Below, in pieces: positions 1 through 64,000 of a stretch of 64,000 bases of DNA (positions are counted from its first letter, which is position 1; each line of letters starts with the position of its first letter). A program made the position numbers and the translations under genes. The notes below the pieces were generated by a model that did no database searches, was not told the origin of the DNA, and was given only the letters and a program-made list of their open reading frames with translations. This stretch comes from Acinetobacter boissieri. Its GTDB lineage: Bacteria; Pseudomonadota; Gammaproteobacteria; Pseudomonadales; Moraxellaceae. The stretch is taken from positions 1 to 64,000 of the forward strand of contig NZ_FMYL01000008.1 of NCBI RefSeq assembly GCF_900096955.1, read 5' to 3'.

Positions 1-335
1 TTCACAGGTAACAACTGCTCTACAACACTGACTTGATGTGATTTCTTTTCAGAGAGCTGTGTATCAATATTTGGTACTGGTACAAGCATGAAACCTAATT
101 TATGAGCCCATGCTTTTAACATTGCTGGGTTTTGCGTAAACATTTGGATTGCTTCAAACTTCTTAAGGCTTGGTAAATGGCTTTCCATATTTGGATTTGC
201 ATAATTCAATATGGTTTTGTGTGAGTCATTCGTCACCATGGCAATGTCTTTAGGATCTATACCAGGAGTTTGGTGCACCATTTTGTATAAAGCTGTTTTG
301 GCTTCTCTGCTTAAATCAATGTCGTTTATTTGCAT
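1..335 (-). CDS. Phage CII-like regulatory protein (partial)
   Basis: Open reading frame running off the left edge, starting at the ATG at 335 (MQINDIDLSREAKTALYKMV). About 111 residues are visible. The layout resembles the phage regulatory protein CII family (PF06892-like): an N-terminal helix pair around a 'TILNYANPN' turn, then 'LPSLKKFEAIQMF', where family members have a similar segment that sorts the protein by host or lysogeny state. It lies 56 bp after the Cro-like gene on the same strand, so both are probably one early leftward transcript of the prophage. Function in controlling the lysogeny decision is inferred from family likeness and position. The C-terminus is not in the window. 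Confidence 0.6.
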   Translation of the reverse strand, partial: MQINDIDLSREAKTALYKMVHQTPGIDPKDIAMVTNDSHKTILNYANPNMESHLPSLKKFEAIQMFTQNPAMLKAWAHKLGFMLVPVPNIDTQLSEKKSHQVSVVEQLLPV

Positions 336-391
336 GTGAACCTTTGATATTTTTCACGTTTATTTGTGTAGGTCGATTGGGGATAATTGGT

Positions 392-580
392 TTAAGCCAC
401 GTTTTGTTTTAGATCTGCTTTTAAAGCACCGTTTGTTTGGATTTGGAATAAAGCTTGTCTCTTTAAAGGGATTCCATTTTTATTCCACTTCCAGATGGCA
501 ACATCTGAAATGTTTAGAATTTTTGACATTTCTCTGTAAGTCTTACAGTTGTAAAAACTCTTTAAGTCATTAACGTTCAT
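392..580 (-). CDS. Cro-like helix-turn-helix repressor
   Basis: A 62-residue protein. Residues about 12-40 (YNCKTYREMSKILNISDVAI then WKWNKNGIP) form a compact helix-turn-helix of the Cro/YdaS type, with the recognition helix at 'SDVAIWKW'. It is divergent from the S24 repressor gene across a 106-bp region with three operator-like repeats, the standard arrangement of a lambdoid Cro/CI pair. The start at 580 has an AGG Shine-Dalgarno 8 bases upstream; that AGG lies inside operator copy 586-597. Predicted role: early repressor that favours lytic growth by blocking the CI-like gene. Biochemical role is inferred. Confidence 0.7.
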   Translation of the reverse strand: MNVNDLKSFYNCKTYREMSKILNISDVAIWKWNKNGIPLKRQALFQIQTNGALKADLKQNVA

Positions 581-585
581 TAAGC

Positions 586-665
586 TAACCTAAGTTACTA
601 AAAATCATTAATAAAAGTTAACATAAACTAACCTAAGTTTCAATACTTTGTATTAACATAAGTTA
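586..665. promoter_or_regulatory. Prophage immunity operators (three copies)
   Basis: Between the divergent cro-like and repressor genes there are three copies of one imperfect 12-bp palindrome: TAACCTAAGTTA at 586-597, TAACCTAAGTTT at 629-640 and TAACATAAGTTA at 654-665. Outer TAAC/GTTA half-sites pair perfectly in the first and third. Spacing start to start is 43 and 25 bp. Three repeats between divergent repressor genes is how lambdoid operators are built. The promoters themselves are not clear enough to call. Confidence 0.7.
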
Positions 666-686
666 GTGTTTTTAGGGATTATCGAA

Positions 687-1370
687 ATGTTGTTACACGA
701 ACGCATACAGCAAAAACTTGCTGAGAAGAATTTAAAACAAGCAGATATTTCTAGAGCGACAGGAAAGTCTAGCGTTGCTGTTACTAAATGGGTTCGAGGT
801 GAAAACATTCCTAAGACTGATAGCTTGAAAGCTATCGCCAATCTATTAAATGTTTCGGAAGAATGGCTCTTAACTGGAAGGGATAATACATCTACCAAAA
901 ATATAGAATCCAAGAATGGTTGGGGTAATGTTCAACCATCAGGTAGAACATTACGAATTATACCTTTATTAGATTTTGTTCAGGCAGGCACATTTCATGA
1001 AACTTGTTATGATGGGCTAAATCCTAAAGGTGAATCTTATACGAGTTATAAGGGGGGCAACGATAAGTCTGTATTCTCTTTAACTATAGATGGTGAAAGC
1101 ATGCTACCTGAATTTAAGCCAGGCGATGAAATTGTTGTTGATGCTAGTTTGTCTCCTAAGCCTGGATCTTTAGTAGTGGCACAGGAGATTCAGCATGGTA
1201 CTGCTATGAATACATTTAAGAAGTATAGGCTTTTAGGTGTTAATGAGCATGGAGTTGATATTGTTGAATTAGTTCCATTAAATCCTGACTATCCAACATA
1301 CAATTCAACTCAAATAGAAATTTCAATTATTGGTGTAATTGTTGAGCATCATAGAAATATAGGGTATTAG
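687..1370 (+). CDS. Prophage CI/LexA-like S24 repressor
   Basis: 227 residues from the ATG at 687; an in-frame GTG at 666 would add 7 residues but overlaps an operator. Residues 1-62 are an HTH_3-type domain (LKQADISRATGKSSVAVTKW). Residues about 90-220 are the LexA/UmuD-type S24 peptidase: cleavage bond Ala100-Gly101 in DFVQAG, nucleophile Ser138 in DGESM, and Lys178 or Lys179 in TFKKY as general base. All parts needed for RecA-stimulated self-cleavage are present, so the lysogen should be SOS-inducible (inference). It is transcribed toward the integrase end and is followed at once by a hairpin terminator. Confidence 0.88.
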   Translation: MLLHERIQQKLAEKNLKQADISRATGKSSVAVTKWVRGENIPKTDSLKAIANLLNVSEEWLLTGRDNTSTKNIESKNGWGNVQPSGRTLRIIPLLDFVQAGTFHETCYDGLNPKGESYTSYKGGNDKSVFSLTIDGESMLPEFKPGDEIVVDASLSPKPGSLVVAQEIQHGTAMNTFKKYRLLGVNEHGVDIVELVPLNPDYPTYNSTQIEISIIGVIVEHHRNIGY

Positions 1371-1392
1371 AAATAAAAATATTTATTTTATT

Positions 1393-1421
1393 AAGCCCTA
1401 CTCATGTGGGGCTTTCTTTTT
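1393..1421 (+). terminator. Rho-independent terminator after the repressor
   Basis: An 8-bp stem (AAGCCCTA with TGGGGCTT, one G-T pair) with a 6-base loop, then a T-rich run to 1421. It starts 23 bp after the repressor stop codon and overlaps the 3' end of the opposite-strand ORF at 1398-1592. Confidence 0.75.
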
Positions 1422-1592
1422 TACGTACTCTAAAGCCTCTTCTAATTGAGCGTTCTCAATCTCGGCTTTAAACAACCTTTCCCTGAGTTCTTCTACTTCC
1501 TTTATTCTTTTGAGGTGCATTTTTGTAATATAGCAAGTAACGCATATGCAGATAGCAACAGCAATTAGAATAAAAACCGTTATATCATCCAT
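1398..1592 (-). CDS. Small predicted membrane protein of the prophage
   Basis: ATG at 1592 gives a 64-residue protein (MDDITVFILIAVAICICVTC...). A TTG at 1649 would add 19 residues. One hydrophobic segment at residues 4-20 is followed by a charged, probably coiled-coil tail (KRIKEVEELRERLFKAEIEN). No family recognised. It runs against the flanking rightward genes and its stop codon lies in the repressor's terminator. Upstream there is only a weak Shine-Dalgarno. It could be a small phage membrane protein or a chance ORF; coding status is uncertain. Confidence 0.4.
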   Translation of the reverse strand: MDDITVFILIAVAICICVTCYITKMHLKRIKEVEELRERLFKAEIENAQLEEALEYVKKKAPHE

Positions 1593-1688
1593 ATTCTTAT
1601 ACTCAGATTTGATAAGATTTAGTATTTCATAACACTTTTTAAGTAGCAAACCAAATTACATCATTGCATGAACCATGTTTCTATTTTA

Positions 1689-1716
1689 GCCCTGCACTTT
1701 GCGGGGCTTTCTTTTA
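1689..1716 (+). terminator. Hairpin terminator in front of the early operon
   Basis: An 8-bp stem (AGCCCTGC with GCGGGGCT, one G-T pair), 5-base loop, then TTTCTTTT. It is very like the terminator at 1393-1421 and sits about 60 bp upstream of the early-operon promoter, where it would insulate that operon from read-through. Confidence 0.6.
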
Positions 1717-1776
1717 GGTATTATAAATTAAAAAACAAAATTATTAACTTTTTACTAACTTAAACCAACTTCACCC

Positions 1777-1805
1777 TTGACCACAATGCTAACTAAAGTT
1801 AATAT
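1777..1805 (+). promoter_or_regulatory. Early-operon promoter with embedded operator
   Basis: -35 TTGACC at 1777-1782, 17-bp spacer, -10 TAATAT at 1800-1805: close to the sigma-70 consensus. A copy of the immunity operator motif, TAACTAAAGTTA at 1790-1801, covers the spacer end and the first bases of the -10. A weaker partial copy (TAACTTAAACCA) is at 1756-1767. A bound repressor would block RNA polymerase, so this is the likely pL-equivalent that drives the membrane protein, Sak4, SSB and Xis genes. Confidence 0.75.
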
Positions 1806-1822
1806 AAATCATCAAGACAACA

Positions 1823-1860
1823 AAAAGCCCACTCCGACTCCTACATCCAAATGGGCTTTT
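1823..1860 (+). promoter_or_regulatory. Leader hairpin at the 5' end of the early transcript
   Basis: Perfect 9-bp inverted repeat AAAAGCCCA (1823-1831) and TGGGCTTTT (1852-1860) with a 20-base loop, about 11 bases after the expected transcription start and 17 bases before the first gene's ATG. Its U-run is part of the stem, so it may work as an attenuator, an mRNA-stabilising 5' stem, or an antitermination site. Which one cannot be told from sequence. Confidence 0.5.
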
Positions 1861-1877
1861 CAAACAACGAGGTCATT

Positions 1878-2114
1878 ATGAAACAAGTAAATCCAAAAAG
1901 TCAAATCACTACATTCAAGCCATCTATGGGTAAAGCAGCCACTGCCCTTTGCTCCCTTATCATTGCCACGGCGTTCTTTTACCTCTTATTGGTACAAGCG
2001 GACCGTGAGCAGGTAAACCACGAATTAGCTGTTGCAAATGCTCGTGCACAACTTGCTGAACTAAATGCTCAAGAGCAAGAAAATAATAAAGAACAACACA
2101 AAGGAGTTAACTAA
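1878..2114 (+). CDS. Small prophage membrane protein, unknown
   Basis: 78 residues from the ATG at 1878, chosen over an in-frame ATG at 1851 because GAGG at 1869-1872 is well placed and 1851 lies inside the leader hairpin. One transmembrane helix at about residues 20-40 (AATALCSLIIATAFFYLLLV), then a charged Ala/Glu/Gln-rich helix (about 41-72) likely to be cytoplasmic or coiled-coil. First gene of the early operon; the next gene starts 2 bp after its stop. No family recognised. Confidence 0.7.
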   Translation: MKQVNPKSQITTFKPSMGKAATALCSLIIATAFFYLLLVQADREQVNHELAVANARAQLAELNAQEQENNKEQHKGVN

Positions 2115-2116
2115 TC

Positions 2117-3255
2117 ATGGCTTTAAATATCATCACTTCCGACCAAGCTGTACAAGTTAGCTCAATCATTACTTATATTTATGCAGATCCTGGTCTAGGT
2201 AAAACATCTATTGGCTTTACTGCAGTAATGCCATTTCTTTTGACTTCGATAAAGGTGTACATCGTGCTGGTGAATTACGCCGTGGTGCTGTCGTGCAAGT
2301 ACAAAAGTGGACAGACGTATCTACGCTTACGGCTCAGGACCTAGCCCCTTTTAACACAGTGATTATCGATACCGTTGGGGCAATGCTTGAAACTATTAAA
2401 TCTTACTTACAGGCCAACCCACAGAACTGTCAAAAAGACGGTGCATTAAAACTAAAAGCCCAAGGCCTAGCAAATAATATATTTAAGCAGTTTATTGCGA
2501 ATCTGATTTCATTTGGTAAAGACATTGTTTTTATTGCACATGCCTCAGAAGATACTAACGGTGATCAAGTCATTTACAGACCAGATCTAGGCGGTAAGAA
2601 TCGTAATGAGCTATATCGTATGGCAGATGTTATGGGCTATCTAACTACTGTTAAAACCAATGATGGTAACAGTGCTCGCCTACTTAGCTTTAATCCATCA
2701 GATACGCACCATGGTAAAAATAGCGGTGCATTGGGTGGAAATACAGGTGAAGTTTGGATACCTGATTTAAAAACGTCTCCTACCTTTTTGGCTGATCTTA
2801 TTCAACAAGCTAAAGACCATATTAATACACTAACCCTTGAGCAAATCGCTGCTCAAAAAGCCTTTGCAGATTGGCAAAACTGGCAACAAAGCTGTGATGA
2901 AGCACAACATGCTGGTGATATTAACGACTTAACAGCCTCACTAGAAGTTTTAAGTAAAGAAGGCCACATGTACTACCAAAACATGCGTACGTACTTAGTA
3001 AGTACCGCTAAAAATAAGCTCAAATGCTCTTATAACAAAGAATACAACAAATGGATGAACCCACCTGAGTTCATGTCAATTTCAAATGAACAACGTGATG
3101 AAATCCAAGACCTACTCGCTGAACAAAATATAGATGTTCAAACCTTCTGTGAAGATATGGGCATTGATAGTTTGATTGCTATTCCTAAAGCGCAATTTAA
3201 CGCCGTTAAAAATGAGATTTTGAATAAGAAATCTACAGGTGAGGTTACTCAATAA
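2117..3255 (+). pseudogene. Sak4-like phage recombination ATPase, frameshifted
   Basis: Two reading frames together make one AAA_24/Sak4-like ATPase of about 379 residues. Frame one (2117-~2224) has the start, a good AAGGAG site at 2101-2106 and Walker A (YADPGLGKTS). The other frame resumes at about 2224 with SNAISFDFDKGVHRAGELRR, carries Walker B (FNTVIIDTV) and runs to 3255. Adding one A at 2224 (GCA AGT) would restore the frame. Sak4 proteins anneal single-stranded DNA and work with phage SSB, which is the next gene. As written, the frame-one product ends at 2344 and is dead; a sequencing error is possible. The C-terminal ~140 residues are a helical extension I do not recognise. Confidence 0.8.
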
Positions 3256-3349
3256 AAGTGTTGAACAGAAATATAGCCTCTATTTTAAAGAGCTCATGCA
3301 AGTAGATACGTACTATTATATCGCTTGCTACATATTAAGAGGAAAAATA

Positions 3350-3847
3350 ATGCGTGGCGTAAATAAAGTAATTCTTGTGGGTACGTTGGGTAAAGATCCT
3401 GAAACTAAAAGCTTTCCAAATGGTGGCTCTATCACTCAGTTTTCAATTGCAACCAGTGAATATTGGGTAGATAAAAACACTGGTGAACGTAAAGAGAATA
3501 CTGAATGGCATCGTATCGTTTTAAACAATCGCCTTGGTGAAGTGGCACAGCAGTATTTGCGTAAAGGCTCAAAGGTGTATATCGAAGGTTCACTACGTAC
3601 TCGCCAGTGGACGGATCAGAACGGCCAGACTCAATATACGACTGAAATACGTGGCGACAGCATGCAGATTTTGGATAGTCAGCGTCAAGATAATCAGCAG
3701 AACAATAACTATGGCAACCCTAGTCAGGGCTATGGCACTCAATCTAAGCAAAGTTACGGCCAAAGCAATCAACAACCACGCTATTCAAAACCAGTAGGTC
3801 AACAGCAACAAGTACCTACTGACCTAGATGATAATTTGCCATTTTGA
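3350..3847 (+). CDS. ssb: Single-stranded DNA-binding protein (phage)
   Basis: 165 residues from the ATG at 3350, which has an AAGAGGA ribosome site; an upstream in-frame ATG at 3239 would overlap the ATPase gene and add a non-SSB leader. Residues 1-110 are the OB fold ([40 protein letters not shown]). Then comes a Gln/Asn/Tyr/Gly-rich linker (115-155) and the acidic tip DLDDNLPF, close to the DDDIPF docking motif of bacterial SSBs. It lies behind the Sak4-like ATPase, a pairing known from phage recombination modules. Confidence 0.92.
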
Positions 3848-3857
3848 GGATTGACGA

Positions 3858-4067
3858 ATGATTACTGAAATTCAACTCAATGGCTTTGTTTTTTGGCTCT
3901 GCCACATTGGTTATCGTGGCGTACAAAAAGCTGATGGTAGCACTATATTTTATTGCGAAGTCATTAATAAACGCTTCCCTCGCAACGTGATTATTAGTTA
4001 CGACAAGAAGCTAAATAAAGTTGCTAGAGCACTATTTAAAGAATTTGAAAGTCATTTAATGGCATAG
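3858..4067 (+). CDS. Prophage hypothetical protein
   Basis: 69 residues (MITEIQLNGFVFWLCHIGYR...). Starts 10 bp after ssb, with TGAGGA overlapping the ssb stop region as ribosome site. It looks like a small alpha/beta protein, with no transmembrane segment and no recognised motif. Position in the early operon between ssb and the excisionase-like gene is the only clue to its role. Confidence 0.65.
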   Translation: MITEIQLNGFVFWLCHIGYRGVQKADGSTIFYCEVINKRFPRNVIISYDKKLNKVARALFKEFESHLMA

Positions 4068-4076
4068 GGTGAGATT

Positions 4077-4343
4077 ATGAAAAAACAATTATCAATGATG
4101 TCGGATTTTGAGAAGCAGAAATTGTTAAATCAATTTCTCCATGCGCCAACTGAGCAACTTTTTCCACAAGAATCTGTTGCCGTGTATTTACAGTGTTCAA
4201 CCAACACCCTACAAAGACTTCGCTGTGTCGGTGGTGGAATGCCCTATACCAAAATTGGCAGAACAGTAGCTTACAAGAAGCAAGATGTTTTGGAGTATCA
4301 AGAATCACGGACTGTTATGAACACAGCACAGCTTGCAAGTTAA
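4077..4343 (+). CDS. Excisionase-like HTH DNA-binding protein
   Basis: 88 residues. Residues about 34-75 (ESVAVYLQCSTNTLQRLRCV, GGGMPYTKIGRTVAYKKQDV) match the winged helix of the AlpA/HTH_17 excisionase class: helix-turn-helix, then a 'PYTKIGRTVAYKKQDVLEY' wing. Last gene of the early operon. Its stop codon overlaps the convergent integrase stop by 4 bp. This xis/int neighbourhood supports a role as recombination directionality factor; a transcriptional regulator is the alternative. Confidence 0.7.
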   Translation: MKKQLSMMSDFEKQKLLNQFLHAPTEQLFPQESVAVYLQCSTNTLQRLRCVGGGMPYTKIGRTVAYKKQDVLEYQESRTVMNTAQLAS

Positions 4344-5545
4344 TCAAAGCAATTCAATCTACCCTGATAAACGGCTTCAATATCATTCATTGCAAGCCGT
4401 AATTTTTTAACAGAAACTTGTACATAACTACCTGTTACATCACTTCTAGCACCCGATCTGTGGTTGAGTAACCTTTTAATGGTGTATTGACCATAATCAA
4501 GGTTATTACAAATTGTCGCAAATGTTCGTCTTAAGTCATGCAATGAAATATATATACCCGTATCTGCTCCAATCTTTTCTAAAAGGCCACCTGCACCAGA
4601 AACATGAGTATTATTTTTAGCTGAGAATGTCGCAGGAAATACATACTCACTTACTTTATTTTCATACCTAGTTTTCATTATCTCAAACAAATGGTCACCC
4701 ATAGGTAGTGTATGGTCATCTCCATTTTTAGGATCTTTAAAAACAAAAAGACCCTTTTCAATATCTATATTTTCCCACTTCAATGTTTGTGCTTCGTTTC
4801 TTCGACAACCTGTATACATAATGAAAAGTACTAGGTCTCTTACTGCGTTCTTAGATTCATCATCGTAGAGAGATCGTTCAGTGTAGTAATTTAAAACAGC
4901 ATTGTAGTATGTATGGATCGATGCTTCGTCTAAGTGCCTGGTGCGCGGTTTGACTTTATTCCAACCTCTTTTAGCTGGTATTACATCTACTGGGTTATGT
5001 TTGAGTATCGGATCTTCATCACTTGAATAATGTATTTGGGCAAATCGCCATATTGATCCAAATACCTTAAGCACCAAATTTGCCTGTGATTCACTATATT
5101 CTGAGAGCTTTAAGAACTTATCAAAAACCTGTTTTTTTGTAATTTCAAAAATAGGCTTATCTAGCCATTCGCTAAGAAATGTACCAATACAATGATTATA
5201 TGTATTAATTGAAAGAGCTTTTAGCTTTCGATGCTTAAGATACAAGTCAAAAGCTTGTTGCAACGTAGGATTGTTTTCATTTTCTTCTTTTTTCTTCTGG
5301 TACATGCCATTTGATATTTCAGCAAGTACAGTTTGTGCTTTCTTTTTAGCTTCAGCAAAAGTTATTTCATTAGTACGACCCAGCGTTACTCTATAAAGCT
5401 TACCTAAACTTCGTCTCTCAACAATATACACTTTACTTTTAGTTGTGGCTCTAACAGCAAAACCAATTAAGTCAGAGTCTCGATAAATCGTCTGACCTTT
5501 TTCAGTAAGCACAATTGAATCAACATTCGACTTATTTAGTTTCAT
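4340..5545 (-). CDS. int: Phage tyrosine integrase
   Basis: 401 residues, P4-integrase type. Residues 1-80 are an arm-binding DUF4102-like domain, about 92-180 a core-binding SAM-like domain, 205-385 the catalytic domain. The active site looks complete: Arg248 or Arg249 (TGCRRNE), Lys273 (DPKNG), His336 and Arg339 (HDLRR), His362 (LNHRSG), nucleophile Tyr374 (TGSYV). It should catalyse integration and excision of this prophage. It faces the early operon, ends inside the xis-like gene and sits at the outer edge of the element, next to the host gene tamB. Confidence 0.92.
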   Translation of the reverse strand: MKLNKSNVDSIVLTEKGQTIYRDSDLIGFAVRATTKSKVYIVERRSLGKLYRVTLGRTNEITFAEAKKKAQTVLAEISNGMYQKKKEENENNPTLQQAFDLYLKHRKLKALSINTYNHCIGTFLSEWLDKPIFEITKKQVFDKFLKLSEYSESQANLVLKVFGSIWRFAQIHYSSDEDPILKHNPVDVIPAKRGWNKVKPRTRHLDEASIHTYYNAVLNYYTERSLYDDESKNAVRDLVLFIMYTGCRRNEAQTLKWENIDIEKGLFVFKDPKNGDDHTLPMGDHLFEIMKTRYENKVSEYVFPATFSAKNNTHVSGAGGLLEKIGADTGIYISLHDLRRTFATICNNLDYGQYTIKRLLNHRSGARSDVTGSYVQVSVKKLRLAMNDIEAVYQGRLNCFD

Positions 5546-5697
5546 TAGGAACTTTTTGTAGATAGTTAGATGCTTTATTTTATATATAAAACACCCAACA
5601 GTCTACAAATCGTCTACATCAATAAAATTCAACACTCAATATCGTAAATATTAATATTTAAATTCAATTACTTAGAATAAATTAAACAAATTTCATA
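5546..5697. other. Likely prophage end with integrase arm-type sites
   Basis: Non-coding, very AT-rich space between the integrase start and the tamB stop. It holds a direct repeat GTCTACA at 5601-5607 and 5612-5618 (11-bp period) and an inverted near-copy TGTAGAT at 5557-5563. Short repeats like these next to int are usual arm sites. The attachment core must be here or inside the end of tamB, but the partner end is outside the window, so the exact site cannot be fixed. Confidence 0.45.
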
Positions 5698-8600
5698 TTA
5701 AAAACGCCAGTTATAAAATACATCCACTGCACGTTCAACAGACTCACTGGCCTCTAAATATAAGCGTTTGTTCATTTGATATCTTAAGGTTAATTTATTG
5801 ACTGCTGTAAATACACCTACGCCGTACCTTAAGTATAAATCTGGGGTAATATACCCTGTTACGCTTACTTGTGTATCATCACCTGTCCCTTGCGCATCTA
5901 AAGCCAAGCCACTTAAACCAAAAGCATGGCCAAGTTGATTGGTAAAAGCACGTGTACCGCCCAAACCTAAACTAATACCTGCAGCTGCAAGGGTGTTATT
6001 GACATCAGATTTAAAACCTTCCGTTTGGCTTAAGCTACTGCCACCTTGATTAATTCTTCCTGTCAGCAACGCATTGAGTGCTTCTTGTTCAGATAACCCA
6101 CCATCATTATAAATTTGAATATTCGGTGTAGAGGCCGTCCCTGTAATACGCACACCTAGCGTAGTATTTGATATTTTTTTCGTGGTATCTATATCTAAAG
6201 TTGGATTGGCAAGCGGTCCATTAAATCGCGCAATAGCACGGTTTAAGTCCAAAGTTTGTCCATAAGATTCAATTTTAACCTTTTGACTCACACCAATGGC
6301 ACCGTTGGCACTCATGGCTGTTTCTAAGCCACGTTGCGATAAGTACAACCGACCTGTAAGTGGAATACGACTGTTAAATCCTTGGAAAATCACACGATCT
6401 CCTAAAGAAAAGTCAATATCAGCTTGCACATTCCAAGGTTTAGCTGCTTTCAATACAGCAATAAGGTCTTCACCACCACGAACAATACGTGCGTCAGGCG
6501 ATACATTAATCACATCTGGACTGGTTTCTGGCATATTAATAATTGCACGTGGCACCTCAATATTACCTTTTACCGCAACACTACGTTGATTTGGATATAC
6601 ATCAACATTCATCACGGTATTCACCAATGCAGTCATTAACGGTGCTTGTTTAACGAGTAAGTTTTCACCTTGTAGCTTCAATTGTATATGTGGCTCATTA
6701 CGCCAAGAGACTTGACCATCAATCTTTCCAAGGCCAGGGCCACTATTAAATATACCCATAATAGTGGCTTGATCTTGACGAATTGCCGAATACATTTGAA
6801 TATTATTTAAATTTACAGGCGTAGAAATCATGCTAATTAGGCCATCTTTCAAACGAAGATCGCCTGTAATGAGCGGTTGATTAACTGTCCCATTAATTTT
6901 AGCTGCAAAATCTAGTGTTCCACCAATACGGCGTGCATCGGGTATAAATGGTTTTAAAAACTGTAAATCCACTTGTGAGAATGCGGCTTCACCTTGCATA
7001 GGCAACTGGTCTTTATACGGATCAATCGTCACACTGGCATAACCGTTACCAATATTTTGAGTTTTTACATCAAGTCTAATCTGTAATCCTTCAGCAACAC
7101 TCCGTGCAAATATACTAAGTTGCTGATAGCTTGTGGTTGTTGCACCATCGTCAGGGTCTTCTGAAGCCATACCTATACGACCATTTTGTGCAGTCACTTT
7201 CGCATCTAAATGAGGTGCTTTTCCTTGTTCCCAACTGGCTTTTGCATAGCCATTTAATTCACCTGTCATCGCCAAACCATCTGGCATAAATGCCGCAAAA
7301 TCACTTAAATTTAAGCGATTGGCAATAAAGGATATATTTCCTTGTTTTGGACTGGCTTGTATCGGTTGATCAAAACATAATTGGCTTTGATTACTAGCCC
7401 AACAATGCTCACTAATATATAAACGTTGCGTTGCTGCTCTATAAACAACATTGGCATTTTGTTGTTGTTTAAGTGAAGCTCTCAGTGAGTCAAAATTCCC
7501 TTTTTGAATTTGACCCAACCAGTCATGCTCTTGATTAAAACCACCACTCAACTGCACATATAATTTAGAGTACTTATTCCATCCCTGCACACTCACCACA
7601 TGCGCTTTCGGTGTACCTGAAATGGTCACAGCACCGTACTGAATTTGACGTTGGCCATAATTTAAATGATCAATTTCTGCTTGTAATTTTGTAGGGGTTG
7701 TTTCTGAAGTTGGTAACTCTCCACGCAAACGTATTTTTTCAATATTTAGCTGATCACCGAAACCTAAACCATCAATATTTAAGTTTGCAATCGCTTGAAT
7801 GGTTGGCTGTGTTTGTACATTAATAATGCCATAAGCACGGCCTCGAAGCCCTGCATACACTCGATTTAAATAAGGTGCATTCAGCTTAAGCTGGAGCTTT
7901 TGTGCATTACCTGTGATCTGTGCTTGATTCCCTGCATAGGCTAAAAAGAAATTATTGGCTTCAAATTGCTCTGGAATTAATGTTTTATTTTTAGTATTTG
8001 TGTTCATTACGAGGCTAAGTTTTCCTTTGCCTCGTAATATTTGATTATTAATTGTTCCTGCTAAGTTTAAGTCATTAATATTAATTCGCTGTGATTTGTC
8101 TGACCATATACCCGTGGTATTGACAACGCCTGAAACCTCTCCACGAACATTTGAGACAAAATATTGCGGCTTAAATCGAATCAGTGATGCATTTAAATCC
8201 CAAGCCGCGCCTGTTGCTAGGTTAACCTTACCATTTGCTAATATTTTTCCTGCCGCACCATCGTGTTGAAAGCGATTAATTTCCACACTGCTTGGTGTTC
8301 CTGAAATTTTAAAACTTAATACACCATCGGCAGTTTGATATTGGCTTGAAGTCAATTTACCATCGTAGACTACACCATAGCCTTTTAAGCCACCGCCATG
8401 TTTTTCATCATTCATTAACACTGCTGTAGTGCTTTTCCCTGTTAAATGCACTGTTTCTTTTTGCTGAGCCAACTGCCCTTTTAAATCGATGTGATCTAGT
8501 TGAATAAATTGATCATTATTTTTAGCATACCCATTAGCACGTATTTCACCATTCAGTAGGTCGAGTGGAGCGCTTAGAGAAACTGCTTGAGGATTAAAGT

Positions 8601-10215
8601 TTTTTGCAAGAAGCTGTGCTGTCCACTTTAATTGCTGTTTTTTTGTAGGTAAATCTAATTGTGCCTGACCTGTTAGACCACCTTGCGGTGTAACCAATTT
8701 CAACTCACTCACATTAATGTGATCACCTTTCATCACCGCTTTGGTTTGATAGACACCTTCAGGCAATACAGATTGCTCATGTTTAACAATATTTGCAGAG
8801 GCAGATAAGTCTGTTTGCTCACTGGCGAGAATGATTTTCGCTTCACCTTGAGGGCTATTTAACCAACCCACTGATGGGAAACTACGATTCATGTTCGTCC
8901 AACCCACCAGTACATTTAATGGTGGAGATTTTTTAGGGTCTTGTTGTGATGCTTGATCAAGTTGTAAATGAACCTTTTCGTACTTGTCTAAATCAACAAA
9001 TGCTTTCAGATGTAAGCCTTGATCTAATGAACCTGTTGCACCAAGCTTACCATTCATTGTTGGTGGCAAATAGGCTTGTATTTGCTGTGGAATGGATTTT
9101 TCAGTGGCTTTCAACCCTTGAAGCTGTCCTTGAATATTCCATGCAAGTGCTTTGTCCCAATTTAAAACACCACTTAAATCAAGGCTTCCTCCCATCAATT
9201 GACCAGTAAATTGCTTAATATTTAACTGATGCACATAATCTACATTCAGCTTACTCTGATATCTTCCTTCAGGAACATCTACACCTTTAAGATCTGTACT
9301 CAAGTCAACATTCATTTCAGATGCCGAGCCTTGTAATCTGGCTATACCCGCATGCGTATACAGTTTTTGGTCTGTCGCAATAGGCCAGTGATATTGATTA
9401 AAATTAATCTGGCCTTGCATTGGAACATTATCTCTTACAGGATGTATTAACATTCGACCTGTAAGTAAGTCGGGTGTATTGACTGCAAAACCTGTTGCCA
9501 AAGCATCTAACGTGCCTCGAACATCAACAAAAATATCTTTGATATTAATGGCATGTAATGAAGGCAAATCGACTCTAGCTTTGGCTTGTAATGGATATTT
9601 GTGCTGAAAGTCCATTTGGCCAGTGGCCTGTTTTACAAAAACTTGGTCTAATATATTTAATGATGTATTTTTAAAACTCAGTTGTGTACCTTGCCACAAG
9701 GTATTATTCAACTGAATATCTTTAATTTCTGTGCTAGACGTTGTGGTTCTTAATTCGAGTTTATCTATACTGGCATGGTCTAAACGCAACGTGACTGGCA
9801 TATTAATGACAGTAAAATCAAACGGCGTATTTGTTGGTGGTTTTTTATTAATAATTTGTAGTTGTTGTATATTTGCCTTATAAAAATGAACTTCTTTATT
9901 TAAAATAGCACGCCAACCAATCACAACATTCGCATGCTTCATTTTTACTTCTAAGTCTGGCAAATTAATGTCTAAGTTTTTCAACATCAATCCCGATAAG
10001 AAACTACCACCATCGTATTCATAGCTCATCATACTTTGGTTTTTCAATACTCGATCTAGTAAAAACTCACTACCTCGATTGGTAGAAAACATCACAGCCA
10101 ATGCTACAAATAAGACAATGAATGTACCCAGCACCGACCAAAGTATACGTTTTAACCAACTACGCTTTGGCGGAAGGTTTTGTTGTTCTGTGTTATTTTT
10201 TTCAAGCATTGTCAT
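5698..10215 (-). CDS. tamB: Translocation and assembly module protein TamB
   Basis: 1505 residues from the ATG at 10215 (GGGG 11 bases upstream; an ATG at 10209 is the alternative). One N-terminal transmembrane anchor (about residues 17-40: RILWSVLGTFIVLFVALAVM), a very long repetitive beta-rich body of the AsmA/TamB type, and the C-terminal DUF490 domain with 'LDAQGTGDDTQVSVTGYITP' and a final aromatic (NWRF). TamB spans the periplasm from the inner membrane and works with TamA in outer-membrane protein insertion and probably lipid transport. The tamA gene lies just upstream, 19 bp away, in one operon. Confidence 0.92.
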   Translation of the reverse strand: MTMLEKNNTEQQNLPPKRSWLKRILWSVLGTFIVLFVALAVMFSTNRGSEFLLDRVLKNQSMMSYEYDGGSFLSGLMLKNLDINLPDLEVKMKHANVVIGWRAILNKEVHFYKANIQQLQIINKKPPTNTPFDFTVINMPVTLRLDHASIDKLELRTTTSSTEIKDIQLNNTLWQGTQLSFKNTSLNILDQVFVKQATGQMDFQHKYPLQAKARVDLPSLHAINIKDIFVDVRGTLDALATGFAVNTPDLLTGRMLIHPVRDNVPMQGQINFNQYHWPIATDQKLYTHAGIARLQGSASEMNVDLSTDLKGVDVPEGRYQSKLNVDYVHQLNIKQFTGQLMGGSLDLSGVLNWDKALAWNIQGQLQGLKATEKSIPQQIQAYLPPTMNGKLGATGSLDQGLHLKAFVDLDKYEKVHLQLDQASQQDPKKSPPLNVLVGWTNMNRSFPSVGWLNSPQGEAKIILASEQTDLSASANIVKHEQSVLPEGVYQTKAVMKGDHINVSELKLVTPQGGLTGQAQLDLPTKKQQLKWTAQLLAKNFNPQAVSLSAPLDLLNGEIRANGYAKNNDQFIQLDHIDLKGQLAQQKETVHLTGKSTTAVLMNDEKHGGGLKGYGVVYDGKLTSSQYQTADGVLSFKISGTPSSVEINRFQHDGAAGKILANGKVNLATGAAWDLNASLIRFKPQYFVSNVRGEVSGVVNTTGIWSDKSQRININDLNLAGTINNQILRGKGKLSLVMNTNTKNKTLIPEQFEANNFFLAYAGNQAQITGNAQKLQLKLNAPYLNRVYAGLRGRAYGIINVQTQPTIQAIANLNIDGLGFGDQLNIEKIRLRGELPTSETTPTKLQAEIDHLNYGQRQIQYGAVTISGTPKAHVVSVQGWNKYSKLYVQLSGGFNQEHDWLGQIQKGNFDSLRASLKQQQNANVVYRAATQRLYISEHCWASNQSQLCFDQPIQASPKQGNISFIANRLNLSDFAAFMPDGLAMTGELNGYAKASWEQGKAPHLDAKVTAQNGRIGMASEDPDDGATTTSYQQLSIFARSVAEGLQIRLDVKTQNIGNGYASVTIDPYKDQLPMQGEAAFSQVDLQFLKPFIPDARRIGGTLDFAAKINGTVNQPLITGDLRLKDGLISMISTPVNLNNIQMYSAIRQDQATIMGIFNSGPGLGKIDGQVSWRNEPHIQLKLQGENLLVKQAPLMTALVNTVMNVDVYPNQRSVAVKGNIEVPRAIINMPETSPDVINVSPDARIVRGGEDLIAVLKAAKPWNVQADIDFSLGDRVIFQGFNSRIPLTGRLYLSQRGLETAMSANGAIGVSQKVKIESYGQTLDLNRAIARFNGPLANPTLDIDTTKKISNTTLGVRITGTASTPNIQIYNDGGLSEQEALNALLTGRINQGGSSLSQTEGFKSDVNNTLAAAGISLGLGGTRAFTNQLGHAFGLSGLALDAQGTGDDTQVSVTGYITPDLYLRYGVGVFTAVNKLTLRYQMNKRLYLEASESVERAVDVFYNWRF

Positions 10216-10234
10216 TGAGCAAATTACCCCAAAA

Positions 10235-12925
10235 TCAAAGTTGTGAGCCAATAAAGAAGTGTAATCGAATTGGATGGCCTGGGTCAGAAATTCCAGATGC
10301 AATATCTAGACGAATCGGACCAATAGGTGAGCGCCAACGTATGCCCACCCCAACACTGTAAGCAATTGGATTACTAAAATCTTTGTTATATGCATTACCA
10401 ACGTCGGTAAATGCAGCCGCTCGCCAGCCTTCTTTAAATTGATAGTTGTATTCTAATGAACCAACCGCTAAAGCTTGTCCACCAATTTTATAACCTCCTT
10501 CTTCGGGAGATAAACTTTTATAATCAAAACCTCTTAAACTTTGATCTCCGCCTGCAAAAAATCTAAGGTTATATGGAACATGATCAAAGTCATCGGTAAA
10601 AATGTAAGCCATTTGGGCACTTGCAACAAACTGATGATTATAGTTTTTACCAAGCGAATAAATTCCAGCCCAATCCGCACTTAAAATTGCCATATTGGCA
10701 TCAGAAATGACAGATTTTGATCCCAATTGTAATTTATAGCTCTGCTTAAATCCCTTTACAGGATTTAGTGGATCATTACTGTCTGTACGTGAGATTTGAT
10801 AACCAAAGAGTAATGCTTGTTGTTGTGGATTTGAACCCGGACGTAAAAATGCACTCGGTACATCGGCTTCATCGACATCACCAATTTGGTGAATTTTATC
10901 TAAACGATAACGAAAGCCAAACGTTTGTTGCCAACCGCCAAATGGATTACGTATCACACGCTCTGCACCTGCAATGGCTGTTTCTGTGGTCAAACTCATA
11001 CCGGGACCAACCCCAGTAAACTCTTCACGTTCGTAACCACTCACCAGATTAAAATAATCATTAATTGGGTGTTTGTATGGAATAGTATAATGCGTGTCTA
11101 CCGCTTGGCGAATCTGCGACAACTCCATATTGGCATCAAAAGAGTGTCCATAACTATTAACAATCGCACGGCGATATTGTGTACGTAAACGAATACCAGT
11201 ATCTGTGCCATAACCAATACCGACCTCTGCACTATTTAACTTATCGGCATTTAATGTCACAATTACAGGCACTTGTTTGGTTTTTCTCACCTGTTCTTTT
11301 TGTTGATTAATATCCTCAACTTGTTCTACATCTGCTTGTGTATTTTGATTGGTACGATCTTGTGCGCCCGCAAATTGCTTTTCATCCGCTATTGTTTGTT
11401 TTTTAACAGGCTCATTTGCAGACACTGCTTTATTTTCAACTGTTTTTTCTGTACTTGTATCTTGTAAACCACTTTGAGCCTGTGTCTGCGTGATTTTTTG
11501 TTCATTGACTAAAGCTTGTATATCTGGTGGTAACTCTTGAGGCTTTGAAATAGGATCTGGTTTAACTGTTTCAACCAAACTCCAATTGAAATAGCGACTA
11601 TTGGTTAAATTATTGGCCAATGTATTCACACGCCAAAATGCATAATCATCACCACTTTGCCACGGTACCATGCTCTTTAAAACACTCATTCTCAAAGGAA
11701 AAGGTTTCTTTGAGTCACTCATTCTAAACTCGACATTGCCTAATTTATAACGCTCTCCTGTGTCATATTTTAAGTTTATATCTGCTTTATTTTCTGGTAG
11801 CTGAACTTTCAGGTCATGTAATCGCCAATATGCATCGAAATAACCATTATCTGACGCAACATCTGTAATACGTAACTTGGTCTTTTCATATTTCCCTTGA
11901 TTTAGAATATCTCCCACTTCTAAATCAGGTAATAAACGTATAATTTGAAATTGTGCAAGGTTTTTACCTGCGCCCAAAAATTCAATATTTTGAGAATCAA
12001 CCAACACCGGCTGATTTGGCTCAACAATAACTTTAACTTTTTTATTGCTCAGTCGCTCAAATTTAAATTTTGCATTGTAATAACCCACTGCTTGAGCCGC
12101 TTGTTGTACTTGTGCTCTTAGTTGCGGCAATGCTGAGCTTTCATCTTCAAATGCTTCTTGCGTAAATGTAGAAAGCTTATTTTTAATATTAGTTTCTAAT
12201 ATAAGTGGCGCACCCTGTACTTCAGCAGTAATTTTTGGAATCACAAAACTGTCTGTATTTTGATTTGGTTTCAAACGATTAAACCAGCGTTTAAAAATAT
12301 TTTTTTCAGGTACAGTGGGTTGTTCTATTTCAAACGTTGTATCGTTAAAAATTGCGCCTTTTTTTGCTTGTGAGTTTGCATCATTGGCTCGCGCTTGAGT
12401 CAGGTCTTGATCATGTGCTGTTTGAATATTGTTAATAATTTGATTTACTTGTACAGGTGGCATCGTTGTTTCAGTTAATGTCTGCATCGTTTGTGCAGAC
12501 ATTTGGCTATTAACAACCATACCTTGCTGTCTATTCGTTTCTGCTTGTTGTTTTGCTTGTGCTGCTTCATTTAAAATCTGCTGTGCCATACTTGGGTCAA
12601 CAGCAATTTCAGGCAGTTGCTCTAACTCACCAAGATTTACTGGTTTAAAATCTGTGAGTGTGGGGTTTTGCTGTTGCTGTTGTAATAACTGCAGGCTATC
12701 TGTGCTATTTAAAGTACTACCCAAATCTTGTTGTATTGTTGTTGATGCTAGGGTTTGTGTATTAGACTGTTGAAGCTTTGGCGCGGTGTCTTGTGCAAAA
12801 GCCTGACTCACTGTACAACTGGTCAACAAAGCAATACATATTAAATGTGGCTTGTCATCTATTTTTAATATGGACTGAACATGCTGAACAAGTCGCAATT
12901 TTTTAAAATGTGTTTTTAAAAGCAT
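10235..12925 (-). CDS. tamA: Translocation and assembly module protein TamA (Omp85 family)
   Basis: 896 residues from the ATG at 12925, which places a signal peptide at the N-terminus (KPHLICIALLTSCTVSQAFA, cleavage after AFA). A further upstream ATG (12988) would bury it. POTRA-type domains lie at about 210-480 and the 16-strand beta-barrel at about 570-896, with the Omp85 signature 'FFAGGDQSLRGFDY' and C-terminal strand 'IRLHFFIGSQL'. It is longer than E. coli TamA (577 residues) because of a Gln-rich region after the signal peptide (about 30-180) and a charged, Gln-rich insert before the barrel (about 480-570). Confidence 0.9.
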   Translation of the reverse strand: MLLKTHFKKLRLVQHVQSILKIDDKPHLICIALLTSCTVSQAFAQDTAPKLQQSNTQTLASTTIQQDLGSTLNSTDSLQLLQQQQQNPTLTDFKPVNLGELEQLPEIAVDPSMAQQILNEAAQAKQQAETNRQQGMVVNSQMSAQTMQTLTETTMPPVQVNQIINNIQTAHDQDLTQARANDANSQAKKGAIFNDTTFEIEQPTVPEKNIFKRWFNRLKPNQNTDSFVIPKITAEVQGAPLILETNIKNKLSTFTQEAFEDESSALPQLRAQVQQAAQAVGYYNAKFKFERLSNKKVKVIVEPNQPVLVDSQNIEFLGAGKNLAQFQIIRLLPDLEVGDILNQGKYEKTKLRITDVASDNGYFDAYWRLHDLKVQLPENKADINLKYDTGERYKLGNVEFRMSDSKKPFPLRMSVLKSMVPWQSGDDYAFWRVNTLANNLTNSRYFNWSLVETVKPDPISKPQELPPDIQALVNEQKITQTQAQSGLQDTSTEKTVENKAVSANEPVKKQTIADEKQFAGAQDRTNQNTQADVEQVEDINQQKEQVRKTKQVPVIVTLNADKLNSAEVGIGYGTDTGIRLRTQYRRAIVNSYGHSFDANMELSQIRQAVDTHYTIPYKHPINDYFNLVSGYEREEFTGVGPGMSLTTETAIAGAERVIRNPFGGWQQTFGFRYRLDKIHQIGDVDEADVPSAFLRPGSNPQQQALLFGYQISRTDSNDPLNPVKGFKQSYKLQLGSKSVISDANMAILSADWAGIYSLGKNYNHQFVASAQMAYIFTDDFDHVPYNLRFFAGGDQSLRGFDYKSLSPEEGGYKIGGQALAVGSLEYNYQFKEGWRAAAFTDVGNAYNKDFSNPIAYSVGVGIRWRSPIGPIRLDIASGISDPGHPIRLHFFIGSQL

Positions 12926-13087
12926 AGCGCACAACAACCCGTTTTTATTGTCAAAATGATATCTGTCTTTGTAAATACGGCATAACAAAGGTTTAAACAG
13001 ATCAATGTTTTTTTATATCATACATGATTTTGTTCGTGAGATAATCCGTTATCAATCATTATGTGACTTTTTTGAGCACCCATCGTT

Positions 13088-14404
13088 ATGGAAGAAAAAT
13101 CATCTTTAATTACCTCAAAACGATTTTTACCCATGTTTTTAACCCAATTTTTTGGGGCACTGAATGATAATGTCTATAAACAGTCATTATTATTAGTCAT
13201 TACTTATGGGTTAGTACAGCATAGTGGTAATAACATTAGTTTTTTAAACAATTTAGCTGCACTGTTATTTATTTTACCTTACTTTATTTTCTCTGCGACT
13301 GCAGGTCAAATTGCAGATAAATTTGAAAGAGCTAAGCTGATTCGATCAATTAAAATACTCGAAATTATTATTATGTTGATTGGTTCATTTGGTTTTTTAC
13401 TCGGTCATGTCAGTTTATTGTTATTTGCTCTGTTTTTAATGGGTGTACATTCTACATTTTTTGGCCCGATCAAATATGCCATTTTACCTGAAATTTTAAA
13501 ACCGAATGAATTAATGTCAGGTAATGCCCTTTTTCAAACGGGGACATCTCTTGCGATTCTATTTGGTATGATTTTAGGTGGTGCAATCATTTCGTTGTCT
13601 GGTGGTTCCCTGATTTGGGTATGTATTGCGGTGGTTATCATTGCATGCTTAGGCTATTTAGCTAGTCGTTTTATTGCGACACAACCTGTAAACGATACCA
13701 ACATTCAAATCGACTGGCATTTTTTACGTACCAGTTTACAAACGATTCGCTATGCAAAAAGTATTCCAATTATTTATGTCATTCTGCTAGGTAATTCTTG
13801 GTATTGGTTTTACGGTGCATCGTATCTCACGCAAATTCCAGAACTTACACACCAATATTTAAATGCCTCTGAAAATGTAGTGAGCTTACTTCTCACTCTA
13901 TTTTCACTCGGTATTGGTGTAGGTTCTTTGTTATGTAAAAAAATTGCGGGCTCTGAAGTAAACTTTAAGATGGTACCTATTGGTGCAATTGGTTTGACTA
14001 TTTTTGCCTTTTATTTATCTATTGTATTGTCATTAACACCCAAGTCACCCACTATTTTAGGTCTAGCTGATGTATTTACACATGGGCAAATGTATTACCA
14101 TGTCATGCTAGCAATTATTTTATTAGGTATCAGTGGCGGTTTTTATATTGTGCCTTTGTATGCACTTATGCAAGCCTACTCTCCTCGCTCACATCGTGCG
14201 CGTGTGGTTGCTGCAAATAATATTTTTAATGCCATTTTTATGGTAGCTTCAGCACTATTTTCAATAGTTGTTTTAAGTGTGCTCAAAATAGACATGACGA
14301 TTTTATTTTGTATTACTGCTATTTTTAGTGCATGCTTTTGTTTTTGGCTCGTTCGTAGAATACAGCCTTTACTTCATCAAAAACCTACGACTGTAGAGGA
14401 TTAA
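13088..14404 (+). CDS. LplT-like lysophospholipid/MFS transporter
   Basis: 438 residues with 12 predicted transmembrane helices. The N-terminal 'FLPMFLTQFFGALNDNVYKQ' and 'HSTFFGPIKYAILPE' are the marks of the LplT branch of the major facilitator superfamily, which flips lysophospholipids inward for re-acylation. In many bacteria the transporter is fused to an acyltransferase/acyl-ACP synthetase; here only the transporter part is present. Stop codon is 3 bp before coq7, so the two are probably co-transcribed. Substrate is inferred from family. Confidence 0.75.
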   Translation: MEEKSSLITSKRFLPMFLTQFFGALNDNVYKQSLLLVITYGLVQHSGNNISFLNNLAALLFILPYFIFSATAGQIADKFERAKLIRSIKILEIIIMLIGSFGFLLGHVSLLLFALFLMGVHSTFFGPIKYAILPEILKPNELMSGNALFQTGTSLAILFGMILGGAIISLSGGSLIWVCIAVVIIACLGYLASRFIATQPVNDTNIQIDWHFLRTSLQTIRYAKSIPIIYVILLGNSWYWFYGASYLTQIPELTHQYLNASENVVSLLLTLFSLGIGVGSLLCKKIAGSEVNFKMVPIGAIGLTIFAFYLSIVLSLTPKSPTILGLADVFTHGQMYYHVMLAIILLGISGGFYIVPLYALMQAYSPRSHRARVVAANNIFNAIFMVASALFSIVVLSVLKIDMTILFCITAIFSACFCFWLVRRIQPLLHQKPTTVED

Positions 14405-14407
14405 CTT

Positions 14408-15043
14408 ATGCGTCATTATTCAACCATTGACCGTTGTATTCAATCACTAGATCAAGCTGTTCGTAGCCTAGTCCCTGGAGCAACAACAGCGCAAAGAAGT
14501 AACCCTGCTCAGGGTGTTGAGTCTTCATTATCAATTCGTGAAGCCCGCCATGTTGCTGGACTTATGCGAGTCAATCACAGTGGTGAAGTCTGTGCTCAAG
14601 CGCTATATCATGGACAAGCACTTACGGCTAAGCTACCCAATGTGCGCCGTGAAATGGAGCATGCAGCGATTGAAGAACAAGACCATTTGGCATGGTGTGA
14701 AGATCGTTTAAAAGAGCTTGATAGTTTACCAAGTTTGCTTAACCCTGTGTGGTATGGGCTTTCTTTTGCTATGGGTGCAATTGCTGGCGTTGCTGGAGAT
14801 AAATATAGTTTGGGCTTTGTCGCAGAAACCGAGCGCCAAGTGAGCCTACATTTAGAAGATCATATTGAACAATTACCTGAACAAGACGAAAGATCTCGTA
14901 AAATTTTAGTACAAATGAACGAAGATGAATTAAAACACCGCGATACAGCACTCGACGCAGGTGGTGTAGATTTACCTAAACCTGTGCAAATAACCATGAA
15001 TGCTATTTCAAAACTCATGACCAAAACCAGTTATTATATTTAA
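14408..15043 (+). CDS. coq7: 3-demethoxyubiquinol 3-hydroxylase Coq7
   Basis: 211 residues, di-iron hydroxylase for the penultimate step of ubiquinone synthesis. Two repeats carry the metal ligands: Glu60 (NHSGEV), Glu90 and His93 (EEQDH), Glu142 (ETE), and Glu174 and His177 (EDELKH). Members of Acinetobacter and Pseudomonas use this enzyme in place of the flavoprotein UbiF. Cytoplasmic-face peripheral membrane protein by family. It follows the LplT-like gene by 3 bp and is followed by a stem-loop at 15052-15082. Confidence 0.95.
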   Translation: MRHYSTIDRCIQSLDQAVRSLVPGATTAQRSNPAQGVESSLSIREARHVAGLMRVNHSGEVCAQALYHGQALTAKLPNVRREMEHAAIEEQDHLAWCEDRLKELDSLPSLLNPVWYGLSFAMGAIAGVAGDKYSLGFVAETERQVSLHLEDHIEQLPEQDERSRKILVQMNEDELKHRDTALDAGGVDLPKPVQITMNAISKLMTKTSYYI

Positions 15044-15051
15044 AATAAATG

Positions 15052-15082
15052 AGTGAGCGCACCTTTTGAAGATACGCTCACT
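15052..15082. terminator. Hairpin between convergent coq7 and folK
   Basis: AGTGAGCG (15052-15059) pairs with CGCTCACT (15075-15082), 8 bp with a 15-base loop. It lies between the coq7 stop and the folK stop and could serve both. The T-run is weak. Confidence 0.5.
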
Positions 15083-15532
15083 TTACTGTTGATAGCCACC
15101 AAAATCATACTTTAACTGTATGTAGTTGTGGTTATGGCTAACATGAAATGTAGCTATAGGCAAAATATCATACAATGGTATTTTTACATCTAATGCAAAA
15201 GGCATTTTTTTAGTATTGTACTGCCAAGGCTGAATGTCTTGGGTTTTCCAAGCAATTAGATCAATATCTAGTGTAATTTGATGCGATGGCCGAATGCGCC
15301 CTGTCATTAGCTCTAAGTCTCGAATCAATACTTGAAGCGAGGACAATTCGAGTGCTTTTGACTCGAATAAGCATGCTGCATTTAAATAATCTGCACCCAC
15401 ATCATCTCTACATTTCATTTCATACGCAGAAGATACGGCGAGAAGCATTCCTTGATTTTGTAATTGCTGTAGCGCCCAATTTAAATGCTTACACGCATTG
15501 GAATTACTGGCTAATGCGAGCGCAAAAATCAT
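15083..15532 (-). CDS. Divergent HPPK-family protein (folK-like)
   Basis: 149 residues from the ATG at 15532; the longer frame from 15559 would be within folB. Family: 6-hydroxymethyl-7,8-dihydropterin pyrophosphokinase, seen in 'ALASNSNACKHLNWALQQL' at the N-terminus (position of the GSN pocket), 'YEMKCRDDVGADYLNAACLF' and 'TLDIDLIAW' (the DLDLL metal site). The catalytic loop normally reading RWGPR before the metal site is replaced by RPSHQI, so a key arginine seems lost. It overlaps folB by 29 bp. It could be a degenerate second HPPK or a protein with changed function. Confidence 0.7.
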   Translation of the reverse strand: MIFALALASNSNACKHLNWALQQLQNQGMLLAVSSAYEMKCRDDVGADYLNAACLFESKALELSSLQVLIRDLELMTGRIRPSHQITLDIDLIAWKTQDIQPWQYNTKKMPFALDVKIPLYDILPIATFHVSHNHNYIQLKYDFGGYQQ

Positions 15533-15884
15533 GGCGATATCGCTCAAGACGAATTCCAACAGCTTGCGCTTCAGGAATGATTGCGGGTTTACGAATCGTG
15601 ATTTGAATCTTTTCTATACCTTCAAAATGTTCAAACAACTTTTTCATTACTAAGTAGGCTGCATGTTCAATCAGTTTGGGCTGTGCTTTTTGGATCACTT
15701 CACGACTTAAGTCACAAACTTCAGCATAGCTAATGGTATCGTCTAAATCATCGGACTGACTCGCAATAGATAAATCATAACTCACGATCAGATCTAATGA
15801 GAGTGGTTGCTCAATTTCACGCTCCCATGTAAAACAACCAATCACCGTCTTGATCTTTAAATCTTCTACTAAAATAATATCCAC
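15504..15884 (-). CDS. folB: Dihydroneopterin aldolase
   Basis: 126 residues. Converts 7,8-dihydroneopterin to 6-hydroxymethyl-dihydropterin in folate synthesis. Family marks: 'DIILVEDLKIKTVIGCFTWE' at the N-terminus (IGxxxWE with the substrate-binding Glu), 'DTISYAEVCDLSREVI' and 'LIEHAAYLVMKKLFEHF' (EHLA-type helix), and 'ITIRKPAIIPEAQAVGI' (KP-A catalytic Lys). 3' end overlaps the HPPK-like gene, which makes the pathway order folB then folK in one leftward transcript. Confidence 0.92.
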   Translation of the reverse strand: MDIILVEDLKIKTVIGCFTWEREIEQPLSLDLIVSYDLSIASQSDDLDDTISYAEVCDLSREVIQKAQPKLIEHAAYLVMKKLFEHFEGIEKIQITIRKPAIIPEAQAVGIRLERYRHDFCARISQ

Positions 15885-15917
15885 AAATCTTCTCTATTTT
15901 TAATGTTTCGCATCATT

Positions 15918-17192
15918 TTATGAATGATGTAGCATATTTAAACGTTGGTCAGCATAGATATCTGTATATGGTGCAAGCGTTTTCATAAAGCGATCAAAGT
16001 AAAGAATTTGTTTAAATAGCAATGCAAAATCTCTTGGAAAACGAATACCATGTCGCTCGCCCACTGCAACAATATCTAGCATCATATGATTTAAATCTGC
16101 AGGGCTTGTTGATAAAATTTCTTGTGGGTCTGCGAGCATTATTCCTGCAAATAAACGCTCAATATCTTGCGCAAGTAACGTAGTATCCACTTTCTGCTTG
16201 GTCATGCCCATCTGCAACATATTTTCAGCCATAGACATGTAATTGGTATGCTGCAATGCATCCATAAATGCAAGTGATGCAGACCAAACTTTTGGTGGAA
16301 GCTGTCCTACAATACCAAAATCAATAAAAGCAATACGACCATCTTCAAGTAACATGACATTGCCTGCATGTAAATCGGCATGGAAACTTTTACATGCCGT
16401 TAAACTACCGAACCAGGTATTCATGGTTGTAATTAAAACTTGTGATGGATCTTTACTGTACTTTTTTACCATATTAAAGTCAGTAAGGGACACGCCATAT
16501 AGTCTTTGCATGGTCAGCACACGGCGTGTCGAGTGTTGTAAATATACTTTTGGTGCAATTACATCTTGAATATGGCTGCCTTGTAAATATGCAATAAAAT
16601 CATTGAGATTATTTGCTTCCTCAATAAAGTCGACCTCTCTGACCATACGTGTCTTAATTTCTTCAACAATATCGGCAATTGACGCAAACTTTACTTTAGG
16701 TACAAATTTTTCAAGTAACTTTGCCGACCAATGCAATACATTCAAGTCGGTATATAAAGTATTTTCAACATGAGGTCTCTGTACTTTAATAACAACATCT
16801 TCGCCTGTTACCAATCGGGCTGCATGAACTTGTGCAATTGATGCAGATGCCAATGGAATTTCTTCAATATATGAAAAAATATCTTCAATTGGACGATGAG
16901 GAAACTCTTGTTTTAACACGTTTTCAATATAACTAAATGGTAGTTTAGGCGTTTGATCTAAGCAACCTTGAAACTCCTCAACAAATTCTCTTGGAAATAG
17001 CGAAGGGGTACTTGCAATAAATTGACCTAGCTTAATATACGTTGCACCGAGGTCTTCAAATGTTTCTCGCATAAGTTTTGCAGGTGTTGGTTTTTTTAAC
17101 CCATATTTTACCCCTGCACGTGCTGCAATAAAGGCAGTTTCGCTAACACGAACAATTGAGCGCATACCATTAAACAATATATCTTTTTTCAT
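15918..17192 (-). CDS. ABC1/UbiB-family atypical kinase
   Basis: 424 residues from the ATG at 17192 (a TTG at 17201 is just upstream). Motifs of the ABC1/AarF family: the KxGQ signature (ATYIKLGQFIAS, about 48-59), Ala-rich loop 'ASASIAQVHAARL' in place of a glycine-rich loop, VIKVQRP (ATP-binding Lys), 'HADLHAGNVML' catalytic loop and 'FIDFGIVGQL' (DFG). Such proteins act as ATPases that support ubiquinone synthesis or lipid handling. It lacks the C-terminal transmembrane pair of classic UbiB, so it may be a paralogue. Coq7 is close by on the other strand. Confidence 0.85.
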   Translation of the reverse strand: MKKDILFNGMRSIVRVSETAFIAARAGVKYGLKKPTPAKLMRETFEDLGATYIKLGQFIASTPSLFPREFVEEFQGCLDQTPKLPFSYIENVLKQEFPHRPIEDIFSYIEEIPLASASIAQVHAARLVTGEDVVIKVQRPHVENTLYTDLNVLHWSAKLLEKFVPKVKFASIADIVEEIKTRMVREVDFIEEANNLNDFIAYLQGSHIQDVIAPKVYLQHSTRRVLTMQRLYGVSLTDFNMVKKYSKDPSQVLITTMNTWFGSLTACKSFHADLHAGNVMLLEDGRIAFIDFGIVGQLPPKVWSASLAFMDALQHTNYMSMAENMLQMGMTKQKVDTTLLAQDIERLFAGIMLADPQEILSTSPADLNHMMLDIVAVGERHGIRFPRDFALLFKQILYFDRFMKTLAPYTDIYADQRLNMLHHS

Positions 17193-17746
17193 CGTCAACA
17201 AATGCTAAAAACCATTATGTTTTGAGTGTAACAAAAAAATAAGCATTACACTGCATTCGATCATAAAATTATTTGGAAGTGCATATATTGACCTTAATGT
17301 TTAATTTCTTGCTGTATCTATACAATCTATACAAAACTTTAAATTTCACTGAGCTGTTTAGAGTAAGAACTGACTTTTTATATTTACAATATCAAAAACC
17401 TCACCGTTAGATTAAATACCATTTTATTTATCTTTTCTGAACTTGTATTTAACAGTAGTAACTCTCTATGTAGATCACTAATCAACTATTTTTCTCCTTG
17501 ATCATGTGATTTACGTAAACTCGACAGCACTGGCTTCATCAGTAGAAGCTGTTTTTAATTCATCCTTTTATCTCTGTTAGAAAAAACTGTCAACTATAAA
17601 AAAGAGAATATTTTTAACATCACTTTAGCAGCCTAACTCTTTCAAAGTTCAGTTCTATTTTTAAACTAAACCAGGACTACCATGTAATAACTACTTATCT
17701 TTAGGCGATAAAACAAACACTTAATCTAAGCCAGTCTAAAATATTC
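17193..17746. other. Gene-free AT-rich interval
   Basis: No ORF worth calling in either direction. One weak hairpin with a T5 run lies near 17525-17560 (ACAGC...GCTGTTTTT), too imperfect to name a terminator or small RNA. The rest is AT-rich sequence without clear repeats. Confidence 0.5.
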
Positions 17747-17775
17747 TTGTATTTTTTTTTAACTATAGCTATTAT
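17747..17775 (+). promoter_or_regulatory. tRNA-Val promoter
   Basis: -35 TTGTAT at 17747-17752, 17-bp spacer, -10 TATTAT at 17770-17775. The start point would be about 5 bases before the mature tRNA 5' end. Confidence 0.7.
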
Positions 17776-17786
17776 TCTTCCCACTT

Positions 17787-17863
17787 AGGCGTATAGCTCA
17801 GTTGGTTAGAGCGCTACGTTGACATCGTAGAGGTCTCCAGTTCAAATCTGGATATGCCTACCA
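17787..17863 (+). tRNA. tRNA-Val (anticodon GAC)
   Basis: 77 bases with encoded CCA. Acceptor stem AGGCGTA/TATGCCT pairs 7 of 7 (one G-U). D-arm AGCTCAGTTGGTTAGAGC, anticodon stem CTACG/CGTAG with loop TTGACAT (anticodon GAC), T-arm TCCAG/CTGGA with loop TTCAAAT. Reads valine GUC/GUU. Confidence 0.95.
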
Positions 17864-17872
17864 ATATAAAAC

Positions 17873-17914
17873 AAGGGTTTACAAGCAATTTCAATGACTT
17901 GTAAACCCTTTTTT
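17873..17914 (+). terminator. Terminator after tRNA-Val
   Basis: Perfect 13-bp stem AAGGGTTTACAAG / CTTGTAAACCCTT with a 12-base loop, followed by TTTT, 10 bases after the tRNA. Confidence 0.85.
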
Positions 17915-18322
17915 AATGTCTAAAATAATGCATTTGCTTTATATGCTGTATAAAATAACGTAATTGAGCAACTACAGTATATTTAGCATTTCAATGGTTT
18001 TAATCATCCGACTCGACTCTTTTAAAATTAAAAATAAGGGACGGTATTATTAACAGTTTATATTTTAGTATGAATATCAAAACTTCATAATGATTTAAAG
18101 CTTTTGATAAAGACAGTCCCGTTACAGTAATGTCTACTCAATGGTTTACTATTTCGGTCTTAGTTATAAAAAAGATAATAGTATTTTCAAATCAATTTAA
18201 ACTCTAGTCGGTTGAATTGTAAAATCCTTTACTAAAAATAAAATTAATCTTAGACATAAAAAGTCAATTAAATGAGTAATTAATGCAAAAAGAATATTGA
18301 AACCATCATTTTTGTATAAAGA
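17915..18322. other. Gene-free interval, nothing recognisable
   Basis: About 400 AT-rich bases between the tRNA-Val terminator and the stop of the MocR gene. Stop codons in all frames at short distance. I see no terminal repeats of an insertion sequence and no tRNA fragment that would mark an integrated element. Confidence 0.5.
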
Positions 18323-19726
18323 TCAATACTCAGATGCTTCTGATATTTGTTTAATTAATAGGTCTATTGCCTGAATAATATTATCTTCCATTTCAAAAGA
18401 ACAATTTATACGGATATGATTTTGCTTTTTATCTTTGTGATAAAAAAGAATACTTGGCGCTATTCCAATATTCTTCTGAATCATTTTTTCATAAATATGT
18501 TTACTGTCAACTTCTTGAGGTAATGTCACCCAAAGAAAATAGCCAGATGGATAATAATGCACAGTGCAGTTAGGCAAGCGTGTGGTTAAATAGTTGTAAT
18601 ATTGCTCTTTAATGTTTTTTAATTTGATACGCAACCCTTTTAAGTGTTTTTCATAATGACGATGGGATAAATAATCTACCAATGAATTTTGAATAAATGC
18701 GTTGACAGAAATTGTACTCATTAACTGTAAATGTTGAATATGCTCTGAAAATTTTCCCGCATAAACCCAACCAATACGAAAACTTGCACCTAATATTTTT
18801 GAAAAAGAAGAACAATGCAACACCATCTTATGCTGATCATAATATTTCATAGATTGTGGCTTTTTATGGCCATAGTAAAGCTCTTCATAAACATCATCTT
18901 CTATCAAATACACATCATGTTGATAAAGTAATTGTGCAAGTTTAGATTTAATTTCATCACTTACGGTAAATCCAATCGGATTATGGCTATTGAGCATGAG
19001 CAAACAGACTTTAATTGGATAGCTAGTAATTGCTTTTTCAAAAGCGTCTAAGTCTAATCCATGTTCTAGATGCTCTGGAATACTGATGACTTTTAATCCA
19101 AGATTTTCCACAGCCTGCCATGCGCCATAAAATATAGTTTCTTGTAGCAAAATATAATCACCTGCTTTAGTCATAGCCCTCAAACATAGGTTTAGAGCAT
19201 CTAGACCACCGGAGGTAATAACAATATCAGATGGAACTGTTGGAATACCTTGCATACAGTAACGTTGTGCGATCATTTTTCGAAGATTGTAATTTCCAGG
19301 GGGTAAACTCGGCATTTGCTCATAGCCAATAGGATATTTTGCTTGTTGTGCCACGGTTTGCATAAGCTTTGGAGAGTACAGCAATCGGCTATTCGGGAAT
19401 GCACTACCGAATGGTACAATGTTCTCGGATTGAATTGACTTTAAATATCGAAATACTAGTGAGTTGATCTCTATTTTGTCATTGATCATGACTCTTTTAG
19501 CAAGGGCTGTTTGCACAGGGTTTTCGGCAATGAAGTAACCTAATTTCTCTTTAGAATACACCAACCCTTGCGCTTCTAATTTTTGATAAGCATTCATTAC
19601 CGTAATTAAACTAAATCCTGAAATTTCGACTTGTTGCCTTAAAGAGGGTAATTTTTCATGAGGTTTCCATGTTTTCGTTTCAATTAAATATTTTAAGCTT
19701 AATGCAAGTTGTTCTGATTTATACAT
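18323..19726 (-). CDS. MocR-type regulator (GntR HTH + aminotransferase fold)
   Basis: 467 residues. Residues 1-70 are a GntR winged helix (KLPSLRQQVEISGFSLITVM, NAYQKLEAQGLVYSKEKLGY). Residues about 110-460 are a fold-type I aminotransferase: 'ITSGGLDALNLCLRAM', 'LLMLNSHNPIGFT' (NxHNPxG), 'EDDVYEELYY', and the PLP Schiff-base lysine in 'HCSSFSKILGASFRIGW' (about Lys309). MocR proteins sense PLP or an amino compound and usually control a divergent neighbour; here the divergent side is a 675-bp gap with decayed sequence and then an unknown membrane protein. Target unknown. Confidence 0.88.
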   Translation of the reverse strand: MYKSEQLALSLKYLIETKTWKPHEKLPSLRQQVEISGFSLITVMNAYQKLEAQGLVYSKEKLGYFIAENPVQTALAKRVMINDKIEINSLVFRYLKSIQSENIVPFGSAFPNSRLLYSPKLMQTVAQQAKYPIGYEQMPSLPPGNYNLRKMIAQRYCMQGIPTVPSDIVITSGGLDALNLCLRAMTKAGDYILLQETIFYGAWQAVENLGLKVISIPEHLEHGLDLDAFEKAITSYPIKVCLLMLNSHNPIGFTVSDEIKSKLAQLLYQHDVYLIEDDVYEELYYGHKKPQSMKYYDQHKMVLHCSSFSKILGASFRIGWVYAGKFSEHIQHLQLMSTISVNAFIQNSLVDYLSHRHYEKHLKGLRIKLKNIKEQYYNYLTTRLPNCTVHYYPSGYFLWVTLPQEVDSKHIYEKMIQKNIGIAPSILFYHKDKKQNHIRINCSFEMEDNIIQAIDLLIKQISEASEY

Positions 19727-20401
19727 AAATGATCATGCTCATATCGCTATAGTAATATTATTCAAAACGAATGGTAATAAATGAAAGGGCTATAACATTC
19801 GAGATCTAAATCATTAAATTTCTCAACATAATTATTCTATTTTAACCTAAATTCTATTCAATGAATTAGAGTTAAAAATGGAGAATTCAGAACCCCAATG
19901 GGAGTGGCTATACATGACTAACAGCTCCAGTGATATTACTACCCCATTTTATACAGTTGATGATTTTTAGAAAATTTGAGCTATAGGTTAAAAAATTAGT
20001 TAAAGGCGTAAAAGTAATAAATGATACAGATCATGGATATATGAACCAAAGTCTTAAAGGGAAGTTTAACTCCAATAAATTAACTCCATGAATTATTAGT
20101 TGAAATATTAAGCAATATATCGGCCTAAGACAGTTTAATATCATTTAAAACAATGAGATAAAATCTAGCGCTTAGAAATATAGAAAGAATTATTTAATGA
20201 TATTGATCCGAAATTTATGCATCTTTGTATCAGCTTTGCCATAAAAGAGCCAACCATTTAAGTCATGCATACCTCATAAACAAGATTCAGAAGATATAAT
20301 CTAACAATAAAGTTATGTCTAATAGTCTAAATTTCATACTTCCCCTTTATCTTATGTCACTGTAAAGTATAAACTTAATAAAAACTTAAGAGTTTAAAGT
20401 C
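19727..20401. other. Gap with likely remnants of a decayed gene
   Basis: No intact gene. On the + strand a 30-codon frame at 19878-19970 (MENSEPQWEWLYMTNSSSDI...) and, about 20 bases later in another stretch, a frame reading VKGVKVINDTDHGYMNQSLK before a stop look like protein-coding pieces broken by stops and frameshifts. Downstream codon structure is lost. The family is not recognised. The divergent MocR regulator upstream would normally control a gene in this place. Confidence 0.4.
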
Positions 20402-20875
20402 ATGTATTTTTGGAATACGAAAGCTTTAGCAAAAGCATTGTCAGATAACACTTTAGAAAAAAAGCATTATAAGAACTACTATTTAATGACCGCATTACTC
20501 ATCACTTTAGTATACTACTACGGCATGTATTCACCTTATTTAGATTTAAAAGTGGTTGGTTTCGAGAGTATTTCAACGCTAATTATCCTCTATATAGGGA
20601 TTCAAAGTGCGTATAAAGCCAATGGTGGTGACACAGGAAATCATTTTCTTGGCAGAATAACAGCATTATCATTCCCTATTTTAATGCAAACAACAATAGC
20701 CGGTATTATTTTTGGCTTAATTCTGTTTGGTTTATACTCTATACTCAATTTGGCAGGAACTGCTTTTGATGACTGGTTTGAATGGTCTATTTCAGCGTTT
20801 ACGATCTTCCTTCAAATCTTATTTTTTACACGGCTAGTCTTTTATATGAAGCAAGTGGCTCAGCATCAACTCTAA
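20402..20875 (+). CDS. Unknown four-helix membrane protein
   Basis: 157 residues with four hydrophobic helices at about 28-45 (YLMTALLITLVYYYGMYSPY), 55-70, 88-118 and 128-148. The short N-terminus is basic. No motif or family recognised. It stands alone: the gene downstream is convergent with only a 24-bp gap, and the upstream 670 bp holds no intact gene. TTTAAAGTC precedes the ATG without a strong ribosome site. Confidence 0.7.
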   Translation: MYFWNTKALAKALSDNTLEKKHYKNYYLMTALLITLVYYYGMYSPYLDLKVVGFESISTLIILYIGIQSAYKANGGDTGNHFLGRITALSFPILMQTTIAGIIFGLILFGLYSILNLAGTAFDDWFEWSISAFTIFLQILFFTRLVFYMKQVAQHQL

Positions 20876-20899
20876 AAATACTTCAACCAGACTTCGCTA

Positions 20900-22060
20900 T
20901 TATTCAATAAAATAATGCGCTGCAAAATGGGCATCATTGCCAATAATGTCAAATACATCTTCACGTAAAGACATACCAGCGCATTCATCGCCAACCATCC
21001 ATAACCCTAAAGTAGGTAATCTACCCTCGTACAACGGCGTATCAGCCCAACGCTGTACCACATAACCATGCTGATCATAATCTTTAAAATAAAAACTTCC
21101 TGATGCCTCCCCACAGTCTTTACTATTTTGCAATATATGAATATTTGCACCTTCACGCGCTAAAATAGGCTTACGAACCCATTTTCCAGAGTAATTCTCT
21201 GTCGAATCATAGGCATGAGACTCTAGCAGAAGTGGATGATTTGGAAAACGTTTCCACAATTCAATTAAAATGGCTTTATTTGATAGTAACATTTTCCAGC
21301 ACGGTTCAATCCACTGTATATGCGGTTGTATATACTGTGAAAATTGTTCTTGCCAAATCCACTCCCATGGATAAAGTTTAAATATATGCTGAATGGTTTC
21401 ATCATTTAAGTCGACAAAATTTAAACCATCCCAACCAATATTTTGCATGGATAATTCACTTACATTTAAGCCTGCTTGGAATGCAGTATCCATTAAATAC
21501 TCTAAATTCCCCCAGTCTTCACGCCCTGCGCTTTGACAAGCAGAAAAATGTACTGTGGTCTGAGGCTGGTATAATAATTTCCAACGAGCAATCAATGCTT
21601 CATGAATGCTATTAAATTGATCACGATTTTTAATTGTTTCTACTTGCTCTAACCAATGCCATTGTGCGACTGATGCTTCAAGTAGACCTGTAGGAGTGTC
21701 GGCATTATATTCCAACATTTTTATAGTATGGCCATCATAAGCAAAATCAAATCTCCCATAAAGCATAGGTGATTTGGATTTCCATGTTTCTTCAATCAGG
21801 GGAATTGCGGATTGAGGTAATTCAAAATAATTTGGGTAATTCCCTCGTTGTATTAGATCTTCAACAATACTTAAGCACATTTGATGCAGTTGATTTGAGG
21901 CATCTTCAAGTTGTTCAATTTGTTTAAATGTAAATTCGTAGGCAACCCCTTCTGACCAATACATTGAACCATCTCTAGACGGCAAATTGTAATAGTCAAA
22001 TCCAATATCATTATGTTGTTTCTGCCAATTACTTCTTGGTGGTAAGATCACTCTTTTCAT
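20900..22060 (-). CDS. Glutathionylspermidine-synthase-like ATP-grasp protein
   Basis: 386 residues, matching the YgiC/YjfC family (the C-terminal synthetase part of Gsp). Seen motifs: 'MLYGRFDFAYDGHTIKMLEY' followed by NADTPTGLLE (substrate and Mg site), 'WVRKPILAREGANIHI' and 'GSFYFKDYDQHGYVVQRWAD' (ATP-grasp nucleotide site). Family members join an amine and a carboxylate with ATP; the true substrate of the free-standing form is not established. It starts 3 bp after the small lipoprotein gene, as ygiB-ygiC do in E. coli. Confidence 0.85.
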   Translation of the reverse strand: MKRVILPPRSNWQKQHNDIGFDYYNLPSRDGSMYWSEGVAYEFTFKQIEQLEDASNQLHQMCLSIVEDLIQRGNYPNYFELPQSAIPLIEETWKSKSPMLYGRFDFAYDGHTIKMLEYNADTPTGLLEASVAQWHWLEQVETIKNRDQFNSIHEALIARWKLLYQPQTTVHFSACQSAGREDWGNLEYLMDTAFQAGLNVSELSMQNIGWDGLNFVDLNDETIQHIFKLYPWEWIWQEQFSQYIQPHIQWIEPCWKMLLSNKAILIELWKRFPNHPLLLESHAYDSTENYSGKWVRKPILAREGANIHILQNSKDCGEASGSFYFKDYDQHGYVVQRWADTPLYEGRLPTLGLWMVGDECAGMSLREDVFDIIGNDAHFAAHYFIE

Positions 22061-22063
22061 GAT

Positions 22064-22432
22064 TTATCCTCCAGCAGAGCTTGATGTTGTATTCACGTAT
22101 CCAAATCCACCGCGAATGGGTGTAGATTTTGCATTTGGACGAATATTCGTTGAAATAATCGGTTTTTGATGAGAATGGCGACCAGAGGCTTTCACAACAT
22201 TTCCCAAATATCGTACTTTTCGAATCGTTTTATAATACTGCGGCCCCATATACAGCACACGACCACCCCACCCATTGCTATATTCTGTTGATTCTTGTTC
22301 ACACAGGTCTAAGGGCCAGTCTTGCTGACAACTGTATTGGTTATTATAAACATCTTGCTGTAATACATTCTGCTGACTACATGCTGTTAATAGCAAAGGA
22401 ACAACTACTAGCGATAACTTTTTAGTTCGCAT
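22064..22432 (-). CDS. Small lipoprotein, YgiB/DUF1190-like
   Basis: 122 residues. Signal peptide with lipobox LLTAC (Cys18). The mature part has a Cys pair region (YSCQQDWPLDLCEQESTEYS), 'GWGGRVLYMGPQYY' and a Gly/Ser-rich tail 'RGGFGYVNTTSSSAGG' like that of DUF1190 proteins. Located directly ahead of the Gsp-synthetase-like gene (3-bp gap). The pair probably acts together; the lipoprotein would sit in the outer membrane. Family assignment rests on tail, size and neighbour. Confidence 0.65.
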   Translation of the reverse strand: MRTKKLSLVVVPLLLTACSQQNVLQQDVYNNQYSCQQDWPLDLCEQESTEYSNGWGGRVLYMGPQYYKTIRKVRYLGNVVKASGRHSHQKPIISTNIRPNAKSTPIRGGFGYVNTTSSSAGG

Positions 22433-22550
22433 TAGCGTAAAACCTATATCCCTATTAAAAATATTTAAAATGATTGAAATAGTTATCTTATTTGTACTAA
22501 AAGATAAAGTACAGTATTAAAAATCTAAAAATCGTTAATTTGAGCACTTT

Positions 22551-22895
22551 ATGCGTACTTTATTACTGTCCAACATAGGATATCTATATTTAATTTGTAT
22601 TATCATCATAGATGTTTTAATGATGTTTTTTCTAACACAATCTAACGGCTTTACCCATTATAAAGCAACAATGTTAAGCCTGATTTGTTATGCCATTACA
22701 TTCGTATTTGCAGGGTTAAGCTTAAAATACTTACCCACTGGTATTGTATATGCGTTATGGGGTGGAATAGGTACTGTTGCATGTGCAATTGTTGCACATT
22801 TCTTTCTCGGGCAAAAATTAAGCTTTCCCATTTATGTCGGCATTGGCTTTATCGTTGTAGGTGTAATTATTGTAGAAATATTTTCAGAAAACTAA
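22551..22895 (+). CDS. Small multidrug resistance (SMR) family transporter, atypical
   Basis: 114 residues, four helices, aligning along its length with EmrE-type proteins: 'IGYLYLICIIIIDVLMMFFL', 'GFTHYKATMLSLICYAITFV', 'LPTGIVYALWGGIGTVACAI', 'IGFIVVGVIIVEIFSEN'. The universally conserved proton- and substrate-binding Glu14 of EmrE is Asp21 here, and the WSG turn is WGG. The fold and the Trp63 equivalent (Trp71) are kept. It may export a cation or guanidinium-like compound by proton exchange, but the Asp would change coupling or specificity. It stands alone between divergent and convergent genes. Confidence 0.82.
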   Translation: MRTLLLSNIGYLYLICIIIIDVLMMFFLTQSNGFTHYKATMLSLICYAITFVFAGLSLKYLPTGIVYALWGGIGTVACAIVAHFFLGQKLSFPIYVGIGFIVVGVIIVEIFSEN

Positions 22896-22944
22896 TCGTA
22901 CATTTAGTATAAAACCCTTCATTTTCTAATAAAAGACTTCATTA

Positions 22945-22992
22945 AAAATACCCCGAAAGCCAGAGCAGACACGCTAGCATTCAGGGTATTTT
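22945..22992 (-). terminator. Terminator of groESL
   Basis: AAAATACCC at 22945-22953 pairs with GGGTATTTT at 22984-22992 (9 bp) with a 30-base loop that may fold further. On the minus strand the stem's distal A/T side gives a U-rich end. It lies 73 bp past the groEL stop. Confidence 0.6.
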
Positions 22993-23065
22993 TTATTACA
23001 TAATGATTTTTCAGTTACGATTTAACTTAACAATAATTTAATGATTTAAATAGAAACCAAGTGGC

Positions 23066-24721
<1,656 letters not shown>

Positions 24722-24757
24722 TTATTTCAAATATATAAATAATTTTAAGGTATAAAA

Positions 24758-25048
24758 TTAGTCAGCCAGTACCGCTAAAATATCAGACTCTTTCATAATC
24801 AATAATTCTTCAGCATCTACTTTTACTGTTGTGCCCGCATAAGTACCAAATAATACTTTATCGCCTACTTTAACGTCTAAAGCACGAACGCCATTTTCAG
24901 TGATTTGGCCATTTCCTACAGCAATCACTTCCCCTTGAGATGGCTTTTCAGCAGCAGAACCTGGCAGTAAAATACCACCTGCTGTTTTTGATTCTTCTTC
25001 AACACGGCGAATCACAACACGGTCATGTAAGGGACGAATAGTGCTCAT
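24758..25048 (-). CDS. groS: Co-chaperonin GroES
   Basis: 96 residues: '[20 protein letters not shown]', mobile loop '[20 protein letters not shown]', '[20 protein letters not shown]'. Forms the heptameric lid of GroEL. First gene of the groESL operon, about 95 bp after a sigma-32 promoter. Confidence 0.98.
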
Positions 25049-25143
25049 TTTAAAACTCCAATTAGACTTACTATTTTAAATGGCTAATCATGGCTATATC
25101 AGTATGCGTTATACCATGGCCAACCAATGATTGATGTGAAATT

Positions 25144-25170
25144 GGTGGGGGTAAAAACAACAGCTTCAAG
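25144..25170 (-). promoter_or_regulatory. Sigma-32 heat-shock promoter of groESL
   Basis: Reading the minus strand: CTTGAA (25170-25165), 13-base spacer, CCCCCACC (25151-25144). The RpoH consensus is CTTGAA, 13-15 bases, CCCCATNT. Position is about 95 bp upstream of the groES ATG. I see no CIRCE element. Confidence 0.8.
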
Positions 25171-25332
25171 GGCTACACTAAAAAAAAGTAGTTTAATTGA
25201 TTTTTTTTTACCCAGACATCGAAAATTATATTAGCACCTCATCGGCATGTGCCAATAAGTTGTAATACACTGATAAAATACAAACTAGATTGATACGCTT
25301 AACCATCAAAACTAGATAACAATATCGTAAAT

Positions 25333-26103
25333 CTAATCTGATATATGTGTTGCTAAAAAGACTCCTTTCAATTCATGAAAATTATAGTGTGTCACTTCCC
25401 CAGTTGTACTAATGGTATTAAAACTATTGGGTTGGTTTTTACGCAGGCGCCAAGATGTAGCTGTTCCTGCATGAATATCCCATATTGGTTGGGTTGTTTT
25501 CAAATCAAATAACTGAGTCAGGTTATATATGCCTGTGTGGTGTAAATGACCATGAAGTAATCCAAATAACCCTAAGTCTGCCCAGCGCTCTAATGCTAAT
25601 CTGGCTTGTTTAGGGCAATCTTTCCAACCATGTGATTTATGCGGGGTATAAAAAGGCTGATGAACCACAACTAATTTTAATTTGTCTACAGGTGCTTTAT
25701 GCAGTCGATTATTTATTCGATCTATTTGTGCAAGTGAAATTTCACCTTTCGTATGATGTCTACGGCGTATACTGTTTAAACCAATCAAATAAAAATTTTT
25801 TGTCGCCAATACTTGCTCAGCTGGACCAAAAAAACCCTCATAAAATGTAAATGGATAGAATATACGCTTCCAAACATGATAAAGCGGTATGTCATGATTC
25901 CCTGGTACAACCAAATATGGCAGTTTGAGACTTTTCAAAAATTGCTTACAGGCTAAAAATTCAGCAAATTTTGCTCTTTGAGTTAAATCACCACTCACAA
26001 CCACGGCTTCAATATCAGGTGACTGCTTACAAAACAACCGAATTGCATCTAAACATGGTTTTTTTTCAGTCCCAAAGTGTAAATCAGACAGATGAAGTAG
26101 CAT
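25333..26103 (-). CDS. Calcineurin-like metallophosphoesterase
   Basis: 256 residues from the ATG at 26103 (MLLHLSDLHFG). All five metal motifs are present: DLH (Asp7, His9), GDLTQ, PGNHD, 'VVVHQPFY' and GHLHHTG. The layout is that of the CpdA-type 3',5'-cyclic nucleotide phosphodiesterases. Its start overlaps the end of the upstream lipid-kinase gene by 20 bp, so translation is coupled. The substrate could be a cyclic nucleotide or a phospholipid-derived compound, given the neighbour. Confidence 0.85.
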   Translation of the reverse strand: MLLHLSDLHFGTEKKPCLDAIRLFCKQSPDIEAVVVSGDLTQRAKFAEFLACKQFLKSLKLPYLVVPGNHDIPLYHVWKRIFYPFTFYEGFFGPAEQVLATKNFYLIGLNSIRRRHHTKGEISLAQIDRINNRLHKAPVDKLKLVVVHQPFYTPHKSHGWKDCPKQARLALERWADLGLFGLLHGHLHHTGIYNLTQLFDLKTTQPIWDIHAGTATSWRLRKNQPNSFNTISTTGEVTHYNFHELKGVFLATHISD

Positions 26104-27022
26104 AAGGCACCATAATATGTAAGGCATGTTTATCTACAGAAATCTGTAAAGGAGATTGCTCCTCCACCAATTCGCCATCAATTGCTAAATATAATGGTTT
26201 ATCTTGCACAGATCTTATTTCTATATGTTCTGCGCTAAATAATGATACGCCATCTGCATGTTCTACACTGCCCCTAAATAACCTTATAAGTAATTTAACC
26301 AGTGAGATACGATCACTTTTTGAAATTACAACCCCTGCAACTTTACCTTCTTTTGCAGCATCAGCAATGGTAAGATTAAGCTCTTTGAGTTGAAGTTGAT
26401 TATTGCCTAAAAATACTAAAGATGTCGTCACAGGATGCTTTACTCCATCTACAATAAGCTCCAATTTTAATGCTTTATATTTACGTAATAAAACATCTAA
26501 AGCCGACGTATAGGCATGTAAAGGAAAGCGCCCTAAATATTTGTTATAACGTTCTCGTTGTTCAATAAACAATGGATACAAACCCAAACTGGCATTATTT
26601 AAATAAATATGGTCATTTAAACGAGCAACATGCACGGCGCGTGGCGAGCCTTTAGCAATCACCTCAGCCGCTTGAATTAACGCAATTGGAATGTTGAGCG
26701 CACGAGCAACATAGTTAAAGGTACCTAAAGGTAAAATACCGAGTGGAATATCTGTACCTACCAAATATGATGCAATTGCATTCAGCGTGCCATCACCACC
26801 AGCCCCCACTACAACACCTTTCTGCTCGGTTTTTTGATGTCGTGCAATAATTTTTTTCATTAACAATGAAATTGGGCTACGATCACTCAGCTCAAACACT
26901 TGAATTTCAAAACCATAATAAGAAAACAAGGTCATCATTTGCTCATATACTTCATCGTTATGGCTGGCATGAAACCCTGATTTATGGTTATACACTAAAG
27001 ATAATGGTTTCAAATTTAACAT
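26084..27022 (-). CDS. Diacylglycerol/lipid kinase family protein
   Basis: 312 residues from the ATG at 27022 (GTG codons at 27031 and 27025 are possible). DAGK catalytic domain: 'VVVGAGGDGTLNAIASYLVG' with the GGDGT nucleotide loop at 75-79, 'IPLGILPLGTFNYVARAL' (PxGTxND-type, here GTFNYVA), and the C-terminal beta-sandwich with 'YLAIDGELVEEQSPLQISVD'. Predicted to phosphorylate a lipid, as YegS does. Overlaps the phosphoesterase gene downstream, which suggests a kinase/phosphatase pair in one process. Confidence 0.85.
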   Translation of the reverse strand: MLNLKPLSLVYNHKSGFHASHNDEVYEQMMTLFSYYGFEIQVFELSDRSPISLLMKKIIARHQKTEQKGVVVGAGGDGTLNAIASYLVGTDIPLGILPLGTFNYVARALNIPIALIQAAEVIAKGSPRAVHVARLNDHIYLNNASLGLYPLFIEQRERYNKYLGRFPLHAYTSALDVLLRKYKALKLELIVDGVKHPVTTSLVFLGNNQLQLKELNLTIADAAKEGKVAGVVISKSDRISLVKLLIRLFRGSVEHADGVSLFSAEHIEIRSVQDKPLYLAIDGELVEEQSPLQISVDKHALHIMVPYATSSV

Positions 27023-27380
27023 CACAACCACAAAACTCGTATCGCTATGAAGTCATAGCATAACACTCATTGTATACAATTTTGTATAAAAACTGATTTT
27101 TTTACGCACTACCATAAAAAAATAAGTAATTGTTTTGATTATACATTTATTTAAAAAATAAAAATAATTTAAATATTTTTAAATTAAATACCAGTTTCAA
27201 TAACAATATAAACCATTGATTTAAATACTTACACTTAAAATAAATATACTAAATCAATATTTCTTATATTAAATTTTCAACTTAAATTAAGGCTGTGGGT
27301 ATGCTCTAATAATCACTGCAAAATATAAAAATAGACGTTTTTTGATTGCACTATTCTTTCTAAATAGCCAAGGCATTCGC
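27023..27380. other. Very AT-rich divergent region upstream of pckG
   Basis: No ORF. The section 27110-27290 is almost only A and T, as in strong-promoter upstream elements or H-NS-type silenced regions. I cannot fix a unique -10/-35 pair for pckG. Confidence 0.5.
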
Positions 27381-29219
27381 ATGATCTCACTCAATGTACC
27401 CTCATTTGTTCAACATACCAAATTGATCGAATGGGTCACTCACATTGCTCAACTTACTCAGCCAAAAAAAATTCAATGGTGTGACGGCAGTGAAACAGAA
27501 TACCAAGACTTAATTCAGCTCATGATTGCCAATGGCAGTATGCAAGCATTAGATCCAGAAACGCACCCTAACTCTTATAACGTGTTGTCAGACCCAACAG
27601 ACGTTGCTCGTGTAGAAGATCGAACATTTATTTGCAGCGAAAAAAAAGAAGATGCTGGAACAACAAATAATTGGCAAGCACCTGATGTCATGCGTACAAC
27701 GCTCAATGGACTATTTAAAGGGTGCATGCAAGGACGTACCATGTATGTTGTTCCTTTTTCAATGGGCCCTATAGGTAGTCATATCGCCCACATTGGTATT
27801 GAAATCACAGACTCTCCTTATGTTGTTGTTAGTATGCGTAAAATGACCCGTATGGGCAAAGCCGTATATGACGTATTAAAAACAGCTGGAACATTTATTC
27901 CTTGTGTTCACAGTGTAGGTATGCCTCTAACCAATGACATAAAAGACGTTGCATGGCCATGTAACAACGAAAAATATATTGTGCACTACCCTGAAAGCCG
28001 TGAAATTTGGTCATTTGGTTCAGGTTATGGCGGTAATGCGCTATTAGGAAAAAAATGTTTTGCGCTACGTATCGCTTCAGTCATGGGACGTGAACAAGGT
28101 TGGCTTGCAGAACATATGCTTATATTAGGTGTTACCAACCCACAAGGTAAAAAACACTATATTGCGGCGGCATTTCCTTCTGCATGCGGAAAAACCAACT
28201 TTGCCATGCTTATTCCACCAAAAACATACCAAGGTTGGAAAGTTGAAACTGTGGGTGATGATATTGCGTGGATTAAACCAGGCCAAGATGGGCGCTTGTA
28301 TGCCATTAATCCAGAAGCTGGATTTTTTGGTGTAGCACCTGGTACAAATATTAAAACGAATCCGAACTGCATGGCCACATTACAAGAAGATGTGATTTAT
28401 ACCAATGTTGCTATGACTAAAACAGGGCAAGTTTGGTGGGAAGGCTTAACGAAAACAGCCCCTGAACAGCTAATCAATTGGAAAGGTCAGCCACATCAAG
28501 GTACTGAGAAAGCGGCTCACCCTAACTCACGTTTTACAGTCGCTGCAACACAGTGCCCATCTATTGACCCAGATTGGAACAACCCTCAAGGTGTCCCTAT
28601 TTCAGCATTTATTTTTGGTGGACGTAGAGCAGATACCATACCACTGGTATCCGAAGCATATGATTGGGTAGATGGTGTCTATAAAGCCGCAACAATGGGC
28701 TCTGAAACCACTGCAGCTGCGGCTGGACAACAAGGGATTGTGCGCAGAGATCCTTTTGCAATGTTGCCTTTTGTTGGATACAACATGGCTGATTATTTTG
28801 ACCATTGGTTAACGATTGGACAAACTACAAAAATTCAAGCCGAAGCTAACAATCTAGAACTTCCAAAAATATTTAATGTCAACTGGTTCCGCCGTGATGA
28901 AGATGGTTCATTTATTTGGCCAGGTTTTGGGGAAAATATGCGCGTTCTAGAGTGGATCATTGCACGTTGTGAAGGAACTGCAAAAGCGACAGATACAGCA
29001 ATTGGTAAAGTACCTCGCTACCAAGATATGAACTGGTCAGGCAGTGAATTTAGCCTATCTTCATTTGAAAAAGTCACCCACCAAGACCAAACTCAATGGA
29101 AAAAAGAACTAGAAAGCCACGGCGTATTGTTTGAAAAGTTAGGAAGTCGTATGCCAAAAACGCTTTTACAACATCAAGCAAAACTGCTCAAAAAATTCAG
29201 CCAAACCGAAAAAATCTAA
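27381..29219 (+). CDS. pckG: Phosphoenolpyruvate carboxykinase (GTP)
   Basis: 612 residues from the ATG at 27381, with AAGG at 27370-27373; this is the usual length for bacterial GTP-type enzymes. Motifs: '[20 protein letters not shown]' (substrate loop), P-loop '[13 protein letters not shown]' at about 262-274 with the reactive Cys, 'VGDDIAWI' (metal site), '[14 protein letters not shown]' and '[20 protein letters not shown]' (guanine site and lid). Turns oxaloacetate plus GTP to PEP and CO2, the first committed gluconeogenic step. With ppsA and ppsR elsewhere in the window it marks an organism that grows mainly on organic acids. Confidence 0.97.
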
Positions 29220-29225
29220 GTATAA

Positions 29226-29251
29226 AAAAGAGCCAAAAATTTGGCTCTTTT
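29226..29251 (+). terminator. Terminator of pckG
   Basis: 12-bp stem AAAAGAGCCAAA / TTTGGCTCTTTT with a 2-base loop, then CCTTTTTT, 6 bp after the pckG stop codon. Confidence 0.85.
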
Positions 29252-29335
29252 CCTTTTTTACACATCACAAAAACAACAAAATAGCCAAAAAATTATGGCA
29301 TACTCACATCGAAAAACCATTTGGACTTAACAAAA

Positions 29336-29764
29336 ATGAAAAAAGCTTTCCTCGCCCTTACCGCATCAAGCCTAGTTCTTATGCTCAGTGCATGTCAAAC
29401 CACACCACAAACCTATAATGGCCATACAGGCTATCAAATTGAACAGCGTAGCGCTCAAAGTGCTATCATTAGCTATACACTAGCAGCAAAAGCAAACGCA
29501 AATACCAATTCAAGCAAACTACAAAGTGCCTGTAAAAAAGTACTTGGTGGACAGCAAAATTATAAAATAGACATTTTAAGTAATAGCGAAATGATTAACC
29601 CAGCCAATAACCCAAGCGCGTACGGTATTGGTATTGGACAGAGCAAAACAAGTTTTGAATTGGCCCAAATTAACAATGGTACAGACCAATCCAGTGCTGC
29701 ACGTACAGCAATGAATACACACCCACAAATACTCAATGTCATTCGCTACCGCTGTACTCCTTAA
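29336..29764 (+). CDS. Lipoprotein of unknown function
   Basis: 142 residues from the ATG at 29336. Signal peptide with lipobox LSAC (MKKAFLALTASSLVLMLSAC). The mature part has two cysteines (SACKKVLG and RYRCTP) that may form a disulphide, and a 'YGIGIGQSKTSFELAQ' strand. No family recognised. 26 bp upstream of the TIGR01777 epimerase gene, so probably co-transcribed with it. Confidence 0.75.
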   Translation: MKKAFLALTASSLVLMLSACQTTPQTYNGHTGYQIEQRSAQSAIISYTLAAKANANTNSSKLQSACKKVLGGQQNYKIDILSNSEMINPANNPSAYGIGIGQSKTSFELAQINNGTDQSSAARTAMNTHPQILNVIRYRCTP

Positions 29765-29790
29765 AATACTCCAAACAATAAGGTTGAGTT

Positions 29791-30723
29791 ATGGATAATT
29801 TAGCAGAACAGACGATTTTAATCACAGGCGGCACAGGACTGATTGGCACAGCCCTTATTCAGTATCTTTTAACACAGCAATGTCACGTGATTGTACTGAC
29901 CCGCTCACCCAATCACGTACTAGAAAAATACAATCAAAAACAGGTTAAGCCAATTCGTACATTCAGCGAACTCAAAAGCGATACTCAAATTGATTACGTG
30001 ATTAATCTTGCTGGTGAAAATATTGGTAGCCAACGTTGGACTGAATCAAGAAAGCAAATACTCATCAATAGTCGTGTCGACACCACTCAACAACTGACCG
30101 ATTGGCTTGATACACAAGCCATCAAACCCAAATGTATTATTTCAGGGTCTGCTGTTGGGTATTATGGTATAGACCAAACTAAAACATGGCAAAATACTTG
30201 CGATGAAAATAGTCCACCACAAAATATTTTTATATCAGAAATTTGCCAAAAATGGGAGCAAGCCATTTTACCATGGGCATCGAAACAGCAGCAACACGTT
30301 AAAGTAGTACGTTTAGGCGTAGTTTTTGCCAAACAAGCACCTGCTTTTAAACAGATGCTACTACCCATTAAATTAAATCTGGTTGGTAACATTGGTTCAG
30401 GTCAACAACCTCTAAGTTGGATTCATATTGATGATGTAGTCAATGCAATTGTTTTTCTTATGACATCAACAACACAACACAACATTTACAACTTATCAGC
30501 ACCACAGCAAATTACACAGCAAGAATTTGTCCAGAGTTGTAAAACAATATTACATAAATTTACACCACTGTCTTTACCAGAAAGCCTACTCAAATTAGTT
30601 TTAAATGAACAAGCTGAACTGATCACCAATGGCCAGTTTGTAAGCCCTAAACACTTAAATGATGAAGGCTATCACTTTAAATATCCAACATTAAATCAAG
30701 CATTACATAATCTACTCACATAA
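29791..30723 (+). CDS. TIGR01777-family NAD-dependent epimerase-like protein
   Basis: 310 residues, extended SDR fold. N-terminal Rossmann motif GGTGLIG (about 13-19), 'VINLAGENIGSQRWTESRKQ' (family hallmark), 'ISGSAVGYYG' (SxGYYG catalytic region), 'WEQAILPW', 'VRLGVVFAK' and 'PLSWIHIDDVVNAIVF'. Related to YfcH; often described as cell-division inhibitor SulA-like without proof. Substrate unknown. Followed by a strong bidirectional terminator shared with folD. Confidence 0.88.
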   Translation: MDNLAEQTILITGGTGLIGTALIQYLLTQQCHVIVLTRSPNHVLEKYNQKQVKPIRTFSELKSDTQIDYVINLAGENIGSQRWTESRKQILINSRVDTTQQLTDWLDTQAIKPKCIISGSAVGYYGIDQTKTWQNTCDENSPPQNIFISEICQKWEQAILPWASKQQQHVKVVRLGVVFAKQAPAFKQMLLPIKLNLVGNIGSGQQPLSWIHIDDVVNAIVFLMTSTTQHNIYNLSAPQQITQQEFVQSCKTILHKFTPLSLPESLLKLVLNEQAELITNGQFVSPKHLNDEGYHFKYPTLNQALHNLLT

Positions 30724-30724
30724 A

Positions 30725-30750
30725 AAAAGCGCCTTGTCTTAGGCGCTTTT
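30725..30750. terminator. Bidirectional terminator
   Basis: 9-bp stem AAAAGCGCC / GGCGCTTTT with 8-base loop between the convergent stop codons of the epimerase gene and folD. A/T flanks on both sides allow termination both ways. Confidence 0.8.
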
Positions 30751-30763
30751 AACTCAGATATTT

Positions 30764-31612
30764 TTATATCAGAGCTTTTTCAGCGGCCTCTACTGTTTGA
30801 CGAATAAGTGTCGTAATGGTCATTGGCCCGACACCACCTGGTACAGGTGTATACGCAGATGCAATTGACGCTATACCTTCAAGCTCAATATCACCAACAC
30901 CGCCATTTTCTCTCGGGTGGAAACCTGCATCTACCACCACAGCACCCGCTTTAATCCAATCTTTTTGAATAAGCTCAGCTTTACCTACTGCACCCACAAT
31001 AATATCTGCCTGTTTTACAAACTCAGCTAAATTTTGCGTACGTGAATGGCAAATAGTGACTGTAGCATTCGCTTGTAGAAGCATCATTGCCATCGGTTTT
31101 CCTAAAATCGCAGAACGCCCAACAACGACAGCATGTTTACCCGCAATTTCAATGTTATTTTCTTCTAAAATCGTCATAATACCAGCAGGTGTTGCCGAAC
31201 CATACGCAGATTCGCCCATGGCCATACGACCAAAACCAAGACAAGTCACACCATCTACATCTTTGTTCTGCAAAATTGCATCAAAACATGCACGCTCATC
31301 AATCTGTTCAGGTACAGGGTGCTGAAGTAAAATGCCGTGTACGTCTGGATTTTGGTTCAGTTTTTCAATTTCTGCCAATAATTGCTCTGTAGTGGTCTGT
31401 TGCGGTAACTCTACTTTTAAAGAGTCCATACCCACTCTACGACATGCATTGCCTTTCATACGTACATATGTTGCAGATGCACCATCATCACCCACTAAAA
31501 TGGTCGCTAAAATTGGTGTACGCCCTGTTTTTTCTTTTAAAGCACTGACTCGCTCAAATAAATTTGCTTCAATTTTTTTAGCTAACGCTTTTCCATCTAA
31601 AACCAATGCCAC
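30764..31612 (-). CDS. folD: Methylene-THF dehydrogenase/cyclohydrolase FolD
   Basis: 282 residues. Bifunctional one-carbon enzyme making 10-formyl-THF. Motifs: '[20 protein letters not shown]' (YxxxK catalytic pair), '[20 protein letters not shown]', '[14 protein letters not shown]', '[20 protein letters not shown]' (NADP site, GRSxxxGxP) and '[15 protein letters not shown]'. Single gene with its own terminator; cytoplasmic. Confidence 0.97.
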
Positions 31613-31717
31613 GGTGCATCTCCAAGAGGATTTAAATTAATTCATGAATAATACATGATAATTTGAGCAATTTTCTTTTACATGTTGTTTTTATGAACAT
31701 ATATCTACAACAAACTA

Positions 31718-31745
31718 TTGTCTTTTTTTAAAAGCTTGCTAATAT
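31718..31745 (+). promoter_or_regulatory. Promoter of the tRNA-Cys/tRNA-Leu pair
   Basis: -35 TTGTCT at 31718-31723, 16-bp spacer, -10 TAATAT at 31740-31745; expected start about 31752, 11 bases before tRNA-Cys. I see none between the two tRNAs, so they form one transcript. Confidence 0.65.
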
Positions 31746-31762
31746 GTGCATCACCAAGAGAT

Positions 31763-31836
31763 GGCGGGGTGGCAGAGTGGTCATGCAGCGGACTGCAACT
31801 CCGTGTACGCCGGTTCGATTCCGACCTCCGCCTCCA
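31763..31836 (+). tRNA. tRNA-Cys (anticodon GCA)
   Basis: 74 bases with encoded CCA. Acceptor GGCGGGG/CTCCGCC (one G-U), anticodon stem GCGGA/TCCGT with loop CTGCAAC (anticodon GCA), discriminator U, T-loop TTCGATT. U73 is the usual identity base for tRNA-Cys. Confidence 0.96.
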
Positions 31837-31848
31837 ATCTTGTGTAAC

Positions 31849-31934
31849 GCCCGGGTGGTGAAATAGGTAGACACAGGGGATTTAAAATCCCCCGCCCTCA
31901 AAGCGTGCCGGTTCGAGTCCGGCCCCGGGCACCA
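31849..31934 (+). tRNA. tRNA-Leu (anticodon TAA), copy 1
   Basis: 86 bases with encoded CCA and a long variable arm (class II). Acceptor GCCCGGG/CCCGGGC, anticodon stem GGGGA/TCCCC, loop TTTAAAA (anticodon TAA), T-loop TTCGAGT, discriminator A. Sequence identical to the copy at 35199-35284. Confidence 0.97.
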
Positions 31935-31959
31935 TTTTTTAACTAAAATGGTATCAATG

Positions 31960-31988
31960 AAAAAACCAGCTTAAAGCTGGTTTTTTTT
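31960..31988. terminator. Terminator after tRNA-Leu copy 1
   Basis: 13-bp stem AAAAAACCAGCTT / AAGCTGGTTTTTT with a one-base nominal loop, then further T. Also placed to end the leftward transcript of the exported-protein gene, whose stop is at 32008. Confidence 0.85.
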
Positions 31989-32007
31989 GTATCTATACGC
32001 TGTTAAA

Positions 32008-32703
32008 TTACTTTTTATTCTGCGCTAAAGTCCATGCAACCGATGCATCAAATAACTTTAAACCATCTTCAGACAGATTATCAAAGGTATCGTTTGACAA
32101 GAAAAACATTAAACGGCGTGCAGGTGCAAGCGTTTCATAATCCATAGTACTGTCTTTTTCATAACCCCAAATCGCGACTTTTTCTGGCTGTCCGTAAATC
32201 GTGGCAATAATCGTTGCACCTAGGCCGGGCTTACCCCACCCCATAGGCGCTTGCTTCTTATAGACATTCACAGTACCTGCAGGTAATTTAGCAGATAACT
32301 CATGTGGCTGATTCACAAGCCACAAATAACGCTCTTTGTCTAATTCACCAAAATCCGTACCACTTCTTTTTCCTGTCATGGCTAAATCATCAAGATAATC
32401 ATTTTCCCAAGTCATGAGTGGATAATGCATACCTCGCCAACCTGACTTTAAACTTTTAGATGCCACAGTAGATGATAAAATCACTAAATCTACATTTTTA
32501 ATCGTTAAAGGATCAATCGCCTGATCGACAACTTCAACTTGATGTCCTTTTTGTATTAAATAACGCTGAATACTTTGATCTGATGCTGCTTCTTTACCTT
32601 GAGTTTGCGAAACCAACATAATTTTTGCAGCATGGCTAGCCTGTACCATACTTAAAACAAGTACAAATACACTTGCAATACTACGACTATTTAACCACTT
32701 CAT
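32008..32703 (-). CDS. Exported protein of unknown function
   Basis: 231 residues with a signal peptide cleaved near residue 25 (SMVQASHA-AKIMLV). The mature domain has an alternating alpha/beta start like ThuA or class I glutamine amidotransferase folds (AAKIMLVSQT, VDLVILSSTVASKSL), then 'MHYPLMTWENDYLDDLAMTG', 'WGKPGLGATIIATIYGQ', 'APARRLMFFL' and 'GLKLFDASVAWTL'. The same motif string is a known module in large secreted bacterial proteins of unknown function; here it stands alone. It follows the TonB-dependent receptor by 60 bp, so it probably shares the Fur-controlled transcript. Confidence 0.75.
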   Translation of the reverse strand: MKWLNSRSIASVFVLVLSMVQASHAAKIMLVSQTQGKEAASDQSIQRYLIQKGHQVEVVDQAIDPLTIKNVDLVILSSTVASKSLKSGWRGMHYPLMTWENDYLDDLAMTGKRSGTDFGELDKERYLWLVNQPHELSAKLPAGTVNVYKKQAPMGWGKPGLGATIIATIYGQPEKVAIWGYEKDSTMDYETLAPARRLMFFLSNDTFDNLSEDGLKLFDASVAWTLAQNKK

Positions 32704-32763
32704 TAATTACTTCCTCTGCAGAATAGAGAAAGGAGTAATCCTATCTCTATTCACGCCTTTAAA

Positions 32764-34917
32764 TTAAAATTTCATTGTTGCTTTTAAAACAAATTCTCTT
32801 GAATCACCACGAGAAACGTTTAAATACGCTGTGCTGTCGGTTGCAGTGGTAGATGTTAAATAATCTTTATCAAATAGATTATTCACATTCAATTTCAAGT
32901 TTAAATCTTGACCACTTAGCTTGGTGTCATAACTCACAAATGCATTCATAAGCGCATAATTAGGAAGTTTAAAGTTATTTGATTGATCACCAGGTCGACT
33001 ACCAACATAGTTTCCACTTGTGCCAAATCTCAATTGACCATTGGCAAATTGCCCATAATCATAAGACAATGACAGCGATGCTGTATTTTTTGCGACATTG
33101 GCCAAGTACTTTCCAATTGCTGTTTTATTTGTCGAATCAGTGACCTTAGCATAAGTATATGCATACGTTGCGATTGCATCTAGGTTATCTGTAATACGCC
33201 CTGTTATATCAATTTCAAGACCTTTTGAACGTGCATCTTGTGCTGTAGATATTCCCGCAAATGTATCGTTGTCAATAATATTAGTTTTCTTAATATCATA
33301 TAAAGCAACATTTGCTGTAAAGCGCTGCCCAAGCTCATACTTCAAACCAACTTCGTACGACTTTCCTTGCTCTGGAGGTACAGTGCTATCCAACTGTGCT
33401 TTATAACCTGCAATCGTCCAACTGGGTTTAAGTGACTCTGTATAGCTTGCATATACTGACGCTTGGTCATTGATTTTATAAACCAACCCAAAACGTGGTA
33501 ACCATTTCCCATCATCAGTATTGGTACTCAATACGAATGGTCGACCTTTACCTGCTGTTTGTTGCCAATGCGTGTATCTTGCACCGACCACAGCAATCCA
33601 CTGGTCTGTTAAATAAATAGAATCTTGCAAATACATGCCATATGTATGTAATTTATTAGTCTGATCACTGGCCGATGCATCAACCGATGACACCATGCCT
33701 GTATCTGCCCCTGCAAGTGTTTCGTAATTAATCGTTTTTTGATTTGCAGTGGTCGTACGCCATAGATCTTTACGGTAGTACTTTACATAAGCGCTTTCTA
33801 TGCCCAACTGGATATTATGACGTAATCCGAAAAATGATGTATCTCCATTCAAATATGCTTGACCAAAACTCGAAATGCTATTTGCACCTGTTGTTGCATC
33901 ACTGCTTCTTTTTAAAATATGCGTTGTTGTATTTAAGGTACCTGGAACAACACGCATTTGATTCGCATCATAGGTTTCTTTGTTATAACTATATCCTGCG
34001 TGTAATTTCCACTGTTCATTCAACTCATGATCAACCACCAATTGAGCCAAATGATCTTCACCAGACATTTGATTACTGGCTTGGTCTAAACGTGTGTATT
34101 TAGAGATTGGTAAAACTTGGCCTGTACCAAAACGGTCAATAATCGTGGAGCGATCAAAAGGTACATCAAACTTATGGTACTGGTAACTTAAATTGACGGT
34201 TGTTGCACCGTTCTGCCACTGTATAGATGGTGCAATCAATTGCTGATCGTTATAGCCAAAACTACGCCAGTAATCCTTTCGAGATTGATCTGCAACGAGT
34301 CGGTAGGAAAAATCACTGTTTCCAATTTGACCTGTTGTATCAACAGTTACACCCGCACCATTTTTGCCACGCTCATAACTTGAACCATACACAGAAAGTT
34401 CCGTACTTTGTTTTTGCTGTGGTTTTTTAGTGACTGCATTCACTACCCCACCCGGATCCATGATGCCATATAATAAAGATGCAGGCCCTTTAAGCACTTC
34501 AACTTTTGCAACACTCGCATTCATAACACGCCCTTGTACAATAGGCATGCCGTTGATCATGATTGATCCATCACGGTTATCACCAAAACCCCGCTTCATA
34601 ATCGTATCTTGCGTGCCTGCAAGGGTATTTCCTTGCGTGATGCCACTGACTTGGCTCAGCGCTTCATCTAAATTTGCAGGCTCATAGTCTGCAATATATT
34701 TTGAAGATACGACATTTACAGTTTGTGGCACATCTAAGTTTTTTTGATTGCCTCTTAACGTAGACTCATCTTTAACGGCGTTATAGCTTTTGGTGTCATC
34801 TTTTTGGGCTGAAGCAACAATCGTTGGAAGCAATGCTTGGCTTTGAGCATACACAGATGATACCGAGATAAGGCATAGCACAAGCGTGGTAAGTTTAAAT
34901 TGGAAAGATATTTGCAT
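32764..34917 (-). CDS. TonB-dependent siderophore receptor
   Basis: 717 residues from the ATG at 34917 (a TTG at 34926 adds 3). Signal peptide ends SVYA-QSQA. Plug domain at about 50-165: 'LDVPQTVNVVSSKYIADYEP', 'LDEALSQVSGIT', 'MKRGFGDNRDGSIMINGMPI' and 'VEVLKGPASLLYGIMDPGGV' followed by NAVTKKP. A 22-strand barrel follows, with 'LKLNVNNLFDKDYLTSTTAT' and terminal Phe. Motifs fit the ferrichrome/coprogen/hydroxamate receptor group, but the ligand cannot be named. A Fur box sits on its promoter. Gene and partner lie between two tRNA-Leu repeats. Confidence 0.93.
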   Translation of the reverse strand: MQISFQFKLTTLVLCLISVSSVYAQSQALLPTIVASAQKDDTKSYNAVKDESTLRGNQKNLDVPQTVNVVSSKYIADYEPANLDEALSQVSGITQGNTLAGTQDTIMKRGFGDNRDGSIMINGMPIVQGRVMNASVAKVEVLKGPASLLYGIMDPGGVVNAVTKKPQQKQSTELSVYGSSYERGKNGAGVTVDTTGQIGNSDFSYRLVADQSRKDYWRSFGYNDQQLIAPSIQWQNGATTVNLSYQYHKFDVPFDRSTIIDRFGTGQVLPISKYTRLDQASNQMSGEDHLAQLVVDHELNEQWKLHAGYSYNKETYDANQMRVVPGTLNTTTHILKRSSDATTGANSISSFGQAYLNGDTSFFGLRHNIQLGIESAYVKYYRKDLWRTTTANQKTINYETLAGADTGMVSSVDASASDQTNKLHTYGMYLQDSIYLTDQWIAVVGARYTHWQQTAGKGRPFVLSTNTDDGKWLPRFGLVYKINDQASVYASYTESLKPSWTIAGYKAQLDSTVPPEQGKSYEVGLKYELGQRFTANVALYDIKKTNIIDNDTFAGISTAQDARSKGLEIDITGRITDNLDAIATYAYTYAKVTDSTNKTAIGKYLANVAKNTASLSLSYDYGQFANGQLRFGTSGNYVGSRPGDQSNNFKLPNYALMNAFVSYDTKLSGQDLNLKLNVNNLFDKDYLTSTTATDSTAYLNVSRGDSREFVLKATMKF

Positions 34918-34949
34918 ATAGAACAAAAGGTCATATAAAATTCACCGAA

Positions 34950-34978
34950 ACCATACAGTTAATCATTCTCATTATCAA
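34950..34978 (-). promoter_or_regulatory. Receptor promoter covered by a Fur box
   Basis: Minus strand: -35 TTGATA (34978-34973), 17-bp spacer, -10 TATGGT (34955-34950). The spacer holds a Fur-type site, 34958-34976, matching 15 of 19 bases of the classic consensus GATAATGATAATCATTATC. Binding would block RNA polymerase, so the receptor should be iron-repressed. Confidence 0.8.
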
Positions 34979-35160
34979 CAAATCTAATCAGGTCATCAAA
35001 ATTAAAAATAAAACCCCAGTCGTGATGATTTTTTTCACTTAAAAAAAATAAAAAAACTAATCATTTCTTCATTTTCATTGAGATCAAATCATAATTTGAT
35101 CCATAAATGCTCAAATTAGTTATTTTATAACCACTCTCGCTATAAATGCGCTCTAATCTA

Positions 35161-35189
35161 TTGCCATTTATCATTTTTTTTACTATGAT
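35161..35189 (+). promoter_or_regulatory. Promoter of tRNA-Leu copy 2
   Basis: -35 TTGCCA at 35161-35166, 17-bp spacer, -10 TATGAT at 35184-35189, start about 35196, just before the mature tRNA at 35199. It is unlike the promoter of the first copy. Confidence 0.75.
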
Positions 35190-35198
35190 TGCGCACAT

Positions 35199-35284
35199 GC
35201 CCGGGTGGTGAAATAGGTAGACACAGGGGATTTAAAATCCCCCGCCCTCAAAGCGTGCCGGTTCGAGTCCGGCCCCGGGCACCA
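35199..35284 (+). tRNA. tRNA-Leu (anticodon TAA), copy 2
   Basis: 86 bases, base-for-base identical to 31849-31934. Same class II fold and TAA anticodon with encoded CCA. Transcribed alone from its own promoter. Confidence 0.97.
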
Positions 35285-35307
35285 TTTTTAACTAAAATGG
35301 TATCAAT

Positions 35308-35335
35308 AAAAAACCAGCTTAAAGCTGGTTTTTTT
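35308..35335 (+). terminator. Terminator after tRNA-Leu copy 2
   Basis: Same 13-bp stem as after copy 1 (AAAAAACCAGCTT / AAGCTGGTTTTTT) followed by T. Confidence 0.85.
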
Positions 35336-35461
35336 GTGCCTTTTTATTCTCTTACAAGTCATCAATAAAAAAATCAGCTTTATTTCTAAAAGTTACTTTA
35401 TGTATTGTTTATGTAATGTTATAAGCATGCTTAAAATGCAACCATGCCATAGAGCCATACA

Positions 35462-36805
35462 ATGTCTATTGATTTAAGTGCGAAAAAAGCCACTCGAATT
35501 CATCTATTTAATTTTAAAACTGCAACGATGCGGGCCTTCCACATGAGCTGGCTCGCCTTTTTTGTTTGTTTTTTTGCATGGTTTGCCTGTGCCCCACTCA
35601 TGCCAGTCATTGCAGATGAATTTCACTTAAGTAAAGACCAAATTGCAAATATTAATATTGCTGCTGTGGCCATTACTATTTTGGTCCGCTTAGCTGTTGG
35701 ACCATTATGCGACAAGTACGGCCCACGTAAAGCACATACAGGGCTACTGTTAATCGGTAGTATTCCTGTATTTGGACTATCTTTAGCCAATAGCTATGAA
35801 ATGTTTTTATTTTTTAGGCTACTCATTGGTGCAATTGGTGCCAGTTTTGTGATTACTCAATATCATACCAGTATTATGTTTGCCCCTAATGTAGTGGGTA
35901 CTGCCAATGCAACCACAGCAGGTTGGGGAAACTCCGGCGGTGGTGCAACTCAAGCACTTATGCCATTTTTACTGTCTGCTTTAGTCATGTTTGGTGTTGA
36001 ACAAACTTTGGGGTGGCGCTTTGCACTGGCCGTACCGGGCATCATGATGATTATTGTGGGTCTCATGTATTGGACATTCACTCAAGATTGTCCTCAAGGT
36101 AATTTTAAAGCATTAAATGCACAAGGCATTTATGTAAGCAGTGGAAAAAAAGGTGGGCTCGCCATTTTATTACATGCCGCAAAAAACTACCGAGTATGGA
36201 TATTATTTACAGCCTATGGTGCTTGTTTTGGTATTGAAATTTTTATTCACAATGTTGTGGCAATGTATTATGTCGACCAATTTCAGTTTGGCCTTAAAGA
36301 AGCAGGCCTTACTGCAGGTATTTTTGGTTTATTAGCACTTTTTGCACGGGCTTTAGGCGGTATTGTATCTGACCGTATTGCTGTTACTAAAGGCTTAGAT
36401 GGTCGCACCAAAGTTTTGTTTTGTATGATTGTATTAGAAGGTGTTTTTTTAGTACTTTTTTCACACATGCAAACCCCATTACTGGCCATATTAAGCATGA
36501 CCATTTTTGCAATTTTCACCCATATGGCCTGCGGTGCAACGTATGCACTTGTACCATTTATTGACCGAGATGCTTTAGGTGGCGTAGCAGGTATTATTGG
36601 TGCAGGTGGCAATGTCGGTGCTGTTGCTGCAGGTTTTTTACTCAAAGGTATGCTTGATATTCAAACCTGCCTGATGGTCTTAGGCATATTAGTCACAATT
36701 GCAGGTCTATGTGTTTTAGGTATTCGTTTTTCTACAGCGCATAAAGAAAAAGAACAACAGCTCTTTGAAGATGCTTTACGTGAACGTGCAAACACAGCAC
36801 AATAA
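35462..36805 (+). CDS. NarK/NasA-type nitrate/nitrite transporter
   Basis: 447 residues, 12 transmembrane helices, major facilitator superfamily. The two nitrate signature motifs are present: 'ATTAGWGNSGGGATQALMPF' (helix 5) and 'GVAGIIGAGGNVGAVAAGFL' (helix 11), plus the substrate arginines in 'FRLLIGAIGASFVITQYHTS'. Moves nitrate and/or nitrite across the inner membrane. No nitrate reductase genes are next to it in this window, so whether it serves assimilation or export is open. Followed by a 12-bp stem terminator. Confidence 0.9.
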   Translation: MSIDLSAKKATRIHLFNFKTATMRAFHMSWLAFFVCFFAWFACAPLMPVIADEFHLSKDQIANINIAAVAITILVRLAVGPLCDKYGPRKAHTGLLLIGSIPVFGLSLANSYEMFLFFRLLIGAIGASFVITQYHTSIMFAPNVVGTANATTAGWGNSGGGATQALMPFLLSALVMFGVEQTLGWRFALAVPGIMMIIVGLMYWTFTQDCPQGNFKALNAQGIYVSSGKKGGLAILLHAAKNYRVWILFTAYGACFGIEIFIHNVVAMYYVDQFQFGLKEAGLTAGIFGLLALFARALGGIVSDRIAVTKGLDGRTKVLFCMIVLEGVFLVLFSHMQTPLLAILSMTIFAIFTHMACGATYALVPFIDRDALGGVAGIIGAGGNVGAVAAGFLLKGMLDIQTCLMVLGILVTIAGLCVLGIRFSTAHKEKEQQLFEDALRERANTAQ

Positions 36806-36812
36806 TTTTACT

Positions 36813-36849
36813 TTTCAGTAGCACACTTAATATTGAGGTGCTACTGAAA
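36813..36849 (+). terminator. Hairpin after the nitrate transporter
   Basis: 12-bp perfect stem TTTCAGTAGCAC / GTGCTACTGAAA with a 13-base loop, then TTGTTTTG, 8 bp after the stop codon. Confidence 0.7.
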
Positions 36850-36913
36850 TTGTTTTGTATTTAAATCAGAAATCTCATACTATTTTATTCTTCTTTTTTA
36901 ATATATTTCTACA

Positions 36914-37411
36914 ATGCAAAAAATTATTTTTTTCAGTTTATCTATAATCATGGCAACCATCATTACAGCCTGTTCTCCATCTCCACAGCAACAAACTCTC
37001 AGTAAAAATCAACCCAATGATATTAAAAACGATTTAGATACCTTATATACCATTAGTAAAAAACAAGTTAAAAATAGTCCCTATTTAAATCAAAACATTG
37101 CAATCGCTTTAAAATCACAGCAAGAAAGCCAAGTAAAACAAGCTGTTGAAAAAGTAGATCAGTTTGTTAAAAATTTCAACAAAGACCTAAGTTCAGCACA
37201 AATCAAAAGTACTGAAGCAGATATATTACGTCAACAGCTCATCTATGCTAACGATACTGCACTAGAACTGGCTCAAGCAGGAATCTCAGTACAATCCAAT
37301 ACGCAAAAAATAGACCAATTAACACAGCAAGCAAAACAGGCTCAAAGTAATATTGAACAAACGATGCTAACACTACAGCAACAGATACAAGCCCAACCAT
37401 CTCGCCATTAA
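36914..37411 (+). CDS. Small helical lipoprotein, unknown
   Basis: 165 residues. Signal peptide with lipobox ITAC (MQKIIFFSLSIIMATIITAC). The rest is strongly helical, rich in Gln, Lys and Ser, with heptad-like pattern (VEKVDQFVKNFNKDLSS, QKIDQLTQQAKQAQSN), so likely a coiled coil in the periplasm. No family recognised. 14 bp before the 5-formyl-THF cyclo-ligase gene; probably one transcript. Confidence 0.7.
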   Translation: MQKIIFFSLSIIMATIITACSPSPQQQTLSKNQPNDIKNDLDTLYTISKKQVKNSPYLNQNIAIALKSQQESQVKQAVEKVDQFVKNFNKDLSSAQIKSTEADILRQQLIYANDTALELAQAGISVQSNTQKIDQLTQQAKQAQSNIEQTMLTLQQQIQAQPSRH

Positions 37412-37425
37412 CGACATACTCATTT

Positions 37426-37995
37426 ATGCAAACCGTTCAACGTAAGTTACTCAGAAAACAGCGTAAAAACATTTCACACAAAGTACAACAATATACTGAA
37501 CACCACATCTGTATAAAAATAGCCCGTTCTGCGATATTTAAAAAATCTAAGCATATTGGGCTTTACTTACACGCTTTTGGTGAGGTACGGACTCACCTAC
37601 TCATCATGCAATGCTTTAAACATAAAAAATTTGTTTATTTACCCCAAGTGTGCAATATGAATCAGCAATTACATTGGGTGAAAGTAACACCGCAACAATA
37701 CTTACAAAAAAGATTTTATAGGCATCGATTAGGCATGTATGAACCGAGACAAAGAGGTCGTTCTATTCATATTTTAGACCTTGTAATCACCCCTTTGCTC
37801 GCTTGTGACAGTGTTGGTACACGTGTGGGTATGGGTGGCGGATTTTATGATCGAACATTAGTATCAGCACCCTACCGACCCTATAGGCTAGGAATTGCTC
37901 ATACTTTTCAATACATTACAAATCCTATTTTTAAACAAATATGGGATCAACCCATTCACGCCTTATTTACAGCAACTAAAGCCTATTATTTTTAA
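37426..37995 (+). CDS. 5-formyltetrahydrofolate cyclo-ligase
   Basis: 189 residues. Converts 5-formyl-THF to 5,10-methenyl-THF with ATP. Marks: basic N-terminus 'QRKLLRKQRKNISHKVQQ', 'HIGLYLHAFGEVRTHLLIMQ' (substrate), 'ITPLLACDSVGTRVGMGGGF' followed by YDR (the conserved ATP/Mg loop), and 'RLGIAHTFQ'. Ordinary family length. In many bacteria the gene lies near 6S RNA; I see no clear ssrS here. Confidence 0.9.
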   Translation: MQTVQRKLLRKQRKNISHKVQQYTEHHICIKIARSAIFKKSKHIGLYLHAFGEVRTHLLIMQCFKHKKFVYLPQVCNMNQQLHWVKVTPQQYLQKRFYRHRLGMYEPRQRGRSIHILDLVITPLLACDSVGTRVGMGGGFYDRTLVSAPYRPYRLGIAHTFQYITNPIFKQIWDQPIHALFTATKAYYF

Positions 37996-38137
37996 CACAA
38001 GCATAACAATAATGATTTATTTTTAAGCATTTCTGTGTTTTTTAGCATTTTTATCTAAAATACCCTTGTAATTTTCTAAAAGCACTTCACTATAAAATGA
38101 TACTTAGCAACACTGTTGTTACTCATGAGGAGTGCCC

Positions 38138-40570
38138 ATGGCTGAACAAATTTTAAATCACGATGATTTCGAAGAAGCAAATCCAATACATAATGTATTG
38201 CCATTATTGGCGCTTCGTGATGTGGTCGTTTATCCACATATGCAAATCGCACTGTTTGTTGGTCGTGAAAAATCTATCAAAGCAGTAGATGTTGCGCGTA
38301 GTAATGACAACTTAGTTTTTGTTGTTGCGCAAAAAGATTCTCTGACTGAAGACATCGACCAAAATAACCTATACCAATATGGGACTGTTGCAAAAATTGT
38401 GCAGGTTGTTAATCATGAAAATGATGAAAACTGCGTCAAAGTTCTCATTGAAGGACTACATCGTTCTGAGTTAAAAGCCATCATTAATGAACATGATGAC
38501 TACTTAAGTGCTGAACATAGTATTAGCCCGATTGCTGTTGATTTAGATCAAGAGACTCAAACTACTGCAATACAAGAGTTGCAAGAGCTCTTTGCACAAT
38601 ATGCTGAAGCCAAATTACGTAATGCACGTGAGCTGATTGCAGCTGCAAATAAAATTGAAGATTTGCAACAACTGCTTTTCTTTGTAGCAACTCGTGCACC
38701 GCTTACCATTGAAGCAAAACAAAAGTTCCTAGAGTACGATGATTTTAATCGCCATTACAAAGAACTCACTCAGTATTTATTACAGCAATCTGAAGAACAA
38801 CAGATTGAACAAGGCTTACACGACAACGTTAAACGTCAGATGGAAAAGAACCAACGTGAATACTTTCTAAATGAAAAAATGAAAGTTATTCAACGTGAGT
38901 TGTCTGATATCAATGGTGGTGCTGAAGACGAAGTTGCAGAGCTAGAAAAACGCCTTGTGGATGCAGACTTGCCTGAACACGTACGTAAAAAAGCAGAGTC
39001 TGAATTTCGTAAACTCAAAGCAATGCAACCTGCATCAAGTGAAGCGGCTGTCGTACGTAATTACTTGGAAGCGATTTTAGATACGCCTTGGAATACTGCA
39101 AGCAAAGTCAGTATAAACCTGACGAAAGCACAAGAGATTTTAGATAAAGACCACTATGGCCTTGATGAAGTTAAAGAGCGCATTGTTGAATACTTAGCAG
39201 TTCAATCTCGTGTAAAAAAACTACGCGGCCCAATTTTATGTCTTGTTGGCCCACCGGGAGTCGGTAAAACGTCTTTAGGTGAGTCTGTTGCAAAGGCAAC
39301 AGGTCGTGAGTTTGTACGCATGGCCTTAGGTGGTGTAAGAGACGAAGCTGAAATACGTGGCCATAGACGTACCTATATTGGTGCTATGCCAGGTAAAATT
39401 GTGCAATCTCTTACAAAAGTTGGGGTAAAGAATCCATTATTTTTACTCGACGAAATTGATAAAATGGCTCAGGACTACCGTGGTGATCCATCATCGGCTT
39501 TACTTGAAGTACTCGATCCATCACAAAATAATAAGTTTAATGACCACTACTTGGACTTAGACTTAGACCTTTCAGAAGTCATGTTTATTTGTACAGCAAA
39601 CAGCATGAATATTCCTGAAGCGTTACTCGATCGTATGGAAGTCATTCGCCTTCCGGGGTATACCGAGGATGAAAAAGTAAATATCGCTTCACGCTACCTT
39701 GTACCTAAGGCAATTAAAGACAATGGTTTACGTGGCAAAGAACTTTCTGTACACGAAGAAGCGATCCGAGATATTGTCCGCCGTTATACACGTGAAGCAG
39801 GTGTTCGTAGCTTACAACGTGAAATTTCAAAAGTTGCACGTAAAGTTGTTAAAGAAGCAGTGAGCAAAAAAGCGAAGAACCCAGAAACAGAAGTGAGTAT
39901 AACTAACCTTCCAGACTACTTGGGTGCACATAAATTTGACTACGGTATGGCTGAAGAACAGGCAGAAGTTGGGCGTGTCAATGGCCTTGCTTGGACCTCT
40001 GTAGGTGGTGAACTTCTTACTATTGAAGTTGCTGCAGTCAAAGGTAAAGGTAAATTCATTACTACAGGCTCACTAGGCGATGTAATGAAAGAATCTATTA
40101 CTGCTGCCATGACTGTTGTACGGACACGTGCCGATGAACTGGGCATTGAAGCCAGCCGTTTTGATGAAACTGATGTACACGTGCATCTACCAGAAGGCGC
40201 AACACCAAAAGATGGCCCATCTGCAGGCTTGGCACTCACAACTGCATTAGTCTCTGCTTTTACAGGCATTCCAATTCGTGCAGACATTGCCATGACAGGT
40301 GAAACTTCCTTACGTGGTCACGCATTACGTATAGGAGGCTTAAAGGAAAAATTACTTGCAGCACACCGTGGCGGTATTCAGCTAGTATTTATTCCTCAAG
40401 ACAACGTCAGAGATTTGTCTGAAATCCCAGACAACGTGAAAGAAGGGCTAGAAATTAAAGCGGTAAAAACCATTGATGATGTGTTGCCATTAGCACTCAC
40501 TGAAATGCCAAAACCTTTACCCCCCCCTATCACAAAATCGGTGGTAACACCAAAAGCCACCCGCCACTAA
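38138..40570 (+). CDS. lon: ATP-dependent protease Lon
   Basis: 810 residues from the ATG at 38138 with GAGGAG 8 bases upstream (an ATG 6 bases earlier is less well placed). Lon N-terminal substrate domain to about 220, coiled-coil 225-300, AAA+ with Walker A GPPGVGKTS (about 371) and Walker B LFLLDEIDKM, sensor-2, then the protease domain with catalytic Ser in 'PKDGPSAGLALTTAL' (about 692) and Lys in 'RIGGLKEKLLAAHRG' (about 735). Cytoplasmic quality-control and regulatory protease. Single gene with its own terminator. Confidence 0.98.
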   Translation: MAEQILNHDDFEEANPIHNVLPLLALRDVVVYPHMQIALFVGREKSIKAVDVARSNDNLVFVVAQKDSLTEDIDQNNLYQYGTVAKIVQVVNHENDENCVKVLIEGLHRSELKAIINEHDDYLSAEHSISPIAVDLDQETQTTAIQELQELFAQYAEAKLRNARELIAAANKIEDLQQLLFFVATRAPLTIEAKQKFLEYDDFNRHYKELTQYLLQQSEEQQIEQGLHDNVKRQMEKNQREYFLNEKMKVIQRELSDINGGAEDEVAELEKRLVDADLPEHVRKKAESEFRKLKAMQPASSEAAVVRNYLEAILDTPWNTASKVSINLTKAQEILDKDHYGLDEVKERIVEYLAVQSRVKKLRGPILCLVGPPGVGKTSLGESVAKATGREFVRMALGGVRDEAEIRGHRRTYIGAMPGKIVQSLTKVGVKNPLFLLDEIDKMAQDYRGDPSSALLEVLDPSQNNKFNDHYLDLDLDLSEVMFICTANSMNIPEALLDRMEVIRLPGYTEDEKVNIASRYLVPKAIKDNGLRGKELSVHEEAIRDIVRRYTREAGVRSLQREISKVARKVVKEAVSKKAKNPETEVSITNLPDYLGAHKFDYGMAEEQAEVGRVNGLAWTSVGGELLTIEVAAVKGKGKFITTGSLGDVMKESITAAMTVVRTRADELGIEASRFDETDVHVHLPEGATPKDGPSAGLALTTALVSAFTGIPIRADIAMTGETSLRGHALRIGGLKEKLLAAHRGGIQLVFIPQDNVRDLSEIPDNVKEGLEIKAVKTIDDVLPLALTEMPKPLPPPITKSVVTPKATRH

Positions 40571-40577
40571 ACACAAT

Positions 40578-40606
40578 AAAGCCACTTCATGAAGTGGCTT
40601 TATTTT
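40578..40606 (+). terminator. Terminator of lon
   Basis: Perfect 24-base palindrome (12-bp arms, AAAGCCACTTCA half) at 40578-40601 followed by A then T6, 7 bp after the lon stop. Confidence 0.85.
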
Positions 40607-40691
40607 TTATAACAATACTCCATTACACTTAATCGGCTGTTCTATTTTCGCTATACTGCGTTTTAATTTTTAGACTACGCAATCAAGCCTT

Positions 40692-41171
40692 ATGAAGATT
40701 AGAATACTCAGTATTGGACAGAAGATGCCTGCATGGGTACTCACTGGTGTAGAAGACTACCTCAAACGCATTCAGCCTTTTGTACAAACTCAGTTTGTCG
40801 AATTACCCATGGCAAAACGAGGTAAAAATGACTCTGAAGCAGATATTTTAAAGTATTGCCAAATTGAAGGCGAAAGTATTTTATCTGCACTCAAACCAAA
40901 TGAAATACTGATTGCATTAGAAGTGAATGGACGTGAATTCAGTACTGAAAAATTGGCTAGCACTATGCAAGAGTGGATGCTGTCGGGTCAAGATATTGCT
41001 TTAGCGATTGGCGGCCCAGATGGTTTAAGCCAAGCCATAAAGCAAAAAGCAGTATGGCATTGGTCACTCTCTAAACTCACATTACCACACCCTTTAGTTC
41101 GTGTGATGCTAATTGAGCAATTATATCGGGGCATGACCATTAACCACAATCACCCCTACCACCGTGCATAA
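40692..41171 (+). CDS. rlmH: 23S rRNA pseudouridine-1915 N3-methyltransferase
   Basis: 159 residues, SPOUT fold. 'MKIRILSIGQKMPAWVLTGV', 'ILIALEVNGREFSTEKLA', 'DIALAIGGPDGLSQAIKQKA' (SAM knot, GGxxG) and the C-terminal 'PHPLVRVMLIEQLYRGMTIN' followed by HNHPYHRA, a nearly invariant tail. Methylates pseudouridine 1915 in the ribosomal subunit-bridge helix 69. Confidence 0.97.
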   Translation: MKIRILSIGQKMPAWVLTGVEDYLKRIQPFVQTQFVELPMAKRGKNDSEADILKYCQIEGESILSALKPNEILIALEVNGREFSTEKLASTMQEWMLSGQDIALAIGGPDGLSQAIKQKAVWHWSLSKLTLPHPLVRVMLIEQLYRGMTINHNHPYHRA

Positions 41172-41193
41172 ATAATGATTAAGAGAGAGGATA

Positions 41194-41970
41194 ATGCATT
41201 TAAATACGTTGCCTGGTTTATTTATTTCACATGGCTCACCCATGCTCGCAATCAACCCAGAGCAAGTTGGGCCAGCACTATATCGTTTAAGTACAAACTT
41301 GCCTAAACCACAAGCGATTATTGTTATGTCTGCACACTGGGAAAGTGATGTTCTTGAAGTAAGTACAGCAACTAGACCAAATACATGGCATGACTTTCGT
41401 GGTTTTCCGGAGTCACTGTATCAAGTCAGATATCCTGCACCCGGCTCGGCAGAAATTTCAGAGCGACTGCTCAGCTTATTTGCTGAACATCATATGACAG
41501 CACACGCAAACAGTAGCAGACCAAGAGATCACGGCGTATGGGCACCATTATTACATATGTATCCAGAAGCAGATATTCCTGTCATTACAGTATCATTACC
41601 TATTAAATATACTGCACAACAAATCCATCGTATTGGTGAAATCATTGCTGTATTAAGAAAAGAGCAAATTCTCATCATTGGTTCTGGAAGTATTACACAT
41701 AACCTTAGCGAGCTTAATTGGCATGAAACAAATGCCCCACCACCGGTATGGGCCTCTACTTTCAAAAACCATATCGTACAACAGCTACAGCAAGGGGACC
41801 AAGACAGCGTACTGAATTGGCCTTCTCTACCTTATGTAGAAAAAAATCATCCGACCTTGGAACATTTTGCACCTTTATTTTTTGCTATGGGTACAGGAAA
41901 AACCTTTAGTATTGTACATAGTAGTTTTTCTATGGGTTCTCTAGGTATGGATATTTACCGTTTTGATTAA
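41194..41970 (+). CDS. DODA-type extradiol dioxygenase (YgiD-like)
   Basis: 258 residues, LigB superfamily. Metal-binding histidines are visible in 'GLFISHGSPML' (His13), 'SAHWES', and 'DHGVWAPLLHMYP', with 'IIGSGSITHNL' (the fourth conserved His) and 'HFAPLFFAMG'. E. coli YgiD opens L-DOPA by 4,5-cleavage; the natural substrate in this organism is not known. Begins 22 bp after rlmH with AGAGAGG, so probably one transcript. Confidence 0.88.
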   Translation: MHLNTLPGLFISHGSPMLAINPEQVGPALYRLSTNLPKPQAIIVMSAHWESDVLEVSTATRPNTWHDFRGFPESLYQVRYPAPGSAEISERLLSLFAEHHMTAHANSSRPRDHGVWAPLLHMYPEADIPVITVSLPIKYTAQQIHRIGEIIAVLRKEQILIIGSGSITHNLSELNWHETNAPPPVWASTFKNHIVQQLQQGDQDSVLNWPSLPYVEKNHPTLEHFAPLFFAMGTGKTFSIVHSSFSMGSLGMDIYRFD

Positions 41971-42064
41971 ATCTATTCATCCTTAATAAAAAAACCATCA
42001 GCTCATTAATATACTCAAGCCGATGGTCAGATAAAATATTTTAAAAATCAATCATACATTTAAA

Positions 42065-42094
42065 AAAAAGCCAAAGACGATGCTTTGGCTTTTT
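42065..42094. terminator. Bidirectional terminator
   Basis: 12-bp perfect stem AAAAAGCCAAAG / CTTTGGCTTTTT, loop ACGATG, between the convergent dioxygenase and ahpF genes. Confidence 0.85.
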
Positions 42095-42111
42095 CTATTT
42101 TATAGATGAAA

Positions 42112-43677
42112 CTATTGGCCTGAGCGAATAATATAATCAAATGCTGACAGTGATGCTTTTGCACCCTCACCTGTTGCAATAATAATTTGCTTATAAGGCA
42201 CCGTTGTACAGTCACCTGCTGCAAACACACCTTTTACATTGGTTTCGTTACGGCTGTCAATCACTACTTCACCACGTGGTGATAATGCGACATCGCTTGC
42301 TTTTAAGAAATCAGTATTCGGTAACAAACCAATTTGCACAAAAATACCTGCAAGATTAACAACGTGCTCTTCATCCGTTGTACGATCTTTATATTTTAGG
42401 CCTGTTACTTGACTACCATCACCCAATACTTCTGTCGTTAATGCACTTTTAATCACGGTACTATTAGGTAAGCTGTGTAACTTGTCTTGTAATACTTGGT
42501 CTGCAAGTAGCTTGTCACTAAATTCAATGAGTGTGACATGTTCTACAATACCCGCCAAATCAATTGCTGCTTCAACGCCTGAGTTACCACCACCAATTAC
42601 AGCAACATGCTTGCCTTTAAATAAAGGACCATCACAGTGTGGGCAATACGCCACACCACGTGTACGGTACTCTACTTCACCCGGTACGTTTAACTCTCTC
42701 CAACGTGCACCTGTAGAAATAATGACTGTTTTAGACTCAAGTACAGCACCATTTTCTAATTCAAGCGACACTAAACCGTTTGCAGTTTTATCAGCACCTG
42801 TCAACGTTTTTACACGCTGCAGGTTCATAATATCTACATTGTACTCTCGTACATGCGCTTCCATATCACTGGTAAATTGTGGTCCTACAGTACGTTGTAC
42901 CGTCGTGAAGTTTTCAATGTCCATGGTATCCATGACCTGACCACCAAAGCGCTCTGCAACAATACCTGTATTAATGCCTTTACGTGCAGCATAAATAGCT
43001 GCTGTACCACCTGCAGGGCCGCCGCCTACAACTAAAACATCAAATACCTCTTTTGCATTTAATTTTTCAGTTTCTTTTTCGGCAGAGTTGGTATCTAATT
43101 TTGCAACAATTTCCTCTAACGTCATACGCCCTTGACCAATGTGTTCGTTGTCTTGGAACACCATAGGTACAGCCATGATCTTACGTTGCTCAACTTCATC
43201 TTGGAAGAAAGAGCCATCAATCATTGTTGCTGTTGTATTCGGATTATTTACAGCAATTAAGTTTAACGCCTGTACTACATCTGGGCAGTTGTGACATGTT
43301 AGTGATACAAACACATCAAAATTTGCTTTTAGGTTTAAACCTTTAATCTGAGCAAGTAATTCATCAGATACTTTTGGTGGATATCCAGACACTTGTAACA
43401 GTGCCAAAATTAAAGAAGTAAACTCATGCCCCATAGGTAAGCCTGCAAAATATACGCGTGGCTCCTCGCCAGCTTTTGCAATACCAAAACTTGGACGGCG
43501 TTTATTTTGTCCGTCTAAACGAGCAATCACTTTATCTGATAGTGCTGCAACTTCTGTCACTAACTCTTTAATTTTAATTGCTTTATCTGATTCATCTAAA
43601 GAAGCAACCAATTCGATTGGGCTATCTAAGCGCTCAAGATAAGTCTTTAGTTGCGCTTTAATATTCTGATCTAACAT
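42112..43677 (-). CDS. ahpF: Alkyl hydroperoxide reductase subunit F
   Basis: 521 residues, full length. The N-terminal double thioredoxin-like domain holds CHNC at about 127-130; the thioredoxin-reductase part has FAD motif '[16 protein letters not shown]', redox pair CPHC at about 344-347, NADH motif '[15 protein letters not shown]' and '[20 protein letters not shown]'. Passes electrons from NADH to AhpC to reduce peroxides. No ahpC lies beside it. I cannot identify an OxyR site with certainty in the upstream region. Confidence 0.97.
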
Positions 43678-44102
43678 TATTTGAGTCTCCGAGGGAGTTT
43701 TTCTGTGCTTGTAAACATACTAACTAAATTTAACATATAGTCAAAACAGTATATTTTTATAGATATAATCGGTTTTTCAGATAATCATGAAAGATTCATT
43801 GTATGTATAAATAAATCATAAAGAATCAGTATCATGAAACAATGCATACATTATTTTCAGATAGAATGATTGAAAAAATCTCCAAAGTAAAAGCTTTTGA
43901 TCTACAATTATACAAATGATATTTTTCTATATAGTCAAATATTATTACGCGACTTTAAACAGAACGTATAGCCTCAAACAATAGATGAGTGTGTTTTTTT
44001 CTACAATGCACCGACCTATCGTTAAAAATCAATACATAAATATACGACACTCATCTTTGCGTTATAGTATAACAAGCATAAGAGCAACTTTATTCAACCA
44101 CT
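43678..44102. other. Intergenic region with a spaced inverted repeat
   Basis: Divergent AT-rich region between ahpF and the M15 peptidase gene. It contains a perfect 10-bp inverted repeat, AGATGAGTGT at 43983-43992 and ACACTCATCT at 44047-44056, 54 bases apart. No credible gene. The repeat could be a regulator site pair or the base of an RNA fold. Confidence 0.5.
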
Positions 44103-44855
44103 ATGCAAAAAAAATATACATATACCGTCATAAGTTTGATCTGTATTGGCTCACTCAGTGCTTGTGTTTCACAGCCTAAAGTAAGTGTATCAAAAGTCAT
44201 TGTACCAACTGTCACCAGTACACCACCTCCAACTGTCGCGGAACACCCCCCAGTTACCCCGCCTGTACTAAAAGTAATAACAACCTTGCAACCGATCACT
44301 TACACCCAATGGCTTAATCAAGGGCAAAATCAACAACGTTTAGATCAATACAAAAACTACTTAAAACAAAGACAAGCTGATTTTATTGTGCCCGATTATC
44401 AAATGTTACGTTCTGCAAGAGAATGGCAAAACTGTAATGCCAGTGAATATGACGTGCCTCCTGCAGAGGTTTGGGAATATGCTGTCCAGACACTCAAATT
44501 ATTCAAAACATTAAAAGACCAAGGAATTATTTCTGCTAATAATATTGAGGTGACATCAAGTTACAGAGCACCTTATTTAAATACCTGTGCTGGAGGCGCA
44601 AAAAGCTCGAGTCATGTAAAAAATGCTGCAATTGACTTTAGAATAGGTCCTGAAAACCCTACCCCTCAAGATACTTACCAGATACAACAAACCAAAGTTG
44701 CACTATGTCGTTTTTGGCAAACACAAGGTAAATATTACAATATGGGCGTGGGTATTTATGAATCTGGACAAATTCATATCGATACTTTAGGGTTTAGAAC
44801 ATGGGGCTATAATCACAGTTGGCGTACTTCCCTATGCGGTGAAATTATTCCTTAA
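44103..44855 (+). CDS. M15-family peptidase lipoprotein
   Basis: 250 residues. Signal peptide with lipobox LSAC (TYTVISLICIGSLSAC), then a Pro/Thr/Val-rich linker (about 30-58). Catalytic domain of the D,D-carboxypeptidase M15A type: 'VTSSYRAPYLNTCAGGAKSS' followed by SHVKNAAIDFRI (His-x6-Asp zinc motif), and 'SGQIHIDTLGFRTWG' (Glu/Asp and His ligand, HID). Predicted to sit in the outer membrane facing peptidoglycan and cut D-Ala peptide bonds. Just upstream of folE2 but with the Zur box between, so separately controlled. Confidence 0.85.
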   Translation: MQKKYTYTVISLICIGSLSACVSQPKVSVSKVIVPTVTSTPPPTVAEHPPVTPPVLKVITTLQPITYTQWLNQGQNQQRLDQYKNYLKQRQADFIVPDYQMLRSAREWQNCNASEYDVPPAEVWEYAVQTLKLFKTLKDQGIISANNIEVTSSYRAPYLNTCAGGAKSSSHVKNAAIDFRIGPENPTPQDTYQIQQTKVALCRFWQTQGKYYNMGVGIYESGQIHIDTLGFRTWGYNHSWRTSLCGEIIP

Positions 44856-44869
44856 TCCACGCTGGAAAA

Positions 44870-44888
44870 TATGTTATATTATAACATA
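44870..44888. promoter_or_regulatory. Zur-type operator upstream of folE2
   Basis: Perfect 19-bp palindrome: TATGTTATA, central T, TATAACATA. It matches the core of the gamma-proteobacterial Zur box (GTTATA-N-TATAAC) and lies 22 bp before the folE2 start. Zur with zinc would repress folE2. Confidence 0.82.
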
Positions 44889-44910
44889 ACAATTAAGAAT
44901 TTCTCAGCTT

Positions 44911-45780
44911 ATGCCACTCCCAGATATATCAACACAACACCTACCACAACATTTCAGCCCACTCAATTGGGTGGGTATGGAAAAAATTGCCTTACCATTA
45001 CTATTTAACAATCAACCTATTTTGAGCCATGCAGATATTCACATCAATGTACCTAAAGAAAATGTTAAAGGTATTCACATGTCTAGAATATTTTTACAGC
45101 TCCAACAACTAAAAAACATTACAGCGAGTACCATTAAAGAACAACTAGAGCAGATCATCACCACACATCAAAATGACAACACAAACCAAGCCCGATTAAT
45201 ACTGCACTTTAAATTACCTATACAACAGTATGCATTAAAAACACCAGAAATTAGTGGCTGGAAATATTATCCTGTTATGGTAGAGGCCCAGTTAACATCA
45301 ACCCAATTCAACTTAGACTATACTGTTGAGATAGAGTATTCATCAACTTGCCCTTGTTCAGCAGCACTCTCTCGTCAAATCATCACAGATCAATTCACTC
45401 ATGATTTTGAAACGTCTAATCAGATCAACAAATCAGACGTTGTCAACTGGATTACTCAACACGGTAGCCTTGCAACGCCACACAGTCAGCGTAGCACAGC
45501 AGCTATTACAATTCGTCAAAGCACAGATTTGAATTTCTATCAAATGATTGAAAGTATTGAACATACGTTACAAACAGCCACTCAAACTGCAGTCAAACGT
45601 GCAGATGAACAAGCATTTGCACAACATAATGGACAAAACTTAATGTTTGTTGAAGATGCAGCACGGCGAATTGGGCATACCTTAAATCAAAGTTACAGCA
45701 AATGGCAGGTTAAAGTGACACACTATGAAAGTCTACACTCACACAATGCCGTTGCTTATCTAGACCATACTATTACATAA
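44911..45780 (+). CDS. folE2: GTP cyclohydrolase FolE2 (type IB)
   Basis: 289 residues, COG1469 family. Makes 7,8-dihydroneopterin triphosphate from GTP, the first step of folate synthesis, using Mn or other metals rather than only zinc. Markers: 'LNWVGMEKIALPLLF', 'KGIHMSRIFLQLQQL', the conserved Cys region 'YSSTCPCSAALSRQ' (Cys about 147), 'ATPHSQRSTAAITI' and 'FVEDAARRIGHTLNQ'. The Zur box directly upstream fits its known role as zinc-starvation backup of FolE. Confidence 0.93.
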   Translation: MPLPDISTQHLPQHFSPLNWVGMEKIALPLLFNNQPILSHADIHINVPKENVKGIHMSRIFLQLQQLKNITASTIKEQLEQIITTHQNDNTNQARLILHFKLPIQQYALKTPEISGWKYYPVMVEAQLTSTQFNLDYTVEIEYSSTCPCSAALSRQIITDQFTHDFETSNQINKSDVVNWITQHGSLATPHSQRSTAAITIRQSTDLNFYQMIESIEHTLQTATQTAVKRADEQAFAQHNGQNLMFVEDAARRIGHTLNQSYSKWQVKVTHYESLHSHNAVAYLDHTIT

Positions 45781-45784
45781 AAAA

Positions 45785-45815
45785 TAGGCGTTAAATGTTT
45801 AAAACATAACGCCTA
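45785..45815 (+). terminator. Terminator of folE2
   Basis: TAGGCGTTA / TAACGCCTA, 9-bp stem, with the 13-base loop itself able to pair (TGTTT/AACA). 4 bp after the stop codon; no strong T-run follows. Confidence 0.55.
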
Positions 45816-45999
45816 CCTTATAACAGTGATCTTGCAGTCAACCAACGTTTAGAGTAAAAACACCTTCATCTCAAATAATAAACTGTACTAGTGAAATTAT
45901 CCTATCTCGAAGACTTACATCTCATAAAAGCATTTATTAGCTTCAACATCATATTTGTGCTTCATAAAAATAAATCCTTTTCCTTAAGCACAACTCGAG

Positions 46000-46836
46000 T
46001 TAACTAATACGGCGTTTTAAACCAGTGATTTGTAAAACACGTGTCGAAATCTCTTCAATTGACATTTCAGATACATTTAAAAATGGAATTCCTTCAGAAA
46101 TATAAATCCCCTCAATAGCCCGGAGCTCCATTTGACACTGGCTATAACTGGCATAACGACTTCCCGCTTTACGTTCAGTACGAATCGCGACTAAACGGTC
46201 TGCATCTATCATTAAACCAAACAATTTAGCTTTATGCTCACGTAATACTTTAGGCAAACGATTGTCATCGAGATCTTCTTCTGTGAGTGGATAGTTTGCT
46301 ACCCGTATGCCAAACTGTAATGACAAATAGATTGCTGTTGGCGTTTTTCCTGAGCGAGATACACCAATTAAAATAATATCTGCTTTATCGTAATGTCGAG
46401 TACGTGCACCATCATCATTGTCTAAAGCAAAATGTACCGCATCAATGCGTGCCTTATAATACTCAGAGTCAATCACAGCATGTGTCTGCCCAATTAAACT
46501 GGTCGGTGCTGTTTTTAACTCTTGCTCAAGTTTACTAATCATGCCTTCAAAAACATCTAAGTTTACTGCATTGGCTGTATTAATAATTTCCCTCACATGT
46601 GGATTAACCAACGTATCAAAGACCAGTGGCAACTCCCCTTCTACTTGCTGACACGCATTGATTTCCTGCACGACTTTTAAAGCATCTTCTTCAGATGAAA
46701 TATAAGGAATAATATGTACATTAAATTTTACGTTTGGAAACTGAGCCAACAACGAATGGCCTAAAGTTTCAGCAGTAATTGCCGTCCCATCAGAAATAAA
46801 AAACACACTTCTTTCAATTTGTTGACTTTCGGGCAT
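46000..46836 (-). CDS. ppsR: PEP synthase regulatory protein (PSRP)
   Basis: 278 residues, DUF299 family. Bifunctional ADP-dependent kinase / phosphate-dependent phosphorylase that switches PEP synthase off and on at a threonine. Motifs: 'SVFFISDGTAITAETLGHSL', P-loop 'IILIGVSRSGKTPTAIYLSL' (about 151-170), 'ANYPLTEEDLDDNRLPKVL' and 'YASYSQCQMELRAIEGIY'. Divergent from its target gene ppsA, with 156 bp between. Confidence 0.95.
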   Translation of the reverse strand: MPESQQIERSVFFISDGTAITAETLGHSLLAQFPNVKFNVHIIPYISSEEDALKVVQEINACQQVEGELPLVFDTLVNPHVREIINTANAVNLDVFEGMISKLEQELKTAPTSLIGQTHAVIDSEYYKARIDAVHFALDNDDGARTRHYDKADIILIGVSRSGKTPTAIYLSLQFGIRVANYPLTEEDLDDNRLPKVLREHKAKLFGLMIDADRLVAIRTERKAGSRYASYSQCQMELRAIEGIYISEGIPFLNVSEMSIEEISTRVLQITGLKRRIS

Positions 46837-46992
46837 GAAAAACTCCTCAAATATTTGTCATAGTCGGCTATATTCTTTATAGTAAGCCCCATCTGATATA
46901 AGTATGTATGGCTTGAAGTCAAAAAGCCAAAAAACTTTACTCTATGAGATACTAGCGAACAAATAATATACTGAAAAAGTGGAGAAGCTACT

Positions 46993-49371
46993 TTGGAATC
47001 GCACGTAATTGGTCTAGAAAAATTAGGAAAGCATGATGTTGAACTCGTGGGTGGGAAAAACTCATCTTTGGGGGAAATGATTAGTCATCTTTCTACTGCA
47101 GGTGTATCTGTGCCGGGTGGTTTTGCAACCACGGCAGCAGCATATCGTGAGTTTCTTGAGCAAAGTGGCCTTAACTCAAAAATTCAAGCAGCTCTAGACA
47201 CACTAGACGTTGATGATATTCAAGCACTGACTCAAACAGGTGCAAAAATCCGCCAATGGATTATTGAAACCCCACTGACAGAAGCACTTGAAAAAAGCGT
47301 TCGAGAAGCATTTAGTACGCTTGCAAGCGGTAATGCAGACATTGCTGTGGCAGTGCGTTCATCTGCAACTGCTGAAGACTTACCTGATGCCTCTTTTGCA
47401 GGACAGCAAGAAACTTTCCTGAACATTCGTGGCATAGACAATGTACTGATTGCCATTAAAGAAGTGTTTGCATCACTGTTTAATGACCGTGCGATTTCAT
47501 ACCGTGTTCATCAAGGGTTTGATCATAAGCTTGTCGCATTATCAGCGGGCATTCAACGCATGGTGCGCTCTGAAACAGGTGCAGCGGGTGTCATGTTCAC
47601 CCTAGATACAGAATCAGGCTTCCGTGATGTGGTATTTATTACCTCATCTTATGGTTTAGGTGAAATGGTTGTACAAGGTGCAGTCAACCCAGACGAATTT
47701 TACCTTTCTAAGCCATTACTTACAGCAAAAAAACATGCTGTGGTACGCCGTAACTTAGGTTCAAAACACCAAAAAATGATCTACGGTGAAGAAGCATCTG
47801 CGGGTAAATCTGTATCTATTGTTGAAGTTGAAAAGCCTCAACGCCAACAATTCTCTCTAACAGATGAAGAATTACATGAGCTTGCTAAGCAAGCCATGAT
47901 TATCGAACAACACTACGGTGCACCAATGGACATCGAGTGGGCGAAAGATGGCGATGATGGCCGTTTATATATTGTTCAAGCACGTCCAGAAACCGTTAAA
48001 AGCCGTCAAAATGTCAGTACGATGGAGCGCTATCTTCTTAAAGAAAAAGGCGCTGTACTTGCAGAAGGCCGTTCAATTGGTCAACGTATTGGTGCTGGTA
48101 AAGTTCGCATTGTCACATCTATTGATGAAATGGATAAAGTACAAAACGGTGATGTACTCGTTTCAGACATGACCGACCCAGACTGGGAACCTGTCATGAA
48201 ACGCGCTTCTGCGATTATTACTAACCGTGGTGGCCGTACCTGTCACGCAGCAATTATTGCCCGTGAACTTGGTGTGCCCGCAATCGTAGGTTGTGGTAAT
48301 GCAACAGAACTTCTAAGCGAAGACCAAGATGTAACTGTTTCTTGTGCTGAGGGTGATACTGGCTTCATTTACGAAGGCCAACTGAATTTTGAAATTCAAC
48401 GCAATACCATTGATTCAATGCCACCACTGCCATTTAAAGTAATGATGAACGTGGGTAACCCAGACCGCGCGTTTGACTTTGCTCAAATTCCAAATGCCGG
48501 TATTGGTCTAGCGCGTTTAGAGTTTATTATTAACCGCATGATTGGTGTGCATCCAAAAGCGCTACTTAACCTAGAAAGCTTACCTAGAGAGCTTAAATCA
48601 ACGATCTCTACGCGTATTGCAGGCTATGGCTCGGCAGTAGACTTCTATGTTGAAAAACTTGTAGAAGGAATCGCAACACTGGCATCGGCTTTTCATGACA
48701 AACCAGTTATTGTACGTATGTCTGACTTCAAATCAAATGAGTATGCTAACCTGATTGGCGGTAAACTCTATGAACCTGAAGAAGAAAACCCAATGCTTGG
48801 CTTCCGTGGTGCAAGCCGTTACGTTTCTGAAAATTTCCGTGATTGTTTCGAACTCGAATGTCGTGCACTAAAAAAAGCACGTGACGAAATGGGTTTGACT
48901 AATATTCAAATCATGATTCCGTTTGTACGTACAGTCAATGAAGCAAAACGAGTAATTGAACTTCTAGCTGAAAATGGCTTACATCGTGGCGAAAATGGTC
49001 TTAAAGTCATTATGATGTGTGAACTACCAACCAATGCTTTACTTGCAGATCAGTTTTTAGAACATTTCGATGGTTTCTCTATCGGTTCAAACGACTTAAC
49101 ACAGCTGACGTTAGGCCTAGACCGCGACTCAGGCATTGTTTCACAATTATTTGATGAACGAGATGCTGCTGTTAAAGTATTGCTCTCTATGGCCATTAAA
49201 GCCTGTAAAAAAGCTGGAAAATATGTGGGTATTTGTGGTCAAGGTCCATCAGACCACCCAGATCTTGCTTATTGGCTTATGGAACAAGGCATTGAATCTG
49301 TGTCACTTAACCCAGACTCAGTGTTAGATACGTGGTTCTTCCTTGCAAAGCAAGACAGTAAATCACTTTAA
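46993..49371 (+). CDS. ppsA: Phosphoenolpyruvate synthase
   Basis: 792 residues. Turns pyruvate plus ATP to PEP, AMP and phosphate. Starts at a TTG (46993) with GGAG 8 bases before it; the next in-frame Met is 28 residues in, past conserved sequence, so TTG is the credible start. ATP-grasp domain ('[12 protein letters not shown]', '[20 protein letters not shown]'), swivel domain with the phosphohistidine in '[20 protein letters not shown]' (His about 417), PEP-binding barrel with '[17 protein letters not shown]' and '[11 protein letters not shown]'. The threonine PSRP site is just before that histidine (GRTCH). Confidence 0.97.
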
Positions 49372-49390
49372 GTTATCTTAAAAACGTGTT

Positions 49391-49418
49391 AAAAAAGACC
49401 CTTTCAAGGGTCTTTTTT
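49391..49418 (+). terminator. Terminator of ppsA
   Basis: 13-bp perfect stem AAAAAAGACCCTT / AAGGGTCTTTTTT, 2-base nominal loop, 19 bp after the ppsA stop. Confidence 0.88.
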
Positions 49419-49435
49419 AATGAGATTATAGTTTT

Positions 49436-50158
49436 ATGCAAATTTATTTGGCTCGAAATAGTCAGCAAGCTGGACCATACTCCCTAGAGCAAATTAATCA
49501 AATGCTGCAAGATCAGCAAATTTTACTCACTGATTTAGCATGGCACCAAGGTATGACTGAATGGAAAGCTCTCGGAGAACTTACCCGTGGGCAATCACAG
49601 TACCAACCTGAAGGCTACCAATACAGCTATACACAACCCGCTCAAAAACAACAATCAACCCAAAGCACAGCATCTGAACTGGCGAGTATTTCATCTCGTG
49701 CACTTGCTAAAGTTATAGATTTAACGTTTTGGTTTGTGACCGCGACCATTCCTTATTTTTTTCTTAGTACTGAAAGTCTCAAGAAAATAGAAACGCTCAA
49801 TGGTAACTTTAGCAAGGCAGCTCAAGATCAAATTATGCAACTAATACCAAACCAAGCTTGGTTTGCTATGCTAATTTATATTGTTATTATGTTGACTATT
49901 CAAGCATTCTTACTCAATAAATATGGTCAAAGTATTGGAAAGCTCATCACAAAAATTAAAATTGTTGACCAAATAAATGAAGCCAAAGTGCCCCTTACTC
50001 GTATCTTTCTGATACGTAGTGTGTTTTTTATTATATTTAACATTATTTCTATCCCATTAATGAGTATTATTGACTACGCTTTCGGACTTGGTAAGAATAG
50101 ACAAACCTTGCATGACCGTATAGCAAAAACCAAAGTGATAAAAATGAACAAAAAATAA
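49436..50158 (+). CDS. RDD-family membrane protein with GYF-like N-terminus
   Basis: 240 residues. Residues 1-50 are a GYF_2 domain ('ARNSQQAGPYSLEQINQML', 'LAWHQGMTEWKALGEL'); 55-80 a Gln/Ser/Thr linker; 88-235 the RDD domain with transmembrane helices at about 95-112, 145-165, 195-215 and the family's 'AKVIDLTFWFV' (Arg-Asp motif in the first helix, RALAKVID) and 'GQSIGKLITKIKIVD'. Membrane protein of unknown role; the GYF part may bind proline-rich peptides. Confidence 0.85.
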   Translation: MQIYLARNSQQAGPYSLEQINQMLQDQQILLTDLAWHQGMTEWKALGELTRGQSQYQPEGYQYSYTQPAQKQQSTQSTASELASISSRALAKVIDLTFWFVTATIPYFFLSTESLKKIETLNGNFSKAAQDQIMQLIPNQAWFAMLIYIVIMLTIQAFLLNKYGQSIGKLITKIKIVDQINEAKVPLTRIFLIRSVFFIIFNIISIPLMSIIDYAFGLGKNRQTLHDRIAKTKVIKMNKK

Positions 50159-50234
50159 ACAAAGAAACCACCCTATAAAAAAACTAAAAAAAACATTAGC
50201 TCACTACTATATATACATATATACATACACTTAG

Positions 50235-50392
50235 TTTAAATCCAACCTAAACTGTTGGATTTAAAACTGCTAATTTTCAAGCCTCTAAATGTAGCGTAGT
50301 TTATTAATATGAGGCATAATGCCCTATAAAGTAGCGGTGTAATAAACTTTAAATACTTAATGATAAAGTTACCGTCACTGTAATCGCTATCC
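50235..50392. promoter_or_regulatory. cyo upstream region with strong dyads
   Basis: A perfect 12-bp dyad TTTAAATCCAAC / GTTGGATTTAAA with 7-base loop at 50235-50265 may end the RDD transcript. Further down, GCCTC/GAGGC (50281-50285, 50311-50315) and nested AACTTTA/TAAAGTT (50345-50351, 50364-50370) lie in what should be the cyoA leader. I cannot place the promoter. Confidence 0.45.
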
Positions 50393-50439
50393 CATAGTTA
50401 TAATCCATATACATGGGCTCTCTTCACCGAGGTTGTAAA

Positions 50440-51480
50440 ATGAGACAAACAATATTAGCTGTATTGTCTTTATCTGTGATTTCTGCACTTCTCAGTGGGT
50501 GTGGTGGTGATTTAGTACTTCTAAACTCAAAAGGTCCAGTTGCAGCAGGCCAAAGTGGCTTAATGATGACTGCAATTTACCTTATGCTATTGGTGGTTAT
50601 TCCATCAATTATTATGGCTCTTTGGTTTGGTTGGAAATATCGCGCGTCAAATAAAGATGCAGACTATAAACCAACATGGGCACACTCAACTGCGATTGAA
50701 ATCGTTGTATGGGGCGTTCCTATTATTATTATCGCTATATTGGCGTGGATGGCATGGTGGGGTTCTCACCAATACGATCCATATAAACCACTTGATGCAG
50801 AATCTGATAAGAAACCTGTAGATGTACAAGTGATCGCAGAGCCATTTAAATGGGTATTTGTTTATCCAGAGCAAAAAATTGCTACGGTGAACGAACTTCG
50901 TATCCCTGAGCAAACTCCGGTACACTTCCATATTACCTCTGACTTTACAATGACGTCTTTCTTCATTCCACAGTTAGCAGGTCAAATCTATGCAATGGCA
51001 GGTATGCAGACCCACCTACACGTTCTTGCAAATGAAGTGGGCATATTCCGTGGTTTTGCGTCAAATTATAATGGTTTTGGTTTCTCACAAATGCATTTTA
51101 AAGCACATAGCTTAACTGAAGCCGACTTTAAAAAATGGGTAAGTGACATTCAAGCCGGTAAAGGTAACGAAAACAATACTTCAGCTGAACAAAAAGGTAC
51201 TTTAGATTTTGCAACCTTACAATCGCTACGCGATGGTGAACGTTCTCACCACCAAATCGAAGCTATGTTAATGGATGCAAGAACACCTAAACAAAAAGAA
51301 ATTGCCGAAGAAGCTGAACGTATGGGCCCTTACCCTACGAAACCATATCCTGTGACATACTATTCTTCAGTTGAACCAGATTTATTTAAGAAAGTTATTA
51401 ATAAATATATGAGTAACTATCATGGTGCTCAAGGTTCTTCTCAAGCAAATATGCAACATGCAGCCTCTGCAGGAGAATAA
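50440..51480 (+). CDS. cyoA: Cytochrome bo3 ubiquinol oxidase subunit II
   Basis: 346 residues from the ATG at 50440 with GAGG 7 bases upstream. Lipoprotein signal with LLSGC, two transmembrane helices (about 35-60 and 75-100), then the cupredoxin domain ('VFVYPEQKIATVNELRIPEQ', 'TSFFIPQLAGQIYAMAGMQT') without the CuA cysteines, as expected for a quinol oxidase. First gene of cyoABCDE; cyoB starts 3 bp after its stop. Confidence 0.95.
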   Translation: MRQTILAVLSLSVISALLSGCGGDLVLLNSKGPVAAGQSGLMMTAIYLMLLVVIPSIIMALWFGWKYRASNKDADYKPTWAHSTAIEIVVWGVPIIIIAILAWMAWWGSHQYDPYKPLDAESDKKPVDVQVIAEPFKWVFVYPEQKIATVNELRIPEQTPVHFHITSDFTMTSFFIPQLAGQIYAMAGMQTHLHVLANEVGIFRGFASNYNGFGFSQMHFKAHSLTEADFKKWVSDIQAGKGNENNTSAEQKGTLDFATLQSLRDGERSHHQIEAMLMDARTPKQKEIAEEAERMGPYPTKPYPVTYYSSVEPDLFKKVINKYMSNYHGAQGSSQANMQHAASAGE

Positions 51481-51483
51481 AAC

Positions 51484-53478
51484 ATGGAGATGCTACTAGG
51501 TAAAATTGGATGGGGTGCCATTCCAAAAGAACCCATTGTAATTGTTACCGCAATCATTATGGCACTCGGTGCTATAGCTTTACTTGCAGGAATTACCTAC
51601 TTTAAAAAATGGGGATACCTGTGGAGAGAGTGGGCGACATCTGTAGACCATAAAAAAATTGGTATTATGTACATCATTGTATCTGTTGTCATGTTACTAC
51701 GTGGCTTTGCAGATGCGTTTATGATGCGCTTACAACTATTCCTTGCAGGCAGTGGTGGCACAGGCTACTTACACCCAGACCACTATGATCAGATTTTCAC
51801 TGCACACGGTGTGATCATGATCTTCTTCGTGGCAATGGGGCTAGTTGTTGGCTTAATGAATATTGTTGTACCACTACAAGTTGGTGCGCGTGACGTTGCT
51901 TTCCCAATTCTAAACCAATTTAGTTTTTGGGTATTTGCAGGTTCTGCAGGCCTTATCATGGCTTCACTTGTTTTAGGTGAATTCGGTGCAACAGGTTGGC
52001 TTGCTTATCCGCCACTATCAGGTATTCAATACTCACCGGGTGTGGGGGTCGACTATTGGATTTGGTCAATTCAAATTTCAGGTATAGGTACGCTACTTAC
52101 AGGGGTTAACTTCCTTGTAACAATTATAAAAATGCGCGCACCTGGCATGAAACTCATGGATATGCCAATTTTCACATGGACTGCACTATGTACATGTGTA
52201 CTGATTGTTGCAACATTCCCTGTACTTACTGCAACTGTGGCAATGCTCACACTTGACCGTTACTTTGACTTCCATTTCTTCACTAATGAGCTTGGCGGTA
52301 GTCCAATGCTTTATGTGAACTTGATTTGGACATGGGGACACCCAGAAGTATATATTCTCATATTACCTGTATTTGGTGTGTACTCTGAAATTGTTCCTAC
52401 TTTTGCACGTAAAGCATTGTTTGGCTATAAAACGATGGTCTATGCAACACTTGCAATTGCTGTACTGTCTTTAATTGTTTGGTTACACCACTTCTTTACC
52501 ATGGGTGCAGGTGCAAACGTCAATGCATTCTTTGGTATTATGACTATGGTGATTGCAATCCCAACAGGGGTTAAAATCTTCTCATGGTTATTTACGATGT
52601 ATAAAGGTCGTATTACCTTTACATCGCCAATGCTATGGACTTTAGGCTTCTTAGTCACTTTTGGTATTGGTGGTCTAACAGGTGTTCTGATGGCATTACC
52701 ACCAGCAGACTTCTTAGTACATAACTCATTATTCTTAATTGCTCACTTCCATAACGTAATTATTGGTGGTGTAGTATTTGGATTATTTGCAGGTATTATA
52801 TTTTGGTGGCCAAAAATGTTTGGCTGGAAACTTAATGAAGCATGGGGCAAAGCATCGTTTTGGTTCTGGTTCACTGGTTTCTACTTTGCATTTATGCCGC
52901 TCTATATTCTTGGTTTTATGGGAATGACACGCCGTCTAAGCACCTATGATAACCCTGAATGGACACCGTATCTTCAAGTTGCAATGATTGGTGCAGTACT
53001 TGTTGCTCTAGGTATTGCTTGTTTCATCATGCAAATCATTGTTGGTTACTTACAACGTAATGACAACATGGATTACACAGGTGATGCATGGCATGATGGG
53101 CGTACATTTGAATGGTCAACCTCATCACCAGCACCTTTTTATAACTTTGCACATCTTCCACAAGGCGAACACATCGATCGCTTCTGGTTAGATAAAGAAG
53201 ATGGTGTTGCCTATAATAGACCTGTAAAATATGAAGATATTCATATGCCTACAAACCGCTCTGCCGGCTTTATTATGGCAATATTAATCACTATTTTAGG
53301 TTTTGCACTAATCTGGCATATTTGGTGGCTTGTAATTGTTTCTTTCGTATCAACCATTATTACGTTAATTAACAGTAGTAATACCAAGAAAGTTGACTAT
53401 TATGTTCCTGCTGCTGAAGTTGAGCGTATAGAAAATGAACGCTTTGCCGTTTTAGAAAAACACTTGAAGAAGGACTAA
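51484..53478 (+). CDS. cyoB: Cytochrome bo3 ubiquinol oxidase subunit I
   Basis: 664 residues, about 15 transmembrane helices. Haem-copper oxidase catalytic subunit: first haem His in '[15 protein letters not shown]', CuB/Tyr motif '[20 protein letters not shown]', '[10 protein letters not shown]' (CuB His pair), '[12 protein letters not shown]' (haem His ligands). The Glu of the D-channel lies in the GHPEVY loop. Reduces oxygen to water with proton pumping. Confidence 0.97.
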
Positions 53479-53481
53479 GAC

Positions 53482-54102
53482 ATGGCTGAAGTACTTCATC
53501 ACGGAAACAATGCGCATGATGAACATCATCATGACGATACAGATATTACTGTATTTGGTTTCTGGACTTACTTGATGAGCGACCTTGTACTTTTTGGTAC
53601 AATGTTTATCGCTTACGTGGTTTTACAATCACATATTCCAGCTGGAACGCCAACGCCACACGAGTTATTCAGTGAATCTCTCAGCTTTGTATTGGTTGAA
53701 ACATTTGCCCTACTCATCTCATCAGTTACATTTGGTTTTGCCGTGCTTGCACGTTACAAAAACAATGTAAAAGGTGTTTTGACGTGGTTAATGATCACAT
53801 GCTTATTTGGTATGGCATTTATTGGGATGGAACTTTACGAATTTCATCACCTTGTAGAAGCTGGGCATGGACCAACGCATAGTGCTTTCTTATCTGCATT
53901 CTTTACGCTTGTGGGTACTCATGGTATTCACGTAACATCTGGTATTGTCTGGATGATTATTCTAATGCTGCAGATTAAGAAAAATGGTTTAACCTTGCCA
54001 AACACACGTCGTTTAGCTTGTTTAAGTCTTTTCTGGCACTTCCTAGATATTGTTTGGATCTGTGTATTTAGTGTTGTTTACTTAATGGGAGCTATCTCAT
54101 GA
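53482..54102 (+). CDS. cyoC: Cytochrome bo3 ubiquinol oxidase subunit III
   Basis: 206 residues, five transmembrane helices, His/Asp-rich start ([17 protein letters not shown]). '[20 protein letters not shown]' and '[13 protein letters not shown]' are standard for CyoC. 3 bp after cyoB; the last 4 bases overlap the cyoD start. Confidence 0.95.
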
Positions 54103-54425
54103 GTCATGATAATCACGCGTCTGGTGCATCTCACGGCAGTATGAAGCAATACACTATTGGCTTTATTCTATCAATCATCTTAACGATCTTACCTTTTGGT
54201 ATGGTCATGTCGGGTGGTTTTAGCAGAACGCTTTTGCTTTCTGTTGTAGGGATCACAGCAATTATTCAAATTCTAGTTCAGTTAATATTCTTCTTACATA
54301 TGAATTCGTCAGAAGAACAACGCTGGAATGTAATTGCTTTTATTTATACCATCTTAACGATTGCAATTTTGCTAATCGGTTCAGTATGGGTAATGAACTA
54401 CCTTCACTACAACATGATGATCTAA
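54099..54425 (+). CDS. cyoD: Cytochrome bo3 ubiquinol oxidase subunit IV
   Basis: 108 residues with three transmembrane helices ('[20 protein letters not shown]', '[20 protein letters not shown]', '[20 protein letters not shown]'). Stop-start overlap ATGA with cyoC shows coupled translation. Small subunit aiding CuB-site assembly by family knowledge. Confidence 0.94.
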
Positions 54426-54435
54426 ACTGGTCATC

Positions 54436-55314
54436 ATGCTGAAAAAATATATAGTCCTGACCAAACCAGGGATTATCTTTGGTAACTTTGTTACTACCTT
54501 GGGTGGCTTCTTCTTAGCCGCTCAAGGAAATATAGATATCCTTCTCCTCTTAGTCACGCTCATTGGCACAAGTTTAGTTGTGGCATCGGGCTGTGTTATC
54601 AATAACTTTATCGATCAAGATATTGATCATAAAATGCAACGCACACAAAACCGTGCACTTGTCACAAAAAGCATTTCACCAGCTGCTGCGCTTATTTATG
54701 CCTTTATTTTGGGTATATGTGGCTTAAGCTTGTTATGGGTATTTACAAACCTATATGCATTTGGTGCAGCTGTACTTGGCTTTGTTGTTTACGTATTTTT
54801 CTATAGTCTGTGGTCCAAACGTACATCAATACACCAAACCATCATTGGTAGTGTTTCAGGGGCTTGCCCACCTGTTGTTGGGTATACTGCTGTGTCACAC
54901 TCATTTGATATTGCAGCACTTCTTGTTTTTCTTGCATATGGTTTGTGGCAAATGCCACACTCTTGGGGAATTGCAATTTACCGCTTTAATGATTACAAAA
55001 GTGCCAATATACCTATACTTCCCGTAGCACGCTCGATAAAACGTACAAAAATAGAAAGCTTTATTTACGTACTTTTATTTACAGCTGTACTCAATGGACT
55101 GTATTGCTTTAAATACACAAATATATTTTTCTTAATTACATTCAATGCACTATGTGCCTATTGGATCTACTTATCAATCATTGGTTTTAAAGCAGCAGAT
55201 GATCAACTATGGGCAAAACGTTACTTTCTTTATTCTGTAATTTTAATTACAGCACTAAGTATTAGTTTAAGTTTTAGCTATCAATCTCCTGCCCCCCAAC
55301 TGCCTTTGTTTTAA
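54436..55314 (+). CDS. cyoE: Protohaem IX farnesyltransferase (haem O synthase)
   Basis: 292 residues, UbiA-family prenyltransferase with nine helices. Asp-rich motif 'NNFIDQDIDHKMQRTQNRAL' (about 57-76) binds farnesyl diphosphate and Mg; second loop 'DDQLWAKRYF' region is shorter. Makes haem O for the oxidase encoded just before; 10 bp after cyoD. A strong stem terminator follows. Confidence 0.95.
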   Translation: MLKKYIVLTKPGIIFGNFVTTLGGFFLAAQGNIDILLLLVTLIGTSLVVASGCVINNFIDQDIDHKMQRTQNRALVTKSISPAAALIYAFILGICGLSLLWVFTNLYAFGAAVLGFVVYVFFYSLWSKRTSIHQTIIGSVSGACPPVVGYTAVSHSFDIAALLVFLAYGLWQMPHSWGIAIYRFNDYKSANIPILPVARSIKRTKIESFIYVLLFTAVLNGLYCFKYTNIFFLITFNALCAYWIYLSIIGFKAADDQLWAKRYFLYSVILITALSISLSFSYQSPAPQLPLF

Positions 55315-55322
55315 AGCAATCG

Positions 55323-55352
55323 AAAAATAGAGTGACTCAGCACTCTATTTTT
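55323..55352 (+). terminator. Terminator of the cyo operon
   Basis: 12-bp perfect stem AAAAATAGAGTG / CACTCTATTTTT, loop ACTCAG, 8 bp after the cyoE stop. Confidence 0.88.
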
Positions 55353-55373
55353 ATGCATTTGCGATCATAGCAC

Positions 55374-55402
55374 TTGAAAAATCACTTAAACTCCTTTACT
55401 AT
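55374..55402 (+). promoter_or_regulatory. Promoter of rpsF-rpsR-rplI
   Basis: -35 TTGAAA at 55374-55379, 17-bp spacer, -10 TACTAT at 55397-55402; start about 55409, giving an ~86-base leader. Confidence 0.7.
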
Positions 55403-55420
55403 CTCGCTTCGCTTAAGCGA

Positions 55421-55488
55421 CATACTCAAGAGTATGCCTCCTTGCTTCTAATAAATTAGAACTTAGAAGCTGTATAATCCGTAAGGAG
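55421..55488 (+). promoter_or_regulatory. Structured leader of the S6-S18 operon
   Basis: Two stems in the 5' UTR: CATACTC/GAGTATG (55421-55427, 55430-55436) and GCTTCTAA/TTAGAAGC (55444-55451, 55463-55470), then CCG at 55479-55481 and the AAGGAG ribosome site at 55483-55488. S6:S18 autoregulatory leaders are known in many bacteria and carry a conserved CCG; I cannot show this is that motif. Confidence 0.4.
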
Positions 55489-55494
55489 CTGACA

Positions 55495-55884
55495 ATGCGT
55501 CACTACGAAATCGTACTTCTGGTACATCCGGATCAAAGCGATCAAGTGGTAGGTATGGTGGAACGCTATATCTCTCACATTAAAGAAGCTGAAGGTCAAA
55601 TTCATCGTTTAGAAGATTGGGGCCGTCGCCAATTGGCATACCCAATCAATAAAATTCATAAAGCACACTACATTTTAATGAATGTTGAATGTGGTCAAGT
55701 AACGCTTGATGAATTAAACGAATTATTCCGTTACAACGATGCAATCATTCGTAATGTTGTGATTCGTCGTGATACTGCAATTACAGAAGAATCTTTACTT
55801 GCAAAGAGTGCTGAAGAAAAACGCGCGCGTAAAGCTCAGCGTGAAGAAGCACAACACTCAACTCAAGACTCTGCTGAAGCATAA
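55495..55884 (+). CDS. rpsF: 30S ribosomal protein bS6
   Basis: 129 residues. '[20 protein letters not shown]', '[20 protein letters not shown]', '[20 protein letters not shown]' and an acidic/Gln-rich tail. Sits in the 30S platform with S18. First gene of rpsF-rpsR-rplI with AAGGAG 6 bases before the ATG. Confidence 0.98.
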
Positions 55885-55895
55885 GGAGAACACAC

Positions 55896-56123
55896 ATGGC
55901 ACGTTTTTACCGTCGTCGCAAGTTCTGTCGCTTCACAGCAGAGAAAGTTGCATACATCGACTATAAAGATATCGATACTCTAAAGCAGTATATCACTGAA
56001 AACGGCAAGATTGTTCCTAGCCGTATCACTGGTACAAAAGCACGCTATCAACGCCAACTTGCACTTGCAATTAAACAAGCTCGTTTCTTGGCTTTGATTC
56101 CGTACACTGACAACCATAAGTGA
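55896..56123 (+). CDS. rpsR: 30S ribosomal protein bS18
   Basis: 75 residues, '[20 protein letters not shown]', '[20 protein letters not shown]'. 11 bp after rpsF with AAGGAG upstream. Binds S6 as a heterodimer. The intergenic rnk-type priB gene found in enterobacteria is absent. Confidence 0.98.
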
Positions 56124-56131
56124 GGTGAGCT

Positions 56132-56578
56132 GTGGACGTTATCTTATTACAACGTATTAAAAACCTTGGTAAACTAGGCGATAAAATTTCAGTGAAAGCT
56201 GGTTATGGCCGTAACTACCTAATTCCTCAAGGTCAAGCAGTTGCTGCAACTGAAGCAAATACTGCTGCTTTTGAAGCACGTCGTGCTGAACTTGAAAAGC
56301 AAGAATCTGAAGTACTTGCAGCTGCTCAAGCACGTGCTGACCAATTAGACGAAGTAAATATCGTAATTACAGCGAAAGCTGGTGATGAAGGTAAACTCTT
56401 CGGCTCAATCGGTACACGTGATATTGCTGATGCATTAACAAGTGCTGGTTTAAATGTTGACCGTGCGGAAGTACGTTTACCAAATGGCGCACTTCGTCAT
56501 ACTGGTGAATTCAATATTGCTATTCAATTACATCATGATGTAACTGCAGACGTACTCGTAACTATTGTTTCTGAGTAA
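56132..56578 (+). CDS. rplI: 50S ribosomal protein bL9
   Basis: 148 residues. GTG start (GTGGACGTT) with GAGGTGAG upstream. N-domain '[20 protein letters not shown]', '[20 protein letters not shown]', long central helix, C-domain '[20 protein letters not shown]'. 8 bp after rpsR. Confidence 0.98.
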
Positions 56579-56590
56579 GTTTTCAATATA

Positions 56591-56620
56591 AAAAAGAGCA
56601 TGCATCTGCATGCTCTTTTT
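56591..56620 (+). terminator. Terminator of rpsF-rpsR-rplI
   Basis: 14-bp perfect stem (AAAAAGAGCATGCA half), 2-base nominal loop TC, running into T8; 12 bp after the rplI stop. Confidence 0.9.
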
Positions 56621-56736
56621 TTTAATCTGTAAAAACCAGTTCAAATGCTAGTTTTTAATGTTGTAAAAATTTATACTTTTAATCCGCATTTTCATTTGCC
56701 TTTTATTCTAACGATCTGTCAGCACAAGGTTTCTTT

Positions 56737-58182
56737 ATGTCTCAGGCGAATACGCAAAATTCAACACACACCACCAATAATGGCTCAGAGAAAACAACAA
56801 ATAGTCAAATTAAAGAGCTTCGCACACCGCCACATAATTTATCTATAGAACAAGCTGTACTCACAGCACTCATGACTGTTGCAGAGTCTTTTGAACAAGT
56901 CAGTGATATTTTAGAAGAAAATGACTTCTACGCTACACGACATAAATATATTTTTAGAGCGATTGAGAAACTTGCACAGCTCAACTCCCCTTATGATGCA
57001 GTGCTGGTACATGATTGGTTAACCAACCAAAAACTCATTGAAAGTGTTGGTGGCGAAAACTATTTAATGCAACTGATGTCAGACTCCCCATCAAGTTTCT
57101 ATAATCTAGAAACATATGCACAAAAAATTAAAGAGTTTGCAACCTTACGACATATGATTAAAGCAGGTAATGAAATTCTAATTAATGCGTATGACACCAA
57201 AGGTCGCAGTGTCAGTGATATCTTAGATATTGCTGAAAGTAATATTTTTTCAATCACAGAACAACATAACAATAATAAAAAGGCAGAAGGTCCAAAGCCA
57301 ATTACAGCAGTTGTATCAAGCGTATTTAACAAACTAGATGAGCTCTCTCAACTCGAAGGAAGCATTACAGGGTTGTCTACTGGATTTATTGAATTAGACA
57401 ATAAGACCTCTGGTATGCAAGCAGGTGATCTTATAATTGTTGCTGCCAGACCATCTATGGGTAAAACAACGTTTGCAATGAACCTTATTGAAAGCGTGCT
57501 CTTTAATAGTAATTTACCAGCACTGGTCTTTTCTATGGAAATGCCAGCTGACTCTATTGCCATGCGTATGATCTCATCAATTGGGAAAGTACACCAAGGG
57601 CATTTACGCGCAGGTAAACTAGATGATGATGAATGGTCAAAAGTAACTGCAAGCATACTACAGCTACAAGAAAAACTACTTTATATTGATGATTCATCTG
57701 CACTCCCCCCCACAGAACTCAGATCACGTGCCAGACGTATTGCAAAACAGCATGATGGGAAAATTGGCTGCATTATGGTCGACTACTTGCAGCTAATGAA
57801 AGTCCCGGGTATGGGCGATAATCGTGTAAATGAAATCTCAGAAATATCAAGAAGCTTAAAAGCACTGGCTAAAGAGATGAATTGCCCAGTCATCGCATTG
57901 TCTCAGCTTAACCGAAGCCTAGAAAATAGACCCAATAAACGTCCAGTCATGTCAGACTTACGCGAATCTGGAGCGATTGAACAAGATGCTGACTTAATTA
58001 TGTTTATTTACCGTGATGAAGTCTACAACAAAGAATCCAAAGAAGCAGGCACTGCAGAAATTGTTATTGGTAAACAACGTAATGGCCCTATTGGTACTGT
58101 ACGACTCTCTTTTGAAGGACAGTACACCCGTTTTGGTAATTTATCTCCAGAATATTACAACCAATTTGATGATGATGAATAA
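56737..58182 (+). CDS. dnaB: Replicative DNA helicase DnaB
   Basis: 481 residues. Disordered Asn/Thr-rich start (about 1-25), N-terminal primase/loader domain (PHNLSIEQAVLTALM...), RecA-like helicase with Walker A 'ARPSMGKTTFAMNLI' (about 235-250), Walker B 'IMVDYLQLMKVPG', 'SQLNRSLENRPNKRPVMSDL' followed by RESGAIEQDADLI, and 'GKQRNGPIG'. No intein seen. Hexameric helicase at the replication fork. AAGG lies 8 bases before the ATG. Confidence 0.98.
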   Translation: MSQANTQNSTHTTNNGSEKTTNSQIKELRTPPHNLSIEQAVLTALMTVAESFEQVSDILEENDFYATRHKYIFRAIEKLAQLNSPYDAVLVHDWLTNQKLIESVGGENYLMQLMSDSPSSFYNLETYAQKIKEFATLRHMIKAGNEILINAYDTKGRSVSDILDIAESNIFSITEQHNNNKKAEGPKPITAVVSSVFNKLDELSQLEGSITGLSTGFIELDNKTSGMQAGDLIIVAARPSMGKTTFAMNLIESVLFNSNLPALVFSMEMPADSIAMRMISSIGKVHQGHLRAGKLDDDEWSKVTASILQLQEKLLYIDDSSALPPTELRSRARRIAKQHDGKIGCIMVDYLQLMKVPGMGDNRVNEISEISRSLKALAKEMNCPVIALSQLNRSLENRPNKRPVMSDLRESGAIEQDADLIMFIYRDEVYNKESKEAGTAEIVIGKQRNGPIGTVRLSFEGQYTRFGNLSPEYYNQFDDDE

Positions 58183-58278
58183 TCTTCAGAGAAAATTGAT
58201 ATTGTATATAGCCCTATGACCTTAAACTAAGGTATGATTATTTGAAAAGAACAACATGGTCATATCTACTTATTTCAT

Positions 58279-59271
58279 ATGTATACATCAGAAAAAGAAA
58301 CATCAAATAGCTTATACCGCCAATGGCAAATACTATCGCATCTCAATACTGGAAAGTGGACCGGTACAAGACAACTGCAAACGATACTAGAAAGAGACGG
58401 TGTTGATGTCAGTATGCGTACAATACAACGTGATCTAAACCAACTGTCTGAACGCTTTCCCATAGAAAGAAACAAAGAAATTCCTCAAGGCTGGCGCTGG
58501 CGTGATGATGCACCCATTCAAAGCCTACCTCACATGACAAGTTCACAAGCAGTCACGTTTATGATGGTAGAAGATCATCTCAAACACCTGTTACCCCCTA
58601 GCCTAATTGAAGAAATGAACCCTTGGTTTGATTTAGCACGGCGCAGTTTATCTGAGCAAAACAATGCTCGCCAATGGATTAACCGCGTAAGAATTGTCCC
58701 CGCAACTCAACCACTTATTCCACCTATTGTAGACAAAAAAGCCCAACAAGCAATTTATGAAGGTTTACTACAAGATAAACAAATTGAATGTGTTTACCGT
58801 AGTCGTACTAATCCAGCTCAAGATAAAACCTATATTCTAAATCCATTGGCTTTAGTACAAAAAGGCGCTGTTATTTACCTTATTTGCACTCGCCATGATC
58901 GTTCAGATATACAGACTTTTGCACTCCATCGTTTTTCATCCACCAAAGTGCTAGAAGCGCGTGCGCTACACCCAGCAAACTTTAATATTGACGAATATAT
59001 AGAATCAGGTGCATTAGGCTTCAGGGTTGATTTTAACCAACCAACACAAAATGTACGATTAGAACTGCATATGGACCACAACATTGCGCAAATGTTTTAT
59101 GAAAGTCCTTTAAGCAAAGATCAAAATATTGGCATACTCAATGAACAACTGACGAAAGTCACTGCAACTGTGCCATTTACGTCGCAACTCATATGGTGGC
59201 TAAGAAGTTTTGGTCAACGTATTTCACATATTTCACCCGAAAACGTGGCCAAAGAAGTATATGAGCAATAA
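58279..59271 (+). CDS. WYL-domain transcriptional regulator
   Basis: 330 residues. N-terminal winged helix (about 15-70: 'WTGTRQLQTILERDGVDVSM' then RTIQRDLNQLSERF), central WYL domain ('QAIYEGLLQDKQIECVYRSR', 'YILNPLALVQKGAVIYLICT', 'FALHRFSSTKVLEARAL') and a C-terminal WCX-like domain. WYL proteins sense a nucleic-acid-like or small ligand and control DNA-repair, defence or metabolic genes. No defence genes lie nearby, and the target is unknown. 97 bp after dnaB. Confidence 0.9.
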   Translation: MYTSEKETSNSLYRQWQILSHLNTGKWTGTRQLQTILERDGVDVSMRTIQRDLNQLSERFPIERNKEIPQGWRWRDDAPIQSLPHMTSSQAVTFMMVEDHLKHLLPPSLIEEMNPWFDLARRSLSEQNNARQWINRVRIVPATQPLIPPIVDKKAQQAIYEGLLQDKQIECVYRSRTNPAQDKTYILNPLALVQKGAVIYLICTRHDRSDIQTFALHRFSSTKVLEARALHPANFNIDEYIESGALGFRVDFNQPTQNVRLELHMDHNIAQMFYESPLSKDQNIGILNEQLTKVTATVPFTSQLIWWLRSFGQRISHISPENVAKEVYEQ

Positions 59272-59300
59272 AAAAAACTGCTCATAACGAGCAGTTTTTT
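59272..59300. terminator. Bidirectional terminator
   Basis: 12-bp perfect stem AAAAAACTGCTC / GAGCAGTTTTTT, loop ATAAC, between the convergent WYL regulator and mnmG genes, starting right at the regulator's stop codon. Confidence 0.88.
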
Positions 59301-59319
59301 TATTTAAAGGTATGTTGTA

Positions 59320-61200
59320 TTAAGCACTTTTTTGCTTGAAATGATTTTTACGTACAGTAATCATAATAAGCTGAACTGCAGCAGGTGTAACACCAGGTAT
59401 ACGATTGGCCTGTGCTAAAGTTTCTGGACGCACATTTTTTAACTTTTGCGTAATTTCACGAGACAATCCAGACACTACATCATAATCAAAATCCACAGGA
59501 ATTTTTGTTTCCTCTAAACGCTTTAACTGAGCTACATCTTCTTGCTGACGGTCTATATATCCCGCATATTTCACAGCAATTTCAATTTGCTCACCCACTT
59601 GAGTGGAAACAGTAGAACCTGTAAGCTCTGCAATATGAGAGAAATCGATTTTAGGACGTTTTAATAAGTCAATCGCACTACACTCTTTACTTAAATCAGC
59701 ACCTGTCATCTCTACAAACTTTTTACCCATTGGGTTGTTCGGTGCAGCCCACAAGTGTTTTAATCTTGCCATTTCAGACTCAACAGCGTCCATCTTTTCA
59801 CAATATGCCGACCAACGTACATCATCAACCAAACCAAGCTCACGACCAATTTTAGTCAAACGTTGATCTGCATTGTCTTCACGCAACATCAAACGATACT
59901 CTGCACGAGAAGTAAACATTCGGTATGGCTCTTTGGTACCTAAAGTAATCAGGTCATCTACCAAAACACCCATATAAGCTTGGTCTCGCTGTGGTGACCA
60001 TTGCTCTTGATCCCATGCACGGCGTGCTGCATTTAAACCAGCAAGCAAGCCCTGTGCACCCGCTTCTTCGTAACCTGTTGTACCGTTAATCTGGCCTGCA
60101 AAATATAAGTTTTGAATGGCTTTTGTTTCTAAAGTCATTTTTAGTGCTTGAGGATTAAAGTAATCATACTCAATGGCGTAGCCCGGGCGTAGAATATGCG
60201 CATTTTCCATACCACGTATTGAACGAACCAATTGAAACTGCACATCAAATGGCAACGATGTTGAAATCCCATTTGGATATAATTCATGTGTGGTTAAACC
60301 CTCAGGCTCGATAAAGACTTGGTGAGAATCTTTATCCGAAAAGCGATGAATTTTATCTTCAATGGATGGACAATAGCGTGGACCAACCCCTTCAATCACC
60401 CCTGTATACATTGGAGAGCGATCTAAGCCTTGACGAATAATGTCATGTGTTTGTTCATTGGTATGGGTAATATAACAATTCACTTGCTCTGGATGCATAG
60501 AAGCATTGCCCATAAATGACATGGTTGGTGATGGAAAATCACCTGGCTGTGCAGTCATTACAGAGAAATCTACTGAACGTGCATCAATACGTGGTGGTGT
60601 ACCTGTTTTTAGACGTCCAACAGGCAAGTTTAACTCTCTTAAACGGTCGGCTAGCGCAATAGACGGTGGATCACCTGCGCGTCCCCCACTCGATTTTTGC
60701 AAGCCAATATGAATCACGCCACCCAAAAAGGTACCTGTAGTCAACACCACAGTTTTGGTGTCAAAGCGAACACCCATTTGAGTCACAACACCTTTAACCG
60801 TATCGCCCTCGACAACAATATCATCAGCTGCTTGCTGAAAAATATCTAAATTTGCTTGATTTTCTAATTTTTCACGAATGACTGCTTTATATAAAATACG
60901 GTCTGCCTGAGCACGTGTTGCACGGACTGCAGCACCTTTTCTAGAGTTTAAAATACGAAATTGTATACCGCTTTTATCGGCTGCTAATGCCATTGCACCG
61001 CCCAGCGCATCAATTTCTCTGACTAAGTGAGATTTACCAATCCCACCAATCGCAGGGTTACAGCTCATCTGCCCCAAAGTTTCAATATTATGGGTTAGAA
61101 GTAAGGTCTGACGTCCCATACGTGCAGCAGCAAGTGCAGCTTCGGTACCCGCATGACCACCACCAATCACGATAACATCGTAAACTTTTGGATAATGCAT
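59320..61200 (-). CDS. mnmG: tRNA U34 carboxymethylaminomethyl synthase MnmG
   Basis: 626 residues, full length. FAD motif '[20 protein letters not shown]', '[20 protein letters not shown]' (reactive Cys and family signature), '[14 protein letters not shown]', '[19 protein letters not shown]', '[20 protein letters not shown]' and C-terminal tRNA-binding helices. Works with MnmE on the wobble uridine of several tRNAs, including the tRNA-Leu(UAA) species encoded twice in this window. Confidence 0.97.
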
Positions 61201-61436
61201 AATATAAACATCGGCAATGAAAAGACCGCGTATTATATCAGAGTATATTAAAATAAATAAATATATTCATGGCCCAGAAAAACCCCAAGAACACAATCAC
61301 AAATATAAAGAAAATATGAGTGCACTTAAAAATAACAACGAGCCATTGATTTAGCTCATAAAATTGACAATACAGCATGGTTAAAATATGGCATAATATA
61401 AACATATGTTATGGCGTTAATTTAGGTATTTATTTG

Positions 61437-62432
61437 ATGAATCTTGAACGTGTTGATTTAAATTTACTTATCTACCTTGATGTACTACTCAGAGAAAAAA
61501 ATGTCACTCGCGCTGCTGAACAACTTGGTGTGACTCAGCCAGCCATGAGCAATATTTTACGCAGGCTCAGAACATTATTTAACGATCCACTGCTTATACG
61601 CTCATCTGAGGGCATGACCCCTACCGAACGTGCCATTGAGCTACAACCTAGAATACGCAGTGCTTTGGCTGACTTATCAAGTATTTTAGAACCTCGTACT
61701 GATTTTAAGCCTTATAGTAGTCATCGTGTATTTCGAATTATGACTTCAGACTATGCAGAAGCCACGTTAGTTCCCAAACTCATTAAAGCTTTACGTGCTG
61801 AAGCACCGCACGTTGTTTTAGACTTTCTCACACCAAGCGATGTCTCTTATAGAGATATGGAACAAGGTAAAGTCGATCTTGCGATTAACCGCTTTAATGA
61901 AATCCCACAAAGCTTTCATCAGGTTCTCGTGTGGCGTGACCGTTTTTCATGTTTAATGAATGCAAAACACCCTTACGTCAATAATCTCAACTTAAAAAAC
62001 TATTTAGATGCAGATCATATTTGGGTTTCTAAAACAGGTATGGGAATTGGATTTGGTGTCAACCCAGAAAAACAATCTGGTCTAGGTTGGATTGATCAAT
62101 CCCTTGAACGAATTGGACAGAAACGAAAGATTTCTATTTTTACTCGTCATTATCAAATGCCTGCACTCTTGGCACGAAATGTTGACCTGATTGCAACATT
62201 ACCCACACGAATTGCAAATTTACAAAATAACAATAGCGACCTTGTGATTCAGGATCCTCCTTTTTATATTCCAGAAATAGAGCTTAAAATGGCATGGTGT
62301 CCACTACTTCACCACCACCCTGCACATCGTTGGCTACGCCAATTAATCTTATATGTTGCAAGACAAATGGTTGAAGAGGAAAATAAAGAGTTTCTTAATA
62401 AACAGAATACAGTCTTACATGCTTCACAGTAA
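61437..62432 (+). CDS. LysR-family transcriptional regulator
   Basis: 331 residues from the ATG at 61437; the frame opens at 61377 but the extra 20 residues do not belong to the family. HTH at about 17-40 (LREKNVTRAAEQLGVTQPAM, SNILRRLR), then a periplasmic-binding-like effector domain (about 90-310). 'DLNLLIYLDVLLREKNVTRA' resembles the NodD/SyrM and PcaQ-like subgroup. Divergent from mnmG; the next gene on the same strand codes for a CorB-like protein 86 bp on. Effector unknown. Confidence 0.88.
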   Translation: MNLERVDLNLLIYLDVLLREKNVTRAAEQLGVTQPAMSNILRRLRTLFNDPLLIRSSEGMTPTERAIELQPRIRSALADLSSILEPRTDFKPYSSHRVFRIMTSDYAEATLVPKLIKALRAEAPHVVLDFLTPSDVSYRDMEQGKVDLAINRFNEIPQSFHQVLVWRDRFSCLMNAKHPYVNNLNLKNYLDADHIWVSKTGMGIGFGVNPEKQSGLGWIDQSLERIGQKRKISIFTRHYQMPALLARNVDLIATLPTRIANLQNNNSDLVIQDPPFYIPEIELKMAWCPLLHHHPAHRWLRQLILYVARQMVEEENKEFLNKQNTVLHASQ

Positions 62433-62518
62433 TGATTAGATAAAATCAAAGATATGCAGCAACCCTTTTTTATGTTAAAAAACATAAATAATGCAAAATT
62501 TATAAACATAGGTGCATT

Positions 62519-63847
62519 GTGACTTTTTTTCAAAGTATGATGGTGATGGGCATACTCATGATCGGTGGTGGCTTTCTTGCCCTTGCCGAAATTGCTTTAG
62601 CAGGTGCCCGCAAAGTAAAACTAAAAATATTGGCTGAGTCAGGTGATGAACGTGCACAAAAAGTACTCGATGTACAAGCACAATCAGCAGATTTTTTTGC
62701 AGCGTCTCAAATTGGTTTAAATGCCGCTGCAATTTTAGGTGGTATTGTTGCAGAACCGGCTTTTCGCTCTTTTTTTGCAGACTTTCTTTATCAGTTTTTT
62801 GTCGGTGCATGGATTGAAAAAGCAGCTTTTGGCTTATCTTTTTTGGTCGTCACTATGGCATTTATTTTATTTGCAGACTTTATGCCAAAACGGCTTGCTA
62901 TGATTGCACCTGAAAAAATTGCTTTAGCTGTTATTAACCCAACCCTGATTTATGTCAAAATTTGCACACCGCTGGCGTGGGTCATCAATGCCATCAGCAA
63001 CTTATTATTTAGACTATTTAAAGTGAACACTATACGAGAAGACAATGTCACGTTTGATGATATTGCGGCAGTCATGGAGGCTGGAGCTCAAGCAGGTGTT
63101 TTACTGAAACAAGAACGACATTTTATTGAAAATGTATTTGAACTAGAAGAACGTACTGTTCCTTCAAGTATGACCACTCGTGAAAATATTGTTTTTTTTA
63201 CACCCAATGAACCAGAAGATAGTATTCGCCAAAAACTTGCTACATATCCTTTTTCTAAGTTTTTGGTTTGTAATGAAACAATTGATCAAACAATTGGTTA
63301 TGTTGATGCAAAAGACCTATTGGTTCGTATTTTAAATAATCAAAAACTTAATCAACTTAATGAAACTACTATTCGTAGTGTACTCACTATACCAGATACA
63401 CTTACTTTATCAGAGCTACTTGACCGATTTAGAGCCAGCAAAGAAACCCTTGCTGTTGTAATTAATGAATATGCATGGGTTGTTGGGGTCATTAGCTTAA
63501 ATGATATTATGAGCACTGTTATGGGCGACTGGGTCACCCCAATGGATGAAGTTCAACAGATTATTAAACGAGATAATCATTCATGGCTGATTGAAGGTAG
63601 TACACCCATTGAAGACATGAAGCATGCTTTAGATTTAGATGAATTACCAGACGAAGAAAACTATGAAACAGTCGCTGGTTTTATGATGTATAAACTGAGA
63701 AAAGTACCACGCCCTGCGGATTTTGTAGAATTCGACCACTTTAAATTTGAAGTCGTCGATGTAGACCACTATAAAATTGATCAGCTATTAGTGACTCGCC
63801 TCTCAGTGATTAATGAAAATCTCATCATACCCAATAAAACAGATTAA
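62519..63847 (+). CDS. CorB/HlyC-family membrane protein (CNNM + CBS)
   Basis: 442 residues from a GTG with AGG 6 bases upstream. Domains: CNNM/DUF21 membrane part with four hydrophobic segments (about 1-190: 'MGILMIGGGFLALAEIALAG', 'SFLVVTMAFILFADFMPKRL'), two CBS domains (about 205-330), and a C-terminal CorC/HlyC domain ('WLIEGSTPIEDMKHALDLDE', 'YETVAGFMMYKLRKVPRPAD'). Family is linked to magnesium or other cation transport. Often annotated hemolysin without cause. Confidence 0.88.
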   Translation: MTFFQSMMVMGILMIGGGFLALAEIALAGARKVKLKILAESGDERAQKVLDVQAQSADFFAASQIGLNAAAILGGIVAEPAFRSFFADFLYQFFVGAWIEKAAFGLSFLVVTMAFILFADFMPKRLAMIAPEKIALAVINPTLIYVKICTPLAWVINAISNLLFRLFKVNTIREDNVTFDDIAAVMEAGAQAGVLLKQERHFIENVFELEERTVPSSMTTRENIVFFTPNEPEDSIRQKLATYPFSKFLVCNETIDQTIGYVDAKDLLVRILNNQKLNQLNETTIRSVLTIPDTLTLSELLDRFRASKETLAVVINEYAWVVGVISLNDIMSTVMGDWVTPMDEVQQIIKRDNHSWLIEGSTPIEDMKHALDLDELPDEENYETVAGFMMYKLRKVPRPADFVEFDHFKFEVVDVDHYKIDQLLVTRLSVINENLIIPNKTD

Positions 63848-63861
63848 CTAAAATGATTTAA

Positions 63862-63889
63862 AAAAAACCCTCAAATTTGAGGGTTTTTT
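63862..63889. terminator. Bidirectional terminator
   Basis: 28-base perfect palindrome (14-bp arms, AAAAAACCCTCAAA half) between the convergent CorB-like gene and lysS. Confidence 0.88.
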
Positions 63890-63901
63890 ATTAGCTACCG
63901 A

Positions 63902-64000
<99 letters not shown>

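Follow-up and report, generated by a model that had tools for sequence, protein, structure and literature searches.

Small multidrug resistance (SMR) transporters of the guanidinium, drug and polyamine subtypes carry a central Glu that is conserved and essential; carriers of guanidinium and of glycolipids are among the subtypes, and lipid-type members often have Asn at the central site (PMC9574504). MdtIJ is the SMR known to move spermidine, and the native substrate of the Qac type is called an open question in the same review (PMC9574504). In EmrE, any replacement of Glu14 except by Asp abolishes binding and transport (PMC9860125), and the E14D variant has been termed a 'dead mutant' against ethidium (PMC12464994). 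A search of titles and abstract openings for natural Asp-type SMRs found none, which does not prove their absence from the literature. Term searches did not return 'aspartate' from the review PMC9574504 or from PMC2716321, the latter being uninformative because 'glutamate' is likewise absent from it.

A second group of described systems, the YgiB-YgiC and YjfL-YjfM-YjfC modules, is built around ATP-grasp ligases. RefSeq annotates YgiC and YjfC of strain K-12 as peptide--spermidine ligases. The work behind this naming is reportedly that of Pederick et al. 2023. That study is cited in PMC12568646 and PMC10948618, and YgiC is reported to be without glutathionylspermidine synthase activity (PMC12506659). 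Operons of the PSP system contain DUF350, DUF1190 and the ligase plus polyamine genes (PMC11237479). No literature joining an SMR to YgiC, DUF350 or DUF1190 was found in titles and abstract openings, a search that subscription papers mostly fell outside; 'small multidrug resistance' and 'ATP-grasp' both occur in the text of PMC9964261, which deals with genomic islands.

An SMR protein with Asp at the central site

The window (the whole stretch of DNA that was analysed, 64,000 nucleotides) contains an intact ORF on the forward strand (22551–22895) for a protein of 114 amino acids with four predicted helices. The protein matches the SMR family PF00893 with 60.8 bits (Pfam cut-off 23.7), and a gap-free phmmer alignment over 103 residues places its residues 11–113 on residues 4–106 of EmrE, with Asp21 (codon 21, GAT, 22611–22613, forward strand) opposite Glu14. 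A preliminary description of the gene had proposed this assignment; it is borne out by the alignment, and no better alignment with a Glu at this position was found. It was also right that the residues flanking Asp21 differ from those of EmrE and that WSG of EmrE is replaced by WGG at residues 70–72 (W70-G71-G72, 22758–22766, forward strand). However, WGG is not a specific clue: it occurs in the four SMRs of the nectar clade and in several Glu-type SMRs of the Moraxellaceae, while the 26 Asp-type loci outside the nectar clade have WSG (25 loci) or WAG (one).

An AlphaFold2 model of the window SMR, based on an alignment of 7 sequences, has four helices at a mean pLDDT of 81.6, and Asp21 lies in its predicted helix 1 (residues 2–30). 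Among solved structures EmrE is the best match of this model (8uoz, E 9.2e-6), as it is in sequence, and Gdx-Clo is also among the closest. With EmrE/Qac-type SMRs the protein has in common the fold, the length, the Tyr switch, the pocket Trp and the GxG motif of TM3, the corresponding residues Y67, W70, G72 and G74 being invariant in 11 sequences (alignment A1). In contrast to these SMRs, it has Asp for the central Glu, scores far under every Qac cut-off and belongs to a type that co-evolves with a YgiC-type ligase, as described below. With Asp21 at the site where the guanidinium, drug and polyamine subtypes have Glu (PMC9574504), the window protein is classed with the SMRs on its fold and profile but stands as a variant outside these three subtypes.

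Profile and tree comparisons place the protein differently. The Qac/EmrE models are the best NCBIfam models for the window SMR and four relatives, with the window SMR reaching 76.5 and 67.8 bits against subtype cut-offs of 188 and 162 bits, respectively; the MdtI model gives the window SMR 49.4 bits and, with the relatives included, 43–49 bits (cut-off 103), so that all scores lie far under the cut-offs. In the phylogeny, the sister group of the Asp-type clade is a group of six proteins that includes E. coli MdtI, and the node joining the two has a support of 0.78 in a tree of 214 SMRs and of 0.90 in a smaller tree. Given the NCBIfam preference for Qac/EmrE, this affinity may reflect long-branch attraction. 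MdtI/MdtJ would resemble the Asp-type SMR further in that spermidine export by MdtIJ is close to the substrate proposed below. MdtIJ is, however, always paired and has the central Glu (PMC9574504), whereas the Asp-type SMR of the window is a single gene without an adjacent second SMR gene and has Asp.

The laboratory mutant E14D of EmrE has the same residue at the same site. It is, however, one engineered change in a pocket adapted to Glu, whereas in the Asp-type SMRs an entire clade has evolved with Asp. The failure of E14D on ethidium would fit a clade that no longer needs to handle bulky drugs.

The closest named relatives of the window SMR are those of A. apis, A. pollinis and A. baretiae (68–75% identity), and these relatives together with the rpoB tree would group the window with the bee/nectar Acinetobacter. 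Asp21 is encoded by GAT in all four orthologues of this clade. The four SMRs are under strong purifying selection, with pN of 0.10–0.18 and pS of 0.59–0.81 over six pairs; dS of these pairs is near or past saturation, and for three of them it could not be computed.

Distribution of Asp-type SMRs

Searching 175 Acinetobacter genomes with a homologue from outside the nectar clade as the query yielded a copy of at least 139 bits in 40 genomes, followed by the four nectar-clade copies at 66–79 bits and by other SMRs from 58 bits downward. Since both the tree and the common Asp place the nectar copies with the 40, the Asp-type SMR was counted as present in 44 of the 175 genomes. The two next-best matches beneath this set (L336 and L337) both have Glu. 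Asp is found in all 42 distinct intact copies of the clade, which come from 43 of the 44 genomes, the broken copy of genome G004 being omitted; the other Acinetobacter SMRs examined all have Glu (33/33, with one Acinetobacter row that is gapped at the site left uncounted). All Asp-type SMRs of Acinetobacter group together in the tree of 214 SMRs, as a monophyletic clade with a support of 0.92 that has no Glu members. In Acinetobacter, Asp thus marks an entire SMR clade. A natural Asp-type SMR in the window is supported, and relatives with Glu inside the clade, which would have spoken against the preliminary description, are absent among the 42 distinct copies.

Outside the genus, the best SMRs from other Pseudomonadales all have Glu (28/28 distinct proteins, out of 29 best places). 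A phylum-wide sample of 104 distinct proteins, taken from 100 stretches (30 loci and 70 regions) with weak matches, mostly below 35 bits, mostly left out, contains three SMRs with Asp. Two of these, L305 and L307, were judged by eye to be Gdx-like, and the third, L317, comes from an adjacent SMR pair; all three belong to other subfamilies. Asp at the central SMR site is rare and probably has more than one origin. The Asp-type SMRs described here are a distinct subfamily, found so far only in Acinetobacter.

The ligase module and its linkage to the Asp-type SMR

Divergently from the SMR gene and separated from it by 118 bases, a lipoprotein and a ligase are encoded on the opposite strand. The ligase (20900–22060, reverse strand, 386 aa) is a YgiC/YjfC-type ATP-grasp protein without an amidase domain. 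It matches PF03738 (GSP_synth) with 429.6 bits, shares 37% identity with E. coli YgiC along its full length and aligns with the YgiC structure 7uk8 over residues 1–386 (E 1.9e-79). The lipoprotein (22064–22432, reverse strand, 122 aa) contains an RGGFG motif and ends in GG. Pfam and NCBIfam searches gave no DUF1190 match; hhalign gave a probability of 97 to DUF1190 over the N-terminal part only, and RGGF and the C-terminal GG are common to both, making the protein a probable distant relative of DUF1190 (YgiB/YjfM). Of the 20 distinct Acinetobacter loci, 19 have the RGGF-like motif and 19 the C-terminal GG (in each case 21 of the 22 entries, in which A. pollinis and A. apis appear twice each and the one miss is a wrong frame). 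In ligase loci from other Pseudomonadales, RGGF occurs in 18/20 and the terminal GG in 16/20, two wrong frames being included in these counts; the wrong-frame picks are L085, L119 and L137. We propose the lipoprotein as the acceptor of the ligase, with its terminal Gly probably taking the amine.

Beside the ligase lies a gene on the forward strand (20402–20875) for a membrane protein of 157 amino acids, for which Pfam and NCBIfam searches gave no match and a predicted structure was unusable (pLDDT 43). Clear intact orthologues are found in 31 of the 175 genomes, every one of which has the ligase. Distant paralogues of this protein with 26–38% identity also exist elsewhere in Acinetobacter.

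In the divergent intergenic region, alignment of the four nectar/bee-clade species revealed an element TATCTTATTTGTAC-N6-ATAAAGTACAGT (22484–22515) that is present with changes across the four, including changes in A. baretiae, and is a candidate for a shared promoter or operator. Some other Acinetobacter also carry the half-site GTACTTTA ahead of their lipoprotein and ligase genes, and none was seen by eye in the 60 bases upstream of other SMRs. The nectar clade alone shows the element clearly, and a regulatory motif shared throughout the genus was dropped. The gene following the window SMR, which we take to be groEL, is absent from this place in A. apis, A. pollinis and A. baretiae, and a conserved groEL linkage was likewise discarded. 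A few kb from the module (18323–19726, reverse strand) lies a gene for a 467-aa protein, presumably of the MocR type, in which a regulator is joined to an aminotransferase-like domain; the 8 kb flanking the SMR on each side in A. pollinis and A. baretiae showed no such gene. The SMR was also considered as a mobile resistance gene and rejected as such: among the plasmid matches listed (at least 5000), all had less than 60% identity and none covered 80% of the window SMR.

The ligase (PF03738) is found in 46 and the Asp-type SMR in 44 of the 175 Acinetobacter genomes. Both are present in 43, the SMR alone in one and the ligase alone in three (Fisher p 4e-36). The sole genome with an Asp-type SMR and no ligase match is G004, in which the SMR copy is broken by three stops, and those with a ligase and no Asp-type SMR are G046, G090 and G152, the last of these 64% complete. 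G166 combines an intact SMR with a fragmentary ligase match and a broken gene for the 157-aa protein; it was scored as ligase-positive, and a negative score would raise by one the number of genomes in which an intact SMR lacks a ligase. Decay is apparently in progress at G166 (L080) and G004 (L343). At L077 of G046, a divergent ligase accompanies a 320-aa GG-tailed lipoprotein, with neither an Asp-type SMR nor DUF350; this arrangement is a third form of the module in Acinetobacter.

To what extent the neighbourhood is conserved, as the preliminary description had asked, depends on the lineage. SMR, lipoprotein and ligase are adjacent and divergent in the window, A. apis, A. pollinis and A. baretiae, and adjacent on one strand in G048 and G082; in most other loci, by contrast, the linkage is one of shared presence and not of adjacency. 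In 31 of 39 loci examined the SMR lies downstream of DUF934 and not of the ligase, and DUF934 itself follows a nitrite/sulphite-reductase-like gene in the one locus examined for this. A DUF934-SMR operon was considered and rejected: the genes are on the same strand in these 31 of 39 loci, but the gap is 520–1409 bases in 6, and a hairpin with a T-run lies in the gap in 11 of the 31. Where SMR and ligase are not neighbours and share one contig (18 genomes), the distance between them is 622 kb or more, and 622–774 kb by the shorter route if the contig is circular; in the rest of the non-neighbour genomes the two are located on separate contigs. Other genes seen repeatedly around the ligase are, as judged by eye, a TerC-like gene and purine genes.

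Losses were analysed on a single-gene, midpoint-rooted rpoB tree of 90 selected genomes out of the 175, which does not include the positive genomes G004 and G155 (no rpoB match), G058, G082, G112, G164 and G174. Dollo parsimony, which assumes loss only, gave 29 losses of the SMR and 27 of the ligase, with 26 cases in which both fall on one branch. Testing for correlated evolution by likelihood gave an LR of 85. Because one deletion could remove both genes where they are neighbours, the nectar clade and G048 were left out in a second analysis (82 tips), in which 20 of 21 ligase losses still coincided with SMR losses (LR 67.5). Urease, an unrelated gene of patchy occurrence, served as a control and gave an LR of 2.1 (Fisher p 0.73), and the 157-aa gene beside the ligase, present in 31 of the 46 ligase genomes, gave an LR of 55.9. 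A functional link between the Asp-type SMR and the ligase is well supported by these results, and this evolutionary linkage of an Asp-type SMR to a peptide-polyamine ligase module is what is new here.

In other Pseudomonadales, 20 ligase loci chosen from among the highest scoring of 56 places contained a DUF350 (YjfL-like) membrane protein in 18 cases and an SMR in none. DUF350 was above the cut-off in none of the 175 Acinetobacter genomes, with one weak match. The Acinetobacter module resembles YjfL-YjfM-YjfC and YgiB-YgiC in the ligase family, the GG-tailed lipoprotein and the gene order, and differs from them in having the Asp-type SMR, DUF350 staying under the cut-off throughout. The simplest reading is that the Asp-type SMR displaced DUF350, with the qualification that this rests on one genus, in which G046 and G090 possess the ligase but lack both proteins.

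Possible role of the Asp-type SMR

The joint retention and loss with the ligase suggests that the Asp-type SMR is a dedicated pathway part and not an ordinary drug pump. We see about an even chance (a probability of roughly 0.5) that the subfamily is the membrane transporter of the peptide-polyamine ligase module, proton-coupled for a polyamine or diamine. The module would then consist of the YgiC-type ATP-grasp ligase, the GG-tailed lipoprotein and the Asp-type SMR as its transporter. The latter would function as a dual-topology homodimer, since it is encoded by a single gene, the K/R bias is 0 to -1 across 11 Asp-type sequences and no second SMR is above the Pfam cut-off in the window genome (2.69 Mb, 29 contigs). 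That the acid, Tyr and Trp are retained points to cation transport coupled to protons, in which the paired Asp carboxylates would bind amine and protons in place of the Glu pair. As a proton antiporter, the protein may move a small polyamine or diamine, either spermidine or 1,3-diaminopropane, the main polyamine of Acinetobacter. Such a substrate would be in line with the amine reported for the ligase and with the precedent of MdtIJ (PMC9574504). The SMR could thereby set the amine pool on the side needed by the ligase or the modified lipoprotein, and it would assume the role that DUF350 (YjfL) has beside the ligase in other bacteria.

Several observations count against this reading, namely the NCBIfam preference for Qac/EmrE, the lack of an SMR in the 20 ligase loci outside the genus, the exceptions G046, G090, G152 and G166, the position of the SMR after DUF934 in 31 of 39 loci, and the existence of another polyamine exporter, AmvA, in Acinetobacter (PMC8458285). 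The SMR may also serve the ligase module with a different cargo, candidates being the small peptide-polyamine product, some other small cation and a lipid-linked group carried by the lipoprotein. Co-loss identifies the partner and not the substrate, and guanidinium and glycolipid carriers exist among the SMR subtypes; lipid-type SMRs, however, often have Asn (PMC9574504), whereas the Asp clade keeps the acid, Tyr, Trp and GxG in 11 sequences, and we regard a different cargo as possible but rather doubtful. That Asp simply does the job of Glu in an ordinary Qac/EmrE-like exporter of hydrophobic cations would agree with the best NCBIfam models of the window SMR and four relatives and with Asp being the only substitute that keeps EmrE binding (PMC9860125). 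Nevertheless, an ordinary exporter is unlikely, in view of NCBIfam scores that all fall far short of the curated cut-offs, of an E14D variant called dead against ethidium (PMC12464994) and of a loss together with a YgiC-type ligase that is unexpected for a drug pump.

The genes could also be gained and lost jointly in an indirect manner, with SMR and ligase meeting the same ecological need, e.g., envelope or osmotic stress, through separate pathways. Their separate locations in most loci examined and the recurrence of TerC-like and purine genes near the ligase would be compatible with such a need, but the near one-to-one coincidence, which is tighter than that of the 157-aa protein, and the adjacency of the genes in the nectar clade, G048 and G082 make this improbable. 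Finally, losses of the SMR are frequent in Acinetobacter, and Asp might have arisen by chance or through decay in a gene that is losing its function. With Asp kept in every distinct intact copy, Tyr, Trp and GxG in 11 of 11 aligned sequences, and pN far under pS in the nectar clade, this can be given hardly any weight.

The preliminary description had suspected that a natural Asp-type protein may have a different substrate or coupling. As regards the substrate, this suspicion is reasonable and receives indirect support from the tight co-occurrence with the YgiC-type ligase. Returning to the polyamine or diamine carrier, we tentatively suggest, as a further step that is somewhat more likely to fail than to hold, that the Asp-type SMR represents a fifth subtype among the SMRs, namely a dedicated carrier that is homodimeric and proton-coupled and that displaced DUF350 (YjfL) as the partner of a ligase modifying a GG-tailed surface lipoprotein. 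If this is true, DUF350 itself would probably be a transporter of the same substrate. A whole natural Asp clade offers a tool for studying how the central acid sets proton coupling and substrate choice, and the link to the ligase supplies a native-substrate hypothesis for an SMR. Conversely, the Asp-type SMR gives a testable handle on the poorly understood YgiB-YgiC and YjfL-YjfM-YjfC modules.
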